Part shown: positions 1 through 47,000 of the stretch, piece after piece
How positions within the stretch are numbered: the first letter of the stretch is position 1
How the letters are laid out: the number at the start of each line of letters is the position of its first letter
Origin: Lachnospiraceae bacterium
GTDB lineage: Bacteria > Bacillota > Clostridia > Lachnospirales > Lachnospiraceae
NCBI GenBank assembly: GCA_017392525.1
Contig: JAFOVD010000026.1
Span: 1 to 47,000 of the forward strand
Direction of reading: 5' to 3'
DNA: 47,000 bases
Translations under genes and position numbers: made by a program
Notes under the pieces: model-generated
Told to the model about the DNA's origin: nothing
Database searches by the model: none
The model's input: the letters and a program-made list of their open reading frames with translations, nothing else

Positions 1-1287
1 CCTAAGGATATGAAGCCTCTGTTCGAAACAATTATTGACTATATCCCTGCTCCTACAGGTGATCCGGAAGCCAATACACAGATGCTCGTTTCTACCATCG
101 ATTACAACGAATTCGTTGGACGTATCGGTGTAGGTAAGGTATCTAACGGTAGCTTAAAGTTAAACCAGGAAGCCGTTGTTGTGAACCACCATGATCCAGA
201 CAAGCAGAGCAAGGTACGTATTACAAAGCTCTATGAATATGATGGTTTAAATAAGGTAGAAGTTACAGAGGCTGGCATCGGTTCGATCGTAGCAATCTCT
301 GGTATCGCTGACCTCCACATTGGAGATACCATCTGCGGACCGGAAGCTCCAGAAGCCATCCCATTCCAGAAGATTTCTGAACCTACCATTGCCATGGACT
401 TTATCGTTAATGACTCTCCACTTGCAGGTCAGGAAGGTAAGTTCGTAACATCTCGTCATATCCGTGACAGATTATTTAAGGAATTAAATACAGACGTTTC
501 TCTTCGTGTCGAAGAAACAGAAGATGCGGATCGTTTCAAGGTATCCGGACGTGGTGAGCTTCACTTATCTGTATTAATTGAAAATATGAGACGTGAAGGA
601 TACGAATTTGCCGTATCCAAGGCAGAAGTTCTCTACAAGAAGGATGAAAATGGTAAGACTCTGGAACCTATGGAAAGAGCTTACATCGATGTACCTGATG
701 AATTCTCCGGTGCGGTTATTCAGAAGCTTGCAACTCGTAAGGGTGAACTTCAGAATATGACTCCTATCGCTGGAAATTACACACGTATCGAATTCAAGAT
801 CCCATCACGTGGTCTTATTGGTTACAGAGGTGACTTCATGACTGACACTAAGGGAAATGGTATTATCAATACTGTTTTTGATGGTTATGAAGAATACAAG
901 GGTGATATCGCATATCGTGCTCAGGGATCTCTGATTGCCTTCGAAACAGGAGAATCTGTTGCATACGGACTTTTCTCTGCACAGGAACGTGGTACACTCT
1001 TTATCGGTGCCGGCGAAAAGGTATACTCTGGAATGGTTATCGGACAGTGCAGCCGTCAGGAAGATATCGAACTTAACGTATGTAAGAAGAAGCATCTTAC
1101 AAATACTCGTTCTTCTTCTGCAGATGAAGCACTTACTCTTGTTCCACCTAAGATTCTTTCTCTGGAACAGGCTATCGACTTCATCGATACAGATGAGCTT
1201 CTTGAAGTAACTCCAGAAAGCTTACGAATCCGTAAGAGAATTCTTGATCCACTTCAGAGAAAGAGAGCATCTATCCGAAAGAAATAA
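1..1287 (+). CDS. typA: TypA/BipA ribosome-associated GTPase, 5' truncated by window
   Basis: The reading frame is open from base 1 to a TAA at 1285-1287, giving about 428 residues. TypA proteins are about 610 residues, so the N-terminal GTPase domain lies outside the window; the ATG at 10 is internal. Visible parts are the EF-Tu-like beta-barrel domain II (start to about 95), the EF-G-like domain III (about 105-190, with VSGRGELHLSVLIENMRREG typical of TypA), domain V (about 200-280, with IPSRGLIGYRGDFMTDT) and the TypA-specific C-terminal domain with the KKKHLTNTRSSS and ALTLVPPK segments. The protein binds 70S ribosomes and supports growth under stress and 50S assembly. A strong stem-loop follows the stop. 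Identity is very secure; only the missing start is uncertain. Confidence 0.96.
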   Translation, partial: PKDMKPLFETIIDYIPAPTGDPEANTQMLVSTIDYNEFVGRIGVGKVSNGSLKLNQEAVVVNHHDPDKQSKVRITKLYEYDGLNKVEVTEAGIGSIVAISGIADLHIGDTICGPEAPEAIPFQKISEPTIAMDFIVNDSPLAGQEGKFVTSRHIRDRLFKELNTDVSLRVEETEDADRFKVSGRGELHLSVLIENMRREGYEFAVSKAEVLYKKDENGKTLEPMERAYIDVPDEFSGAVIQKLATRKGELQNMTPIAGNYTRIEFKIPSRGLIGYRGDFMTDTKGNGIINTVFDGYEEYKGDIAYRAQGSLIAFETGESVAYGLFSAQERGTLFIGAGEKVYSGMVIGQCSRQEDIELNVCKKKHLTNTRSSSADEALTLVPPKILSLEQAIDFIDTDELLEVTPESLRIRKRILDPLQRKRASIRKK

Positions 1288-1316
1288 TTCCGATTGTATT
1301 TGCTTTTAAATTTGAA

Positions 1317-1359
1317 AAGAGTTTGGAAATGTAAATTCACATTTCCAAACTCTTTTTTA
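1317..1359. terminator. Bidirectional intrinsic terminator between typA and the 71-aa gene
   Basis: A perfect 16-bp stem (1317-1332 with 1339-1354) has a 6-base loop and is followed on the plus strand by a T run. On the minus strand it is followed by TTTTC. It sits 30 bp after typA and about 45 bp after the convergent minus-strand gene, so it can end both. Confidence 0.9.
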
Positions 1360-1404
1360 TAATGTACTAGTGATATTTTCTGTTATAAAACAAAACTAAA
1401 TATA

Positions 1405-1620
1405 CTATTTCTTTTTCTCATTATATTTATACAAACGTGTAATACATGTTCCAGATATAAAAGGCGCAATAATACTTAATGCTCTGCAAAAAACAAACCA
1501 TCCTGCTTTATCTCCTTCATGCCCTGGCAATATCACAAAAAGTACTACACACTCAATTACAAGTGCAACTAAAAGTATTATAATCGTTTTCTTTTTATCA
1601 TTTCCTATTTCTTTAGTCAT
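1405..1620 (-). CDS. Small two-helix membrane protein, function unknown
   Basis: 71 residues. After a charged N-terminus (KEIGNDKKK) there is a hydrophobic helix at about 12-30 (IIILLVALVIECVVLFVIL), a short polar loop (PGHEGDKAG) and a second helix at about 40-58, then a basic tail ending NEKKK. Both ends are positive, consistent with a hairpin whose termini face the cytoplasm. The start overlaps the last codons of serS by 8 bases, so it is translationally linked and in the serS transcript; the bidirectional hairpin after it closes the unit. I do not recognise the family. The overlap and the clean membrane pattern argue that it is real. Confidence 0.7.
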   Translation of the reverse strand: MTKEIGNDKKKTIIILLVALVIECVVLFVILPGHEGDKAGWFVFCRALSIIAPFISGTCITRLYKYNEKKK

Positions 1621-2905
1621 GAAGTGGAACTAACTTTTCTGTACCACCCATATATGGCTGAAGTGCCTTAGGGATATTTACAGATCCATCTTCATTTAAG
1701 TTGTTCTCTAAGAATGCAATTAACATACGTGGAGGAGCAACTACAGTATTGTTCAATGTATTAGCGAAATACTTCTCACCATTCTCACCACGAACACGGA
1801 TCTTAAGTCTTCTAGCCTGTGCATCACCGAGATTAGAACAGCTACCAACTTCGAAGTACTTCTGCTGACGTGGAGACCATGCTTCAACATCACAGGACTT
1901 AACCTTAAGATCTGCTAAATCTCCGGAACAACATTCCAATGTACGAACCGGAATATCAAGAGATCTAAAGAGATCTACTGTATTCTGCCATAACTTGTTA
2001 TACCAATCCCAAGCTTCCTCTGGCTTACATACAACAATCATTTCCTGCTTTTCAAACTGGTGAATACGATATACACCACGCTCTTCAATACCATGAGCAC
2101 CCTTTTCCTTACGGAAACATGGGCTGTAACTTGTTAAGTTATATGGTAAATCTGCTTCGTCATTCAAAGTATCTTTAAACTTTCCGATCATGGAATGTTC
2201 AGATGTACCGATCAGGTAGAGATCCTCTCCCTCAATCTTGTACATCATAGCATCCATTTCATCGAAACTCATTACGCCATCTACGACACTGGAACGAATC
2301 ATGTAAGGTGGGATTACATAAGTAAATCCACGATTAATCATAAAGTCTCTGGCATATGCAAGAACTGAAGAATGAAGGCGAGCGATGTCTCCCATTAAGT
2401 AATAGAAACCATTTCCTGCTACCTTACCTGCTGCATCTAAATCAATACCATTAAAACGTTCCATAATATCTGTATGATATGGTACTTCAAAATCAGGAAC
2501 TACAGGTTCGCCAAACTTTTCGATTTCTACATTACAAGAATCATCAGGTCCGATTGGAACAGATGGATCGATGATATTTGGAATTACCATCATATCCTTC
2601 AAAATCTTCTCCTGAAGTTCTCTCTCTTTTTCTTCTAATTCAGCAAGACGCTCTGCATTTGCAGTAACCTGCTTCTTAACTTCTTCTGCTTCTTCACGCT
2701 TGCCTTCCTTCATAAGAACACCAATCTGCTTGGAAATCTTATTACGGTTTGCACGAAGTTCATCAGCCTCCTGCTGAGCTGCACGAGCTTCTTTATCTAA
2801 TTCAATCACTTCATCAACAAGTGGTAATTTGTGATCCTGGAATTTCTTTTTGATGTTTTCTTTTACAACATCAGGATTTTCTCTTAAAAACTTAATATCA
2901 ATCAT
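1613..2905 (-). CDS. serS: Seryl-tRNA synthetase
   Basis: 430 residues, normal for the family. It charges tRNA-Ser with serine and is cytosolic. Residues 1-110 form the long antiparallel coiled-coil arm that grips the tRNA, rich in E/K/A. The class II catalytic core follows: motif 2 appears as FRKEKGAHGIEERGVYRIHQF and the SCSNLGDAQARR active-site loop is present. Motif 3 reads APPRMLIAFLEN; the catalytic arginine is kept, but the usual bacterial GRTL context is not, so this is a divergent SerRS type. The start has the RBS GGAGGAACGATC-ATG. The promoter lies only about 30 bp upstream of the ATG, so there is no room for a T-box leader. Confidence 0.96.
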   Translation of the reverse strand: MIDIKFLRENPDVVKENIKKKFQDHKLPLVDEVIELDKEARAAQQEADELRANRNKISKQIGVLMKEGKREEAEEVKKQVTANAERLAELEEKERELQEKILKDMMVIPNIIDPSVPIGPDDSCNVEIEKFGEPVVPDFEVPYHTDIMERFNGIDLDAAGKVAGNGFYYLMGDIARLHSSVLAYARDFMINRGFTYVIPPYMIRSSVVDGVMSFDEMDAMMYKIEGEDLYLIGTSEHSMIGKFKDTLNDEADLPYNLTSYSPCFRKEKGAHGIEERGVYRIHQFEKQEMIVVCKPEEAWDWYNKLWQNTVDLFRSLDIPVRTLECCSGDLADLKVKSCDVEAWSPRQQKYFEVGSCSNLGDAQARRLKIRVRGENGEKYFANTLNNTVVAPPRMLIAFLENNLNEDGSVNIPKALQPYMGGTEKLVPLHD

Positions 2906-2934
2906 GATCGTTCCTCCGTTAACATACTTCCCTA

Positions 2935-2963
2935 ATTATACCTATGCCCCTAGAGAAATGCAA
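2935..2963 (-). promoter_or_regulatory. Sigma-A promoter of serS
   Basis: On the minus strand TTGCAT (2958-2963) is followed after exactly 17 bases by a perfect TATAAT (2935-2940). Transcription would start about 25 bases before the serS ATG, giving a short leader without a riboswitch. Confidence 0.8.
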
Positions 2964-2995
2964 GGTTATCCGTACATAGCAATAGAAGTCAGGAC

Positions 2996-3036
2996 AAAAA
3001 AAGCACCCTCCTTACCGGTTGCCCGGAAAAGAGGGT
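2996..3036 (-). terminator. Intrinsic terminator of the ABC exporter operon
   Basis: On the minus strand ACCCTC pairs with GAGGGT around an inner CCGG-GCAA-CCGG hairpin, followed by seven Ts (A run at 2996-3002). It lies 6 bp past the permease stop codon and ahead of the serS promoter, so it separates the two units. Confidence 0.85.
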
Positions 3037-3042
3037 ACATAT

Positions 3043-4296
3043 CTATTCTCTCCTTAATGCATCAATTGGATTCAGCTTAGAAGCCTGATTTGCAGGCATC
3101 GCTCCAAAGAGAATTCCTATTCCCATTGAGAACAAAACAGAAATAATTATCCATGGGATGCTAACAGCAAATTCCAGTCCTGTCAGCATTGAAATGCCTT
3201 TAGCAAGTAACATTCCAACCAGAATACCCATAATACCACCCAAGGAGGTAAGAACCGCTGACTCTGTCAAGAACTGTGCGAGAATAGTCCGACGTTTGGC
3301 ACCTAATGCCTTCTTCAAACCTATTTCTGAAGTTCTCTCTGTTACAGAAACCAGCATAATATTCATTACACCGATACCACCAACCAGAAGAGACAGGCTC
3401 GCAATACCAACCAGCATCATCTGAATTGCATTTGTAAGTGTCTTCAATTCGTCTGCACCCTCTGTTGATGCATTGCCGTAAGTATACGTATCACTTGTCA
3501 AATACATATTCAGATCTGATGCAGCCTCGTCTGCCACAGATTTCATAAGTTCTGTATCCGTTACCTTGACACCAACCGTTTCCGGCTCATCGTATTGATA
3601 GATAATTGGCCAACAAGCCTTTGGAACGTAAACATTTCCAAGCCCGGTATCCGAATATGCTTTGGAATAATAATCGTTGATACTCTCATATTCCTCCTCG
3701 TCATCTTCTGCGTTTGCGGATTTGACTACACCAATAACAACAAAAGGTTCCGAGTTTATTTCAATTGCCTCTCCAATCGGATCCTCGGTGCCAAAGAGCT
3801 TCTCCTGAGCAGCGGTATCAATCACTGCCAGTTTCTGCCCTCCCTGAAAATCTTCTTTGCAGAAACTGCGACCGGATACGGTCTTCATTTCCATCGTGCT
3901 CATATAGTTTTCTTCCACACCATTGACACGACCATTAGATAGTGCTGTCTGTGCATGAAATACTTCCTGGTAAGAATTTCTCATATTATAACGTGTAACA
4001 CTTACAACTCCATCAATCTTACTAATCATATCAATCACTTCATCAGATACAGTAGGCACACCCTCCGGAATTCCTGCTGAATAGTCATATGCCCATCCAT
4101 CCTGCATTAGTGATACATTGGAAACGTTATTGCCCGATCCAATCAGGCTCTTCTGCAATTTACGGTTTGTTCCCTCAACAATGGAAACTATCGCAATAAT
4201 CGATGCTATACCAATAATAACACCCAGCATTGTCAGGATAGAGCGAAGTTTATGTGACCAGATGCCCCTTAGGGCTAATCTAATATTCTCAAGCAT
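3043..4296 (-). CDS. MacB/FtsX-type ABC transporter permease
   Basis: 417 residues. The protein begins with an amphipathic stretch and a first membrane helix (about 18-40, LTMLGVIIGIASIIAIVSIVEG). A large extracytoplasmic MacB periplasmic-core domain follows (about 45-280), then three helices (about 285-310, 335-365, 375-405) forming the FtsX fold, with MNIMLVSVTERTSEIGLKKALGAKRR between them. This is the mechanotransmission-type permease that works with a LolD/MacB ATPase and membrane-fusion proteins. It is the last gene of a four-gene operon, 11 bp after the second HlyD-like gene, with RBS GGGGGTGGAGAG before ATG. The substrate cannot be read from sequence; related systems export peptides, antibiotics or envelope-stress compounds. 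Confidence 0.92.
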   Translation of the reverse strand: MLENIRLALRGIWSHKLRSILTMLGVIIGIASIIAIVSIVEGTNRKLQKSLIGSGNNVSNVSLMQDGWAYDYSAGIPEGVPTVSDEVIDMISKIDGVVSVTRYNMRNSYQEVFHAQTALSNGRVNGVEENYMSTMEMKTVSGRSFCKEDFQGGQKLAVIDTAAQEKLFGTEDPIGEAIEINSEPFVVIGVVKSANAEDDEEEYESINDYYSKAYSDTGLGNVYVPKACWPIIYQYDEPETVGVKVTDTELMKSVADEAASDLNMYLTSDTYTYGNASTEGADELKTLTNAIQMMLVGIASLSLLVGGIGVMNIMLVSVTERTSEIGLKKALGAKRRTILAQFLTESAVLTSLGGIMGILVGMLLAKGISMLTGLEFAVSIPWIIISVLFSMGIGILFGAMPANQASKLNPIDALRRE

Positions 4297-4307
4297 CTCT
4301 CCACCCC

Positions 4308-5801
4308 CTATAATGCCAGCTGGTCCAAAATGGACATCTCTGTTGTTGTTCTAACGCCGACTTTACCCTTTGTTCCCCAAGGGAAAGCAACCATATCATC
4401 TATAGTTAAACCATCAAGGACCTGCACATACTCAGAGTCACTGGTTGGGATGGTTGTAACTTCCTGTTTCTTCAATCGGCCATTTCCATCATCGATTAGC
4501 ATATACTGAGATCCGTCGTCATCTGTACGAACATATACTCCCATAATACAGATTGTAGATGCTTCGTCCACCGTTACATTCAAGGAAATATCAACGCTCT
4601 CTCCCATGGTAAATCCATCGGCATCTGAAAGTACCGCCGTATATGGATAGTAGGAAACATTCGGATTGCCATCTGTCCATGTGTCCGGATTCTCAGCCGG
4701 ATATGGCGATATTGTAGTAATCGTCGCATCAGAACTCATACCTGACATGTAACCATTTACGGAAATCTCGTCCCCAACATTGATTTCACCCAACTGGAAC
4801 TCTGTCAAATACCCACTGACCGCCATTCCACTCTGACTTGTAAGTGTAAGGAATGGAGTTCCATCAATTGGCAGATTATCAGGATCACCAATGGTCTGCA
4901 CTGTTCCATCCATAGTAGCTGTTACAGTTGCATTGGCAAGTTTTGTCTTTGCCGCATTCAACTTGGCATTGGCTGAATTTACATTATCTGAAGCTCTCTG
5001 AACAGCAATTGTCTGATCTTGAACTTTCTTATCTTTTTCGGCCTGTGTATATTTTACACTTGTATCTTCCTGCGGCAGATCCACTTCCGGATAGAATTCG
5101 CTATGGGTTGATGCATTCCAATAACTCTCCTCATCTACCTCAATGAAATTACTTCCATCAATTTCCCATTTTGAAATCAGTTCTCCATCGGCTGTATTGC
5201 CTTCTCTCACTTCCAGAACCACATAAGTATCTTCCATCACCCAGGTGTTAATCTGCGAACCTGTCACAAGCGTATCCTCTGTGCAGAGGTACTTATATGG
5301 GTTTTCCACGGTTCCCTCACCTGCGTAAGCATCCGGAAGTTTCTGTGCATCAGACATGGTAAATGTAGGCGTTTCCGGGGTTTTCTCTGCCTCTGTAACC
5401 GGCACAATCGCATTGTATCGTTCCAATCTTGTCTTCTCATTGGCTAGCGAATTCTGCGCCGCCTCCACATTAAGTGTAGCCTCATCCACCTCGCTCTGAA
5501 GTGCCTTCGTATCATACTGAAAGAGCTTATCACCCTTTGCCACAGTGTCTCCTTTCTCCACATAGACTTCCGCAACTTGCTCATTTCCTGTGAGATAGAT
5601 ATTCTGTGTGGCATCATCGGAAATATTACCGCTGTATGTATTTCCATTTAACACCCAGGTGGAATTCATTTCATCTACCGATTGTACATACGCCTTGGAC
5701 TGATTATATCTGTAGTTAATGGCAAACCCGCCAATCACTATGACAATAATCAAAAGTACAACCCATAACACCTTATGTCCTTTTTTCTTCTTCTTAAACA
5801 T
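4308..5801 (-). CDS. HlyD-family membrane-fusion (adaptor) protein with inserted domain
   Basis: I chose the ATG at 5799-5801 (MFKKKKKGHK...) because a strong AAGGAGGTGGCCC site precedes it and the ATPase stop overlaps it by 8 bases. The product is 497 residues. A basic start leads into one membrane anchor (about 11-29), then the barrel-sandwich hybrid half (VYVEKGDTVAKGD), a short coiled coil (about 100-130) and an unusual insert of about 120 residues (about 132-255, rich in W, Y, D and E). The second coiled-coil arm and second lipoyl half follow (VTATMDGTV), then beta-barrel domains. It should link the permease to the cell surface. The insert replaces the usual hairpin tip and may carry substrate specificity. 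It lies between the ATPase and permease genes. Confidence 0.88.
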   Translation of the reverse strand: MFKKKKKGHKVLWVVLLIIVIVIGGFAINYRYNQSKAYVQSVDEMNSTWVLNGNTYSGNISDDATQNIYLTGNEQVAEVYVEKGDTVAKGDKLFQYDTKALQSEVDEATLNVEAAQNSLANEKTRLERYNAIVPVTEAEKTPETPTFTMSDAQKLPDAYAGEGTVENPYKYLCTEDTLVTGSQINTWVMEDTYVVLEVREGNTADGELISKWEIDGSNFIEVDEESYWNASTHSEFYPEVDLPQEDTSVKYTQAEKDKKVQDQTIAVQRASDNVNSANAKLNAAKTKLANATVTATMDGTVQTIGDPDNLPIDGTPFLTLTSQSGMAVSGYLTEFQLGEINVGDEISVNGYMSGMSSDATITTISPYPAENPDTWTDGNPNVSYYPYTAVLSDADGFTMGESVDISLNVTVDEASTICIMGVYVRTDDDGSQYMLIDDGNGRLKKQEVTTIPTSDSEYVQVLDGLTIDDMVAFPWGTKGKVGVRTTTEMSILDQLAL

Positions 5802-6534
5802 GGGCCACCTCCTTGGAACCATTTGCATCCAAGATAACCGGTTCCCCATTCTCATCCAGTACGTATTTGCCTTCACCGATTACGCCATCAATTATATGCA
5901 TAACCCGCTTCGCATGATTTGCAATACCCGCATCATGAGTAATCATTACGATTGTCACACCCTCTTCATTCAATTTCTGAAAAAGGTCCATAACATCTCG
6001 GCCCGATTTCTGATCCAGTGCACCCGTAGGCTCATCCGCCAGAAGAACATCCGGTGAATTAACCAGGGCTCTTGCTATTGCAACACGCTGCTTCTGACCA
6101 CCGGAAAGCTGGCTAGGATAGAAATTCATACGTTCTCCTAATCCAACTCTTTTCAGTGCTTCCTCGGCAATTGCTTTTCTCTCACTTCTCGGGGTGTTGG
6201 AAAATGATAACGGAAGCATCACATTGTGAAGTGCCGTCTCCCCGGGCAAAAGCTGGAAATTCTGAAATACAAAACCGATTCTCTCGCATCGTATCTCAGA
6301 TAATTTATTGTCAGACTGCGCCAGGATATCTACTCCATCCAGGAAGTATGAACCACTGGTTGGCAAATCCAGACAACCGATAATATTCATCAGCGTTGAT
6401 TTTCCAGAACCTGATGGTCCCATGATTGCGACATATTCTCCTCGGTCTACCGAAAATGATACGTCTTTTAAAACCGGCACTGGAATCTCATCCTGTTGAT
6501 AGTCCTTATAGATAGATTTCAGTTCTAAAATCAC
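5794..6534 (-). CDS. ABC transporter ATP-binding protein, LolD/MacB family
   Basis: 246 residues. Walker A GPSGSGKST is at about 39-47, the Q-loop VFQNFQL near 93, the signature LSGGQKQRVAIARAL near 143, Walker B VLLADEPTGALD near 163 and the H-loop ITHD near 201. It powers the MacB-like exporter encoded beside it. It starts with GTG (6532-6534), sharing one base with the stop of the upstream HlyD-like gene (TAGTG), behind AGGAGGTGAGCGAGTA. Its 3' end overlaps the next HlyD-like start by 8 bases. These overlaps indicate tight translational coupling. The C-terminal tail after the H-loop is slightly extended compared with LolD. Confidence 0.95.
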   Translation of the reverse strand: MILELKSIYKDYQQDEIPVPVLKDVSFSVDRGEYVAIMGPSGSGKSTLMNIIGCLDLPTSGSYFLDGVDILAQSDNKLSEIRCERIGFVFQNFQLLPGETALHNVMLPLSFSNTPRSERKAIAEEALKRVGLGERMNFYPSQLSGGQKQRVAIARALVNSPDVLLADEPTGALDQKSGRDVMDLFQKLNEEGVTIVMITHDAGIANHAKRVMHIIDGVIGEGKYVLDENGEPVILDANGSKEVAHV

Positions 6535-7493
6535 TACTCGCTCACCTCCTCAGAGGCATCATCGCTTTCATCAATCATATACATGGATTCATCAACGTTC
6601 GGTTCCACAAATACATGCTGCCCAAGCAGAAGTCCCGTTGCATCATCCAAAGCAACATAGAAATAATACTTTGTGGTCTGCTCCGCTGAGGATGTATCGA
6701 CATAAGCATTGTTATTGTTACTCTGTGCTTTATCCTCCGTATCAATCTTGGTGATGGTTCCGGTCCAGGTTCTGTCATCCACTCTTGAATGAATCGTTAC
6801 TGTCTGGCCTTCAGAAAGCATCCCCACATTCATCTCATCAACTGTTCCCTTGACCTGGTAGGAACCGGTTGCAAGAATCGTAATATAGGCACCCTCCGTT
6901 GAACTCATAGATGCAATAGATTTTACTACACCGTCAATTGTGGAGTTCACTGTTGCCTGATTGATACTGGTCTGTAAACTGTCGATTTCAGCCTGCTTTG
7001 TCTTCTGACTAAGCTGAGTCTGCTTCAATGATGTATTCAGTTCATTAATCTGCATCTGGTAATCCGGTTTAAGACTGGCATCTGCAGCATTCATTTCGTT
7101 GGTGAGATTTGTGATTTGATTATTATAATCCGTGATATCGGTTCCCAAGCTCTCAAGTTCTATCTTGGCCTGCTCCAACTGAAGTGTCAGATCATCTGTC
7201 TTGTAGCTAAACAATGCCTGACCTGCAGTTACTTCATCACCCACATTGACGTACACCTGATCGATTTCCTTACTGGAATCCCTCTGCACTTCCAATGTCT
7301 GCTGAGCCTCCACTACACCGCCATAATAGCTTGCAGTGTACTCATAAGTAACATCCTCATATAAATCGTCATCCGGGCTCTTTTTACGGTTGAACAGAAC
7401 TACGGCTACAATTGCAGCAACAATCAGAATTGCCACCACAATCGCAATGATGATTTTCCCCTTCTTACCTATCTTTTTCCCATTCTTTTTCAT
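6534..7493 (-). CDS. HlyD-family membrane-fusion (adaptor) protein
   Basis: The start is set at ATG 7491-7493 (MKKNGKKIGKKGK) because GGAGGG lies about 10 bases upstream; a longer frame would run into a leader hairpin. 319 residues. A lysine-rich start is followed by a membrane anchor (IIIAIVVAILIVAAIVAVVLF), then a barrel-sandwich half (VNVGDEVTAGQALFSY), a long coiled coil (about 95-175, rich in Q/N/L/T), the second half (STIDGVVKSI) and a beta-barrel domain. The acidic C-terminus ends DDASEEVSE. It is the first gene of the exporter operon. Two different adaptors for one ABC pair is notable in a Gram-positive cell. Confidence 0.9.
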   Translation of the reverse strand: MKKNGKKIGKKGKIIIAIVVAILIVAAIVAVVLFNRKKSPDDDLYEDVTYEYTASYYGGVVEAQQTLEVQRDSSKEIDQVYVNVGDEVTAGQALFSYKTDDLTLQLEQAKIELESLGTDITDYNNQITNLTNEMNAADASLKPDYQMQINELNTSLKQTQLSQKTKQAEIDSLQTSINQATVNSTIDGVVKSIASMSSTEGAYITILATGSYQVKGTVDEMNVGMLSEGQTVTIHSRVDDRTWTGTITKIDTEDKAQSNNNNAYVDTSSAEQTTKYYFYVALDDATGLLLGQHVFVEPNVDESMYMIDESDDASEEVSE

Positions 7494-7519
7494 GTTGCAC
7501 ATCCCTCCAATTCCGTAGA

Positions 7520-7542
7520 TGCCGGGTGGTGAGGTCCCGGCA
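7520..7542 (-). promoter_or_regulatory. GC-rich hairpin in the exporter 5' leader
   Basis: TGCCGGG and CCCGGCA (7520-7526 and 7536-7542) form a perfect 7-bp stem with a 9-base loop, about 10 bases upstream of the RBS of the first HlyD-like gene. No T run follows, so it is not a terminator; it may stabilise the mRNA or modulate translation. Confidence 0.55.
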
Positions 7543-7571
7543 TTCACAGTTTCGTGCGTAATTTGTATTTT

Positions 7572-7594
7572 GTGTTCTATTTGTTGTAGTACAC
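7572..7594. promoter_or_regulatory. Probable operator at the exporter transcription start
   Basis: On the minus strand GTGTACTA, a 7-base spacer and TAGAACAC form an 8-7-8 inverted repeat with one mismatch. It begins about 7 bases after the -10 box, covering the expected start site, the position expected for a GntR/YtrA- or MarR-type repressor. No such regulator gene is adjacent in this window. Confidence 0.6.
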
Positions 7595-7600
7595 ATTTTT

Positions 7601-7629
7601 ATAATAGTCTTTATCTCCTACACTGTCAA
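7601..7629 (-). promoter_or_regulatory. Sigma-A promoter of the ABC exporter operon
   Basis: Minus strand TTGACA (7624-7629), 17-base spacer, TATTAT (7601-7606). The consensus -35 and ideal spacing suggest a strong promoter normally held down by a repressor at the adjoining inverted repeat. Confidence 0.85.
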
Positions 7630-7640
7630 CAAATTATGGT

Positions 7641-7684
7641 AATAAAAAGGACACATGTTACGGCTTTTGCCATTACATGTGTCC
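7641..7684 (-). terminator. Intrinsic terminator of glyA
   Basis: A 10-bp stem (GGACACATGT, 7649-7658 with 7675-7684), extended by an inner GGC-TTTT-GCC, is followed on the minus strand by five Ts. It lies about 25 bp past the glyA stop. Confidence 0.9.
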
Positions 7685-7709
7685 CATCATTTCATATTAA
7701 TTTAGTATT

Positions 7710-8957
7710 TTAGAATTCGCCGCTAAGTGGATATTTCTCTGTAAGACCAGCAATAATTGCACGAGCCTTCTCAATACCGGCTTCCTTCTCCTTGATAACA
7801 GTTGCGATAGCTTCTGCAACCTGATCAAAGTCTTCTTCCTTCAGTCCTCTGGTTGTAGCAGCCGGTGTTCCAAGACGGATTCCGGATGTTACGAATGGAC
7901 TCTGTGGATCATTTGGAATCGTATTCTTATTTGCTGTGATATGTGCAGCATCTAACCATTTCTCAACTTCTTTTCCGGTCAATTCATATGGTGTTAAATC
8001 TACAAGCATCAAATGGTTATCTGTACCACCGGATACAATCTTAATATCACGAGACATAAGTCCCTTTGCAAGGGCCTGAGCATTTTTAACAATCTGTTCT
8101 GCATATGCCTTGAACTCAGGAGAAAGTGCCTCCTTATAACAGATCGCCTTTCCGGCAATTACATGCATCAGAGGTCCACCCTGAATTCCAGGGAATACAG
8201 CCTTATTGAAATTGAACTTCTTATTGGCTTCCTCTGTTGCCATAATCATACCACCACGTGGTCCACGAAGTGTCTTGTGTGTAGTGGTTGTTACAATATC
8301 TGCATATGGTACAGGGCTCTGATGAAGACCTGCTGCAACAAGACCTGCAATATGGGCCATATCTACAAAAAGAACTGCTCCAACCTCATCACAGATTTCT
8401 CTGAATTTCTTGAAGTCAATTGCTCGACAGTATGCAGATGCACCTGCGATAATCATCTTAGGCTTACATTCCTTTGCAAGTCTTAATACTTCATCGTAAT
8501 CTATAAATCCATCATCATTGACACCATAAGGGACAACATTGAAATAATTACCAGAGAAATTAGCAGGTGAACCGTGTGTCAGATGTCCGCCGTGATCCAA
8601 GCTCATACCCATGTAAGTATCGCCAGGTTTCAGAACTGCCATCTCCACAGCCATGTTAGCCTGTGCACCGGAATGAGGCTGTACATTTACATACTCACAA
8701 CCAAATAATTCCTTGGCTCTTTCTCTTGCTAAATCTTCAATCACATCTACGCATTCGCATCCACCGTAATATCTCTTACCCGGATATCCTTCTGCGTATT
8801 TATTTGTCAGAATAGATCCCATAGCAGACATAACCGCCGGGCTAACCCAGTTTTCAGAAGCAATCAATTCGATATGATCCTTCTGTCTGTCAAACTCAGC
8901 ACGAATCGCATCAGCGATTTCAGGATCCTGTCTCTTAATGTCGTCAAATGTGTACAT
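7710..8957 (-). CDS. glyA: Serine hydroxymethyltransferase
   Basis: The start is set at ATG 8955-8957 ([16 protein letters not shown]) with GGAG 7 bases before it, giving 415 residues, typical of the family; an in-frame extension upstream has no RBS. The PLP-dependent enzyme interconverts serine and glycine while moving a one-carbon unit to tetrahydrofolate. Diagnostic segments are [30 protein letters not shown], the SHMT loop [15 protein letters not shown] and the PLP-lysine motif [15 protein letters not shown], followed by [13 protein letters not shown] near the C-terminus. It is transcribed alone: promoter upstream, terminator downstream. I see no glycine or folate riboswitch in the leader. 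Confidence 0.97.
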
Positions 8958-9020
8958 ATCAATCTCCTTTTCTAATTCGACCAACGTAACCTCACCTGTG
9001 TTCTCACACAAATTACATAT

Positions 9021-9049
9021 ATATTAGCAATGGACCTCTACTTTTACAA
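9021..9049 (-). promoter_or_regulatory. Probable promoter of glyA
   Basis: Minus strand TTGTAA (9044-9049), 17-base spacer, TAATAT (9021-9026), about 64 bases before the chosen start. Confidence 0.6.
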
Positions 9050-9090
9050 TATCTCGGTTTATAACATTTTCTTATATGAATAATAACCAT

Positions 9091-9124
9091 CAAAAAAACG
9101 CCAGGGAAAAACTTCCCTGACGTT
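9091..9124 (-). terminator. Intrinsic terminator after secDF
   Basis: AACGYCAGGGAA-type arms (9097-9108 with 9113-9124, one mismatch) are followed on the minus strand by seven Ts. It ends the SCIFF-scm-secDF unit, 17 bp past the secDF stop. Confidence 0.9.
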
Positions 9125-9141
9125 TCTATCCTTCAATCCTT

Positions 9142-11466
9142 TTACTTTTGGGATTTTGACTTCTTAGCCTTACCTTTCTTTGGTGCCTTAACTCTTGCCT
9201 TGATATGTAACTTCATCAGGAACCAGAGCTCTGTAGCCAAGCAGATAGATGAATATGTACCTACTAATACACCAACCAACAGTGGAAATGCAAATTCACG
9301 GATAGAAGATACACCGAGAATTAAAAGCATAAGTACTGTTACTGCTGTTGTAAATGAAGTACTCATAGATCTTGATAATGTCTGAGAAATAGATCTGTCA
9401 GCCAATTCTGTCAGAGATTCTTCATCCACCTTCTTAAGTCCAGCCAAATTTTCACGAATTCTATCAAAGATGACAATTGTATCGTTGACAGAATAACCGA
9501 TAACTGTAAGCATACATGCAATAAATGCAGATCCTACAGAGATTCTTGCAAGTGCATATACAGCAAGTACAACCAGCACATCATGTACCAGTGCAATAAT
9601 TGCAGATGATGCAAAACGGATATCCTTGAATCTGAACCAGATATAAAGAAGCATAAAGAGTGCTGCAACTATAACAGCAATCAGCGAATCTCTTCGCATC
9701 TCAGCTCCGATTGTAGAACTGATATTTTCAGAAGATATATTAGTCTCTTCTACACCAAATTTATCATTTAACTTTGTATTAAGTTCTTCACGCTGCTCCA
9801 GATCAAGTGTCTTTGTCTTGAAGATAACAGACTCACCGCCATCAACCTTCTGAACCTGAATATCATTGTCACCAGTTACTTCAGAGATAACCGGTACGAT
9901 TTCATCATCAATCTCAGCTAATGTGTATTCCTTGTCAAATGTTACTGTTGTGGATGTACCACCCAGGAACTCAAGACTGTAGTTCAGTGCTCTGTCTCCC
10001 TTGCCTGCATGGATACCCATTGCAACAAAACCGGACAGGATGACAAGAGCAGAAGCTGCAAAGAAGATTTTTCTCTTTGCAATAAACTTACGTGTCTTAT
10101 AACCATCCGCATGCTTCATACGAGCATAGAACTTACGATCATGCACACCGAGTGCATAGAATACATTCATAAGAATTCTTGCAATAACAAGGGCTGTAAA
10201 CATAGAGATTACAACACCAAGTGCAAGTGTGATTGCGAATCCCTTAACAGTACCTGTACCAATAACGCCAAGAACTGCTGCTGCAATCAATGTAGTAATA
10301 TTACCATCTAAAATAGCGGACAAAGCTTTCTTGAAACCTGTGTCCATTGCATTCGCTACTGTTCTTCCGGCAATCAATTCTTCCTTGATACGCGCGAAAA
10401 TAATAACATTAGCATCCACCGCCATACCGATTGACAGGATGATACCTGCAATACCCGGCAGAGTCAGTGTGAAATCAAATACATTCAGGATACCAAGCAT
10501 AATGCAAATGTAAAGAAGAAGCGCAAGAGTTGCAACAACGCCCGGAATATAATACATAAAGATAAGGAATAACATTACAATTCCAATACCAAATGCAGCC
10601 GCGATAAAACTTGTAGAAAGTGCATCATTTCCAAGCTGTGCGCCTACAACTTCTGACTGTAATTCCTGAAGTTCAAGGTCAAGTCCACCGATACGGATAT
10701 AAGAAGCAAGATCAGATGCCTCATCATAATCACTCATACCCTCGATTACGCACTGTCCGTCTGTAATTGCATTGTTAACGGATGGAACAGATACGAACTT
10801 GCCATCATAGTAAATACCGATAGACTGGTTTGCTGCTGCAGCTGCTGTCGTTGCAGTTGCAAACTTCTCTGTACCTTCATCTGTAAGAGATAATTCAACA
10901 ATCGGCTCTGAAGCTTTAGTTGTCTGATTTGACTGATATGCTGCATTAGCACTGGCAACATCAGAACCTGTCATAATAACAGAACCATTGTCAATTAAAG
11001 CATCCAAGTCATAATTTAACTTATACTCACCAGATGTACTGTCATAGGAATAGTTTTCATTTCCATCAGAATCCTTCTGTGCAATAAAGTAAATCTGACC
11101 CGGTGTACCAAGTTCTTCCAGAATCGCATTGGCATCTGTAACGCCAGGGATTTCAACTGTAATTCGGTTATCACCAACCTGATAAACAGAGGCTTCCGTC
11201 GTTGTTGTTTCATCCCCCAAGTCATTCTCAATACGCTGCTGAAGCTTCATGATTGTATCATCCATGTCTTCCTGACTTGGCGAATCTCCAACAACTTCAT
11301 ACGTAATACTTACACCACCGGCCAGGTCAAGTCCCAGCTTCAAGCTGTTATCTTTGCCCTTCATTGTGGCTCTGATAACGCCCAGGGCGTAATATCCGAG
11401 TAAAGCAATAATGACTACATACGCAATCAGGACTGCTATACCCTTGCCCTTCTTCATTCGTTTCAT
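9142..11466 (-). CDS. secDF: Fused protein-export membrane protein SecDF
   Basis: 774 residues, the single-chain SecD-SecF form common in Firmicutes. The SecD half has helix 1 (about 9-30), the conserved LGLDLAGGVSITYEV, a large extracytoplasmic region (P1) to about 270, and five helices including IPGVVATLALLLYI and GIAGIILSIGMAVDANVIIFARIKEE. The SecF half starts near 455, with its own first helix, SLEFLGGTSTTVTFD, and helices including ALVHDVLVVLAVY and VIGYSVNDTIVIFDRIREN. It ends in a lysine-rich cytoplasmic tail. It uses the proton or sodium gradient to help Sec-dependent export. It follows scm by 26 bp with RBS AAGGAGAAAGACAAA. The SCIFF-scm-secDF order is a recurrent clostridial neighbourhood. 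Confidence 0.96.
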   Translation of the reverse strand: MKRMKKGKGIAVLIAYVVIIALLGYYALGVIRATMKGKDNSLKLGLDLAGGVSITYEVVGDSPSQEDMDDTIMKLQQRIENDLGDETTTTEASVYQVGDNRITVEIPGVTDANAILEELGTPGQIYFIAQKDSDGNENYSYDSTSGEYKLNYDLDALIDNGSVIMTGSDVASANAAYQSNQTTKASEPIVELSLTDEGTEKFATATTAAAAANQSIGIYYDGKFVSVPSVNNAITDGQCVIEGMSDYDEASDLASYIRIGGLDLELQELQSEVVGAQLGNDALSTSFIAAAFGIGIVMLFLIFMYYIPGVVATLALLLYICIMLGILNVFDFTLTLPGIAGIILSIGMAVDANVIIFARIKEELIAGRTVANAMDTGFKKALSAILDGNITTLIAAAVLGVIGTGTVKGFAITLALGVVISMFTALVIARILMNVFYALGVHDRKFYARMKHADGYKTRKFIAKRKIFFAASALVILSGFVAMGIHAGKGDRALNYSLEFLGGTSTTVTFDKEYTLAEIDDEIVPVISEVTGDNDIQVQKVDGGESVIFKTKTLDLEQREELNTKLNDKFGVEETNISSENISSTIGAEMRRDSLIAVIVAALFMLLYIWFRFKDIRFASSAIIALVHDVLVVLAVYALARISVGSAFIACMLTVIGYSVNDTIVIFDRIRENLAGLKKVDEESLTELADRSISQTLSRSMSTSFTTAVTVLMLLILGVSSIREFAFPLLVGVLVGTYSSICLATELWFLMKLHIKARVKAPKKGKAKKSKSQK

Positions 11467-11492
11467 TTTGTCTTTCTCCTTAGTTTTCTTTT

Positions 11493-12872
11493 TTACTCCT
11501 CAGCATCAAGCTCTGCTTCTGCAGCCTTGATCATGATTGCACACTCGATACGCTTCTTCTGTAATTCACACCCCAAATCGTAGGCATCGTTAATATTTCC
11601 GTGTGCGTTGTAAGAGTTTGCTGCACATCCACCGCTGCAATAGAATCTTGCGAAGCAGTTTTTGCACTTATCTTTTGAATAAACATTACACTTCTTGAAT
11701 TCTTCGCGAAGCTCATTGTTTTTCACACCTTCATAGATGTTACCCATCAGGAAGTCCTTCTTACCAACAAACTGGTGACATGGATACAAATCTCCTGTTG
11801 GAGTAACTGCAAGATACTCTGTTCCTGAACCACAACCGCTCAGTCTCTTGTAAACACAAGGGCCACCGGCCAGATCAATCATGAAATGGAAGAAATTGAA
11901 CTCATTGTCCTTCTTATATCTCTTCACCATCTCTGCTGCAAGCTCATCGTACTCTGCAAATAATTCCGGAAGATCTTCCTCCTGAAGTGCGTATGGTTCC
12001 TTTGGATCTGTAACAACCGGCTCAACAGAGATTTCCTTGAATCCAAGATCTGCAAGATGGATTACATCCTTTGCAAAATCCTTGTTGTTACGAGTAAATG
12101 TTCCACGCACGTAGTAATTTGTCTGATTACGACTCTCTGCAAACTTCTGGAACTTCGGCATAACAATATCATAACTTGCTGCACCATTTGGGAAAGGACG
12201 CATCCGGTTATGAACCTCTGGTCTACCATCGATAGAAAGTACCACATTGCCCATTTCCTTATTTGCAAATTCCATGATTTCATCATTCAAACGAACACCG
12301 TTTGTAGTCAATGTGAAACGGAATTTCTTATCATGTGTTTTCTCAAGTTCACGTCCATAGTTGACGATTCCCTTGACAACTTCCCAATTCAGAAGTGGCT
12401 CACCGCCGAAGAAATCAACTTCAAGATTTCTTCGGTTGCCAGAATTCTCAACTAAGAAATCCAATGCTTTCTTACCAACCTCAAGGGACATAAGTTCCTT
12501 AGGCATACCATTGTATGTTCCCTCATCTGCGAAACAATATTCACAAGAAAGGTTACAATCATGTGCGATGTGCAAGCACAGTGCCTTGACAACATTTGGT
12601 CTATTTGTAAACTCATCGATATATGGTTCATAAACATCCTCAACGAAGAGGGCATTCTGATCCTTTAATTCCTGGATTTCGCCATAAGCTTCCTCCATAA
12701 CATCGACAGCAATTTCAGGATGCTTTTCCTGCATCGCCTGGATTAATTCCTCTTTGGATAAACTCTCGAATTGTCCGATCATATCATACATAAGATCGTC
12801 CACAACATGAATTGCTCCGGAATTGACATCCATAACGATATTATAGCCATTGTTTTTGTACTGATGTATCAA
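11493..12872 (-). CDS. scm: Radical-SAM SCIFF/ranthipeptide maturase (thioether-forming)
   Basis: I set the start at the TTG at 12870-12872 (IHQYKNNGYNIV... after the initiator), 7 bases behind a perfect AGGAGG; longer frames have no RBS. 459 residues. The N-terminal part (about 1-95) is the RRE-like peptide-recognition region. The radical-SAM cluster C106-x3-C110-x2-C113 (CNLSCEYC) follows, and GGEPLLN lies near 155. A C-terminal SPASM domain has several cysteines (GCGSGTEYLAVTPTGDLYPCHQF, then CKNCFARFYCSGGCAANSYN) for two auxiliary Fe-S clusters. Known homologues join Cys sulfur to the gamma-carbon or another non-alpha carbon of acceptor residues in the SCIFF peptide. The precursor gene is immediately upstream. 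Family assignment is firm; the TTG start is likely. Confidence 0.95.
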   Translation of the reverse strand: MIHQYKNNGYNIVMDVNSGAIHVVDDLMYDMIGQFESLSKEELIQAMQEKHPEIAVDVMEEAYGEIQELKDQNALFVEDVYEPYIDEFTNRPNVVKALCLHIAHDCNLSCEYCFADEGTYNGMPKELMSLEVGKKALDFLVENSGNRRNLEVDFFGGEPLLNWEVVKGIVNYGRELEKTHDKKFRFTLTTNGVRLNDEIMEFANKEMGNVVLSIDGRPEVHNRMRPFPNGAASYDIVMPKFQKFAESRNQTNYYVRGTFTRNNKDFAKDVIHLADLGFKEISVEPVVTDPKEPYALQEEDLPELFAEYDELAAEMVKRYKKDNEFNFFHFMIDLAGGPCVYKRLSGCGSGTEYLAVTPTGDLYPCHQFVGKKDFLMGNIYEGVKNNELREEFKKCNVYSKDKCKNCFARFYCSGGCAANSYNAHGNINDAYDLGCELQKKRIECAIMIKAAEAELDAEE

Positions 12873-12892
12873 AGTACAACCTCCTAAATCTA

Positions 12893-12915
12893 GCAACACG
12901 AGTGCTTCGCGTTGC
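12893..12915 (-). promoter_or_regulatory. Hairpin just upstream of the scm RBS
   Basis: GCAAC-x-CGA and TCG-x-GTTGC pair with one internal mismatch. The stem ends about 7-13 bases before the AGGAGG of scm. No T run follows; it may control translation or protect the scm end of a processed transcript. Confidence 0.5.
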
Positions 12916-12939
12916 GGGTAAATTTTCCTAATAACGCAC

Positions 12940-12967
12940 AAAACGACCGTACGCAATGCGAACGGTC
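12940..12967 (-). terminator. Leaky terminator/attenuator between SCIFF and scm
   Basis: GACCGT-T-CGC, an ATT loop and GCG-T-ACGGTC (12945-12967) are followed on the minus strand by only GTTTTG. The weak T tract suggests partial read-through, which would give much more SCIFF mRNA than maturase mRNA from one promoter. Confidence 0.65.
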
Positions 12968-13002
12968 CTTTTGCAAATAAATCAAAAATTTAAACTACAA
13001 AA

Positions 13003-13146
13003 TTATTTGTCATGTTCACAAGTCTGATTTCCAACTGTACAGCTAGTCTTGCAAGCAGACTGGCAAGATGTCTGACATTCACCACATCCACCTGTTTTAA
13101 CTGTGTTACATAACTTCTTTGTATTTAATGTCTTTACATGCTTCAT
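13003..13146 (-). CDS. scfA: SCIFF ranthipeptide precursor
   Basis: 47 residues, starting MKHVKTLNTKKLCNT and ending NQTCEHDK, behind AAGGAGTATGTACT. The core GGCGECQTSCQSACKTSCTV is near-invariant in Clostridia ('six cysteines in forty-five'). Cysteines are at 13, 21, 24, 28, 32, 36 and 43; the usual form has six, so C13 is an extra one in the leader-like part. The maturase downstream installs thioether bridges between core cysteines and nearby acceptor residues. The mature peptide is exported by an unassigned route and has been linked to population-level signalling in some clostridia. The gene has its own promoter and structured leader. Confidence 0.96.
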   Translation of the reverse strand: MKHVKTLNTKKLCNTVKTGGCGECQTSCQSACKTSCTVGNQTCEHDK

Positions 13147-13166
13147 AGTACATACTCCTTTTTTAC

Positions 13167-13208
13167 TTGATAACTTATCAAAAAGCTTCGCAGTTTCGAC
13201 AAAACTGC
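13167..13208 (-). promoter_or_regulatory. Two palindromes in the SCIFF leader
   Basis: A 15-base perfect palindrome (TTGATAA-C-TTATCAA, 13167-13181) and a 7-bp hairpin (GCAGTTT/AAACTGC, 13190-13208) lie between the promoter and the SCIFF RBS. The first could be a dimeric repressor site or an RNA hairpin close to the RBS. Confidence 0.5.
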
Positions 13209-13219
13209 AATCTAACGAA

Positions 13220-13228
13220 ATTATAGCA
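13220..13228 (-). promoter_or_regulatory. Extended -10 promoter for SCIFF
   Basis: Minus strand TGCTATAAT: a perfect TATAAT (13220-13225) with the TGn extension and a poor -35. It lies about 74 bases before the SCIFF ATG, separate from the upstream PPIase gene. Confidence 0.7.
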
Positions 13229-13289
13229 TAGCCCCTTGAAAATAGGAAGAGTTTTTTAGCTTTGCACCCACGTGAAAACGCGGGGCTTT

Positions 13290-14459
13290 CTAGCCTTCGT
13301 CCTCTGCCGAAACGCTTACCTTCGCCTGGTCTACGCAGAGGTCGCAAGCCTTGTTACAAACATACATCTTCTTCAGATATTCTTCACCCGCCGCATCATT
13401 TGGCCCGTAAATAGAAAATAAATCCGCGACCTCATTTACGCCGGCCTGAGTCACCAGGTTCTCAGTGTATTCATTGTAACCATCCTCATCAAGCTCGATT
13501 CCCTCTTTCTTGGCAATAGCCTCAAAAATCATCTCCACCGTCAGATTCGACTCCAGGCTCTCCTTAATCTGAGATTCGAAATCCTCTAGCGTCGTTCCAT
13601 AAGTGCTTGAAAGATACTCCTCCAAAGTGGAACCGTCTGTCACATATGTATCCGTATATTTCTGCTCATACTCCTCGAGTCGTTTCTCCACAAGTCCTTC
13701 CGGAAATGAGTTTACCTTACAGGTTTCTTTCACAGCCTCAATCACTGCAGCTCGAGTTGCCGATGTTTTAGAAGACTCTGCAGACTCCTCTGCCTGAGCT
13801 TTGGCCCCATTATAAAGGTCATCCACCGTCTTATAATCGCTGAAATTCTGCGCCACGATTTCATCTGTAATATTATCAAGTGTCACCGCGGTTTCCACGT
13901 AATTAATGGTAAATGTAAACACCACCTGCTGTCCCGCTAAATCAGTACTTGAATAGTTTTCAGGAAATGTTACGTCTGCATCTACTGTGGTTCCAACTGT
14001 CGCACCAACCAGTGCAGATGTGAATCCATCAATATATCCTGTTCCCTGATCCGCGTCTGCATTTCCAGCGACATCAATATTTACAGAGCTGGCTGTTCCA
14101 CCGTCAAATGCAACTCCATCCTTCTTGCCGACATAATCAACATTGACAATAGAATCTGCGGACACAACCGTTTCATCAGACTTGATGTATGGCACGGTGC
14201 TGGAAATCATTTCCTCTTCCGCTGCCCGGATTTTCTCCTCCGTCACCTCGTAGTCGTCAATAGTAACCTCCAGGCCTTCATACTGCCCGAGAGTAACATA
14301 ATCGTCCACATCATAATCTATATCCATACTTGTTTTTGTCCCGCAGCCGGAAAGTGTCAACGCGAAAACTGTAAGCAGTGCCCCGGCTTTGGCGCCTAGT
14401 TTTGCTAGAGCGCTTGTCCCGGCTTTGGCGCGGGGCGCAGTGGCTGTATGTTTATTCAT
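13290..14459 (-). CDS. Trigger-factor-like FKBP peptidyl-prolyl isomerase, lipoprotein
   Basis: 389 residues. The N-terminal signal ends in a lipobox TLSGC with C39 as the lipid anchor. A linker rich in D/Y/E follows, then an FKBP-type domain at about 90-195 (VNVDYVGKKDGVAFDGG..., GYIDGFTSALVGATVG..., VTFPENYSS). The remainder is the helical C-terminal part of a trigger-factor-like protein. It probably helps fold exported proteins at the outer face of the membrane. The signal region contains a short direct repeat (two AKAG-coding copies around 14391 and 14420). RBS ACAGGAGGG lies 7 bases before ATG. It is upstream of SCIFF-scm-secDF; whether it serves that peptide is unknown. Confidence 0.88.
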   Translation of the reverse strand: MNKHTATAPRAKAGTSALAKLGAKAGALLTVFALTLSGCGTKTSMDIDYDVDDYVTLGQYEGLEVTIDDYEVTEEKIRAAEEEMISSTVPYIKSDETVVSADSIVNVDYVGKKDGVAFDGGTASSVNIDVAGNADADQGTGYIDGFTSALVGATVGTTVDADVTFPENYSSTDLAGQQVVFTFTINYVETAVTLDNITDEIVAQNFSDYKTVDDLYNGAKAQAEESAESSKTSATRAAVIEAVKETCKVNSFPEGLVEKRLEEYEQKYTDTYVTDGSTLEEYLSSTYGTTLEDFESQIKESLESNLTVEMIFEAIAKKEGIELDEDGYNEYTENLVTQAGVNEVADLFSIYGPNDAAGEEYLKKMYVCNKACDLCVDQAKVSVSAEDEG

Positions 14460-14564
14460 TTATATTCCCTCCTGTGTGTCTATTCCTAATAATTTGGTTG
14501 TAATATTTCCTCCGGATACGCTTTGTACTTACTCCGGATTTCCTTCTTATATACGTTCTGTACA

Positions 14565-14594
14565 ATAGTACCATATCTGGATTAAACGGTGCAA
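14565..14594 (-). promoter_or_regulatory. Probable promoter of the PPIase gene
   Basis: Minus strand TTGCAC (14589-14594), 18-base spacer, TACTAT (14565-14570) preceded by TGG. It would give a leader of about 100 bases. It is divergent from the plus-strand promoter next to it. Confidence 0.55.
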
Positions 14595-14632
14595 TTCTCC
14601 TTGAATTCAGACAGTTTGACCCGGAGATTCTA

Positions 14633-14661
14633 TTGCTTTTTCATTATTCTGATGTTAAAAT
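14633..14661 (+). promoter_or_regulatory. Probable promoter of the 154-aa gene
   Basis: TTGCTT (14633-14638), 17-base spacer, TAAAAT (14656-14661), about 80 bases before the ATG at 14742. Confidence 0.55.
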
Positions 14662-14741
14662 CTAGAGGATTGTGTTGGAATCCACTTGGGAATGTTCCCG
14701 CGAAGTTGGATTACACGGATATTTAGGAGGGAACAAAAGAT

Positions 14742-15206
14742 ATGAATATGTTTACAATTGTGCTTTTGATTGTAGCCTTAGTAATGGTTGGTATTACAGT
14801 CGCACTATATTTCCTGGGAAAGCGTGCAGAAGCAAAGAGAGCTGAGCAGGAAGAACAAATCGCTGCAGCATCTCAGCAGGTTAGTATGTTAATTATCGAT
14901 AAGAAGATGATGAAACTTAAAGACTCCGGTCTTCCAGAGCAGGTTATTGCATCTACACCTTGGTATGCAAAACGTTCTAAGATGCCAATCGTAAAGGCTA
15001 AAGTTGGTCCTAAGATGATGACATTCATCTGCGACAATATGATTTTCAATGATCTTCCAGTTAAGAGAGAAGTAAAAGCTACTATTTCCGGTCTTTATAT
15101 CACATCCGCTCGTGTATCACACGGTAAGGTTGTTAAGGCTGAAGAAAAGAAGAAGGGTCTTCGAGCTTGGTTACTTCGTAAGAATAAAGAATTAAGAAAC
15201 AAGTAA
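14742..15206 (+). CDS. Membrane-anchored protein of unknown function
   Basis: 154 residues. One N-terminal membrane helix (about 4-25, FTIVLLIVALVMVGITVALYFLG) is followed by a charged A/E/K/R/Q-rich helix (about 27-48). A compact basic domain (about 50-135) contains MLIIDKKMMKLKDSGLP, KAKVGPKMMTFICD and VKREVKATISGLYIT. A lysine/arginine-rich tail ends it. The helix probably anchors the domain on the cytoplasmic face. RBS AGGAGGG lies 11 bases before ATG. It is a single-gene unit with its own promoter and terminator. Codon use matches neighbouring housekeeping genes. I do not know a function; the AKVGPK-(M)TF-CD pattern looks like a conserved clostridial family. Confidence 0.75.
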   Translation: MNMFTIVLLIVALVMVGITVALYFLGKRAEAKRAEQEEQIAAASQQVSMLIIDKKMMKLKDSGLPEQVIASTPWYAKRSKMPIVKAKVGPKMMTFICDNMIFNDLPVKREVKATISGLYITSARVSHGKVVKAEEKKKGLRAWLLRKNKELRNK

Positions 15207-15216
15207 ATACTTGAAT

Positions 15217-15249
15217 GCGGGCAGGAAATATTTCCTACCCGCTTTTTTT
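15217..15249 (+). terminator. Intrinsic terminator of the 154-aa gene
   Basis: GCGGG-c-AGGAAA (15217-15228) pairs with TTTCCT-a-CCCGC (15231-15242) and is followed by seven Ts, 10 bp after the stop. Confidence 0.92.
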
Positions 15250-15268
15250 GCGCTCTTTCCTACCCTCG

Positions 15269-16078
15269 TTAAAGAAAATAATGTTTGATGATACGTTGTA
15301 TTTCCACAATTCCAAGCGGATTTTCAGAGCACTCCTCCGTTATTATCAAATCATCCCCCAAGAATATATTGTTTTTCTCATACTCTTTAATTCTCCACAC
15401 CGAATGTATTGCATAATTGGGATTGTCCATCATTCCGCGGTGCTCCCAATAAATCACTTTTCTTCTCTTAATATCTAATATTGTAAAATCCGGATAAATA
15501 ACATTTCCACTGTTTAACCGAAGCGGCCGCTCATACTTATATAAAACCCCGCAGCTATCCAGCAGGTTTGCAATATTAATCTCCGACTTTGACCTAACTC
15601 GCTCCCCTCGGTTCGTGATATAGTCCGGCCCGTCCAAAGATATTTCCTTTCCCTGATACTCTTCTTTACACCACATTTCAATGTATTTTTTATCTGAAAT
15701 ATCAATTGGAGTAATCATTTCCTGCGATTCTTCAGGATATTTATCGTATATATTTCTTAAGGATTCTTCTCTGCAAAGGTACCTGTCAAGCATCTTCTCC
15801 AATATCCTTAATTCGAAATCAATCTGCTTCAACACTTTCTCATCATAAGACTTCTGAAGAAGCTTCTTAATAAACTTTTTTCTGGTTTTACTTATATATT
15901 TGCCCCCTGCTGCAGACGCATATTCCCGGAAATAATACGATACATTTTTCCCTCTTTTTGCAATATGTATTTTCCCTTCTGGTGATTTCTTAAGTGACTC
16001 TTCAATCTTCTGCTTCTCCTTCTTCAATTCAGAGATTCTCTTCGTAATAATCTTTTCAACTTGTAATGCAGATAGCAT
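15269..16078 (-). CDS. Unknown protein with a PD-(D/E)XK-like core
   Basis: 269 residues. The N-terminal 110 residues are helical and very basic (coiled-coil-like KKEKQKIEESLKK, TRKKFIKKLLQK). The C-terminal part resembles a PD-(D/E)XK nuclease fold: RSKSE (E166), then PERPLRL-like strand, YPDFTI (D197) and YWEHRG (E212-x-R214), where R replaces the usual lysine. This suggests a nuclease-like or degenerate nuclease fold; activity is not shown. RBS AAGGAGGGGG precedes the ATG at 16076-16078. The leader contains two upstream copies of this RBS-ATG module. It sits beside a repeat-rich, gene-poor stretch, which suggests an accessory locus. No partner gene identifies a defence or repair system. 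Confidence 0.75.
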   Translation of the reverse strand: MLSALQVEKIITKRISELKKEKQKIEESLKKSPEGKIHIAKRGKNVSYYFREYASAAGGKYISKTRKKFIKKLLQKSYDEKVLKQIDFELRILEKMLDRYLCREESLRNIYDKYPEESQEMITPIDISDKKYIEMWCKEEYQGKEISLDGPDYITNRGERVRSKSEINIANLLDSCGVLYKYERPLRLNSGNVIYPDFTILDIKRRKVIYWEHRGMMDNPNYAIHSVWRIKEYEKNNIFLGDDLIITEECSENPLGIVEIQRIIKHYFL

Positions 16079-16166
16079 ATTCCCCCTCCTTTTCTTTTAA
16101 TGCAAACAACATATTTTCCCTCTTTTTCTTTTAATGCAAATAACATATTTCCCCTCTTTTTCTTTT
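16065..16166. repeat. 34-bp tandem repeat triplicating an RBS and start codon
   Basis: Three copies (16065-16098, 16099-16132, 16133-16166) in exact 34-base register. On the minus strand each reads CATTAAAAGAAAA, a purine-rich SD (GGAGGGGG, GAGGG or GAGGGG) and ATG. The last copy is the real start of the 269-aa gene. The two upstream ATGs (16110-16112, 16144-16146) open short frames of about 18 and 40 codons that overlap the gene in other frames. Confidence 0.9.
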
Positions 16167-16270
16167 AATGATGTGGATCTGGCTGGTCTGGGGTTTGATT
16201 TGAGTGGGGCGGGCTTTCGCTTGGAGCGGGCTTTCGCCGTGCTTAGTTTTTCCGGCGATGGTAATGGTTG

Positions 16271-16406
16271 CTTTGCCGACTTGATTGGCTTTGCCGACTT
16301 GATTGGCTTTGCCGGCTTGATTGGCTTTGCCGGCTTGATTGGCTTTGCCGGCTTGATTGGCTTTGCCGGCTTGATTGGCTTTGCCGGCTTGATTGGCTTT
16401 GCCGGC
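16271..16406. repeat. 18-bp minisatellite, seven full units plus a partial
   Basis: Unit CTTTGCCGGCTTGATTGG from 16271; the first two units have GAC instead of GGC, then five identical units and a 10-base partial. Because 18 is a multiple of 3, four frames stay open across it; the minus strand would read (GKANQA)5(GKANQV)2. No frame has an RBS, so I call it non-coding. Confidence 0.9.
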
Positions 16407-16440
16407 GACGGTTATGTTCACCTTCGGCTTGTACCCAATC

Positions 16441-16760
16441 GCATAATATAAACAAATTGGAAGTCTTTTCACTTTTTTGTTTAAACAAGAAATTAAACTT
16501 TTTTAATAATTAAACAAATCAATTTCTTTTTAGAATTATTGTTCACTCGTTTAATAAAAAATCCTCATAAATCATGTGAAATATAAACAAAACTAGCCAT
16601 CACTAAAATTTTTGTTTATTATGGCAATCATTATTCCCTTTTTCCCAACAAAAAACTGAACAAAAAATCTCATTAATAGTATTTTTGTTTACCATTCTCA
16701 AAAAAACTTGCTTACAAATAAACATATTCTGCAATTAAGCGCATATTTGTTTACTTTCTT
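16441..16760. other. AT-rich gene-free stretch with recurrent TTTGTTTA
   Basis: No credible gene. TTTGTTTA or its complement TAAACAAA recurs at 16449, 16511, about 16583, 16612, 16684 and 16746, plus a 12-base palindrome TTGTTTAAACAA at 16477-16488. Copies switch orientation near 16600 (complement form to the left, forward form to the right). It could be a cluster of protein sites or simply low-complexity DNA. Confidence 0.5.
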
Positions 16761-16788
16761 TTTCCCATCCGCCTAACTACACTACTAT

Positions 16789-16907
16789 CCACACCACGCA
16801 ACACGTCCCACACCACGCAGCTCGTCCCACACCACACAGCTCGTCCCACACCACATGGCTCGTTCCACACCACGCAACACGTTCCACACCACACAGCTCG
16901 TCCCACA
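16789..16907. repeat. 19-bp tandem repeat, six units
   Basis: Units begin at 16789, 16808, 16827, 16846, 16865 and 16884, with consensus CCACACCACGCAGCTCGTC, then a 5-base partial. Variants alternate GCAACACGT and ACAGCTCGT. 19 is not a multiple of 3, so it is unlikely to code. Confidence 0.9.
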
Positions 16908-17065
16908 AATATTTACTTCATTTCCTACTTCGGTTAACACTACGCCTTGCGGTTTACTTTCTCGCCTCTTTCATTATATTGCTTCTGTAACACAACAATT
17001 ATTAAGTTCTGCTAAATTCAAGAAAAGTTTTATAAACTCAACCTCGCCTGCACTACATGCCATGC

Positions 17066-17218
17066 TTATCGCATCAAAAAGCACCAAAGCACATGCTTCG
17101 ACGCACTATACCTTAACTTATCGCATCAAAAAGCGCCAAAGCACATGCTTCGACGCACTATACCTTAACTTATCGCATCAAAAAAGCGCCAAAGCACATG
17201 CTTTGACGCCCTAAACCT
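17066..17218. repeat. 52-bp tandem repeat, three copies, each carrying a terminator-like hairpin
   Basis: Copies start at 17066, 17118 and 17170. Each has TTATCGCATC, an A run, GCGCC-AAAGCA, a 2-base loop, TGCTT-GACGC and a spacer. On the minus strand each is a hairpin followed by 5-6 Ts. The copy nearest the upstream gene (17170) has the best stem. Confidence 0.92.
17180..17209 (-). terminator. Intrinsic terminator of the ispE-gntR-DUF1934 unit
   Basis: Stem GCG-x-CAAAGCA with TGCTTTG-x-CGC (17186-17209), loop CA, followed on the minus strand by six Ts. It lies 44 bp past the DUF1934 stop. Two weaker copies follow in the 52-bp repeat. Confidence 0.88.
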
Positions 17219-17253
17219 CAATCTTTTCACAACAATCGCTATAAGCTTTCTAC

Positions 17254-17664
17254 CTACTTTGCAACCATCGTCATTGTATTTCTGGAGACTTGTGAACCAT
17301 TGGCGTACATATCGTACGAGATATCCACCTTCACAACTTCCTCATCCACAACAATATCCAAAGCATCCGTGGAAATGACAAATTTCAGGTCACCTAACGG
17401 AGTTGTATACGAGCACATTGTATCCTGGCCCGGTTTAAAATCCATCACCGTACGAACGGCACCGGATCTTGTAATATGCACGGAACCACCGCGAATTCTC
17501 ATGGTAGAACGAACCACTCCGGCCCCCTCTACATTTTCCTCAAAACGAAGATAGACATCGCCGTCCTTATCATAGCGGTCTCCCTCAAGAATTTGAGAAA
17601 TATCAGCAGAATCTCCTTCTGCTTCCTGTCTGGATTCAAATTGAATACGAACCTTCTTAGGCAT
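17254..17664 (-). CDS. DUF1934 (YwiB-like) beta-barrel protein
   Basis: The start is set at ATG 17662-17664 (MPKKVRIQFES), overlapping the GntR stop by 8 bases, with GGGAG upstream; 136 residues. The pattern is that of DUF1934: KKVRIQF..., an acidic loop, GDVYLRFEE, STMRIRGGSVHITRSGAVRTVMDF, a PLGDLKFVISTD strand and VDISYDMYANG near the end, all short alternating strands of a lipocalin-like barrel. YwiB-type proteins are small cytosolic proteins of unknown role. It is the last gene of the ispE-gntR unit and is followed by triplicated terminators. Family confident; function unknown. Confidence 0.82.
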   Translation of the reverse strand: MPKKVRIQFESRQEAEGDSADISQILEGDRYDKDGDVYLRFEENVEGAGVVRSTMRIRGGSVHITRSGAVRTVMDFKPGQDTMCSYTTPLGDLKFVISTDALDIVVDEEVVKVDISYDMYANGSQVSRNTMTMVAK

Positions 17665-18340
17665 TCTGATTTTGCTCCCTAATAACATCTTTTACTGCTA
17701 CCATCTGATTTACAAGATGTGTATGCATTACTTTCTTAACAGCTTCCGTATCACGTTTACGAAGTCCATCAATTATCAACTCATGCTCATGAATAAGCTG
17801 CGCATAGTCTGCATTGTCCTTGACATATTCATAACGATAACGATACATCTGCTCTCTTAAATTTACAATAATAGCTTCCAGCTTTGGATTATTTGTTGCA
17901 TCGTAAATCACATTATGAAATGCTTCGTCTGCCTCAACAATCTCACGAACATTTCCTTTGGAAATCTCGTCCTGGAATACTTTTAACTTTCTATCCAACT
18001 CATCTAACTGCTCTTCTGTAATGCGCTGACAAGCAGAAGCAACAGCCAGATTATCAAGTGCATCTCTAACTTCAAGCACATCTTCCAGATCCTTTTCTGT
18101 CATCTGTGCTACCTGTGCACCACGTCTCGGAATGGTAATTGCCAGTCCTTCTTTTTCAAGCATACGGATAGCCTCACGAATTGGCGTACGGCTAACTCCA
18201 AGCTTTTTCGCCAGATGCATTTCCATCAGTCTTTCACCCGGCTTCAGTTCCCCCTTCAAAATTGCGTCTCTTAACGTATGGAATACAACATCTCTAAGCG
18301 GAAGAAATGCATCCATGTTTAACTTTAAATCTTCACTCAT
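17657..18340 (-). CDS. GntR-family regulator, FadR/FCD subfamily
   Basis: The start is set at ATG 18338-18340 (MSEDLKLNMDAF) with AAAAAGGAG upstream; 227 residues. The N-terminal winged helix (about 10-80) has the GntR signature ILKGELKPGERLMEMHLAKKLGVSRTPIREAIRMLEKEGL. The C-terminal all-helical FCD domain (about 88-215) has the metal-site residues expected for the fold: D in VRDALD, H in EADEAFHNVIY, H in IHEHELII and H in VMHTHL. It probably senses a small organic acid or sugar acid. No catabolic operon lies next to it, so its target is not evident. Confidence 0.9.
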   Translation of the reverse strand: MSEDLKLNMDAFLPLRDVVFHTLRDAILKGELKPGERLMEMHLAKKLGVSRTPIREAIRMLEKEGLAITIPRRGAQVAQMTEKDLEDVLEVRDALDNLAVASACQRITEEQLDELDRKLKVFQDEISKGNVREIVEADEAFHNVIYDATNNPKLEAIIVNLREQMYRYRYEYVKDNADYAQLIHEHELIIDGLRKRDTEAVKKVMHTHLVNQMVAVKDVIREQNQNA

Positions 18341-18403
18341 TTCTCGCTTGTTCTCCTTTTTACTTACTAATCCCTTTATGCGCCTGTTTCTGAGGACCGC
18401 ACC

Positions 18404-18525
18404 CACTGCAAATCCGCAGCTATAAATTCGTTGCTCACTGCAAATCCGCGGCTGCAAAACCATTGCTTACCGCAAATCCGCGGCTGCAAAAACCATTGCT
18501 CACTGCAAATCCGCGACCGCAGCAG
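18404..18525. repeat. 32-33-bp tandem repeat between ispE and gntR
   Basis: The core CTGCAAATCCGC recurs at 18406, 18438, 18470 (CCGC variant) and 18503, each followed by GGCTGC/AGCT and an A-rich, ATTGCT spacer. The CCGCGG palindrome sits in the two inner copies. It occupies most of the 200-bp gap between two co-directional genes. Confidence 0.85.
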
Positions 18526-18539
18526 TTCCCCACACTGCG

Positions 18540-19403
18540 CTAACCAAACATTGTTGTTCCGTATACAATCTGCGTCAGGCCGCTTTCTCTCAGGCGCTCC
18601 TTACAACGCATCATCGTTTCCTTGTCCTCGAAAATACCGAAAACGGTAGGGCCGCTGCCCGACATCATGGCTCCAATTGCTCCGTCCTCCAGCATCATTT
18701 CCTTCAATGTCTGGATCTCCGGATGAAGCGGAATTGTGACATCCTCCAAAACATTGCCCATATGCTTGCAAAGGCTGTCCACGTCACGCGCGTTGATGTC
18801 CTTAATCAGCGCGTCGATGTCCGGGTGTTCGATATTTTCGTTGGCATCCAAAGCTGTGTACACTTCCTTTGTAGACACTGGAAATGGCGGCTTTGCAATC
18901 AATACCGGAATCTTCGGAAGTGCCGGAAGTCTGGTCAGCTCCTCACCGATCCCCTCTGCCAGCGCCGTTCCGCGCATAATGCAATACGGGATATCCGCAC
19001 CGAGCACAACACTCTCCTTCATCAATTCCTTCTTCGTGATTCCAAGTCCTTCCATGCGATTAATTCCGTGGATTACAGCCGCTGCATCGGTACTGCCGCC
19101 GGCCATGCCAGCCGCCACAGGAATTCTTTTCGTCAAGGAAATGTGGAATCCGTGCTTAATTCCATATTTCTCCATCATAAGTTTTGCTGCGCGAATGCAC
19201 AGGTTTTCCTCATTGATAGGAAGAAATTTCAGATTACATTCCATTGTCACATCCATTGTGTCTCTTGACTGCAAAACAATAGAATCATAGAGATTCACTG
19301 TCTGCATAATCATGCGGACCTCATGATATCCATCCGGGCGAATCCCCGTAACATCCAGTCCTAAATTGATTTTGCCAAGTGCTTTTAATGTAAGCTGCTT
19401 CAT
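18540..19403 (-). CDS. ispE: 4-diphosphocytidyl-2-C-methyl-D-erythritol kinase
   Basis: The start is set at ATG 19401-19403 (MKQLTLKALGKINLGLDV), preceded by AGGAGGCAGAT; 287 residues, normal size. GHMP-kinase features: N-terminal ALGKINLGL-V (substrate-binding K and N), the ATP-binding PVAAGMAGGSTDAAAVI with invariant glycines and S/D, and the C-terminal GAIGAMMSGSGPTVFGIF motif. It catalyses the ATP-dependent fourth step of the MEP isoprenoid route, indicating non-mevalonate isoprenoid synthesis. Its 5' leader contains a bulged hairpin. The GntR gene follows after a repeat-filled gap. Confidence 0.96.
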   Translation of the reverse strand: MKQLTLKALGKINLGLDVTGIRPDGYHEVRMIMQTVNLYDSIVLQSRDTMDVTMECNLKFLPINEENLCIRAAKLMMEKYGIKHGFHISLTKRIPVAAGMAGGSTDAAAVIHGINRMEGLGITKKELMKESVVLGADIPYCIMRGTALAEGIGEELTRLPALPKIPVLIAKPPFPVSTKEVYTALDANENIEHPDIDALIKDINARDVDSLCKHMGNVLEDVTIPLHPEIQTLKEMMLEDGAIGAMMSGSGPTVFGIFEDKETMMRCKERLRESGLTQIVYGTTMFG

Positions 19404-19423
19404 ATCTGCCTCCTGAAACCGGT

Positions 19424-19467
19424 GAACGTAAGCATTTCCAGATGCTTGCCTTTGTCCACCTACGTTC
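19424..19467 (-). promoter_or_regulatory. Bulged stem-loop in the ispE leader
   Basis: An outer 7-bp stem (GAACGTA 19424-19430 with TACGTTC 19461-19467) encloses an inner stem (AAGCAT/ATGCTT, loop of 6) separated by a one-sided bulge of about 13 bases containing GGTGGACAAAGG on the minus strand. It lies about 20 bases before the ispE ATG. I do not recognise a known riboswitch. Confidence 0.5.
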
Positions 19468-19483
19468 ATTGTATACAAAAGAC

Positions 19484-19489
19484 ATTGTA
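19484..19489 (-). promoter_or_regulatory. Possible -10 box of ispE
   Basis: Minus strand TGTTACAAT: TACAAT with TGn extension and no good -35. It would start transcription just before the bulged stem-loop. Confidence 0.4.
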
Positions 19490-19531
19490 ACATATTTTAT
19501 TGTTTTTTAAGAGAAAAATCATAAAAAACAG

Positions 19532-19558
19532 TTACATTTTCAGTGAAAACATCCGATA
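19532..19558 (+). promoter_or_regulatory. Sigma-D (flagellar)-like promoter of the 199-aa gene
   Basis: ATCCGATAAT (from 19551) matches the sigma-D -10 GCCGATAT in its CCGATA core. TTAC (19532-19535) stands 15 bases upstream where TAAA is expected. The -10 match is good, the -35 weak. The ATG is about 60 bases further. Confidence 0.5.
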
Positions 19559-19624
19559 ATAGAATTGAGATAAATTTCGGCAAGGACGCCGTAAAATGTA
19601 TGAAAATCACAAGGAGGTAGAGTT

Positions 19625-20224
19625 ATGGATGTTAATTCAATTTCTAACGTTACTCAGTCCTACTCTACAGAGGTCACCAAGAAGGCCGCTGAGAAGACTG
19701 AAGCCAGCAACAGGAAATCAAGTTTTAGCGACACAGCTGCCGTTTACGAGAAATCCACGAGCAGCAAGAATTCAGTAACAAGTAAACAGACCGACCGCTC
19801 TGCTATCATTGCCCAGATGAAAGCCGATACCGAGAGTCGCATGCAGCAGCTCACAGATATTGTAAGGCAGACTATGCAGAAGCAGGGCAATACCTTAGCC
19901 AAGGCTGATGATATCTGGTCATTCCTCGCAAGCGGAGATCTAGGAACTGTCGATGAGGCAGCCGTCAAGAAGGCTCAAGAAGACATTTCTGAAGATGGTT
20001 ACTGGGGCGTAGAGAAGACTTCCAGCAGAATTGTTGATTTCGCCATCGCTCTATCTGGAAATGATACAAGCAAGGCTGAAAAACTCATCAGCGCATTCAA
20101 AAAGGGCTATGATGAAGCCACAAAGGCCTGGGGCAAGGAACTTCCAGACATTTCATCCAAGACCTACGACAAGGTTATGGAGAAGTTTGATCAGTGGAAG
20201 AACGGCAGTTACGAGGTATCTTAA
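19625..20224 (+). CDS. Soluble protein of unknown function, possibly flagellar regulon
   Basis: 199 residues, RBS AAGGAGG before ATG. The first 60 residues are S/T/K-rich and likely disordered, a helix with Q/M/T follows (about 62-88), and the C-terminal 100 residues form a helical domain with SEDGYWGVEKTSSRIVDFAIALSG and KAWGKELPDISSKTYDKVMEKFDQW. I recall this C-terminal pattern in small proteins near motility genes of several bacteria, but give no firm family. There is no signal peptide or membrane helix. The only functional hint is the sigma-D-like promoter. It is a single-gene unit ended by a strong terminator. Confidence 0.75.
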   Translation: MDVNSISNVTQSYSTEVTKKAAEKTEASNRKSSFSDTAAVYEKSTSSKNSVTSKQTDRSAIIAQMKADTESRMQQLTDIVRQTMQKQGNTLAKADDIWSFLASGDLGTVDEAAVKKAQEDISEDGYWGVEKTSSRIVDFAIALSGNDTSKAEKLISAFKKGYDEATKAWGKELPDISSKTYDKVMEKFDQWKNGSYEVS

Positions 20225-20305
20225 TCACCCGCATACCGCCGAGCCAACGTGAAACGTTAGCGTGATATGGCAATTTGATAAATCAACGTGAAAAGTCAAA
20301 CAAAG

Positions 20306-20345
20306 AAGAGACTGCGAAAACTATTGTTTTCACAGTCTCTTTTCT
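20306..20345. terminator. Bidirectional terminator between the 199-aa gene and relQ
   Basis: A 16-bp stem (20306-20321 with 20326-20341, one mismatch), loop TATT, followed on the plus strand by TTTCTT. The convergent relQ transcript can use the other side (TCTTCTTTG). Confidence 0.85.
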
Positions 20346-20352
20346 TATACCG

Positions 20353-20410
20353 AATCTTCGCTATTCGACCTTGTTTACCTCAATCTTCACTACTCGGCCT
20401 TGTTTACCTC
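20353..20410. repeat. 29-bp direct repeat covering the relQ stop codon
   Basis: Units 20353-20381 and 20382-20410 differ at three positions. The relQ stop (20390-20392) lies in the second unit, so the gene's 3' tail has been copied in tandem just beyond it. Confidence 0.85.
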
Positions 20411-21145
20411 TGTTTTTGGAACCACCGTCGACAAGGCTCGAACAATATTGTCCGCAGGTCCGATTGCCGCGGTCTCGCGATCCTTTGCTTCAAGCTCCGG
20501 ATCATGGCCGTCCTGCTCATTTTTTGCCTGCAAAATTGCCTCATTCAGAGATAGCATCTTGGCGTCCAGCATAGAAACGATTGCGGAACACTCACGCAAG
20601 TCTTTGCTGATATATTCAGGTGCATTTCCTTCAAATTTATAATAAATCTTGTGCTCAAGAGATGCCCAGAAATCCATAGCGATTGTACGAATCTGGATTT
20701 CAACCTTCGTCTCTACTGCACGATCTGACAGGAAAATCGGAATCGTAACGATCATATGATAACTCTTATAACCGCTTCGTTTCGGATTCTTGATGTAATC
20801 CTTGACAGATAACACCGTGATATCATTCTGCTGTCCTATCATTTCAGCCAATCGATAAATATCAGAAGTAAAGGAGCAAACAATACGAACGCCGGCAATA
20901 TCATTACAATACTGCACCATATTCTCAATGCTGACTTCATAGCCATATCGTTTTAACTTCTTTACGATACTCTCCGGTCTCTTAACTCTTGTCTTAACGT
21001 ATTCAATAGGGTTGTACTGATGTACATGCTGAAATTCATCATTTAAAATTTCGACCTTCGTCCCCATTTCCTTAATTGCAGAATTGTAGAGGAGCATCAC
21101 TGCCTGCCAACTATCAATTCCGTCTGATAAATATTCGTCACTCAT
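20390..21145 (-). CDS. relQ: Small alarmone (p)ppGpp synthetase, RelQ/YjbM type
   Basis: 251 residues with a RelA/SpoT synthetase domain and no hydrolase or TGS/ACT regions. Motifs: NPIEYVKTRVKRPESIVKKL (about 45-65, G-loop side), DIAGVRI with D82, the G-loop SGYKSYH (124-130) and EIQIRTIAMDFWASLEHKIYYK (149-170, catalytic E149). The C-terminus (about 205-251) is an A/E/K tail. It makes pppGpp, ppGpp or pGpp from GTP/GDP/GMP and ATP under transcriptional control. Homologues are tetramers; the 251-residue length is a little longer than B. subtilis RelQ. The RBS is weak (AGGAC), suggesting low expression. Confidence 0.92.
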   Translation of the reverse strand: MSDEYLSDGIDSWQAVMLLYNSAIKEMGTKVEILNDEFQHVHQYNPIEYVKTRVKRPESIVKKLKRYGYEVSIENMVQYCNDIAGVRIVCSFTSDIYRLAEMIGQQNDITVLSVKDYIKNPKRSGYKSYHMIVTIPIFLSDRAVETKVEIQIRTIAMDFWASLEHKIYYKFEGNAPEYISKDLRECSAIVSMLDAKMLSLNEAILQAKNEQDGHDPELEAKDRETAAIGPADNIVRALSTVVPKTEVNKAE

Positions 21146-21246
21146 ATTTCAAGTCCTATGGCTGGTTAACCCCCCAGTCATACACATATAGTGTCCTTTC
21201 ATATCTCATTCCACCATCTAGTGTGTAAGCACTTTACACCTCTTTT

Positions 21247-21255
21247 ATTATACCA
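21247..21255 (-). promoter_or_regulatory. Extended -10 promoter of relQ
   Basis: Minus strand TGGTATAAT: perfect TATAAT (21247-21252) with TGn extension, weak -35, about 100 bases before the ATG. Confidence 0.6.
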
Positions 21256-21294
21256 TACTTGCCGAAACCATTCGCTAGTCCGCGGGTTTCTATT

Positions 21295-21324
21295 TCTATA
21301 TTAGATTCTATATTGGAGTCTATA
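21295..21324. repeat. 12-bp repeat of TCTATA upstream of the relQ promoter
   Basis: TCTATA recurs exactly every 12 bases at 21295, 21307 and 21319 with TT-(A/G)GA-type spacers. It lies about 45 bases upstream of the relQ -10, with sites on the same helix side within about one turn. Confidence 0.7.
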
Positions 21325-21340
21325 TAAAGCTTGTTTCCTA

Positions 21341-21381
21341 AATACATCCATTTTCCCGGAAATGCTAAAATTGGATGTATT
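21341..21381. terminator. Inverted repeat after the 88-aa gene
   Basis: AATACATCCA (21341-21350) and TGGATGTATT (21372-21381) form a perfect 10-bp stem with further A/T pairing. No clear T run follows on the minus strand, so it may be a weak terminator or 3'-end stabiliser. Confidence 0.5.
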
Positions 21382-21402
21382 CCCTCACTTGCCACCCTTC
21401 TT

Positions 21403-21669
21403 CTAATAGTCTTCTTCTAGTACTTCTATCTGAAGATAGTCAAATGGCACTTCTTCCACAAAAGAATCCTGATAAAATCTCGCCTTTGCGTGACGCTTAA
21501 ACTCTGTCACTGTCTTGTCCAACCAGATAGGACGTGACAGGTCAAATTCATAACAGGCCTTATCAAGCGCATTCATAATTTTGTGCGTTCTAGTGTCCTG
21601 CTCATAATCTTCTACTGTAATATCCTGTACAAGATGAGCGTCTTTCCATATCTGAAACCAGATTTTCAT
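21403..21669 (-). CDS. Small acidic protein of unknown function
   Basis: 88 residues, RBS TTTAGGAG 7 bases before ATG. It begins MKIWFQIWKDAHLVQDITVEDYEQDTRTHK and ends DYLQIEVLEEDY, with a helical middle rich in charged residues (NALDKACYEFDLSRPIWLDKTVTEFKRHAKARF). No membrane segment, metal site or known domain is visible. The alternating beta start and aromatic content resemble a small ferredoxin-like fold, but that is a guess. It follows the TrmH-family gene by 93 bp, separated by a tandem repeat, and may share its transcript. Good RBS and codon pattern support it as real. Confidence 0.7.
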   Translation of the reverse strand: MKIWFQIWKDAHLVQDITVEDYEQDTRTHKIMNALDKACYEFDLSRPIWLDKTVTEFKRHAKARFYQDSFVEEVPFDYLQIEVLEEDY

Positions 21670-21704
21670 CTACATACTCCTAAATACTTTTATCCCAAAC
21701 CAGA

Positions 21705-21769
21705 TTTCATTCTGCTATTGCAGTTTAAACTACTTATTTCATTCTACTATTGCAATCTTAAACTACTTA
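21705..21769. repeat. 32/33-bp direct repeat covering the trmH-family stop codon
   Basis: Units 21705-21736 and 21737-21769 share TTTCATTCT-CTATTGCA and TTAAACTACTTA. The methylase stop (21763-21765) lies within the second unit. It has the same design as the 29-bp repeat at the relQ stop. Confidence 0.85.
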
Positions 21770-22665
21770 TTTCTTCTCTGGCGATTTACCTCATACATCA
21801 AGATACCTGCTGCCATTGCTGCATTTAATGACTCTAGTTTTCCTCCCATAGGAATCCGGATATAAACATCGGACTGATCCGCTGTCTCGTCCGTGAGGCC
21901 ATTGCCTTCATTTCCAATAAGAAATCCGACCTTGCCGGTATAGTCATAGGCATCGTACATCTTCTCGCCTCGTAAATGAGCCGCGTAGAGCTTTACGCCA
22001 CGAGACTTCACCGTCTCCAGCGTCTCATGCAAGTCCTCTGAAACCAAAAACGGTACACGGAAAATCGCTCCCATGGTAGATCGAATCACTTTTGGCAGAA
22101 AAACATCTACCGTGTCACGGCTTAAAATCAACCCTGACACTCCAGCGCCTTCCGCTGTTCTAAACATGGTTCCAAGATTGCCCGGATCCTGAAGATTTTC
22201 AAGAATCAGAAGATGTGTATCATCGCCGGAAAGCACATCTTCAAGTGAATATTCCGGCATTCGGATGACCGCAAGAATACCCTGCGGAGTAACCGTATCC
22301 GACATCTGTTTCATCACTTCATCCGACACAGCCATTATCTCTGTCCCTGCAACGCGTTGAGCAAGCTCGTCCTGCTGTCCCAGCTTCTCCGTTCCGATGT
22401 TCTCCGCCCTACAATCCAGCGTAATCATTTCCACTTCTGTCAGTTTATCCAGCGATACGCCGAGGTACTTCTCGGTTTCACGACGGTTTGCGCTGTCGGA
22501 GAGGAAGCTCTCTGACAGGAAAATCTGCTTCAGCTTGTCATGGGGAGTCTCTAAGACCATTCGGATTCCCTCTGCGACAAAGAGTTTCTGGGTGCGGCGC
22601 TCCTTGCTTTTAGTGCGGAGCTTATTTACATTTTTCACTTGCTTGTTGGATGTGCTTGTAATCAT
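21763..22665 (-). CDS. TrmH/SpoU-family RNA 2'-O-methyltransferase
   Basis: 300 residues. The N-terminal substrate-binding domain (about 1-135) starts ITSTSNKQVKNVNKLRTKSKERRTQKLFVAEG, typical of rRNA 2'-O-methylases. The C-terminal SPOUT knot has motif 1 NLQDPGNLGTMFRTAEGAG (R at the catalytic position), motif 2 VGFLIGNEGNGLTDE and motif 3 IRIPMGGKLESLNAAMAAGILMYE. It probably methylates a ribose in 23S rRNA using SAM; the target cannot be read from sequence. RBS GAGGAAAG precedes ATG. It follows pfkA after a hairpin. Confidence 0.93.
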   Translation of the reverse strand: MITSTSNKQVKNVNKLRTKSKERRTQKLFVAEGIRMVLETPHDKLKQIFLSESFLSDSANRRETEKYLGVSLDKLTEVEMITLDCRAENIGTEKLGQQDELAQRVAGTEIMAVSDEVMKQMSDTVTPQGILAVIRMPEYSLEDVLSGDDTHLLILENLQDPGNLGTMFRTAEGAGVSGLILSRDTVDVFLPKVIRSTMGAIFRVPFLVSEDLHETLETVKSRGVKLYAAHLRGEKMYDAYDYTGKVGFLIGNEGNGLTDETADQSDVYIRIPMGGKLESLNAAMAAGILMYEVNRQRRNK

Positions 22666-22684
22666 AAACTTTCCTCATTACAGT

Positions 22685-22717
22685 AAAATATCCCACCCGG
22701 GAGAGACCGGGAGGGAT
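22685..22717 (-). terminator. Probable terminator of the dnaE-pfkA unit
   Basis: ATCCC-x-CCCGG with CCGGG-x-GGGAT (22690-22717), followed on the minus strand by ATTTTAC. The T run is short, so read-through into the methylase is possible. Confidence 0.7.
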
Positions 22718-22759
22718 GTTTTAACTATTATACATATGCAAAACTGCACATGAAAAATC

Positions 22760-23737
22760 TTACATATTTGCTAAATTCTTGCAGATCTTGATCTGATATG
22801 GATCCATGTCCTTCTTCATCTCAAGTGCTTCTTCGATTTCTGTATCGATGAATTCACCATGAGCATAACCGATTACACGGTTTGTCTTTCCTTCGCAAAG
22901 AAGGTCAACTGCAAGGGCACCCATTGTAGAAGCGTATACACGATCCTTAGCTGTTGGGCTACCACCACGCTGCATATGTCCAAGAATTGTAGCTCTTGTT
23001 TCAATACCTGTAGCAGCTTCGATTCTCTTAGCCATAGAAGTAGAATGTCCGATACCTTCAGCATTTACGATTAAGTGATGCTGCTTACCCTTCTTACGGC
23101 TTTCGATGATATGGTTAACAAGCTTCTGCTCGTCATAATCATAATGTTCTGGAAGTAATACGTCTTCTGCACCGTTGGCGATACCACACCAAAGAGCGAT
23201 ATAACCAGCGCCACGACCCATAACTTCTACGATAGAACATCTCTCATGAGATGTAGAAGTATCACGAATCTTATCAATAGCTTCCATAGCTGTGTTTACA
23301 GCTGTATCGAAACCGATTGTGTATTCTGTACTTGAAATATCAAGATCGATTGTTCCAGGAACACCGATTGTATTAATACCATTTCTTGAAAGTGCTCTTG
23401 CACCCATGTAAGAACCGTCACCACCGATAACTACCATAGCGTCGATTCCGTGCTTTCTACAAATTTCAGCACCCTTCTTCTGGTATTCCGGATCAATGAA
23501 TTCAAGACATCTTGCTGTCTGAAGAATTGTTCCACCACGTGAAATAATATCTGAAACGCTATGAGCGTCCATATCTACGATTTCTTCCTGAAGTAATCCT
23601 GCATAACCTCTGCGGATACCCTTAACCTGTACTCCATTTGCAAGAGCTTCTCTTACAACGGCACGAATGGCTGCATTCATTCCTGGCGCATCTCCACCGG
23701 ATGTTAAAACACCAATGCACTTTACTTTACTTGCCAT
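22760..23737 (-). CDS. pfkA: ATP-dependent 6-phosphofructokinase
   Basis: 325 residues, typical for the bacterial enzyme that phosphorylates fructose-6-phosphate, the committed step of glycolysis. GGDAPGMNAAIRAVV (about 14-28) and GGDGSYMGA (about 106-114) form the ATP site; GGDGS rather than GGDDS indicates ATP, not pyrophosphate. The catalytic loop reads GTIDLD (D131 as base), where most family members have GTIDND, so the residue after the base is leucine. MGRGAGYIALWCGIANGAED and the GHMQRGGSPTAKDR effector region are present. RBS GGAGGAATAAAAC. It lies 49 bp after dnaE, a common Firmicute pairing. Confidence 0.96.
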   Translation of the reverse strand: MASKVKCIGVLTSGGDAPGMNAAIRAVVREALANGVQVKGIRRGYAGLLQEEIVDMDAHSVSDIISRGGTILQTARCLEFIDPEYQKKGAEICRKHGIDAMVVIGGDGSYMGARALSRNGINTIGVPGTIDLDISSTEYTIGFDTAVNTAMEAIDKIRDTSTSHERCSIVEVMGRGAGYIALWCGIANGAEDVLLPEHYDYDEQKLVNHIIESRKKGKQHHLIVNAEGIGHSTSMAKRIEAATGIETRATILGHMQRGGSPTAKDRVYASTMGALAVDLLCEGKTNRVIGYAHGEFIDTEIEEALEMKKDMDPYQIKICKNLANM

Positions 23738-23785
23738 GTTTTATTCCTCCATATTTTCCTTTTGACTCTAACTCGATATTATATT

Positions 23786-26700
23786 TTAATATCTTTTCTT
23801 CGAGAATTCAACATTCTTTTCGACAACTTTTACATTTTCCTTGGAAAAGATTTGAATTAATGTATTAATGTTCTCTCGATTGGCTAAAATATTGAAGTTT
23901 GGAGGCAATTTTTTCATCTGTTTCTCCTCTTTCAGGTAGACTACGATGCTGTCTCGCCCATCCATTTCCTGAATTGTCTCACGAAGCTTCTCTTCCATGG
24001 ATTCGTATTCCGCCATATTGGCAAACTGAATCCAGACATTTCTCGGAACCTCTTCAAATGCCACCAGTTCATCTGCGATAAGCTGTGCATTGGCATCTTC
24101 CTTGACCTGAGCGTGGCCATAGATTAAGAGCCTCTGGTCCTCATTTAAGAGTTCTCTAAACTTCTCGTAGATTCTCGGAAATACAATCACTTCCACGGAT
24201 CCCACAAGATCCTCCACAGTTAGAAATGCCATCGGCTGGTTATTTCTCGTAAACTTTACGTTCTTCACTGTGATCATACCGCCGATAACCACCTGCTTGT
24301 TGTCCTCGATTTCCGGCAGCGAAACCTCTCCGCCTTCCTCTGAGGCTGCATCTTCCTCCGGAAGCATAAACTCCGTCGAAAGGGCGGTTACATTCTTATT
24401 CATAAGACCGGAATAATCCTCCAGGGGATGGCCGCTGACATAGATTCCCAGCACTTCCTTTTCAAATGACAGAAGCATATCCTTCTCGAATTCTTCCATA
24501 TTCGGCATCTTTACTGCGAACTGATTTTTCTCTTCCTCGGACTGACCCATATCGAAAAGCGTCATCTGGCCGGCGATATTGTCCTTCTTGCTCTTATTAA
24601 TCTCATCCACATATCGGGCGTAGATCATAATCATGGAACGACGATTGCCGTCGAGACTGTCCATAGCGCCTGCCTTGATCAGGTTTTCGATGGCACGCTT
24701 ATTCAGCATGGTATGGCTGGTTCTGGAAATGAAACTTTCCAGCGTCTTATAAGGGCCATTTGCCTCTCGCTCCGCAATGATTTCATCCACCACGTTGGTT
24801 CCAAGATTCTTGATGGCGTACATACCGTAACGGATGTTCTCTCCTGCAACAGAAAATTTGCCATAGCCCTCATTGATGTCCGGCGGAAGCAAGCGGATTC
24901 CCTGCTTCTTGGCTGCCAAGATATACTCGGAAACCTTGGCTGTATTATCCAGCACCGATGTCATAAGAGCAGCATAAAATTCTACCGGATAGTAGTATTT
25001 CAACCATGCCGTCTGGTAGGAAACTACTGCATATGCTGCGGCATGGGATTTGTTAAATGCGTACTTTGCGAAATCCACCATACGGTCATAGATTCCATTG
25101 GCGGCAGCTTCATCGATACCATTTGCAATACATCCCGGCACATGTACAACCTCACCAGTCTTGGCAGAAACCATATCTCCACCGTAGACGAAAGTCGAAC
25201 GGTTCTCGTCAATGACATACTGCTTCTTCTTACTCATGGCACGACGAATCTCATCCGCTCCACCCATGGTATATCCGGCCAAAGACTGGAAAATCTGCAT
25301 AACCTGCTCCTGATACACAATGGTTCCATAGGTTGGCGCCAAAATCGGTTCCAGAAGCGGTGTGGCATAGACGATTTCATCCTGGGCATTCTTGCCCTTA
25401 ATATAGTCCGGAATATAATCCATAGGGCCCGGACGATAGAGAGAGATACCGGCAATGATATCTTCCATGCTTCCCGGCTTTAATTCCTTCATGAAGGAAG
25501 TCATACCGGAGGACTCCAACTGGAAAACGCCGGCTGTCTGCCCGCCGGAAAGAGACTTAAACACTGCAGGATCGTCATAATCAATCTTGTCCATGTCGAT
25601 TTCCACACCGGTGGCTCTCTTCACCTGCGCAACCGTATCCTGAATCACCGTAAGGTTCCTAAGACCAAGGAAATCCATCTTCAATAGACCAAGTTCCTCG
25701 ATGGTTGTCTTCTCGTACTGTGTAGTAGGCATATTTTCCTTGGACAGCGCCAGAGGAACGAATTCATCCACCTTGGCAGGGGAAATAACGACGCCTGCTG
25801 CGTGGGTTCCACTATTTCTCGGAAGCCCTTCCAGCTTCTTGGACATATCTATAAGTTTACGAATCTCCGGATCCGTCTCATAACGATTCCTAAGTTCCGG
25901 ATTCTTCTGAAGTGCTGCATCAATTGTGATTCCAAGCTCATTTGGAATCATCTTGGAAATCTCATCGCAGACATTGTATGGCATATCCATAACACGTCCC
26001 ACATCACGCACAACGCCCTTGGCAAGCATGGAACCGAAGGTAATAATCTGGCATACACAGTCTGCGCCGTATTTCTGCACAACGTAGTCGATAACCCGAC
26101 CACGGCCCTCCGGATCGAAATCCACGTCGATATCCGGCATGGATACACGTTCCGGATTCAGGAAACGCTCAAAGAAAAGACTGTAACGCATAGGATCAAT
26201 ATTTGTAATACCCGTGGTATAGGAAACCAGAGACCCTGCTGCAGATCCTCGACCCGGTCCAACAGCAATTCCATGGGTTCTGGCATAGTTGATGTAATCC
26301 CATACAATCAGGAAGTACGCCACAAATCCCATTTCCGAAATAACGTTTAACTCAAAATCCAGTTTTTCGTGGAGCTTTGCCTGCATCTCTTCATCGTACT
26401 TGTCCCGTGGATATTTCTCCGCAAGGCCCTTTTCACATAGTTCCTTGAGATAAGAGAATTCCGTGTATCCTTCCGGCACTTCGTATTTCGGGATATGATA
26501 CTCCCCGAATTTAAATTCCACCTGACAACGGTCCGCAATCTTCTGCGTGTTCTCAATGGCTTCTTTGGCATATGGGAAAAGCTGACGCATCTCTTCTTCC
26601 GACTTCACATAATACTGCCCGCCATCATAGCGCATACGGTCTTCATCCATAACCTTCTTGCCAGTCTGGATACAGAGGAGAATATCATGGGCCTCTGCAT

Positions 26701-27355
26701 CGGTCGCATAGGTATAATGGCAGTCATTGGTAACAACCATAGGAATCCCCAGTTCTTCATGAAGTCTTAGTATTCCCTGGTTTACGGTCTGCTGTGCGGG
26801 GATTCCGTGATCCTGCATTTCCAGGAAATAATTACTTTCCCCGGATTCATTTACACCGAAGGTATCACGGTACCATATAGCCGCTTCTTTGGCCTCTTCG
26901 TACATGCCTCGCTCGAGATTTCTGGCGACCTCACCTGCCAGGCAGGCAGAGAGCGCGATAATTCCCTCGTGATATTTCTCGAGAGTCTCACGATCCACTC
27001 GAGGTTTATAATAAAATCCATCGATAAAGCCCGCAGAAACAATCTTGACCAGGTTGTGATAACCCTTCTGATTCTCTGCAAGTAAAATCAGATGATAATA
27101 ACGGTCTTCATCACGATTGCCCGTCTTATCGAATCGGGAACCCGGCGCTACATAAACCTCACAACCGATAACCGGATGGATGTCCTCCTTTTTACAGGCA
27201 CGATAAAACTCCACCGCGCCATACATAACGCCGTGGTCCGTAATTGCTGCAGCATTCATGCCGAGCTCCTTAACTCGTTTCACATACTCCGAAATCTTAT
27301 TGGATCCATCCAACAGACTGTACTGGGTATGTGTATGAAGATGTACAAAAGCCAT
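23786..27355 (-). CDS. dnaE: DNA polymerase III subunit alpha
   Basis: 1189 residues. The PHP domain begins at the N-terminus (HLHTHTQYSLLDGSNK, then AITDHGVMYGAVEFY and GCEVYVAPG). The polymerase core has GPGRGSAAGSLVSY and the catalytic PDIDVDFD, then KNSGTHAAGVVIS, FQLESSGM and YRPGPMDYIPDYI; FNKSHAAAYAVVSYQTAWLKYYYP is strongly conserved. The thumb and helix-hairpin-helix follow, then a C-terminal OB fold (VVIGGMITVKNVKFTRNNQPMAFLTVEDL...) that binds single-stranded DNA. This is the DnaE (not PolC) replicase. The RBS is weak (AGGAT). It shares a unit with pfkA. Confidence 0.97.
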   Translation of the reverse strand: MAFVHLHTHTQYSLLDGSNKISEYVKRVKELGMNAAAITDHGVMYGAVEFYRACKKEDIHPVIGCEVYVAPGSRFDKTGNRDEDRYYHLILLAENQKGYHNLVKIVSAGFIDGFYYKPRVDRETLEKYHEGIIALSACLAGEVARNLERGMYEEAKEAAIWYRDTFGVNESGESNYFLEMQDHGIPAQQTVNQGILRLHEELGIPMVVTNDCHYTYATDAEAHDILLCIQTGKKVMDEDRMRYDGGQYYVKSEEEMRQLFPYAKEAIENTQKIADRCQVEFKFGEYHIPKYEVPEGYTEFSYLKELCEKGLAEKYPRDKYDEEMQAKLHEKLDFELNVISEMGFVAYFLIVWDYINYARTHGIAVGPGRGSAAGSLVSYTTGITNIDPMRYSLFFERFLNPERVSMPDIDVDFDPEGRGRVIDYVVQKYGADCVCQIITFGSMLAKGVVRDVGRVMDMPYNVCDEISKMIPNELGITIDAALQKNPELRNRYETDPEIRKLIDMSKKLEGLPRNSGTHAAGVVISPAKVDEFVPLALSKENMPTTQYEKTTIEELGLLKMDFLGLRNLTVIQDTVAQVKRATGVEIDMDKIDYDDPAVFKSLSGGQTAGVFQLESSGMTSFMKELKPGSMEDIIAGISLYRPGPMDYIPDYIKGKNAQDEIVYATPLLEPILAPTYGTIVYQEQVMQIFQSLAGYTMGGADEIRRAMSKKKQYVIDENRSTFVYGGDMVSAKTGEVVHVPGCIANGIDEAAANGIYDRMVDFAKYAFNKSHAAAYAVVSYQTAWLKYYYPVEFYAALMTSVLDNTAKVSEYILAAKKQGIRLLPPDINEGYGKFSVAGENIRYGMYAIKNLGTNVVDEIIAEREANGPYKTLESFISRTSHTMLNKRAIENLIKAGAMDSLDGNRRSMIMIYARYVDEINKSKKDNIAGQMTLFDMGQSEEEKNQFAVKMPNMEEFEKDMLLSFEKEVLGIYVSGHPLEDYSGLMNKNVTALSTEFMLPEEDAASEEGGEVSLPEIEDNKQVVIGGMITVKNVKFTRNNQPMAFLTVEDLVGSVEVIVFPRIYEKFRELLNEDQRLLIYGHAQVKEDANAQLIADELVAFEEVPRNVWIQFANMAEYESMEEKLRETIQEMDGRDSIVVYLKEEKQMKKLPPNFNILANRENINTLIQIFSKENVKVVEKNVEFSKKRY

Positions 27356-27412
27356 AATATCTATCCTATCTGTTTCATTTTATTCACATCAATTTTCATT
27401 CCAACGACTGAT

Positions 27413-27421
27413 ATTATAACA
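27413..27421 (-). promoter_or_regulatory. Extended -10 promoter of dnaE-pfkA
   Basis: Minus strand TGTTATAAT: TATAAT at 27413-27418 with TGn extension and weak -35, about 60 bases before dnaE. Confidence 0.55.
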
Positions 27422-27450
27422 TAATACAGCCCTATCTTGCATTGAAAATA

Positions 27451-27481
27451 CGCCAAAGAGGCCGGGCTTATGCCCGACCTC
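27451..27481 (-). terminator. Probable terminator of the calcium-repeat protein gene
   Basis: GAGG-x-CGGGC and GCCCG-x-CCTC (27458-27481), loop of 4, followed on the minus strand by a short TTT. It lies about 45 bp past the stop and just before the dnaE promoter. Confidence 0.65.
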
Positions 27482-27525
27482 CCGTTACATTTTTCTTTTT
27501 ATCAACAAGTCTGCTTTGTAGTCAT

Positions 27526-28617
27526 CTAGATTGCAAAATCCAGATGTTGAACAGTTCCGGCCATACCGTTTTCTGTCAGGAAAACACCGGTCTCACGAAT
27601 ATAACCATTGGTAGTGTTGGTCAGGGATTCATTCAACTGAAATGCCGTCTCTGTTCTCTGGAGGCAGATTGCACCTACGTTCTTTTCCTTAAGACTGTAA
27701 AGTGTCGCCTCACCATCATCATTGAACTCCCAGATCTTAAGCATACTGTAGATTGGATCGGCTTCATCTATCCAACCGTTGCCATCAAGATCAAAGAGAG
27801 CCAGTTCTTCGAAACCATTTCCAAGATTCGGACCAAACAGCTCGGTTCCATTATTAACCTTGCCATCCTGATTCTTGTCCAAAGCCAGGAAACCGCACCC
27901 TGCGGAAAGCTTCGAGATATACTCTTCGTCCCCGTCTCCATCCAGGTCAAAATAGAACTTCTGGTCGGAAACCGAAGTAACATCGGCGTCAACATTGAGA
28001 ACCAGTGGGTCAAGAGTATTGCTTCGGAGTCTCTGGACAAATGTAGTATTTTCCTGATAGAAACTCCGGCTCATCCCAACCGTAACGCCAAAGGATATCT
28101 CTCTTCCATCCGCTGTCTGTACAAGCCCTGTGGTTTCAAAAGTATAGGATTCTTCCTCATAGTAAGACTGGGAAAAAGTATACTCATCCAGGGTGTACGA
28201 GCGCATCTGATTGTCCAGGTAGTCCTGTGCTGCATCCTCCAGATTGTACTGGTAATCGCCGCCTGCATGACCGAATAGAATCTGTAGTAGTAGATACCCC
28301 AGGGTCTGCATGCGTTGCTGATGGTTCTTACCCTCCATCAGCCGATCCAGAGCCGACTCCTCTCCTCGAGAAACAGTTCTGTCCTGAGATGTAGTCTCTC
28401 CTCGGGGAGTTGCACGGTCCAGACTATAGTTTAAGGTTGTCTGAAACAGGTCATCTGACTGAACTCCCCCCGAACGTACCAAGACACTTTTAGACGTTTC
28501 ACCGTTTGTACCGGCCAGCGCTTCCACGGATGAAGTCTTATGTTTATAACGCTGGCTCGTAGTTTTTGCAAGTTTATGATCACTTTGCATCTGGACATTG
28601 CCAGATTGAATCACCAT
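27526..28617 (-). CDS. Protein with EF-hand/dockerin-like calcium repeats, unknown role
   Basis: The start is set at ATG 28615-28617 (MVIQSGNVQ), with GGGAGG 7 bases before; an ATG two codons earlier is too close to the RBS. 363 residues. The first 100 residues are S/T/R/Q-rich and likely disordered. The C-terminal half carries DLDGDGDEE (about 224-232), DKNQDGKVNNGTE (about 247-259) and DLDGNGWIDEAD (about 276-287), the D-x-D-x-D-G loops of calcium-binding repeats, within FGPNLGNGFEELALFD. There is no signal peptide or membrane helix, so calcium binding may be cytosolic or follow non-classical export. I recall related proteins near motility genes, but do not assign a family. It is a single-gene unit. 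Confidence 0.75.
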   Translation of the reverse strand: MVIQSGNVQMQSDHKLAKTTSQRYKHKTSSVEALAGTNGETSKSVLVRSGGVQSDDLFQTTLNYSLDRATPRGETTSQDRTVSRGEESALDRLMEGKNHQQRMQTLGYLLLQILFGHAGGDYQYNLEDAAQDYLDNQMRSYTLDEYTFSQSYYEEESYTFETTGLVQTADGREISFGVTVGMSRSFYQENTTFVQRLRSNTLDPLVLNVDADVTSVSDQKFYFDLDGDGDEEYISKLSAGCGFLALDKNQDGKVNNGTELFGPNLGNGFEELALFDLDGNGWIDEADPIYSMLKIWEFNDDGEATLYSLKEKNVGAICLQRTETAFQLNESLTNTTNGYIRETGVFLTENGMAGTVQHLDFAI

Positions 28618-28707
28618 AAGCATGCCTCCCTTCTAAAACCCGAGGTGCTCCCGGGTTTCTTCTGGAAATGCATCCGCTCCTTATTCAAAAATTCCCTTTT
28701 ATAGAAC

Positions 28708-28763
28708 AAAAAAAGGACGATAAAAATTGAACAAGTTCCATCTGTTCAAAATCTACCGTCCTT
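28708..28763 (-). terminator. Intrinsic terminator of the exporter-patatin-CPBP unit
   Basis: Outer stem AAGGACG/CGTCCTT (28713-28719 with 28757-28763) and inner TTGAAC/GTTCAA (28727-28732 with 28744-28749), followed on the minus strand by seven Ts. It lies about 65 bp past the CPBP stop. Confidence 0.85.
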
Positions 28764-28827
28764 GGATTCACATTTCTTGTCACAACATGTAGCAATTGGA
28801 TCCTTTCAGCTACACTATATATATCGA

Positions 28828-29766
28828 CTATGAAGCAGAAATGTTAACCCTTTTTTTCATTTTTACCAATAACTTTATTCCAACATAGGTTGCTACGATT
28901 CCGGCAAGCAGGATAAAGAATGACATCACCGGTGCCATTGTTCCTGTAGTCGCCACTTCAGCCGCTTCTGTAGAAGCATTGTCCCATGGAATATATGACA
29001 GTCCTGTTGTGGTTGAATTGTAGACCATGTGAAGAACCATGGTAACGATAATATTTCCAGTCTTGAGATAAACATAGCCCAGACCGAGTCCGATTACAAA
29101 TGCGTAGCAGGCCTGCATCGGATTCATATGCATCACGCCAAAGATGATGGCCTGGATAATGCAGGTTCCCCAGAAGCCAAAACCACGGCGCAAATACTCT
29201 GTACTAAGACCTCTAAATCCCAGTTCCTCCACCATAGGTCCGATGATGCAGACATAGATCAGAGTAAGGGGCGTCATATCTGTAAGTCCTGCCGCTTCCT
29301 CCAGCTGCATCAGTTCTGCCAGCCACATTGGAAATAACACTGCCAGGGCTGACATCATATACTGCACCACAATCAACATTCCTACTGCAAAGAGAATCAC
29401 ACCGACAACGAATTTCACCGGGTTGTATCCACGAAATGATACATTTGGCTCCGGAAATCTCATATCGATAAATCCGTTACGATTATATTTCTTACTGCTC
29501 TTCTTGTAGAAATGCTGATAGTAGTACACGCCAAACACAATCAATGCCACTACTTCATAGATCAGATAGGTACCATTCAAAATGACATTAACCACATCCT
29601 GACCTTTCAACCCATCTAAAAACTCCTGCATTGTGATTCCATGGAAATGATACACATACAGTCCGACTGCAATCTGACTCATGAAAATCGATGCAGCCAC
29701 CTGAATCACTTCAATTAATACAAAAGGTAATAATGCAAATACTATTGCTTTGATTTTACGACTCAT
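28828..29766 (-). CDS. CPBP-family intramembrane metalloprotease (CAAX/Abi)
   Basis: 312 residues, about eight membrane helices. The three CPBP motifs are intact: E180-E181-x3-R185 (EELGFRG), F209-x3-H213 (FGVMH) and H246-x3-N250 (HMVYN), which form the metal site in the membrane. Known relatives include CAAX prenyl proteases, bacteriocin-immunity proteins and regulators of membrane-protein cleavage. The start ATGA overlaps the patatin stop by 4 bases, so translation is coupled to the lipase gene. The substrate is unknown. An extracytoplasmic loop of about 35 residues follows the first helix. Confidence 0.92.
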   Translation of the reverse strand: MSRKIKAIVFALLPFVLIEVIQVAASIFMSQIAVGLYVYHFHGITMQEFLDGLKGQDVVNVILNGTYLIYEVVALIVFGVYYYQHFYKKSSKKYNRNGFIDMRFPEPNVSFRGYNPVKFVVGVILFAVGMLIVVQYMMSALAVLFPMWLAELMQLEEAAGLTDMTPLTLIYVCIIGPMVEELGFRGLSTEYLRRGFGFWGTCIIQAIIFGVMHMNPMQACYAFVIGLGLGYVYLKTGNIIVTMVLHMVYNSTTTGLSYIPWDNASTEAAEVATTGTMAPVMSFFILLAGIVATYVGIKLLVKMKKRVNISAS

Positions 29767-30626
29767 TCTGCCTCTCCTAAAAATTTTTTTACTAGTACCC
29801 GATCTCTTCTTCCATCTTCCACGCCTGCATTATACAGCGTCTGCGTGGTTTTCGGATCTCGTGTTGTCGTACTCATCTTCACGTCGTCCGGCGCCCAGAA
29901 AATCAATGCCTTGCCCGCTTTCTGCAAACTGAGGAGTGTCTCCATGGAACGATTATAATTCTCATGCCGATGATTTAATTTCTCCACGATCACCGGATAC
30001 TCCTCCTCAAGCCACTTCGTGTAGACACGTTTATGTCCCTGAGGCTCCATGGTGTAGCCTCTTGGCTTTGTCATAAGTGCAACGATTCTGTCACATCCAT
30101 CATCCAGCATCTTCTTAATAGGGATGGAGTCGGATACGCCGCCGTCAAAATATTCACGCCCATTGAGCTTTACCGGCTTACTGATCACCGGAAGCGCACA
30201 TGTAGCCATAATAGGTTCATAATGATTTTTATGTACCTCATCCTTGTAGAAATATCGAGGTTCGCCTGTCTCGGCATCAGTGGCCGGGAAACACATCTGC
30301 GCCGGATTTTTAACCATTGTATCATAATCCAGCGGATCTTCTCCCGTGGTATTGGAAAGCTCTCTGTAAATATAATTCAAACCAAAGAAGCTTCCATCCT
30401 TTACCAGATTCCTAAAGCCCACATACCCCGGTTCTTTAATATGTTCCACATAGAAACGGCGATTACGATCCTTCTGCTTTGCCAGAAAGGATGCGATATT
30501 GGCCGCTCCCGCAGAAACCCCCATGCAATAATCAAAACTGATATTCTCGTCTAAAAAGACATCCAGAACTCCCGCCGAATAGGCGCATTTCGTTCCTCCG
30601 CCTTCTACTAATAATCCTGTCTTCAA
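29763..30626 (-). CDS. Patatin-like phospholipase
   Basis: 287 residues. It starts with TTG (30624-30626), with GGGGAAG upstream; no better start exists before the oxyanion motif. GGGTKCAYSAGVL (about 9-21) is the oxyanion hole, GVSAG has the nucleophile S38 and DGGVSD the catalytic D161. The patatin fold cleaves acyl chains from membrane lipids; this size matches the YjjU-like cytosolic group. It is the middle gene of an apparent exporter-patatin-CPBP unit (upstream gap 67 bp, downstream overlap 4 bp), suggesting a membrane-lipid or envelope role. Confidence 0.92.
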   Translation of the reverse strand: MKTGLLVEGGGTKCAYSAGVLDVFLDENISFDYCMGVSAGAANIASFLAKQKDRNRRFYVEHIKEPGYVGFRNLVKDGSFFGLNYIYRELSNTTGEDPLDYDTMVKNPAQMCFPATDAETGEPRYFYKDEVHKNHYEPIMATCALPVISKPVKLNGREYFDGGVSDSIPIKKMLDDGCDRIVALMTKPRGYTMEPQGHKRVYTKWLEEEYPVIVEKLNHRHENYNRSMETLLSLQKAGKALIFWAPDDVKMSTTTRDPKTTQTLYNAGVEDGRRDRVLVKKFLGEAE

Positions 30627-30693
30627 AATTCTAACTTCCCCACGCTGTGCTTATTTCCAGTAACTGTTTCTGTCTCCCCGGGTTTCTAGGTTC

Positions 30694-31161
30694 TTATAAG
30701 AAGATAGTCACGCCCAGTAAGCTGACGGTCATCATAATTGTACCCGCCATAAGTACTCCCAGCATTGCTGCAAGTACGGTTGATTTAAAATCCATATCCA
30801 GAATAGAAGCTGCCAGTGTACCTGTCCATGCTCCTGTTCCAGGAATCGGAATACCTACAAAGAGCATCAAAGCCACGAAAACACCTCTTCCGGCCTTGGA
30901 TGTCAACTTCTTGCCACCCTTTTCACCCTTCTCTAAACAGAAAGTGAAAAACTTTCCAATTACCGGCTTATCCTTGCCCCACTCCAATACCTTTCTTGCG
31001 AAAAGATAAATGATTGGGACCGGCAACATATTTCCAATCATACAGATTAGAAATGATGGCACTACCGGCAAATGATAGTATGCCTGCGAAATAGGAATCG
31101 CCCCACGAAGCTCAACAAGCGGTACCATAGACCACAGAAACACAATTAAATATTCTCTCAT
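30694..31161 (-). CDS. Small multidrug-export-type membrane protein (COG2426)
   Basis: The start is set at ATG 31159-31161 (MREYLIVFLWSMVPLVELRGAIPIS), with AAGGAAAA about 10 bases before; 155 residues. It has about four membrane segments, with the conserved VELRGAIPIS near the N-terminus, GNMLPVPIIYLFARKVLEW and the re-entrant-looking FVGIPIPGTGAWTGTLAASIL. This matches the 'putative small multidrug export protein' family; substrates are not proven for the group. It is the first gene of the unit with patatin and CPBP, with its own extended -10 upstream. Confidence 0.85.
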   Translation of the reverse strand: MREYLIVFLWSMVPLVELRGAIPISQAYYHLPVVPSFLICMIGNMLPVPIIYLFARKVLEWGKDKPVIGKFFTFCLEKGEKGGKKLTSKAGRGVFVALMLFVGIPIPGTGAWTGTLAASILDMDFKSTVLAAMLGVLMAGTIMMTVSLLGVTIFL

Positions 31162-31198
31162 ACAATCTATTTTCCTTTCATAATTACAAAACACTCAC

Positions 31199-31207
31199 AT
31201 TATAACA
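31199..31207 (-). promoter_or_regulatory. Extended -10 promoter of the small exporter gene
   Basis: Minus strand TGTTATAAT with TATAAT at 31199-31204. It places the start about 30 bases before the ATG, so the hairpins further upstream at 31.34-31.42 kb are not part of this leader. Confidence 0.6.
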
Positions 31208-31257
31208 CAATATGGCAAAAACTGTTTTTTGATAATGTTCACAGATTCTTAATACTT

Positions 31258-31286
31258 TTTACAAATTATGAACATATTCCCTTGTT
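31258..31286 (+). promoter_or_regulatory. Promoter for an intergenic RNA
   Basis: TTTACA (31258-31263), 17-base spacer, TATAAC (31281-31286) on the plus strand. No plus-strand protein gene follows; the unit ends at the terminator at 31447-31483. Confidence 0.6.
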
Positions 31287-31292
31287 ATAGTA

Positions 31293-31485
31293 TAACCATC
31301 CTGAAGGAAACAACAGGATAACGTTTCAATCGTTGTACATAGGAAGAGATTTAACCCTCCCCCTCATTTGAAATCTCTTCCTTGGAAATATCCCTCTCCC
31401 TCAACCCGGGATATTTCCTAAATCCCTCAAAATGAAATCTGTAGCAAAGAAAAAGAACCAGCAGCCAGCTGGTTCTTTTTCTTAT
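31293..31485 (+). ncRNA. Candidate small RNA with two C-rich hairpin loops
   Basis: From the predicted start near 31293 to the terminator is about 190 bases without a reading frame of note. Two perfect 11-bp hairpins lie side by side: GGAAGAGATTT/AAATCTCTTCC (31342-31352 with 31371-31381, 18-base loop) and GGAAATATCCC/GGGATATTTCC (31384-31394 with 31408-31418, 13-base loop). Both loops are C-rich (CCCTCCCCCTC; TCTCCCTCAACCC), and a third CCCTCAA lies unpaired at 31424-31430. Such C-rich exposed motifs pair with Shine-Dalgarno sequences in known Gram-positive RNAs such as RsaE. The unit is convergent with the HD-domain gene. I know no family for it. Confidence 0.6.
31447..31483. terminator. 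Bidirectional terminator between the RNA unit and the HD gene
   Basis: A perfect 16-bp stem AAGAAAAAGAACCAGC (31447-31462) with its complement (31468-31483), loop AGCCA. The U-rich arm lies on the 3' side on either strand, so it can end the plus-strand RNA and the minus-strand HD gene. Confidence 0.88.
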
Positions 31486-31545
31486 ATATACACATCCTCT
31501 ATTTCAACTTCGCAGCGCAGGTGACCGCATAATACCCTGCAGCCA

Positions 31546-32217
31546 CTATGCAATTGCGTTACGAAGATTGTTTATCAGTTTAACCTCATCTACATCCTTG
31601 AGATTCTCCACTTCCTGAAGCTGTTCCCCGGTAAGCCCCGCAAGAATAGAACACACACGAACACGCTCCCTGATAATCGGAATCTGAACATGTGCAACCG
31701 CATCGGCAACCTCAAGAATCATAAGATTCTGGAAGACTTCCTTCCCCACAAGATCCAGATGCGTATTCACCATCTTCTGCGAAAGTTTCATGCGTTCATC
31801 ATGGTAGTAAACATAGTAGTAGAAACGTCTATGCTCCGCCTCTGTGTAACGCATTCCATGAGACTCCAGTTCCGGCAAAATATGCTTTAACAAAATCTCT
31901 GCACTCCGTTCCGGATGATTCGGATAATGCATATGGCGCTCGCCCTCTACCCGATCTGGCACCTGGCAATCCGGCTTGCCGATATCGTGAACCAGTGCCG
32001 CCAAGTAAAGCATATCATCATCAAGATTTCGTGGAAGTCCAATCGCTACATGAAGACAATGCTTCCAGAGATCGTACTGATGCGCCGCATTCTTCTGATC
32101 AAAATCGAACATAACCCGAATAGAAGGCATCAATTCTGCAATCTCTTCTCGTCTCGCATCCAGGACATCAATATTCTGTTCCGTTTTCAATAAATGAATA
32201 AGCTCTGCATATTTCAT
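31546..32217 (-). CDS. HD-domain phosphohydrolase
   Basis: 223 residues. The HD fold begins with HQYDLWKHCLHV (H53, H56) and the metal-binding LAALVHDIGKP (H77-D78), followed by a mid-domain H (HMHYPNHPERSAEIL), YYVYYHDE and a late D in EVADAVAHVQ. The layout resembles the HD part of tRNA nucleotidyltransferases and small nucleotide phosphohydrolases. The substrate is unknown. No ribosome site is clear before the ATG at 32215-32217, so expression may be low or the start elsewhere. The terminator 60 bp downstream is shared with the convergent small RNA. Confidence 0.88.
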   Translation of the reverse strand: MKYAELIHLLKTEQNIDVLDARREEIAELMPSIRVMFDFDQKNAAHQYDLWKHCLHVAIGLPRNLDDDMLYLAALVHDIGKPDCQVPDRVEGERHMHYPNHPERSAEILLKHILPELESHGMRYTEAEHRRFYYYVYYHDERMKLSQKMVNTHLDLVGKEVFQNLMILEVADAVAHVQIPIIRERVRVCSILAGLTGEQLQEVENLKDVDEVKLINNLRNAIA

Positions 32218-32304
32218 ATCTGAATCATAACACCAATTGCGGATAGAATTCCACGAAAAATTCTCTAAACTTTAAATGAACTATATATGTAATATTACGG
32301 AAAT

Positions 32305-32330
32305 AAAAAAACCGGCTTTCATTAAGCCGG
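32305..32330 (-). terminator. Terminator overlapping the stop codon of the 76-aa gene
   Basis: CCGGCTT/AAGCCGG (32312-32318 with 32324-32330), loop of 5, then seven Ts on the minus strand. The stop codon of the gene lies in the stem-loop, so coding sequence and terminator are shared. Confidence 0.88.
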
Positions 32331-32552
32331 CTGAATCTGAAGCTTATAATATACTTTGGCAACGATTGGAGACACAGGAATCTTGCTCTCAACACCTGCC
32401 AAATGTACCGGATGTGCATCCTTCATAACTGCATCCGGATCATAATTTAAGCGACATTTATATTTATCAAATTCATATACTGTGTTGCCACAACGGAAAT
32501 ATAAGTGATTTGTACTATGTGGGTGGCTAAAAACTTCATCTACATATAACAT
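32322..32552 (-). CDS. Small protein of unknown function
   Basis: The start is set at ATG 32550-32552 (MLYVDEVFSHPHSTNHLYFRCG), 7 bases after AGAAGG; an ATG eight codons earlier has no RBS. 76 residues ending KVYYKLQIQPA. Alternating hydrophobics (HLYFRCGNTVYEFDKYKCRLNYD; VSPIVAKVYYKLQI) suggest a small beta fold. Two cysteines sit about 14 residues apart but not in a metal-binding spacing. No family recognised. The RBS and the dedicated terminator sharing its 3' end support a real gene. It is a single-gene unit downstream of the tRNA cluster. Confidence 0.68.
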   Translation of the reverse strand: MLYVDEVFSHPHSTNHLYFRCGNTVYEFDKYKCRLNYDPDAVMKDAHPVHLAGVESKIPVSPIVAKVYYKLQIQPA

Positions 32553-32646
32553 AACTAAACCTTCTTTATTAAACATTTCTTTCTATTCTATCAATTACAG
32601 GAAAATTCTATCACGAATCTGCAAGATTTGCATTATGCAAAATCAA

Positions 32647-32684
32647 CAAAAAAAACCACCAACCTTGAAAACAAGGATTGGTGG
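32647..32684 (-). terminator. Intrinsic terminator of the tRNA operon
   Basis: CCACCAA-CCTTG with CAAGG-x-TTGGTGG (32656-32684), loop of 4, then nine Ts on the minus strand, about 20 bp past tRNA-Lys. Confidence 0.92.
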
Positions 32685-32703
32685 AAAAAAACTACTTTAT
32701 AAA

Positions 32704-32776
32704 TGAGACACGGGGGATTTGAACCCCCGACAACCTGATTAAAAGTCAGGTGCTCTACCAACTGAGCTAGTATCCC
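32704..32776 (-). tRNA. tRNA-Lys (UUU)
   Basis: 73 bases read on the minus strand. Anticodon loop CTTTTAA gives anticodon TTT. Acceptor GGGATAC pairs with GTGTCTC (two G-U pairs), discriminator A; T-loop TTCGAAT. CCA is not encoded. Last tRNA of the cluster. Confidence 0.95.
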
Positions 32777-32792
32777 ATAATATCGCGGAAAA

Positions 32793-32864
32793 CTGGGCTA
32801 GTTGGATTCGAACCAACGAATGCAGGAATCAAAATCCTGTGCCTTACCGCTTGGCGATAGCCCA
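32793..32864 (-). tRNA. tRNA-Gln (UUG)
   Basis: 72 bases. Anticodon loop TTTTGAT gives TTG. It begins TGGGCTATCGCC, the usual U1-start of bacterial tRNA-Gln, with a complete TGGGCTA/TAGCCCA acceptor stem. Confidence 0.95.
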
Positions 32865-32909
32865 TCAATGATCTATCTCTGGACCACTGTATTGTTGCTA
32901 TCGCAACAG

Positions 32910-32984
32910 GGTGGATAGAGGGATTCGAACCCTCGGCCTCCAGAGCCACAATCTGGCGCGCTAACCAACTGCGCTATACCCACC
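32910..32984 (-). tRNA. tRNA-His (GUG)
   Basis: Anticodon loop TTGTGGC gives GTG. Acceptor GTGGGTA/TATCCAC with the extra 5' G (opposite the discriminator C) that marks tRNA-His, encoded at 32984. Confidence 0.95.
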
Positions 32985-33019
32985 GTATAGGCGATAAATC
33001 GCAGTGATTTATCGCAAAA

Positions 33020-33093
<74 letters not shown>

Positions 33094-33097
33094 ATAA

Positions 33098-33168
33098 AGC
33101 GGGTGATGAGAATCGAACTCACGTGTCCAGCTTGGAAGGCTGGCGTTCTACCATTGAACTACACCCGC
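33098..33168 (-). tRNA. tRNA-Gly (UCC)
   Basis: 71 bases. Anticodon loop CTTCCAA gives TCC. Acceptor GCGGGTG/CACCCGC, discriminator T. It is separated from tRNA-Arg by only 4 bases. Confidence 0.95.
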
Positions 33169-33208
33169 ATTTTATGAAATATTCAATTGTTGATGATTAC
33201 TCATCAAG

Positions 33209-33283
33209 TCGGGGTGACAGGATTCGAACCTGCGACCCCCTGGTCCCAAACCAGGTGCTCTAGCCAAGCTGAGCCACACCCCG
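33209..33283 (-). tRNA. tRNA-Pro (UGG)
   Basis: 75 bases. Anticodon loop TTTGGGA gives TGG. Acceptor CGGGGTG/CACCCCG, discriminator A. First tRNA of the cluster. Confidence 0.95.
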
Positions 33284-33326
33284 ATATTTCCTCTCGAGTA
33301 AGTCGCTTACCCGAGACGCAAGATAT

Positions 33327-33355
33327 ATTATATGGTCTGTCCAATCTCTTGTCAA
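33327..33355 (-). promoter_or_regulatory. Consensus promoter of the tRNA operon
   Basis: Minus strand TTGACA (33350-33355), exactly 17 bases, TATAAT (33327-33332): a perfect consensus. The leader then forms a 10-bp hairpin (about 33291-33313) before tRNA-Pro. Confidence 0.95.
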
Positions 33356-33368
33356 CACTTTTTTGCAA

Positions 33369-33881
33369 TTATTTTGCAAAATTTGTTAAATCTGAGAGAT
33401 ACCGGATAGAATAGGACAATTCTCCCTCTTCATCCACCATAATGATGCCATAACTTGGTTCCATTCTCTGTCCTCTCGGCTTAGAAATGCTACCCGGGTT
33501 CATGACAACCATTCCATCAGATTCTTTAATCAAGAGTGGTACATGTGTATGTCCAAAAAGAACCACATCAGCGCCCATTTCCTCTGCCGCATACTCTAAC
33601 TGCTGCAGGTCAAATCCGACGCCGTACAGATGACCGTGTGTTATCATAACCTTATGATTGCCTACTGTCAAGCACATTTTCAAATCTTTTTGTGAAAGAC
33701 GATCACAGTTTCCCCGAACAAAATAGCTCGGTCCCAAAAAAAGGCTGGAAATATAGTCATCCTGCCCCTCTGTGTCGCCGCAATGAATCAACATATCCGG
33801 TTCAACTTTTTCAATTACATCCTTTAAATATTCTGTATAACCATGGCTGTCAGAAACAACCAGTATTCTCTCTTTTGTCAT
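33369..33881 (-). CDS. YfcE/MJ0936-type metallophosphoesterase
   Basis: The start is set at ATG 33879-33881 (MTKERILVVSDSHG), with AAAGGTGG before it; a GTG three codons earlier is possible. 170 residues. Calcineurin-like metal motifs: SDSHG, HCGDTEGQD, GNCD, ITHGH and GHTH, in normal order and spacing for the small cytosolic family. Homologues hydrolyse phosphodiesters such as 2',3'-cAMP or model substrates; the biological substrate is not settled. It follows rdgB by about 40 bp, a common pairing in Firmicutes, and ends just before the tRNA promoter. Confidence 0.93.
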   Translation of the reverse strand: MTKERILVVSDSHGYTEYLKDVIEKVEPDMLIHCGDTEGQDDYISSLFLGPSYFVRGNCDRLSQKDLKMCLTVGNHKVMITHGHLYGVGFDLQQLEYAAEEMGADVVLFGHTHVPLLIKESDGMVVMNPGSISKPRGQRMEPSYGIIMVDEEGELSYSIRYLSDLTNFAK

Positions 33882-33922
33882 ATATACCACCTTTTATTTC
33901 AATATACTTTCTATAGATATTT

Positions 33923-34516
33923 CTACAGATATTCACGCATACTGCGAAGAGCCTTGCCTCGATGACTGATTGCGTTCTTCTGCTCCTCTGTAAGCTCTGC
34001 AGAAGTGCAGCCATACTCATCCAGCCAAAAAATCGGGTCATAGCCAAAGCCGTTACAGCCGGCGATTTTATCCGCTATAAAGCCCTCCATCGTGCCGCGG
34101 GTTGTGCGTTCTGTCCCATCGGGAAATACTGCCGCTATGGCGCACACAAAGCGAGCCGTACGCTTTTCATATGGCACGCCGGATAATTTCTCTAAAATAG
34201 CCGCATTCTTAATATCATAACTTGTATCATGTCCCATAAATCTAGCACTATAGATGCCGGGAGCCTTGTCCAGGTAATCGACTTCCAATCCGGAATCATC
34301 TGCAATCACAATGGCATCCGAACCCTCCGGAAGAAGATCCGAAACAGCTCTCGCCTTAATCAAAGCATTCTCTTCAAATGTTTTGCCATCCTCTGTTGGA
34401 TCTGTGCCTACACCGGCCTCCTTCATCGAAAGTACTTCATATGGTAAATCTGCGACAATCTCACGTACTTCACGCATCTTTCCTGCATTTCCTGTCGCAA
34501 CAATCAACTTCTTCAT
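33923..34516 (-). CDS. rdgB: XTP/dITP diphosphatase (RdgB/HAM1)
   Basis: 197 residues, RBS AGGAGAACGAAG. Motifs: N-terminal VATGNAGKMREV, DGKTFEENALIKA, the catalytic IADDSGLEVDYLDKAPGIYSARF and the C-terminal GFGYDPIF, with SHRGKAL near the end. It hydrolyses non-canonical purine triphosphates (ITP, XTP, dITP) to monophosphates, keeping them out of DNA and RNA. It follows the amidase gene by 59 bp and precedes the phosphoesterase. Confidence 0.96.
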   Translation of the reverse strand: MKKLIVATGNAGKMREVREIVADLPYEVLSMKEAGVGTDPTEDGKTFEENALIKARAVSDLLPEGSDAIVIADDSGLEVDYLDKAPGIYSARFMGHDTSYDIKNAAILEKLSGVPYEKRTARFVCAIAAVFPDGTERTTRGTMEGFIADKIAGCNGFGYDPIFWLDEYGCTSAELTEEQKNAISHRGKALRSMREYL

Positions 34517-34575
34517 CTTCGTTCTCCTATCTTTTGCCGTTTTTATTGCTCTGCCATAACCTTATTCACTACCTG

Positions 34576-35649
34576 TCATGGTGCAGCCATAACCGTCGAA
34601 TCCTGCAGCGCCTGCAGGATTGCATTGTACAGTCCTTCTGCCGCCTGTTGCTGGTAGTCCTCGGAGTTCATCTTGTCCAGCTCCGTCGGATTCGTAATAA
34701 ACCCGATTTCAGCCAGAGCCACCGGTACCTCACTGGTTCTGATAATCTTAATGGTGTCACCGGCCACAAGCCCCTTGCTGTTGGACCCAAGGGAAGTCAA
34801 CAGATTATCGAGACAGATGGAGGCAAACTGCTTGGATGCGCCGCTATCATCTGCCACCAGATACATCACTTCCGTACCATTGATCTGGGAAGTTCTTCCG
34901 CTGGCAGTCGAATTGATATGCACACTTAAGAATAGATCCGCATTCAAATCATTGGCAAGACCCACACGATTATCCAGAGAAATCTTGGTATCATCCAGTC
35001 TTGTATAGTAAACACCGATATTCATTCCGGAGTTATTCGCATCGAAAAGCTCCTTGATTTTATTGACGATTGCCAGATTCAAATCCTTCTCGCATACGCC
35101 GTCGTGGCTGGCACCGTTGTCCTTGCCACCGTGTCCGGCATCCACAACCACAACGTAATCATAGACTTCATGAGGATCCAAAAAGCTCAGATACAGGTAT
35201 TTACCATCCACCACCGTAGAAGGCTCGTATACAGAATCCAGACTGATATCTATAATACCCTTGCCCCCTACGCAATCGTAGAAAATATCCGAGATATGCT
35301 CCGCCGTTCCCACCAGAGGATACTCATAGAAGTAACTCTGGTCGATTCCATCGATAACAATGGAAATGGTACGTTTCATATAATCACTATTTATCTCAAC
35401 ATCCTCCCGGGAAATATCTTCCGGGAGTTCTATTCGAAGCTGTCCCTGCATTGTCTCGCCGGAGTCCACACTTATAATCTCAGAATTGTCCTTCATAAGA
35501 GAGAGAACCGAGTAACCGGAACTATTGCTGATTTTACTGGCTGCGATGGATTTCGCATGGAGTTTCGGTTCTCCGAGAAACAGTATGGATGTAAATACAA
35601 CGAGAAATAACGACAGCGCCGTAAACATTTTCATCAATCTATTTAACAT
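34576..35649 (-). CDS. N-acetylmuramoyl-L-alanine amidase (Amidase_3), exported
   Basis: 357 residues. A signal or anchor helix (about 8-26) is followed by a beta-rich region (about 45-160). The zinc amidase domain begins at VVVVDAGHGGKDNG: ligands H173, E187 (CEKDLN) and H244 (SVHINS), with catalytic E314 (ALAEIGF). It cleaves the lactyl-amide bond between glycan and stem peptide in peptidoglycan, for remodelling or separation. RBS AAGGTGA overlaps the stop region of the upstream protease gene, so the two are co-translated. All active-site residues are intact. Confidence 0.93.
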   Translation of the reverse strand: MLNRLMKMFTALSLFLVVFTSILFLGEPKLHAKSIAASKISNSSGYSVLSLMKDNSEIISVDSGETMQGQLRIELPEDISREDVEINSDYMKRTISIVIDGIDQSYFYEYPLVGTAEHISDIFYDCVGGKGIIDISLDSVYEPSTVVDGKYLYLSFLDPHEVYDYVVVVDAGHGGKDNGASHDGVCEKDLNLAIVNKIKELFDANNSGMNIGVYYTRLDDTKISLDNRVGLANDLNADLFLSVHINSTASGRTSQINGTEVMYLVADDSGASKQFASICLDNLLTSLGSNSKGLVAGDTIKIIRTSEVPVALAEIGFITNPTELDKMNSEDYQQQAAEGLYNAILQALQDSTVMAAP

Positions 35650-35650
35650 T

Positions 35651-37351
35651 CTAGTTCACCTTATCCGTATATGCTTTCAGGCAGAGGTTTGCGTCAAATG
35701 TATCCTCAACTCTCTCCCAGTCCATTCCGTTCTTGCTGACATAGCCCTCGCCATCCGACAAATCGACGGTTGCATTGAGGTCATCTGCCTGATATTCGAT
35801 GGCCATTGGGCGAATCATATCCGGGGTGTCGATTTCAATTATCACCGCAAATTTGTGCTTTGCAAGAACTTCCAGCTGCTGATCCAGTCGGATTGTGTAG
35901 TAGCCCTTGGCCTCCACCGTTCCGCTGGCCACTTCCACAGGCTGAATCAAATCCTTGGTATTGGTGTAATCCTGCACCACAGAAATCTTGTAGGACGTAT
36001 TTTCACCCATGGCATAGAATCCCACTGCCTGTACAGTCTCTGCGTTCTTGGCCGTGTAGATATTGGCCGCCTCGATATGAGAACGGTTGTATCCCAGAGT
36101 TCCCACCTGTCCGCAGAGATCAGACTGGTAGATATTGTCGTAGTTATCGGCATTTTCAACGCCCACGTATGACACCGCCGCTTTGCCGATATTGGTATCG
36201 TAATAGGATACGTAGAAGACGCCATCATCACCGAAATCCGTTCCCCAACTGTTCTGGCAGATAAATGCTCCATCGCCGCGAACCGAACCGTCGAAATTGC
36301 TTCTGTCGTAACCGTCATCCCAGCCAATAATTACCACATCGTGATTTGGCGCATTATTGCCGCGATAGCAGTAGGAATTGGTTGTTTTATTATAGTAGCT
36401 TGACCCCGTCAGCGTATCTGTGCTGACATCGACATAAATCGATGTGGAAACGCCACCGTTCTGATAAATCGCCCACTTGATGTCGTCGATATCATCTTCG
36501 CCGTAGAAATGTAACTCCTGCACATGCTTGGAGATTGCATTTCCAGTGGCAGCATCCTCCGCCAGAGGTCCCTTCCAGGACAGGAAATACGACGCCGCCA
36601 CGCGATAATCCCCCCCATCCTGAGCTGTTCTCTCATAATTGTTGTTGGAAACCACATCCTCTGCAGAGAAGTTCAGATCCTCCTCCGGCAGGCAGGATGA
36701 CTCAAGTGCCCCTACAGCCGCATAGGCCCAGCAAGTGGACTGACTGCCCTGGTCCTTGATTTCAGAGACACGGTTTTCATTTCTCAAATCATACTGAAGG
36801 GGCAGCTTGGAGGCGTCCGCTCCGGAAGTGTCGAGATTCACCGCATAGGTTTGGGTATCAAAAGAAAAGCCATAGGAGAAAAGTCTCGCAATATCCTCTA
36901 ATGGCAAATAATAGGTTTCATTCATGTAACGCGGAGTGGCATTCATGCTCTGGCTTTCGTCATCTGTCTTACCGTTGACGCTGTAAGATGCATTGTCTAC
37001 GAGAAATGTATACTTGTCCCCATTTCTCTCAAGCACAATCTTCTCCCCTTTGGAACCGCGGGCACTGCACTGAAAAATATCCCTGATATAGGACAGATTA
37101 GCCAGCACATGGAGGCTCTCATCCAGATAGAGACCATCCCCCTGATTACGGTAGGATGCCCCATCGATTGTAAGGGTCATGGCACCGGTCTCATTGACAT
37201 TGGCAGCAACCAGCGGATGAAAAAGTTCCTGATTCAGGCTGGCGCCACGAAATGACTCCACCTGAGCATACTCATCATTCCACGTATTTAATTCTCCAAA
37301 AATAAAAAGCAATACGATTAGCGAAAATGCTATATATTTCTTTCCACGCAT
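35651..37351 (-). CDS. Exported papain-type (C1) cysteine protease with lectin-like tail
   Basis: The start is set at ATG 37349-37351 with GGGGA upstream; 566 residues. A short basic start and membrane helix (about 6-20) lead to a region resembling a copper-amine-oxidase-like surface domain (about 50-175). The papain domain follows: KDQGSQSTCWAYAA (oxyanion Q and nucleophile C near 201 and 207), PNHDVVIIGWDDG (H near 337) and QNSWGTDFGDDGVFYVSYYD (N near 367). The C-terminal 150 residues match the lectin-like beta domain that often follows clostridial C1 proteases. It should cleave or process surface or peptide substrates outside the cell. It is coupled to the amidase gene (stop and start 1 bp apart). 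Confidence 0.92.
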   Translation of the reverse strand: MRGKKYIAFSLIVLLFIFGELNTWNDEYAQVESFRGASLNQELFHPLVAANVNETGAMTLTIDGASYRNQGDGLYLDESLHVLANLSYIRDIFQCSARGSKGEKIVLERNGDKYTFLVDNASYSVNGKTDDESQSMNATPRYMNETYYLPLEDIARLFSYGFSFDTQTYAVNLDTSGADASKLPLQYDLRNENRVSEIKDQGSQSTCWAYAAVGALESSCLPEEDLNFSAEDVVSNNNYERTAQDGGDYRVAASYFLSWKGPLAEDAATGNAISKHVQELHFYGEDDIDDIKWAIYQNGGVSTSIYVDVSTDTLTGSSYYNKTTNSYCYRGNNAPNHDVVIIGWDDGYDRSNFDGSVRGDGAFICQNSWGTDFGDDGVFYVSYYDTNIGKAAVSYVGVENADNYDNIYQSDLCGQVGTLGYNRSHIEAANIYTAKNAETVQAVGFYAMGENTSYKISVVQDYTNTKDLIQPVEVASGTVEAKGYYTIRLDQQLEVLAKHKFAVIIEIDTPDMIRPMAIEYQADDLNATVDLSDGEGYVSKNGMDWERVEDTFDANLCLKAYTDKVN

Positions 37352-37411
37352 CAAAATTCCCCAAACCTGTATTTCACGCCGGTTCCCCCGGCTCTAAATC
37401 TCTTGTTCCAT

Positions 37412-38569
37412 TTATTTATCCAGACGTTTTCTCTTCGGTGGCTTCGGACCCATATACTGATAGAAATAGGTCTTAATCATACCGTTATAGATTTTACGGT
37501 TCTTATCAGCCTTTCGTCCGAGGTAGGTCTGCGCATCCTCATAGGATGTAATCAAAAACATAGACCAGGAATCCAGTCTGTTATATGCCTCCCCGATGGT
37601 TCTATAGAGTGCCGGCAGGTCAGCCTTCTCCTCGAGACGCTCGCCGTATGGCGGATTGGTAATGATAAATCCGTACTTCTTTGGATGACTCATATCCGCC
37701 ACATCTCTCTGCTGGAAATGAATCAGCTGCTCAACTCCTGCATTTCTCGCATTCTCACGGGCAGCTTTCACCACATCCGGATCCAAATCAAATCCCTGGA
37801 GGTTCACATCCACATCCAGATTTACCTCTTCTCTTGCCTCTTCACGAATCTCTTCCCACAGTTCAGCCGGAATCAGATTAGTCCACTGCTCTGCCAGGAA
37901 GTTACGGTTCATACCGGGAGCCATATTGGCAGCCATCATAGCTGCTTCAATCAAGAATGTTCCTGATCCACAAAAAGGATCCATAAGGATTCTGTCCGGA
38001 TGCCATGGTGTAAGCATAATCAGCGCTGCCGCCATAGTCTCGGAAATCGGAGCCTTGGCTGTCATTGTACGGTAACCACGCTTATGAAGAGATGTACCTG
38101 TGGTATCAATGGCAACTGTAACCTCGTCCTTCATAATAAAAATACGAACCGGATAGGATGCACCTGTTTCCGGGAACCACTCTTCATCGTAGAAATCCTT
38201 CATCTTCTCCACCATAGCCTTCTTGGCGATGGACTGAATATCCGATGGGGAGAAAAGCTTGGACTTCACAGAAGAAGCCTTGGTAACCCAGAACTTACCG
38301 TCCTTTGGAATATAGGCTTCCCATGGAAGCGCACGGATTCCCTGGAATAATTCTTCGAAAGTAGTTGCACGGAAACGTCCCACCTTCACAAGGACACGCT
38401 CCGCCGTACGAAGATGAATATTGGCACGTACAATCGCCTCTTCATCTCCCTCAAAAGTCACACGACCATCCTCCACCTGAGTGATGTCGTATCCCAAATC
38501 ATATATTTCACGTTTTAAAACAGCTTCCAGGCCGAAATGGCATGGAGCCATAAGTTCTATTCTTCTCAT
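37412..38569 (-). CDS. THUMP-domain RNA methyltransferase (RlmL/YpsC type)
   Basis: 385 residues, RBS GGAGGATTTAT. The N-terminal THUMP region (about 1-165, MAPCHFGLEAVLKREIYDLGY..., VLVKVGRFRATTFEELFQGIRALPW) binds RNA. The C-terminal Rossmann methyltransferase has DPFCGSGTFLIEAAMMAANMAPG as the SAM loop and NPPYGERL as the N2-guanosine catalytic motif. This is the YpsC-like, single-domain relative of RlmL that modifies a 23S rRNA guanine; the exact site is not shown. A promoter lies upstream; a protease gene follows after 60 bp. Confidence 0.93.
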   Translation of the reverse strand: MRRIELMAPCHFGLEAVLKREIYDLGYDITQVEDGRVTFEGDEEAIVRANIHLRTAERVLVKVGRFRATTFEELFQGIRALPWEAYIPKDGKFWVTKASSVKSKLFSPSDIQSIAKKAMVEKMKDFYDEEWFPETGASYPVRIFIMKDEVTVAIDTTGTSLHKRGYRTMTAKAPISETMAAALIMLTPWHPDRILMDPFCGSGTFLIEAAMMAANMAPGMNRNFLAEQWTNLIPAELWEEIREEAREEVNLDVDVNLQGFDLDPDVVKAARENARNAGVEQLIHFQQRDVADMSHPKKYGFIITNPPYGERLEEKADLPALYRTIGEAYNRLDSWSMFLITSYEDAQTYLGRKADKNRKIYNGMIKTYFYQYMGPKPPKRKRLDK

Positions 38570-38601
38570 ATAAATCCTCCACGTGCTATTTTATCATACT
38601 T

Positions 38602-38629
38602 TTTATATTGTTTTTTTATAAATACGCAA
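38602..38629 (-). promoter_or_regulatory. Probable promoter of the THUMP methylase gene
   Basis: Minus strand TTGCGT (38624-38629), 16-base spacer, TATAAA (38602-38607), about 33 bases before the ATG. Confidence 0.5.
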
Positions 38630-38646
38630 CTAATCTCAAAAAAATG

Positions 38647-38675
38647 TTGCACATTAAAATCTGCTGTTCTATAAT
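38647..38675 (+). promoter_or_regulatory. Promoter for a second intergenic RNA
   Basis: TTGCAC (38647-38652), 17 bases, perfect TATAAT (38670-38675) on the plus strand. It points into a gene-free gap; the nearest plus-strand gene is 7.8 kb away. Confidence 0.8.
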
Positions 38676-38681
38676 GAGGAA

Positions 38682-38760
38682 ATGTAAGAGGAGTTTCCTC
38701 TTATCCCCTTTTTTATTATTTATACTCCCCTCAAAAAGACCGAGTTTTCGGTCTTTTTAC
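38682..38760 (+). ncRNA. Candidate short RNA with a CUCCCCUC motif
   Basis: About 80 bases from the predicted start to a terminator. The 5' end (38676-38700) forms GAGGAAA/TTTCCTC with a purine loop. A U-rich, unpaired stretch follows and contains CCCC twice, the second within ACTCCCCTCA (38724-38733), just before an 11-bp terminator hairpin AAAAAGACCGA/TCGGTCTTTTT (38733-38758). The CCCTCAA string (38728-38734) also occurs in the RNA at 31.3 kb. ACTCCCCT is exactly complementary to the SD region (AGGGGAGT) of the 1418-aa EAL gene at 46.24 kb; an 8-base match may be chance. No reading frame with an RBS is present. Confidence 0.6.
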
Positions 38761-38788
38761 TTTGTGGGGACTGTCTATTATTTCGGTC

Positions 38789-38816
38789 GGAAACCCATAG
38801 TTTTTATCGGGTTTCC
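38789..38816. repeat. 8-bp inverted repeat in the gene-free gap
   Basis: GGAAACCC (38789-38796) and GGGTTTCC (38809-38816), 12-base A/T-rich loop. No T run on either side. I do not recognise a c-di-GMP riboswitch here, although the neighbour is an EAL gene. Confidence 0.55.
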
Positions 38817-38879
38817 AAAATCCACCAATTTTTCGTCCCATTTAAGCAAAAATGTGTACATATTGTATAAAATATATAA

Positions 38880-38906
38880 GGGATACCCAACAAATGCAGG
38901 TACCCC
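38880..38906 (-). terminator. Weak terminator after the 635-aa EAL gene
   Basis: GGG-x-TACC pairs with GGTA-x-CCC, one mismatch, 11-base loop, then a T/A-rich run on the minus strand, 9 bp past the stop. The strong hairpin at 38733-38758 could act as a backup. Confidence 0.5.
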
Positions 38907-38914
38907 AATTCAAG

Positions 38915-40822
38915 TTATTCCGTAATATAATCTATAAAATCTTGTATCTCCATAGGCTTCGAAAAGATATATCCCTGAACATAATCCACACCCTGAGCCT
39001 TGACATATTCCAGCTGTTCACGGGTTTCGACACCCTCCTGGATTATCAATGCATCCATATGATGAATGGTCTGAATCATGCCCTCCAGGAAATCTCTTGC
39101 GATTTCATTTTCCGAAGAATCCCAAAGAAGGCTCTTATCAATCTTGATATTTCTAAACTTATGATGGAAGAGTCGCGCCAGATTGGAGTAGCCCGTTCCA
39201 AAATCATCCAGTGAAAATGTAAATCCGGCCTTTCGAAGTTCTCTTAAGGTCTTACTGTAGTTTTTCCTATCATCCGATGCCACCATCTCAGTGATTTCCA
39301 GATTAATCCGCTCCGGTCCCACACCATAACGATTCATGATTTCCATAAATCGTGCCGTGAGATCCGACTGCAGAATCTGATAAGGTGCCAGATTGATTTC
39401 CACGTACTCAACGGCATCCATCGCATGATTCTGAAGAAGCTTACAAACCTCTTCCAATACATATTCTCCCAACTCCACAATCAGGTTGCTGCCCTCGGCA
39501 ATAGGGATAAATTCTCCCGGATAAACCATTCCAAGAGCCGGATCCCGGAGTCTTGTCAGCGCCTCTCCGGCAATGATTTTACCCGTCTTCAAATCCACAA
39601 TCGGCTGAATCACAACATCCAGTCGTCTCTCGGAAATGGCAGATTGAAGCGCCGTACGAACAGCGTTCTCCCTCCTGATATTTTCCAGAACCGCTGCATC
39701 ATAGAGCTGGAACTGTCCGCCCTCACCATCTCCCTTGAAGTCAACAAATTCATTGATTTCATACATATAAGAAAGCTCTTCCGGCACGTGAGCCTGACAG
39801 ATTTCCACCGCCATAGGAAGCTTCAGATTCTCAAACTCGAACTCACCATTGCCAAACATATCCACCAGGTCCTTTATCAGGCGCTCATGATAGCGCTCTT
39901 CCTTGTTTACAAGAACCAGGATAAAGGTGCCATGATTGCAGTAATAGATCTGAAGGGATGAATTCAGCTTCTGGAAATAACCACCCAGGTACTGCAGCAT
40001 ACGAGTCTCCGTATCCTCGTCACATTGACGAAGGTCATTTGAAATATTCGTGAAACGAACCGATACCATGAAATAATGGGATTTAGCAATAGCATTTCTA
40101 CGAACCATAGCCTGAAATGCCCGGCGGTTGAAGCAACCGCTTCTGGTATCTATATCGTTCATATTAAATTCCACATTGAGAAGCATTGCCAGGCAGGCCA
40201 GGGTTACACCCATAAGTTCCACCCTGATATAAGAGCACCTGTACTGAATTGTCGCAAATACTACTGCTATCATAATGGCAGAAGCCATGCCGAACATACG
40301 CTGTCGCTCCATGGCCTTCTGATAACGCACCAGGAAATACACTCCTGTGATGACATAAAAAAGCGCAGAGAAAAACAGCACCGATGCCAAGGGGCCACGG
40401 TAATAATCCCTATTCACTACATAATGGAAAATCTTGTGATGCCAAGGATTCGTAAGAACCAGAATGGTGCACACGATATATGGCAAATAAAAGATATAAT
40501 AAAACAGTTTTTTTCGCGCTCTGGCAATCCCAGCAACACATAGGATGTAACTTGAGAAAACCGCCGGCATCCAGGCATTACAGATGTAGGCTATGGTCTT
40601 TGTCACTTCCAGCAGAATTAATGCATCATCCCCGTACTTCCAGCCATAATATAAGATGCACTGATTTAAAATCGACATCAAGGCAAGTATCATATTAAGT
40701 CCAATAAATCCCAATAGAACTTTTCTCTGGAAAACGTACTCTCTCTTCCATCGGCAGCCCGTAAAGAAGCACACCGCAAGAACAAAAAATGCACAGAAAT
40801 CAAACGCAGTTTTTGTTATCAT
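38915..40822 (-). CDS. Membrane EAL-domain c-di-GMP phosphodiesterase with degenerate GGDEF
   Basis: 635 residues, RBS GGAGTAGAAATAAT. About seven membrane helices (1-215) form a sensor module. A GGDEF-like domain follows (about 225-335); its signature position reads NHGTF, so it cannot make c-di-GMP and may only bind nucleotide. The EAL domain (about 385-630) is complete: GEALTR (E420), EINLAP, EITE, DDFGTGYSN, KIDKS, QEGVET and QGYIFSKP. It should hydrolyse c-di-GMP to pGpG in response to a membrane or extracellular signal. The gene is separate from the 1418-aa EAL gene. Confidence 0.93.
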   Translation of the reverse strand: MITKTAFDFCAFFVLAVCFFTGCRWKREYVFQRKVLLGFIGLNMILALMSILNQCILYYGWKYGDDALILLEVTKTIAYICNAWMPAVFSSYILCVAGIARARKKLFYYIFYLPYIVCTILVLTNPWHHKIFHYVVNRDYYRGPLASVLFFSALFYVITGVYFLVRYQKAMERQRMFGMASAIMIAVVFATIQYRCSYIRVELMGVTLACLAMLLNVEFNMNDIDTRSGCFNRRAFQAMVRRNAIAKSHYFMVSVRFTNISNDLRQCDEDTETRMLQYLGGYFQKLNSSLQIYYCNHGTFILVLVNKEERYHERLIKDLVDMFGNGEFEFENLKLPMAVEICQAHVPEELSYMYEINEFVDFKGDGEGGQFQLYDAAVLENIRRENAVRTALQSAISERRLDVVIQPIVDLKTGKIIAGEALTRLRDPALGMVYPGEFIPIAEGSNLIVELGEYVLEEVCKLLQNHAMDAVEYVEINLAPYQILQSDLTARFMEIMNRYGVGPERINLEITEMVASDDRKNYSKTLRELRKAGFTFSLDDFGTGYSNLARLFHHKFRNIKIDKSLLWDSSENEIARDFLEGMIQTIHHMDALIIQEGVETREQLEYVKAQGVDYVQGYIFSKPMEIQDFIDYITE

Positions 40823-40880
40823 ATTATTTCTACTCCAAATAAATTTTCGTCATTTAAAATCATATCATAAACATCTGTAA

Positions 40881-40913
40881 AATAAAATAAAGGGCTGCGC
40901 ATTGCGCAGCCCT
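40881..40913 (-). terminator. Intrinsic terminator of the 137-aa gene
   Basis: A perfect 10-bp stem AGGGCTGCGC (40891-40900) with 40904-40913, loop of 3, followed on the minus strand by TTTATTTTATTTT, 10 bp past the stop. Confidence 0.92.
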
Positions 40914-40922
40914 AATTAATGT

Positions 40923-41336
40923 TTATTTCTGATTATTGTATTCTGCCTCTACTACCTGCTCTAACGCCATGCGGGCAGAAGCAGCAACTCGATTGTATTC
41001 CTCGTCCTGTGGAAGTAAATTCAGTGCAGTACGGCAGGCTTCCTTTTCAGAGAATGCAGTGATAAGACGAATCTCCTGAGAGATATCACGACGCTCCTCA
41101 ATAAGAATCTGGTAACAAGCCTTGGCAGTTACCGCGCCGGTCTCCATCTTGGAGAGAACCATCGCCATACGAATCAGCGCAAAACGCTCAACCGCATAAT
41201 CCTCAATTCTTGACAGACACGAGATGCTGTAGGCTGTCTCATTATAGGTCTTAATATTCCAGACATCTGCAGTAAAAACATCCAGTATGTCCTGCACAGA
41301 TAATGTCTTTCTGTTCTCCATCGGTTCAAATTTCAT
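40923..41336 (-). CDS. Small helical protein of unknown function
   Basis: The start is set at ATG 41334-41336 (MKFEPMENRKTLSVQDIL), with GGAGGAGCGAAGTT before it; 137 residues. It is almost all helix, with regularly spaced charged residues (ERFALIRMAMVLSKMETGAVTAKACYQILIEERR; ARMALEQVVEAEYNNQK). No signal, membrane segment or catalytic motif is seen. It lies between a c-di-GMP EAL gene and ybaK; own terminator, likely separate transcript. I do not recognise the family. Confidence 0.72.
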   Translation of the reverse strand: MKFEPMENRKTLSVQDILDVFTADVWNIKTYNETAYSISCLSRIEDYAVERFALIRMAMVLSKMETGAVTAKACYQILIEERRDISQEIRLITAFSEKEACRTALNLLPQDEEYNRVAASARMALEQVVEAEYNNQK

Positions 41337-41398
41337 AACTTCGCTCCTCCATGTCATAGCAAACTATCTACACGTTAACTTCATCTTATCACAAAAAA

Positions 41399-41884
41399 TT
41401 ACTCATGCACAATAATATCTGCATATTGCAAACGAACCATTTTCTCCAGATCCGACAGTGCAACTTCCACCTGATATCCCACCTTGCCGCCAGAGAAGAG
41501 GATTGTCTCGTACTCTTGGGCTGTTTCATGAATCACTGTTGGAAATGTTTTCTTCATGCCGATAGGAGAACATCCCCCATGCACATATCCCGTAAGAGGA
41601 AGCAGTTCCTTCTGCGGAATCATGGCAATGGATTTCTCTCCAACAGCCTTGGCAGCCGCCTTTAGATCCAGTTCTTCCTCCACCGGAATTACAAATACAT
41701 AATTCTGCTTTGATTTGGAAACAGTCACCAACGTCTTAAATACAAGACGTGGATCTTCACCCAGCGCTTTGGCAATCTCAGCTCCATTTGTAAGTTCCAA
41801 TTCCTTATAACAATATGGTTTATACGCAATCTTCTTTTGCTCTAAGAGACGCATTACATTGGTCTTATCGTCCTTCTTACTCAA
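41399..41884 (-). CDS. ybaK: Cys-tRNA(Pro)/Cys-tRNA(Cys) deacylase (YbaK/EbsC)
   Basis: 161 residues. It starts with TTG (41882-41884), 7 bases after GGAGG. The INS superfamily fold is visible: GAEIAKALGEDPRLVFKTLVTV, KQNYVFVIPVEEELDLKAAAKAVGEKSIAMIP and HGGCSPIGMKK, with the invariant lysine (VFKTL) used by editing enzymes. It clears misacylated Cys-tRNA(Pro) made by ProRS. It has its own promoter and precedes the 137-aa gene by about 60 bp. Confidence 0.95.
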   Translation of the reverse strand: MSKKDDKTNVMRLLEQKKIAYKPYCYKELELTNGAEIAKALGEDPRLVFKTLVTVSKSKQNYVFVIPVEEELDLKAAAKAVGEKSIAMIPQKELLPLTGYVHGGCSPIGMKKTFPTVIHETAQEYETILFSGGKVGYQVEVALSDLEKMVRLQYADIIVHE

Positions 41885-41934
41885 ATTTCAGCCTCCATCA
41901 TTGTGCTTCAAATCATCTAATTTACATCCACACA

Positions 41935-41962
41935 ATTATACACCTCTTATCCCATCCTACAA
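41935..41962 (-). promoter_or_regulatory. Probable promoter of ybaK
   Basis: Minus strand TTGTAG (41957-41962), 16-base spacer, perfect TATAAT (41935-41940), about 50 bases before the TTG start. Confidence 0.65.
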
Positions 41963-41975
41963 GCCTTAATCCACA

Positions 41976-44900
41976 CTATTTCAATTGCGGTACCAGAAGT
42001 CGAACTGATAAGAAGAAGGAGGTAATCTCCAGCAACTTCTTCAAATCCACCTTGGCTTCGAGTTCATAGTTGTCCACACCGATATAACCAATAAGCTCAC
42101 CATCATTATCCCGAAGTGGTGCTATCATAAATCGTTTCACACCTCTCTCCACAGTTCTCTTATAGAGCTCCGGATACATTTCCTTCAGATTCTCAACATT
42201 GTCAAAGGATGAGACACCTCTGCCCTCCATAATATGAAGCCACGGGTCCATCTCCGACTTGTCTGTCATCTTGATACCATGAATAAAGGATTGGACGCCC
42301 TCATCACACCATTCATTGGTGCAGCTGACCTTGCCATCGCTAACCGTAAGGACAAACAACCGGTCGGCCTTCATTACTTCTCCAAGCTTCTCCAGCATAT
42401 TGTCCACAGCCTTCAGCATATTGCCTTCGCTGCCCAGAATCCGCGCCATCTTGATTATCAACTCATCTGTTGCATGACCGGTCTGCAGTCTCTCACGGTA
42501 CTTCTTCTCAACATCCACCTGTAGAAGAACCATAAAACAGCCCGGAGTACTGGATGGAGCCATAATAAACTCCGTCCACTGACCAACAGATGTAGCATAG
42601 GCTCTGCCCCGGATATATCCACCCTGAATTGCCTGATCGCAGAATTCACGCCACTTCTCTCCGGCAAACGGGAAGCACTCATAATATCCGTGTCCCAGCA
42701 TTTCTTCCCTGGTCTTGCCTGTAAGCTCGCAGTACTTCTGATTTACATAGATATACTCATAATCATAAGTCTCATTTTTATCATTTTTCAGCGCTCTGCA
42801 GACAATATACGGAACCGGAAAATCCCGGTAAGGATCCGGCTTAATCTCTTTTTTCTTGCTCTCCTTCTTTATCTTGCTTTGGAATGCGATGATTCGATTC
42901 TTCGAAAGATCGAATACCTCCTGGACAGACTCCATCTCAGAGCCCTTGGCCAAACCAAAGACCATGTCCACCTGCACTGAACATTCATCCACTTCTCGAA
43001 TCTGTCTCACCTCGTCCCTAAGGCCATTGAGGCGATCCAATATATCGATGTCGGCAAGATTTCTAAGGCACATCATGAAATGACTACTCTGGACACGGGC
43101 AATCATGGCGCCAATACCGAAGTGTGCAGAAATCCTCTCTGCCACCATACGAAGCATATTATTGGCCACGCCCTCGCCGTAATCCGCCTTGACATGATTA
43201 TAGGTGGTAATCTCAATATTGATAAATGTATAATCCTGATTTCCGATTCGGTAGGCATCGTCGTAGGACAGCGCCATGGACATAAATCCCTGAACATTTA
43301 AAAATCCTGTCAGAGGATCCGTCATATCTTCCCTGTTAATACGATCATTGGATGCCACATCCTCTTCCACATCATAGAAGTAACCCATCAGGCCACAGAT
43401 TCGATTGTTATGATAAATCGGGAACTTGCTGGCAGAGATTCCTCTGGCCGAACCACCGATTACATTCTTGCCAAGGGTGCTATTGATGGTCTTGCCCTTC
43501 TTTAAAATCTCCTCTTCATAGTTCTTAAATGTATCATCTTCTACGTGCCAACCAATCTCTTCATCCGTCTTGCCAAGAATTTCATTGACAGATGCAAATC
43601 CATAGTAAGCAAGAAATGCATTGCTGGCCCCTAAGAAACGTCGATTCTTATCCTTCCAGAAAAGCTTGATACTGGAATCCCGAATCAGTGCATCCACGAA
43701 ATCCATATCCGTAATGAGATTCTCTTTATCCACATACTGGGTCTCGGCAGCTATAACATTTCCACGACGACTCATCACTGCATTCATAATAGAATTCTTC
43801 TCTTCCTGATCCTCCCACTCAGAAGGCGCCAGGCATAAGAGATACCGGTTATGGTTTGTCTCCGGAATCGCGACGATTCGAATCTCCGTCCAGATATAAT
43901 TGCCATTGGAATCCTTGATTCGGAAAACATCTCCAAAAGTTCCCCTTCCTGAGGCAATAAGCTTCTCCCGAATATATTCCTGAGACGAAAACTTCTTAAG
44001 ACGCTCTAAATCATCCGGATGGAACTGCCGCGGATCACGACCACTCTTGTAATAATCCGTCAGGCCGTGAATCTCCTCGCCGATATGCTCATTCAACATA
44101 TCTGTCACAATAACCGTACGGCTATCCCGATCCACATCAAACAGATAAATCGCATCGTAAATCGACACAATATTTCTAACCACATTTTCCAGCTGTTGTA
44201 TCGCCTTCTGCTCATCGAGAATCACCTTGCTAAGGGATGCCTCGAAAATCTGTCCAATCCTGCTGGAGGCAACCACCCTGAAGGTCAGATGATAGTATAC
44301 ACCGCGGCTGGTGAAAGTCAGATGCTCCAGCTGCTTCGATGCCTTGGCCTTCTCCGCAAGTCTCAGGAAACGACCACAGAGAGCGGAACTATCATTGTTC
44401 ATCTCCATCTCTATTACTTCATCATTGGTGTAACCGGAGAGACTTACAAGCTCGCTGTACTTATCATTTTCATATAAAATCTTAAATTTCGTTCCATCAA
44501 ACAAAAACAGGGCAAAAGGTCCATCCGAAATCACATCAATCAGACCGGCCTTGGAATAGAATGAGGAAATCTCACGAGTCTCCACTCCCAGATGCATGCT
44601 GGTAAGATACGGGCGCACATCCTTGGCCAGCATCGGTCGACCATAGTAGAATCCCTGAATCTTCTCGCATCCAATCTGCTTCAGGAAATGCAACTGCTCC
44701 TCAGTCTCAACACCTTCCGCCAATGTATGAATTCCAAGCTTCTTCGCCATCTGAATCGTAGAAATCATAATGTCCTTGGAGCGTTGACTCAAGTCCTTAA
44801 TAAAGACCATGTCCAGCTTGATTTCATCAAAATCATAATCCTTTAAGACATTCAGGGATGAGAAACCGCTTCCGAAATCATCCATCCAGACCTCGAATCC

Positions 44901-46232
44901 CTCTTCGTGGAAACGTTCAATTGCCTTCTTAATCACACCGCCATCATTGACAAGGGCAGACTCCGTAATCTCAACAATCAGAAGATTCCTACGAATTCCA
45001 TGCTCCTCCGCAATACGAATAAACTGCTCCACAGGATCCACAACTTCAAAATCCGCTCTAGACAAATTGATGGAAACCGGCGCAACCGGCTCCCCCTCTC
45101 GCATCCTGCGAGCCTGAATCTCTGCCACACGATTGGCAATATATAAGTCCAGTCGATAGGACAGTCCTCGTTCCTCCAAAAGTGGAACAAAACTGCCGGG
45201 ACTAATCACCCCCAGCTCCGGGTCCTCCCATCTGGCAAGGGCTTCCGAACTACATAGCTTACCTGAGAATGTCCTCACAACCGGCTGTAAATAAACCTTA
45301 ATCCACTGATTTGCAATTGCTCGATCTAAATTCTCTAAAATATGTTGCTGAAGGTTGTATTTCTCCAGCATCCCTTCATCAAACCACTTAAATCCGGAGC
45401 CATAAAAAAACTTACGCATGGCATCACTGGCTATCTTGGCACGGTCACAAAGCTCCGCTATCTCCACCTGCGGATCATAGCTTACGATTCCGATCCTCAC
45501 CGGAAGTGTACGGCCTTCATTGGCCTCGTGAAGTTCCATTATCAAGCCATTGAGCTCCGCCTCGATATCATCCGTATCCATATAGGCATAGAAATGATCC
45601 TCGCCAAATCTGGAACACTTGGTCACACCGAAAAATCTTCTCAATATATCTGAAAAGGCAACCAACAACTTGTCACCTTCATCATGTCCATACTTATTGT
45701 TAAATCGCTTCATACCGCTTAAGTTAAAGCTGAGAATCACCGGCGATGCCCCTTTGTCATAAAGTTCTCTCAACTCACGGTTAGCGATATCTATAAAAAA
45801 ATTCATGTTAAACAGGCCCGTCAGAAGATCCTGCTTCGTCTTCTCAGGCGCAATAAAAACATAGAACAGCGGTCCCATCTCAGGATCCTCAATCAACCGA
45901 CCGTAATCCTCTACCATGAACACCCTGCCCTTTCTCGTCTTAACGCGATAGTTCACCTGATCAAAGCCACACCCGCACTGATCCTTGATATTACGCTGCA
46001 CTTCATCTAAATCATCAGGGAAAACAAGACCCGGAAAACAGCCCCCCGTAAGCGCAAGAAACTCATCTTCGTTTTTACAATCGAAGAGCTCTAATAACTC
46101 GCGGTTGGCATACAGAATTTCTTCAGACTCATCAGCCCGGTAGATAAAGAATCCACCCGGCATAGAATCCAGACCTTTTAGAATATAATTCTTGCCATAA
46201 TCGGCAGTTGTAAACTTCTGATTATTACTCAT
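41976..46232 (-). CDS. Very large soluble PAS-GGDEF-EAL-PAS-GGDEF-PAS-GAF c-di-GMP protein
   Basis: 1418 residues, RBS AGGGGAGTGACGT; no membrane helix. Order: PAS (about 15-130); degenerate GGDEF (about 133-285, RFGEDHF at 208-214); EAL (about 305-545) with EALAR (E330), INLSRADF, EITE, MDDFGSG, KLDM, AEGVET and QGFYYGRP intact; PAS (about 575-700); PAS_3-like (about 700-800); PAS (about 845-965); a second, more degenerate GGDEF (about 975-1110, signature lost); PAS (about 1150-1260); C-terminal GAF (about 1270-1410). It probably breaks down c-di-GMP under control of at least four PAS sensors and a GAF sensor. The two-GGDEF/one-EAL mosaic looks built by domain shuffling. It is a single-gene unit. 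Confidence 0.9.
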   Translation of the reverse strand: MSNNQKFTTADYGKNYILKGLDSMPGGFFIYRADESEEILYANRELLELFDCKNEDEFLALTGGCFPGLVFPDDLDEVQRNIKDQCGCGFDQVNYRVKTRKGRVFMVEDYGRLIEDPEMGPLFYVFIAPEKTKQDLLTGLFNMNFFIDIANRELRELYDKGASPVILSFNLSGMKRFNNKYGHDEGDKLLVAFSDILRRFFGVTKCSRFGEDHFYAYMDTDDIEAELNGLIMELHEANEGRTLPVRIGIVSYDPQVEIAELCDRAKIASDAMRKFFYGSGFKWFDEGMLEKYNLQQHILENLDRAIANQWIKVYLQPVVRTFSGKLCSSEALARWEDPELGVISPGSFVPLLEERGLSYRLDLYIANRVAEIQARRMREGEPVAPVSINLSRADFEVVDPVEQFIRIAEEHGIRRNLLIVEITESALVNDGGVIKKAIERFHEEGFEVWMDDFGSGFSSLNVLKDYDFDEIKLDMVFIKDLSQRSKDIMISTIQMAKKLGIHTLAEGVETEEQLHFLKQIGCEKIQGFYYGRPMLAKDVRPYLTSMHLGVETREISSFYSKAGLIDVISDGPFALFLFDGTKFKILYENDKYSELVSLSGYTNDEVIEMEMNNDSSALCGRFLRLAEKAKASKQLEHLTFTSRGVYYHLTFRVVASSRIGQIFEASLSKVILDEQKAIQQLENVVRNIVSIYDAIYLFDVDRDSRTVIVTDMLNEHIGEEIHGLTDYYKSGRDPRQFHPDDLERLKKFSSQEYIREKLIASGRGTFGDVFRIKDSNGNYIWTEIRIVAIPETNHNRYLLCLAPSEWEDQEEKNSIMNAVMSRRGNVIAAETQYVDKENLITDMDFVDALIRDSSIKLFWKDKNRRFLGASNAFLAYYGFASVNEILGKTDEEIGWHVEDDTFKNYEEEILKKGKTINSTLGKNVIGGSARGISASKFPIYHNNRICGLMGYFYDVEEDVASNDRINREDMTDPLTGFLNVQGFMSMALSYDDAYRIGNQDYTFINIEITTYNHVKADYGEGVANNMLRMVAERISAHFGIGAMIARVQSSHFMMCLRNLADIDILDRLNGLRDEVRQIREVDECSVQVDMVFGLAKGSEMESVQEVFDLSKNRIIAFQSKIKKESKKKEIKPDPYRDFPVPYIVCRALKNDKNETYDYEYIYVNQKYCELTGKTREEMLGHGYYECFPFAGEKWREFCDQAIQGGYIRGRAYATSVGQWTEFIMAPSSTPGCFMVLLQVDVEKKYRERLQTGHATDELIIKMARILGSEGNMLKAVDNMLEKLGEVMKADRLFVLTVSDGKVSCTNEWCDEGVQSFIHGIKMTDKSEMDPWLHIMEGRGVSSFDNVENLKEMYPELYKRTVERGVKRFMIAPLRDNDGELIGYIGVDNYELEAKVDLKKLLEITSFFLSVRLLVPQLK

Positions 46233-46339
46233 ACGTCACTCCCCTAATCATTCGTTATACAGTTTTAATATACCAAACTTTTACAAAAATTTGAAGATTT
46301 TCAAGTTTTTTTCTTGCAATTCTGACAATTACAGTTTTC

Positions 46340-46368
46340 TTGACACATTCAGCATATATGTGTATCAT
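46340..46368 (+). promoter_or_regulatory. Promoter of the nitronate monooxygenase-like gene
   Basis: Perfect TTGACA (46340-46345), 17 bases, TATCAT (46363-46368). The leader is about 85 bases and contains an operator-like palindrome. Confidence 0.8.
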
Positions 46369-46374
46369 TTCATT

Positions 46375-46406
46375 TGTATAGTTTATACACACTTTCTGTG
46401 GTGTGT
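46375..46406. promoter_or_regulatory. Operator-like palindrome plus hairpin at the transcription start
   Basis: TGTATA-GTT-TATACA (46375-46389), a perfect 6-3-6 repeat over the expected +1. ACACAC/GTGTGT (46387-46392 with 46401-46406) follows immediately. This is the position expected for a repressor; the TGTATA half-site resembles those of GntR/YtrA proteins. Confidence 0.55.
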
Positions 46407-46458
46407 AGATAAGCATACCAATCATACTACTTTTTTCACACCTTATTGGAGGTTAAAA

Positions 46459-47000
46459 ATGAACACAAAAGATACCAATATAAAAGATACCAATATAAGA
46501 GATACCAGCGCCGGTTGTCTGGAGATTCACGGCCGTTCAATGCAGATTCCTGTCATCCAGGGTGGCATGGGCGTCGGAGTTTCACTGGAAAATCTTGCCG
46601 GCAATGTCGCCCTTGAAGGTGGCATGGGTTGCATCAGCACTGCAGACTGCGGCTACCGGGAGGCAGATTTCGCCAAGCATCCTGAGGACGCCAACCTTCG
46701 CGCCCTTAGAAAAGAAATTCAGGATGCCAAAGAAATTGCCGGTGGCAATGGTCTGGTTGCCGTCAACGCCATGGTCGCAACCCAGCAATACGATGAAGCA
46801 GTTCGAACCGCAGTGGATTCCGGAGCCGACGCAATCATTTCCGGGGCCGGAATTCCTATGAACCTTCCGGAGCTTGTGCCTGCAGGCAAGGCGCTGATTG
46901 CGCCGATTGTTTCCAGCGGCCGCTGTATTCGTCTGATTTGTCGAAACTGGATGAAGAAATACAATCGACAGCCCGACTTCGTGGTCATCGAAGGCCCAAA
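46459..47000 (+). CDS. Nitronate monooxygenase/FabK-like flavoprotein, 3' end outside window
   Basis: Starts at ATG 46459 behind GGAGG and is open to the last base (180 codons visible). The first 20 residues contain a five-residue unit (KDTNI, KDTNI, RDTSA) from a 15-base micro-repeat. The TIM-barrel start follows: IPVIQGGMGVGVSLENLAGNVALEGGMGCIS, then GGNGLVAVNAMVATQQYDEAVRTAVDSGADAIISGAG and SSGR, matching the flavin- and phosphate-binding segments of 2-nitropropane dioxygenase-like enzymes. Relatives oxidise nitronates or act as FabK enoyl-ACP reductases. The visible part cannot separate these. It is divergent from the giant EAL gene. Confidence 0.9.
   Translation, partial: MNTKDTNIKDTNIRDTSAGCLEIHGRSMQIPVIQGGMGVGVSLENLAGNVALEGGMGCISTADCGYREADFAKHPEDANLRALRKEIQDAKEIAGGNGLVAVNAMVATQQYDEAVRTAVDSGADAIISGAGIPMNLPELVPAGKALIAPIVSSGRCIRLICRNWMKKYNRQPDFVVIEGP

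What the first reader, a model, noticed from the sequence alone, without database searches (positions are those of the whole stretch)
31293..31485. Candidate anti-Shine-Dalgarno small RNA with twin C-rich hairpins
A plus-strand promoter (TTTACA-17-TATAAC) is followed by two perfect 11-bp hairpins with C-rich loops, an unpaired CCCTCAA and a strong terminator. It is about 190 nt with no gene. Exposed C-rich motifs that pair with GGAGG are the hallmark of known regulators such as RsaE. The minus-strand promoter of the neighbouring gene lies between this unit and that gene, so it is not that gene's leader. CCCTCCCCCTC could also pair with GAGGGGGA in the RBS of the 269-aa gene at 16.08 kb.
Basis: partly seen in the sequence, partly recalled or inferred. 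Interest (0 to 1): 0.72.

Follow-up and report, generated by a model that had tools for sequence, protein, structure and literature searches.

The report
Stress-linked small RNA for secreted-protein genes
This stretch most likely encodes a small regulatory RNA, one of a group found in gut and rumen Lachnospiraceae, that shares its control box with the stress protease gene htrA and may slow the making of secreted proteins.

Summary
The unit is real and most likely a small RNA. Two stem-loops with C-rich loops, a free CCCUCAA and a terminator lie at 31298-31484 (z -7.65). A second copy lies elsewhere in the genome; a congener has both; stems stay paired while loops persist. Conserved instead are 11-bp phased TTCACA-like units, 9 nt, then TATAGTATAACCATC. 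This promoter precedes other C-rich sRNAs: 15 of 22 scanned records. A matrix from sRNA promoters alone ranked htrA first of 579 control genes and put 12 of 16 examined htrA genes in the top 0.2%. So: a likely envelope/secretion-stress regulon of htrA plus anti-Shine-Dalgarno sRNAs. GGGAG-type Shine-Dalgarno sites are enriched in secreted genes of the genus (22/69 vs 55/468), but clearly only in the first half sampled. It works like streptococcal csRNAs and Listeria LhrC, with a different box; the window and 20 further loci have no Rfam sRNA match. Expression, regulator and targets are untested.

The parts
31238..31276 (+). 11-bp phased box: TTCACA (31238), TTAATA (31249), TACAAA (31260), AACATA (31271)
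   Evidence: Read by eye; the last two units are in the matrix; same geometry at other sRNA and htrA promoters. The congener copy keeps all four units (L063).
31283..31291 (+). extended -10 TG-T-TATAGT, 9 nt after the last box unit
   Evidence: TATAGTATAACCATC shared with sRNAs of other genera
31298..31319 (+). predicted start A31298 and 5' hairpin ATCCTG/CAGGAT; element nearly invariant in the 4 genus copies
   Evidence: the start site is inferred, not mapped; the single-sequence fold of the window copy prefers another pairing here
31341..31382 (+). hairpin 1, loop AACCCTCCCCCTCATTTG
   Evidence: arms rewritten but paired in paralogues, loop core kept
31384..31418 (+). hairpin 2, loop TCTCCCTCAACCC
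   Evidence: all 44 cells paired, 3 pairs changed on both sides
31419..31434 (+). single-stranded third C-rich site with CCCTCAA
   Evidence: CCCTCAAAA invariant in the 4 copies
31447..31483 (+). terminator-like hairpin, symmetric enough to serve the minus-strand HD gene too
   Evidence: self-match on the minus strand; not listed by the rule-based scan

Best explanation
The locus encodes a ~187-nt trans-acting sRNA. An OmpR-type response regulator that also controls the htrA protease gene binds the 11-bp phased box and activates a promoter without a usual -35 (inferred). The RNA folds into two stem-loops that present C-rich loops, plus one single-stranded C-rich site. These pair with G-rich Shine-Dalgarno sequences (GGGAG, AGGGA, GGGGGAG) and block ribosome binding (inferred). 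Targets are biased to exported proteins, so the RNA would lower secretory load while HtrA clears misfolded exported protein (inferred). Shown by computation: RNA-like conservation, a paralogue, a box shared with htrA, and a moderate pairing bias towards secreted genes. Not shown: transcription, regulator binding, repression.
For: Fold z -7.65. Paralogue 73% identical; both copies in the congener, the window copy between the same two genes. Hairpin 2: 44 of 44 cells paired, covariation 0.409, reached by 1 of 500 shuffles; hairpin 1 arms replaced yet 11/11 paired in the window and both paralogues. Genome-collection scan: 15 of 22 records (17 sites) are largely non-coding C-rich or CU-rich units. 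Promoter pattern in 50 of 397 family genomes, 57 places against 10 for the reversed control. The matrix from 21 sRNA promoters ranks htrA first of 579 controls; 12 of 16 examined htrA loci at <=0.0017, 13 at <=0.0052, own genome included. Two further htrA genes, in two other genomes, came up unasked among 30 loci read from the sRNA promoter pattern. GGGAG/AGGGA in 22/69 secreted vs 55/468 cytosolic genes of G001, p 6e-5; canonical Shine-Dalgarno no difference.
Against: No expression data. Three of 16 htrA loci lack a strong site (0.019, 0.026, 0.94). Two of 4 genus genomes (77 and 83% complete) show no copy. With all genus members left out of the matrix, the window promoter scores 15.5 but the paralogues only 5.6. 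Covariation rests on 4 sequences in two lineages; the count of pairs changed on both sides (3) is no higher than in shuffles (308 of 500); the orthologue's hairpin 1 has 9 of 11 pairs. The GGGAG bias is clear in the first 400 kb (15/41 vs 20/212, p 4e-5) but not in the second (7/28 vs 35/256, p 0.16). Pairing bias is modest (AUC 0.617-0.635) and the paralogue loops are not clearly better than shuffles (34 and 8 of 60). The response regulator is a guess: a box lies before 5 of 13 orthologues, two of them weak. The window RNA lacks the UUUUCAU core found in 14 of the 17 sites.
Confidence: 0.63

Rival explanations
1. A genuine C-rich sRNA of the general RsaE/FsrA type, under a phased-box regulator that is not the htrA regulator, and without bias to the secretome.
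For: C-rich loops would fit many G-rich Shine-Dalgarno sequences; the genus boxes are among the more diverged of the set; the secretome bias is weak in the second half of the sample.
Against: The same box geometry before htrA in 11 of 14 sRNA genomes and before two more htrA genes found without asking.
Confidence: 0.23
2. The functional RNA is the minus strand, with G-rich GAGGG loops that could bind a CsrA-like protein or act as a leader.
For: The minus strand also folds (z -5.79); G-rich loops.
Against: Promoter, predicted start and 5' element are conserved on the plus strand, the promoter also in other genera; plus-strand z is stronger; the neighbour's own promoter lies beyond the unit.
Confidence: 0.05
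3. An inert inverted-repeat element or terminator array without regulatory function.
For: Several inverted repeats side by side; copies in two places.
Against: Only two copies found in each of G000 and G001, loops kept while arms change and stay paired, promoter conservation.
Confidence: 0.05

Closest known systems
Streptococcal csRNAs (CiaRH regulon; PMC3091779 and PMC8186281, passages seen)
   Same: Intergenic, 51-202 nt, several per genome, terminator-ended; activator direct repeats with N5 about 10 nt before the -10; a C just before the start; anti-Shine-Dalgarno (and in most relatives here anti-AUG) sequence; htrA in the same regulon (PMC12826053, passages).
   Different: Box TTCACA-like, not NTTAAG/TTTAAG; other host family; the candidate regulator has another recognition helix; the window copy has three C-rich sites and no anti-AUG in the right order before them.
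Listeria LhrC1-5 (LisR regulon; PMC4132741, passages)
   Same: Multicopy, controlled by a two-component regulator, envelope stress, three redundant CUCCC sites in loops and a single strand; Shine-Dalgarno blocking.
   Different: LisR-responsive element lies above -53; no sequence relation was tested.
RsaE/RoxS, FsrA (recalled; RsaE and FsrA named as UCCC users in a passage)
   Same: C-rich anti-Shine-Dalgarno principle.
   Different: No Rfam sRNA match for the window unit.

Membership tests
csRNA (CiaR-dependent) | NTTAAG-N5-TTTAAG box | tested here: not met
   Units are TTCACA-like; N5 spacing and the distance to the -10 (9 nt here, 10 there) are alike
csRNA (CiaR-dependent) | CiaR with recognition helix VVEVYVSKVRKKL | tested here: inconclusive
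   The candidate regulator L092 reads RTIDTHVKKLRSKM there (by eye); that it is the regulator is itself unproven
csRNA (CiaR-dependent) | several intergenic terminator-ended copies per genome | tested here: met
csRNA (CiaR-dependent) | anti-SD plus anti-AUG unpaired | tested here: inconclusive
   14 of 17 relative sites carry UUUUCAU; the window copy has anti-SD only
csRNA (CiaR-dependent) | htrA in the same regulon | tested here: met
   by promoter sequence only
LhrC | three CU-rich sites in loops and single strand | tested here: met
   binding itself not tested
LhrC | LisR dependence | not testable with these tools
   no binding or expression data
RsaE | match to an Rfam model at gathering score | tested here: not met
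   no sRNA family at gathering score; only chance-level hits

The most novel reading that the evidence does not exclude
Lachnospiraceae possess their own secretion-stress regulon in which one OmpR-type regulator induces HtrA together with a rapidly diversifying set of sRNAs that act as a collective brake on the secretome. They address exported-protein mRNAs by generic marks of their start regions: GGGAG-type Shine-Dalgarno sequences in the window's genus, and Shine-Dalgarno plus AUGAAAA (Met-Lys signal-peptide starts) in most others.
Probability: 0.36. Interest if true: 0.75.

Novelty: new variant of a known kind. Interest (0 to 1): 0.55.

Why it matters
Lachnospiraceae are major members of gut and rumen communities and secrete many degradative enzymes (general knowledge). 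An htrA-coupled sRNA brake would be their counterpart of the csRNA and LhrC circuits, and gives a simple promoter signature for finding such sRNAs. It also makes a testable proposal: sRNAs can address a whole functional class of mRNAs through shared start-region features rather than gene-specific seeds.

Tried and rejected
PhoP/phosphate control was considered because TTHAYA repeats resemble PhoP boxes (recalled); PstS reached the search threshold in 1 of 5 genomes and the family cut-off in none, so it was dropped. A palindromic operator GTTATAGTATAAC was dropped because relatives break the palindrome. A 5' pseudoknot (GGAAAC with GTTTC) looks sterically tight and is unresolved. The motif GTTATAGTATAACCATC alone is only weakly enriched: 26 places against 15 for the reversed pattern. 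Two alignments took the wrong stretch or strand and were not used; one search failed on my pattern and was redone. A second response regulator near another HtrA-like gene shows no box before it (second group). No covariance model was built. Literature searches for the class (listings only) showed no Lachnospiraceae csRNA-like family; one search returned no paper.

Results against: control genome G343 shows the ATGAAAA bias too (12/37 vs 16/244), so that bias is general and no sign of co-evolution; G343 had no match to the sRNA promoter pattern. One E. oxidoreducens C-rich loop was no better than shuffles (22/60). Of the 22 scan records, 7 are chance hits. Of 57 places I could read 30 loci; I judge 15 sRNA-like (4 of them known before: window, G001, G106, G037), 2 htrA, 1 doubtful (L269) and 12 other (partly by eye, and the automatic terminator test failed for 7 of the 15). 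Box matches in five genomes: 25 against 10 for the reversed pattern.

Full report
What is there. The + strand at 31298-31484 folds into two stem-loops with C-rich loops, a free CCCTCAA and a terminator-like hairpin. The fold is far more stable than shuffled sequence (z -7.65, 0 of 200). The minus strand also folds (z -5.79). At gathering scores Rfam finds only six tRNAs in the window, and a permissive scan of 31100-31600 gives only chance-level hits, best E 0.29.

The promoter. Reading back from the conserved TATAGT at 31286-31291, units lie at 31271 (AACATA), 31260 (TACAAA), 31249 (TTAATA) and 31238 (TTCACA), each 11 bp apart, with 9 nt between the last unit and the -10. The congener copy keeps all four. 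The predicted start is A31298.

Family. A paralogue lies at G000:C20 (73% identity); the congener G001 has both copies. Of the 4 genomes of the genus 2 have a match; the other two are incomplete. The G001 orthologue sits between the same two genes. Hairpin arms differ between paralogues yet pair: hairpin 2 has all 44 cells paired, 3 pairs changed on both sides, covariation 0.409 with 1 of 500 shuffles as high; the number of both-side pairs alone is not above shuffles (308 of 500) and only 4 sequences exist. Hairpin 1 arms are 11/11 paired in the window and both paralogues, 9/11 in the orthologue. The C-rich loops and the 5' element stay. The body is not found in other genera by BLAST: 3 of 299 genomes matched, the own genome and two that share only the 5' piece.

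A wider class. That 5' piece led further. A scan of genome contigs for WCAYA-N9-TATARTATAACCATC gave 22 records. Fifteen, with 17 sites, are non-coding (one partly overlapped by an ORF) with C-rich or CU-rich sequence, and are labelled Lachnospiraceae, Eubacterium or unassigned bacterium; seven are chance, six of them overlapped by ORFs. Fourteen of the 17 carry UUUUCAU, usually followed by CUCC-type sequence; in the clearest cases this is the reverse complement of a Shine-Dalgarno sequence followed by AUGAAAA. With 2 mismatches, CACA-N9-TATAGTATAACCATC occurs in 50 of 397 family genomes, 57 places against 10 for the reversed pattern. Of the 30 loci I could read I count 15 sRNA-like, 11 of them new, and 2 htrA genes. 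Twenty loci gave no Rfam match at gathering score other than tRNA.

Link to htrA. A box search in five genomes (25 sites against 10 for the reversed pattern) turned up an htrA gene in two of them and an OmpR-type regulator gene in one. I then fetched HtrA homologues in 14 sRNA-bearing genomes and examined 16 of 27 matches, leaving out 11 weaker or shorter ones. A matrix built only from 21 sRNA promoters was scored against the 330 nt before each gene. Among 579 control genes the top one was htrA itself. Twelve of 16 htrA loci lay at <=0.0017, one at 0.0052, two at 0.019 and 0.026, one (a divergent paralogue) at 0.94. By genome, 11 of 14 have a strong site, 2 (G400, G402) only weak ones, and G406 was not examined. 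An open scan of about 800 kb each of G001 and G106 put sRNAs and htrA at or near the top, with 4 and 8 hits against 2 and 3 in reversed sequence, and 4 against 3 in G343; the sRNA hits there are partly training data.

Regulator. The OmpR-type regulator with a box before it in G037 has close orthologues (65-71% identity) in 12 of the other 13 genomes. Within 260 nt a box is visible before 5 of the 13, two of them weak, and not before 8. Identity of the regulator is therefore a guess.

Targets. With a crude gene finder and a hydrophobicity rule for exported proteins, GGGAG/AGGGA Shine-Dalgarno sequences in G001 occur in 22 of 69 secreted against 55 of 468 cytosolic genes (p 6e-5), with no difference for AGGAG/GGAGG (33/69 vs 203/468). 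Split by half, the bias is 15/41 vs 20/212 (p 4e-5) and 7/28 vs 35/256 (p 0.16), so it needs a whole-genome test. In G106 ATGAAAA starts 16 of 75 secreted against 14 of 475 cytosolic genes, significant in both halves. In control genome G343 the ATGAAAA bias is present but the GGGAG bias is not (4/37 vs 19/244, p 0.52). The E. oxidoreducens core pairs better with secreted start regions (AUC 0.645, 0 of 60 shuffles as high). Window-type segments give AUC 0.617-0.635, reached by 2, 1 and 0 of 60 shuffles, while two paralogue loops were not clearly better than shuffles (34 and 8 of 60) and the canonical anti-Shine-Dalgarno does not discriminate (0.55 and 0.53).

Comparison. Streptococcal csRNAs match in architecture, promoter geometry, anti-start-region sequence and htrA linkage, but the CiaR repeat is absent. 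LhrC matches in three redundant CU-rich sites and envelope-stress control. So this works like both and is filed under neither. What is shown is comparative; transcription, binding and repression remain to be tested.

Noticed in passing
window 28814-28845, minus strand: A second box-like site (AACATT-N5-TTCATA-N9-TATAGT, 19.3 bits) is followed within about 100 nt by a long terminator-like hairpin; no C-rich loops, may be chance or a short transcript.
   Followed up: partly
window 32704-33283, minus strand: Cluster of six tRNA genes upstream of the HD-domain gene.
   Followed up: no
window about 16825-16875 and about 18445-18495: Short repeated units (CACACCACA.. and GCAGCCGCGG..) seen in start regions printed.
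   Followed up: no
L010 and L019/L049 (G106:C9), downstream of two sRNA copies: Repeated units like TTGGGGAGCCAGGC follow the sRNA terminators.
   Followed up: no
G153:C13, G404:C219, G405:C168, G406:C153, G402:C32, G106:C22: Another HtrA-like protease lies about 2-4 kb from another OmpR-type regulator gene, a possible CssRS-like cluster; no box before the regulator gene in the five examined; the protease promoters were not examined.
   Followed up: partly
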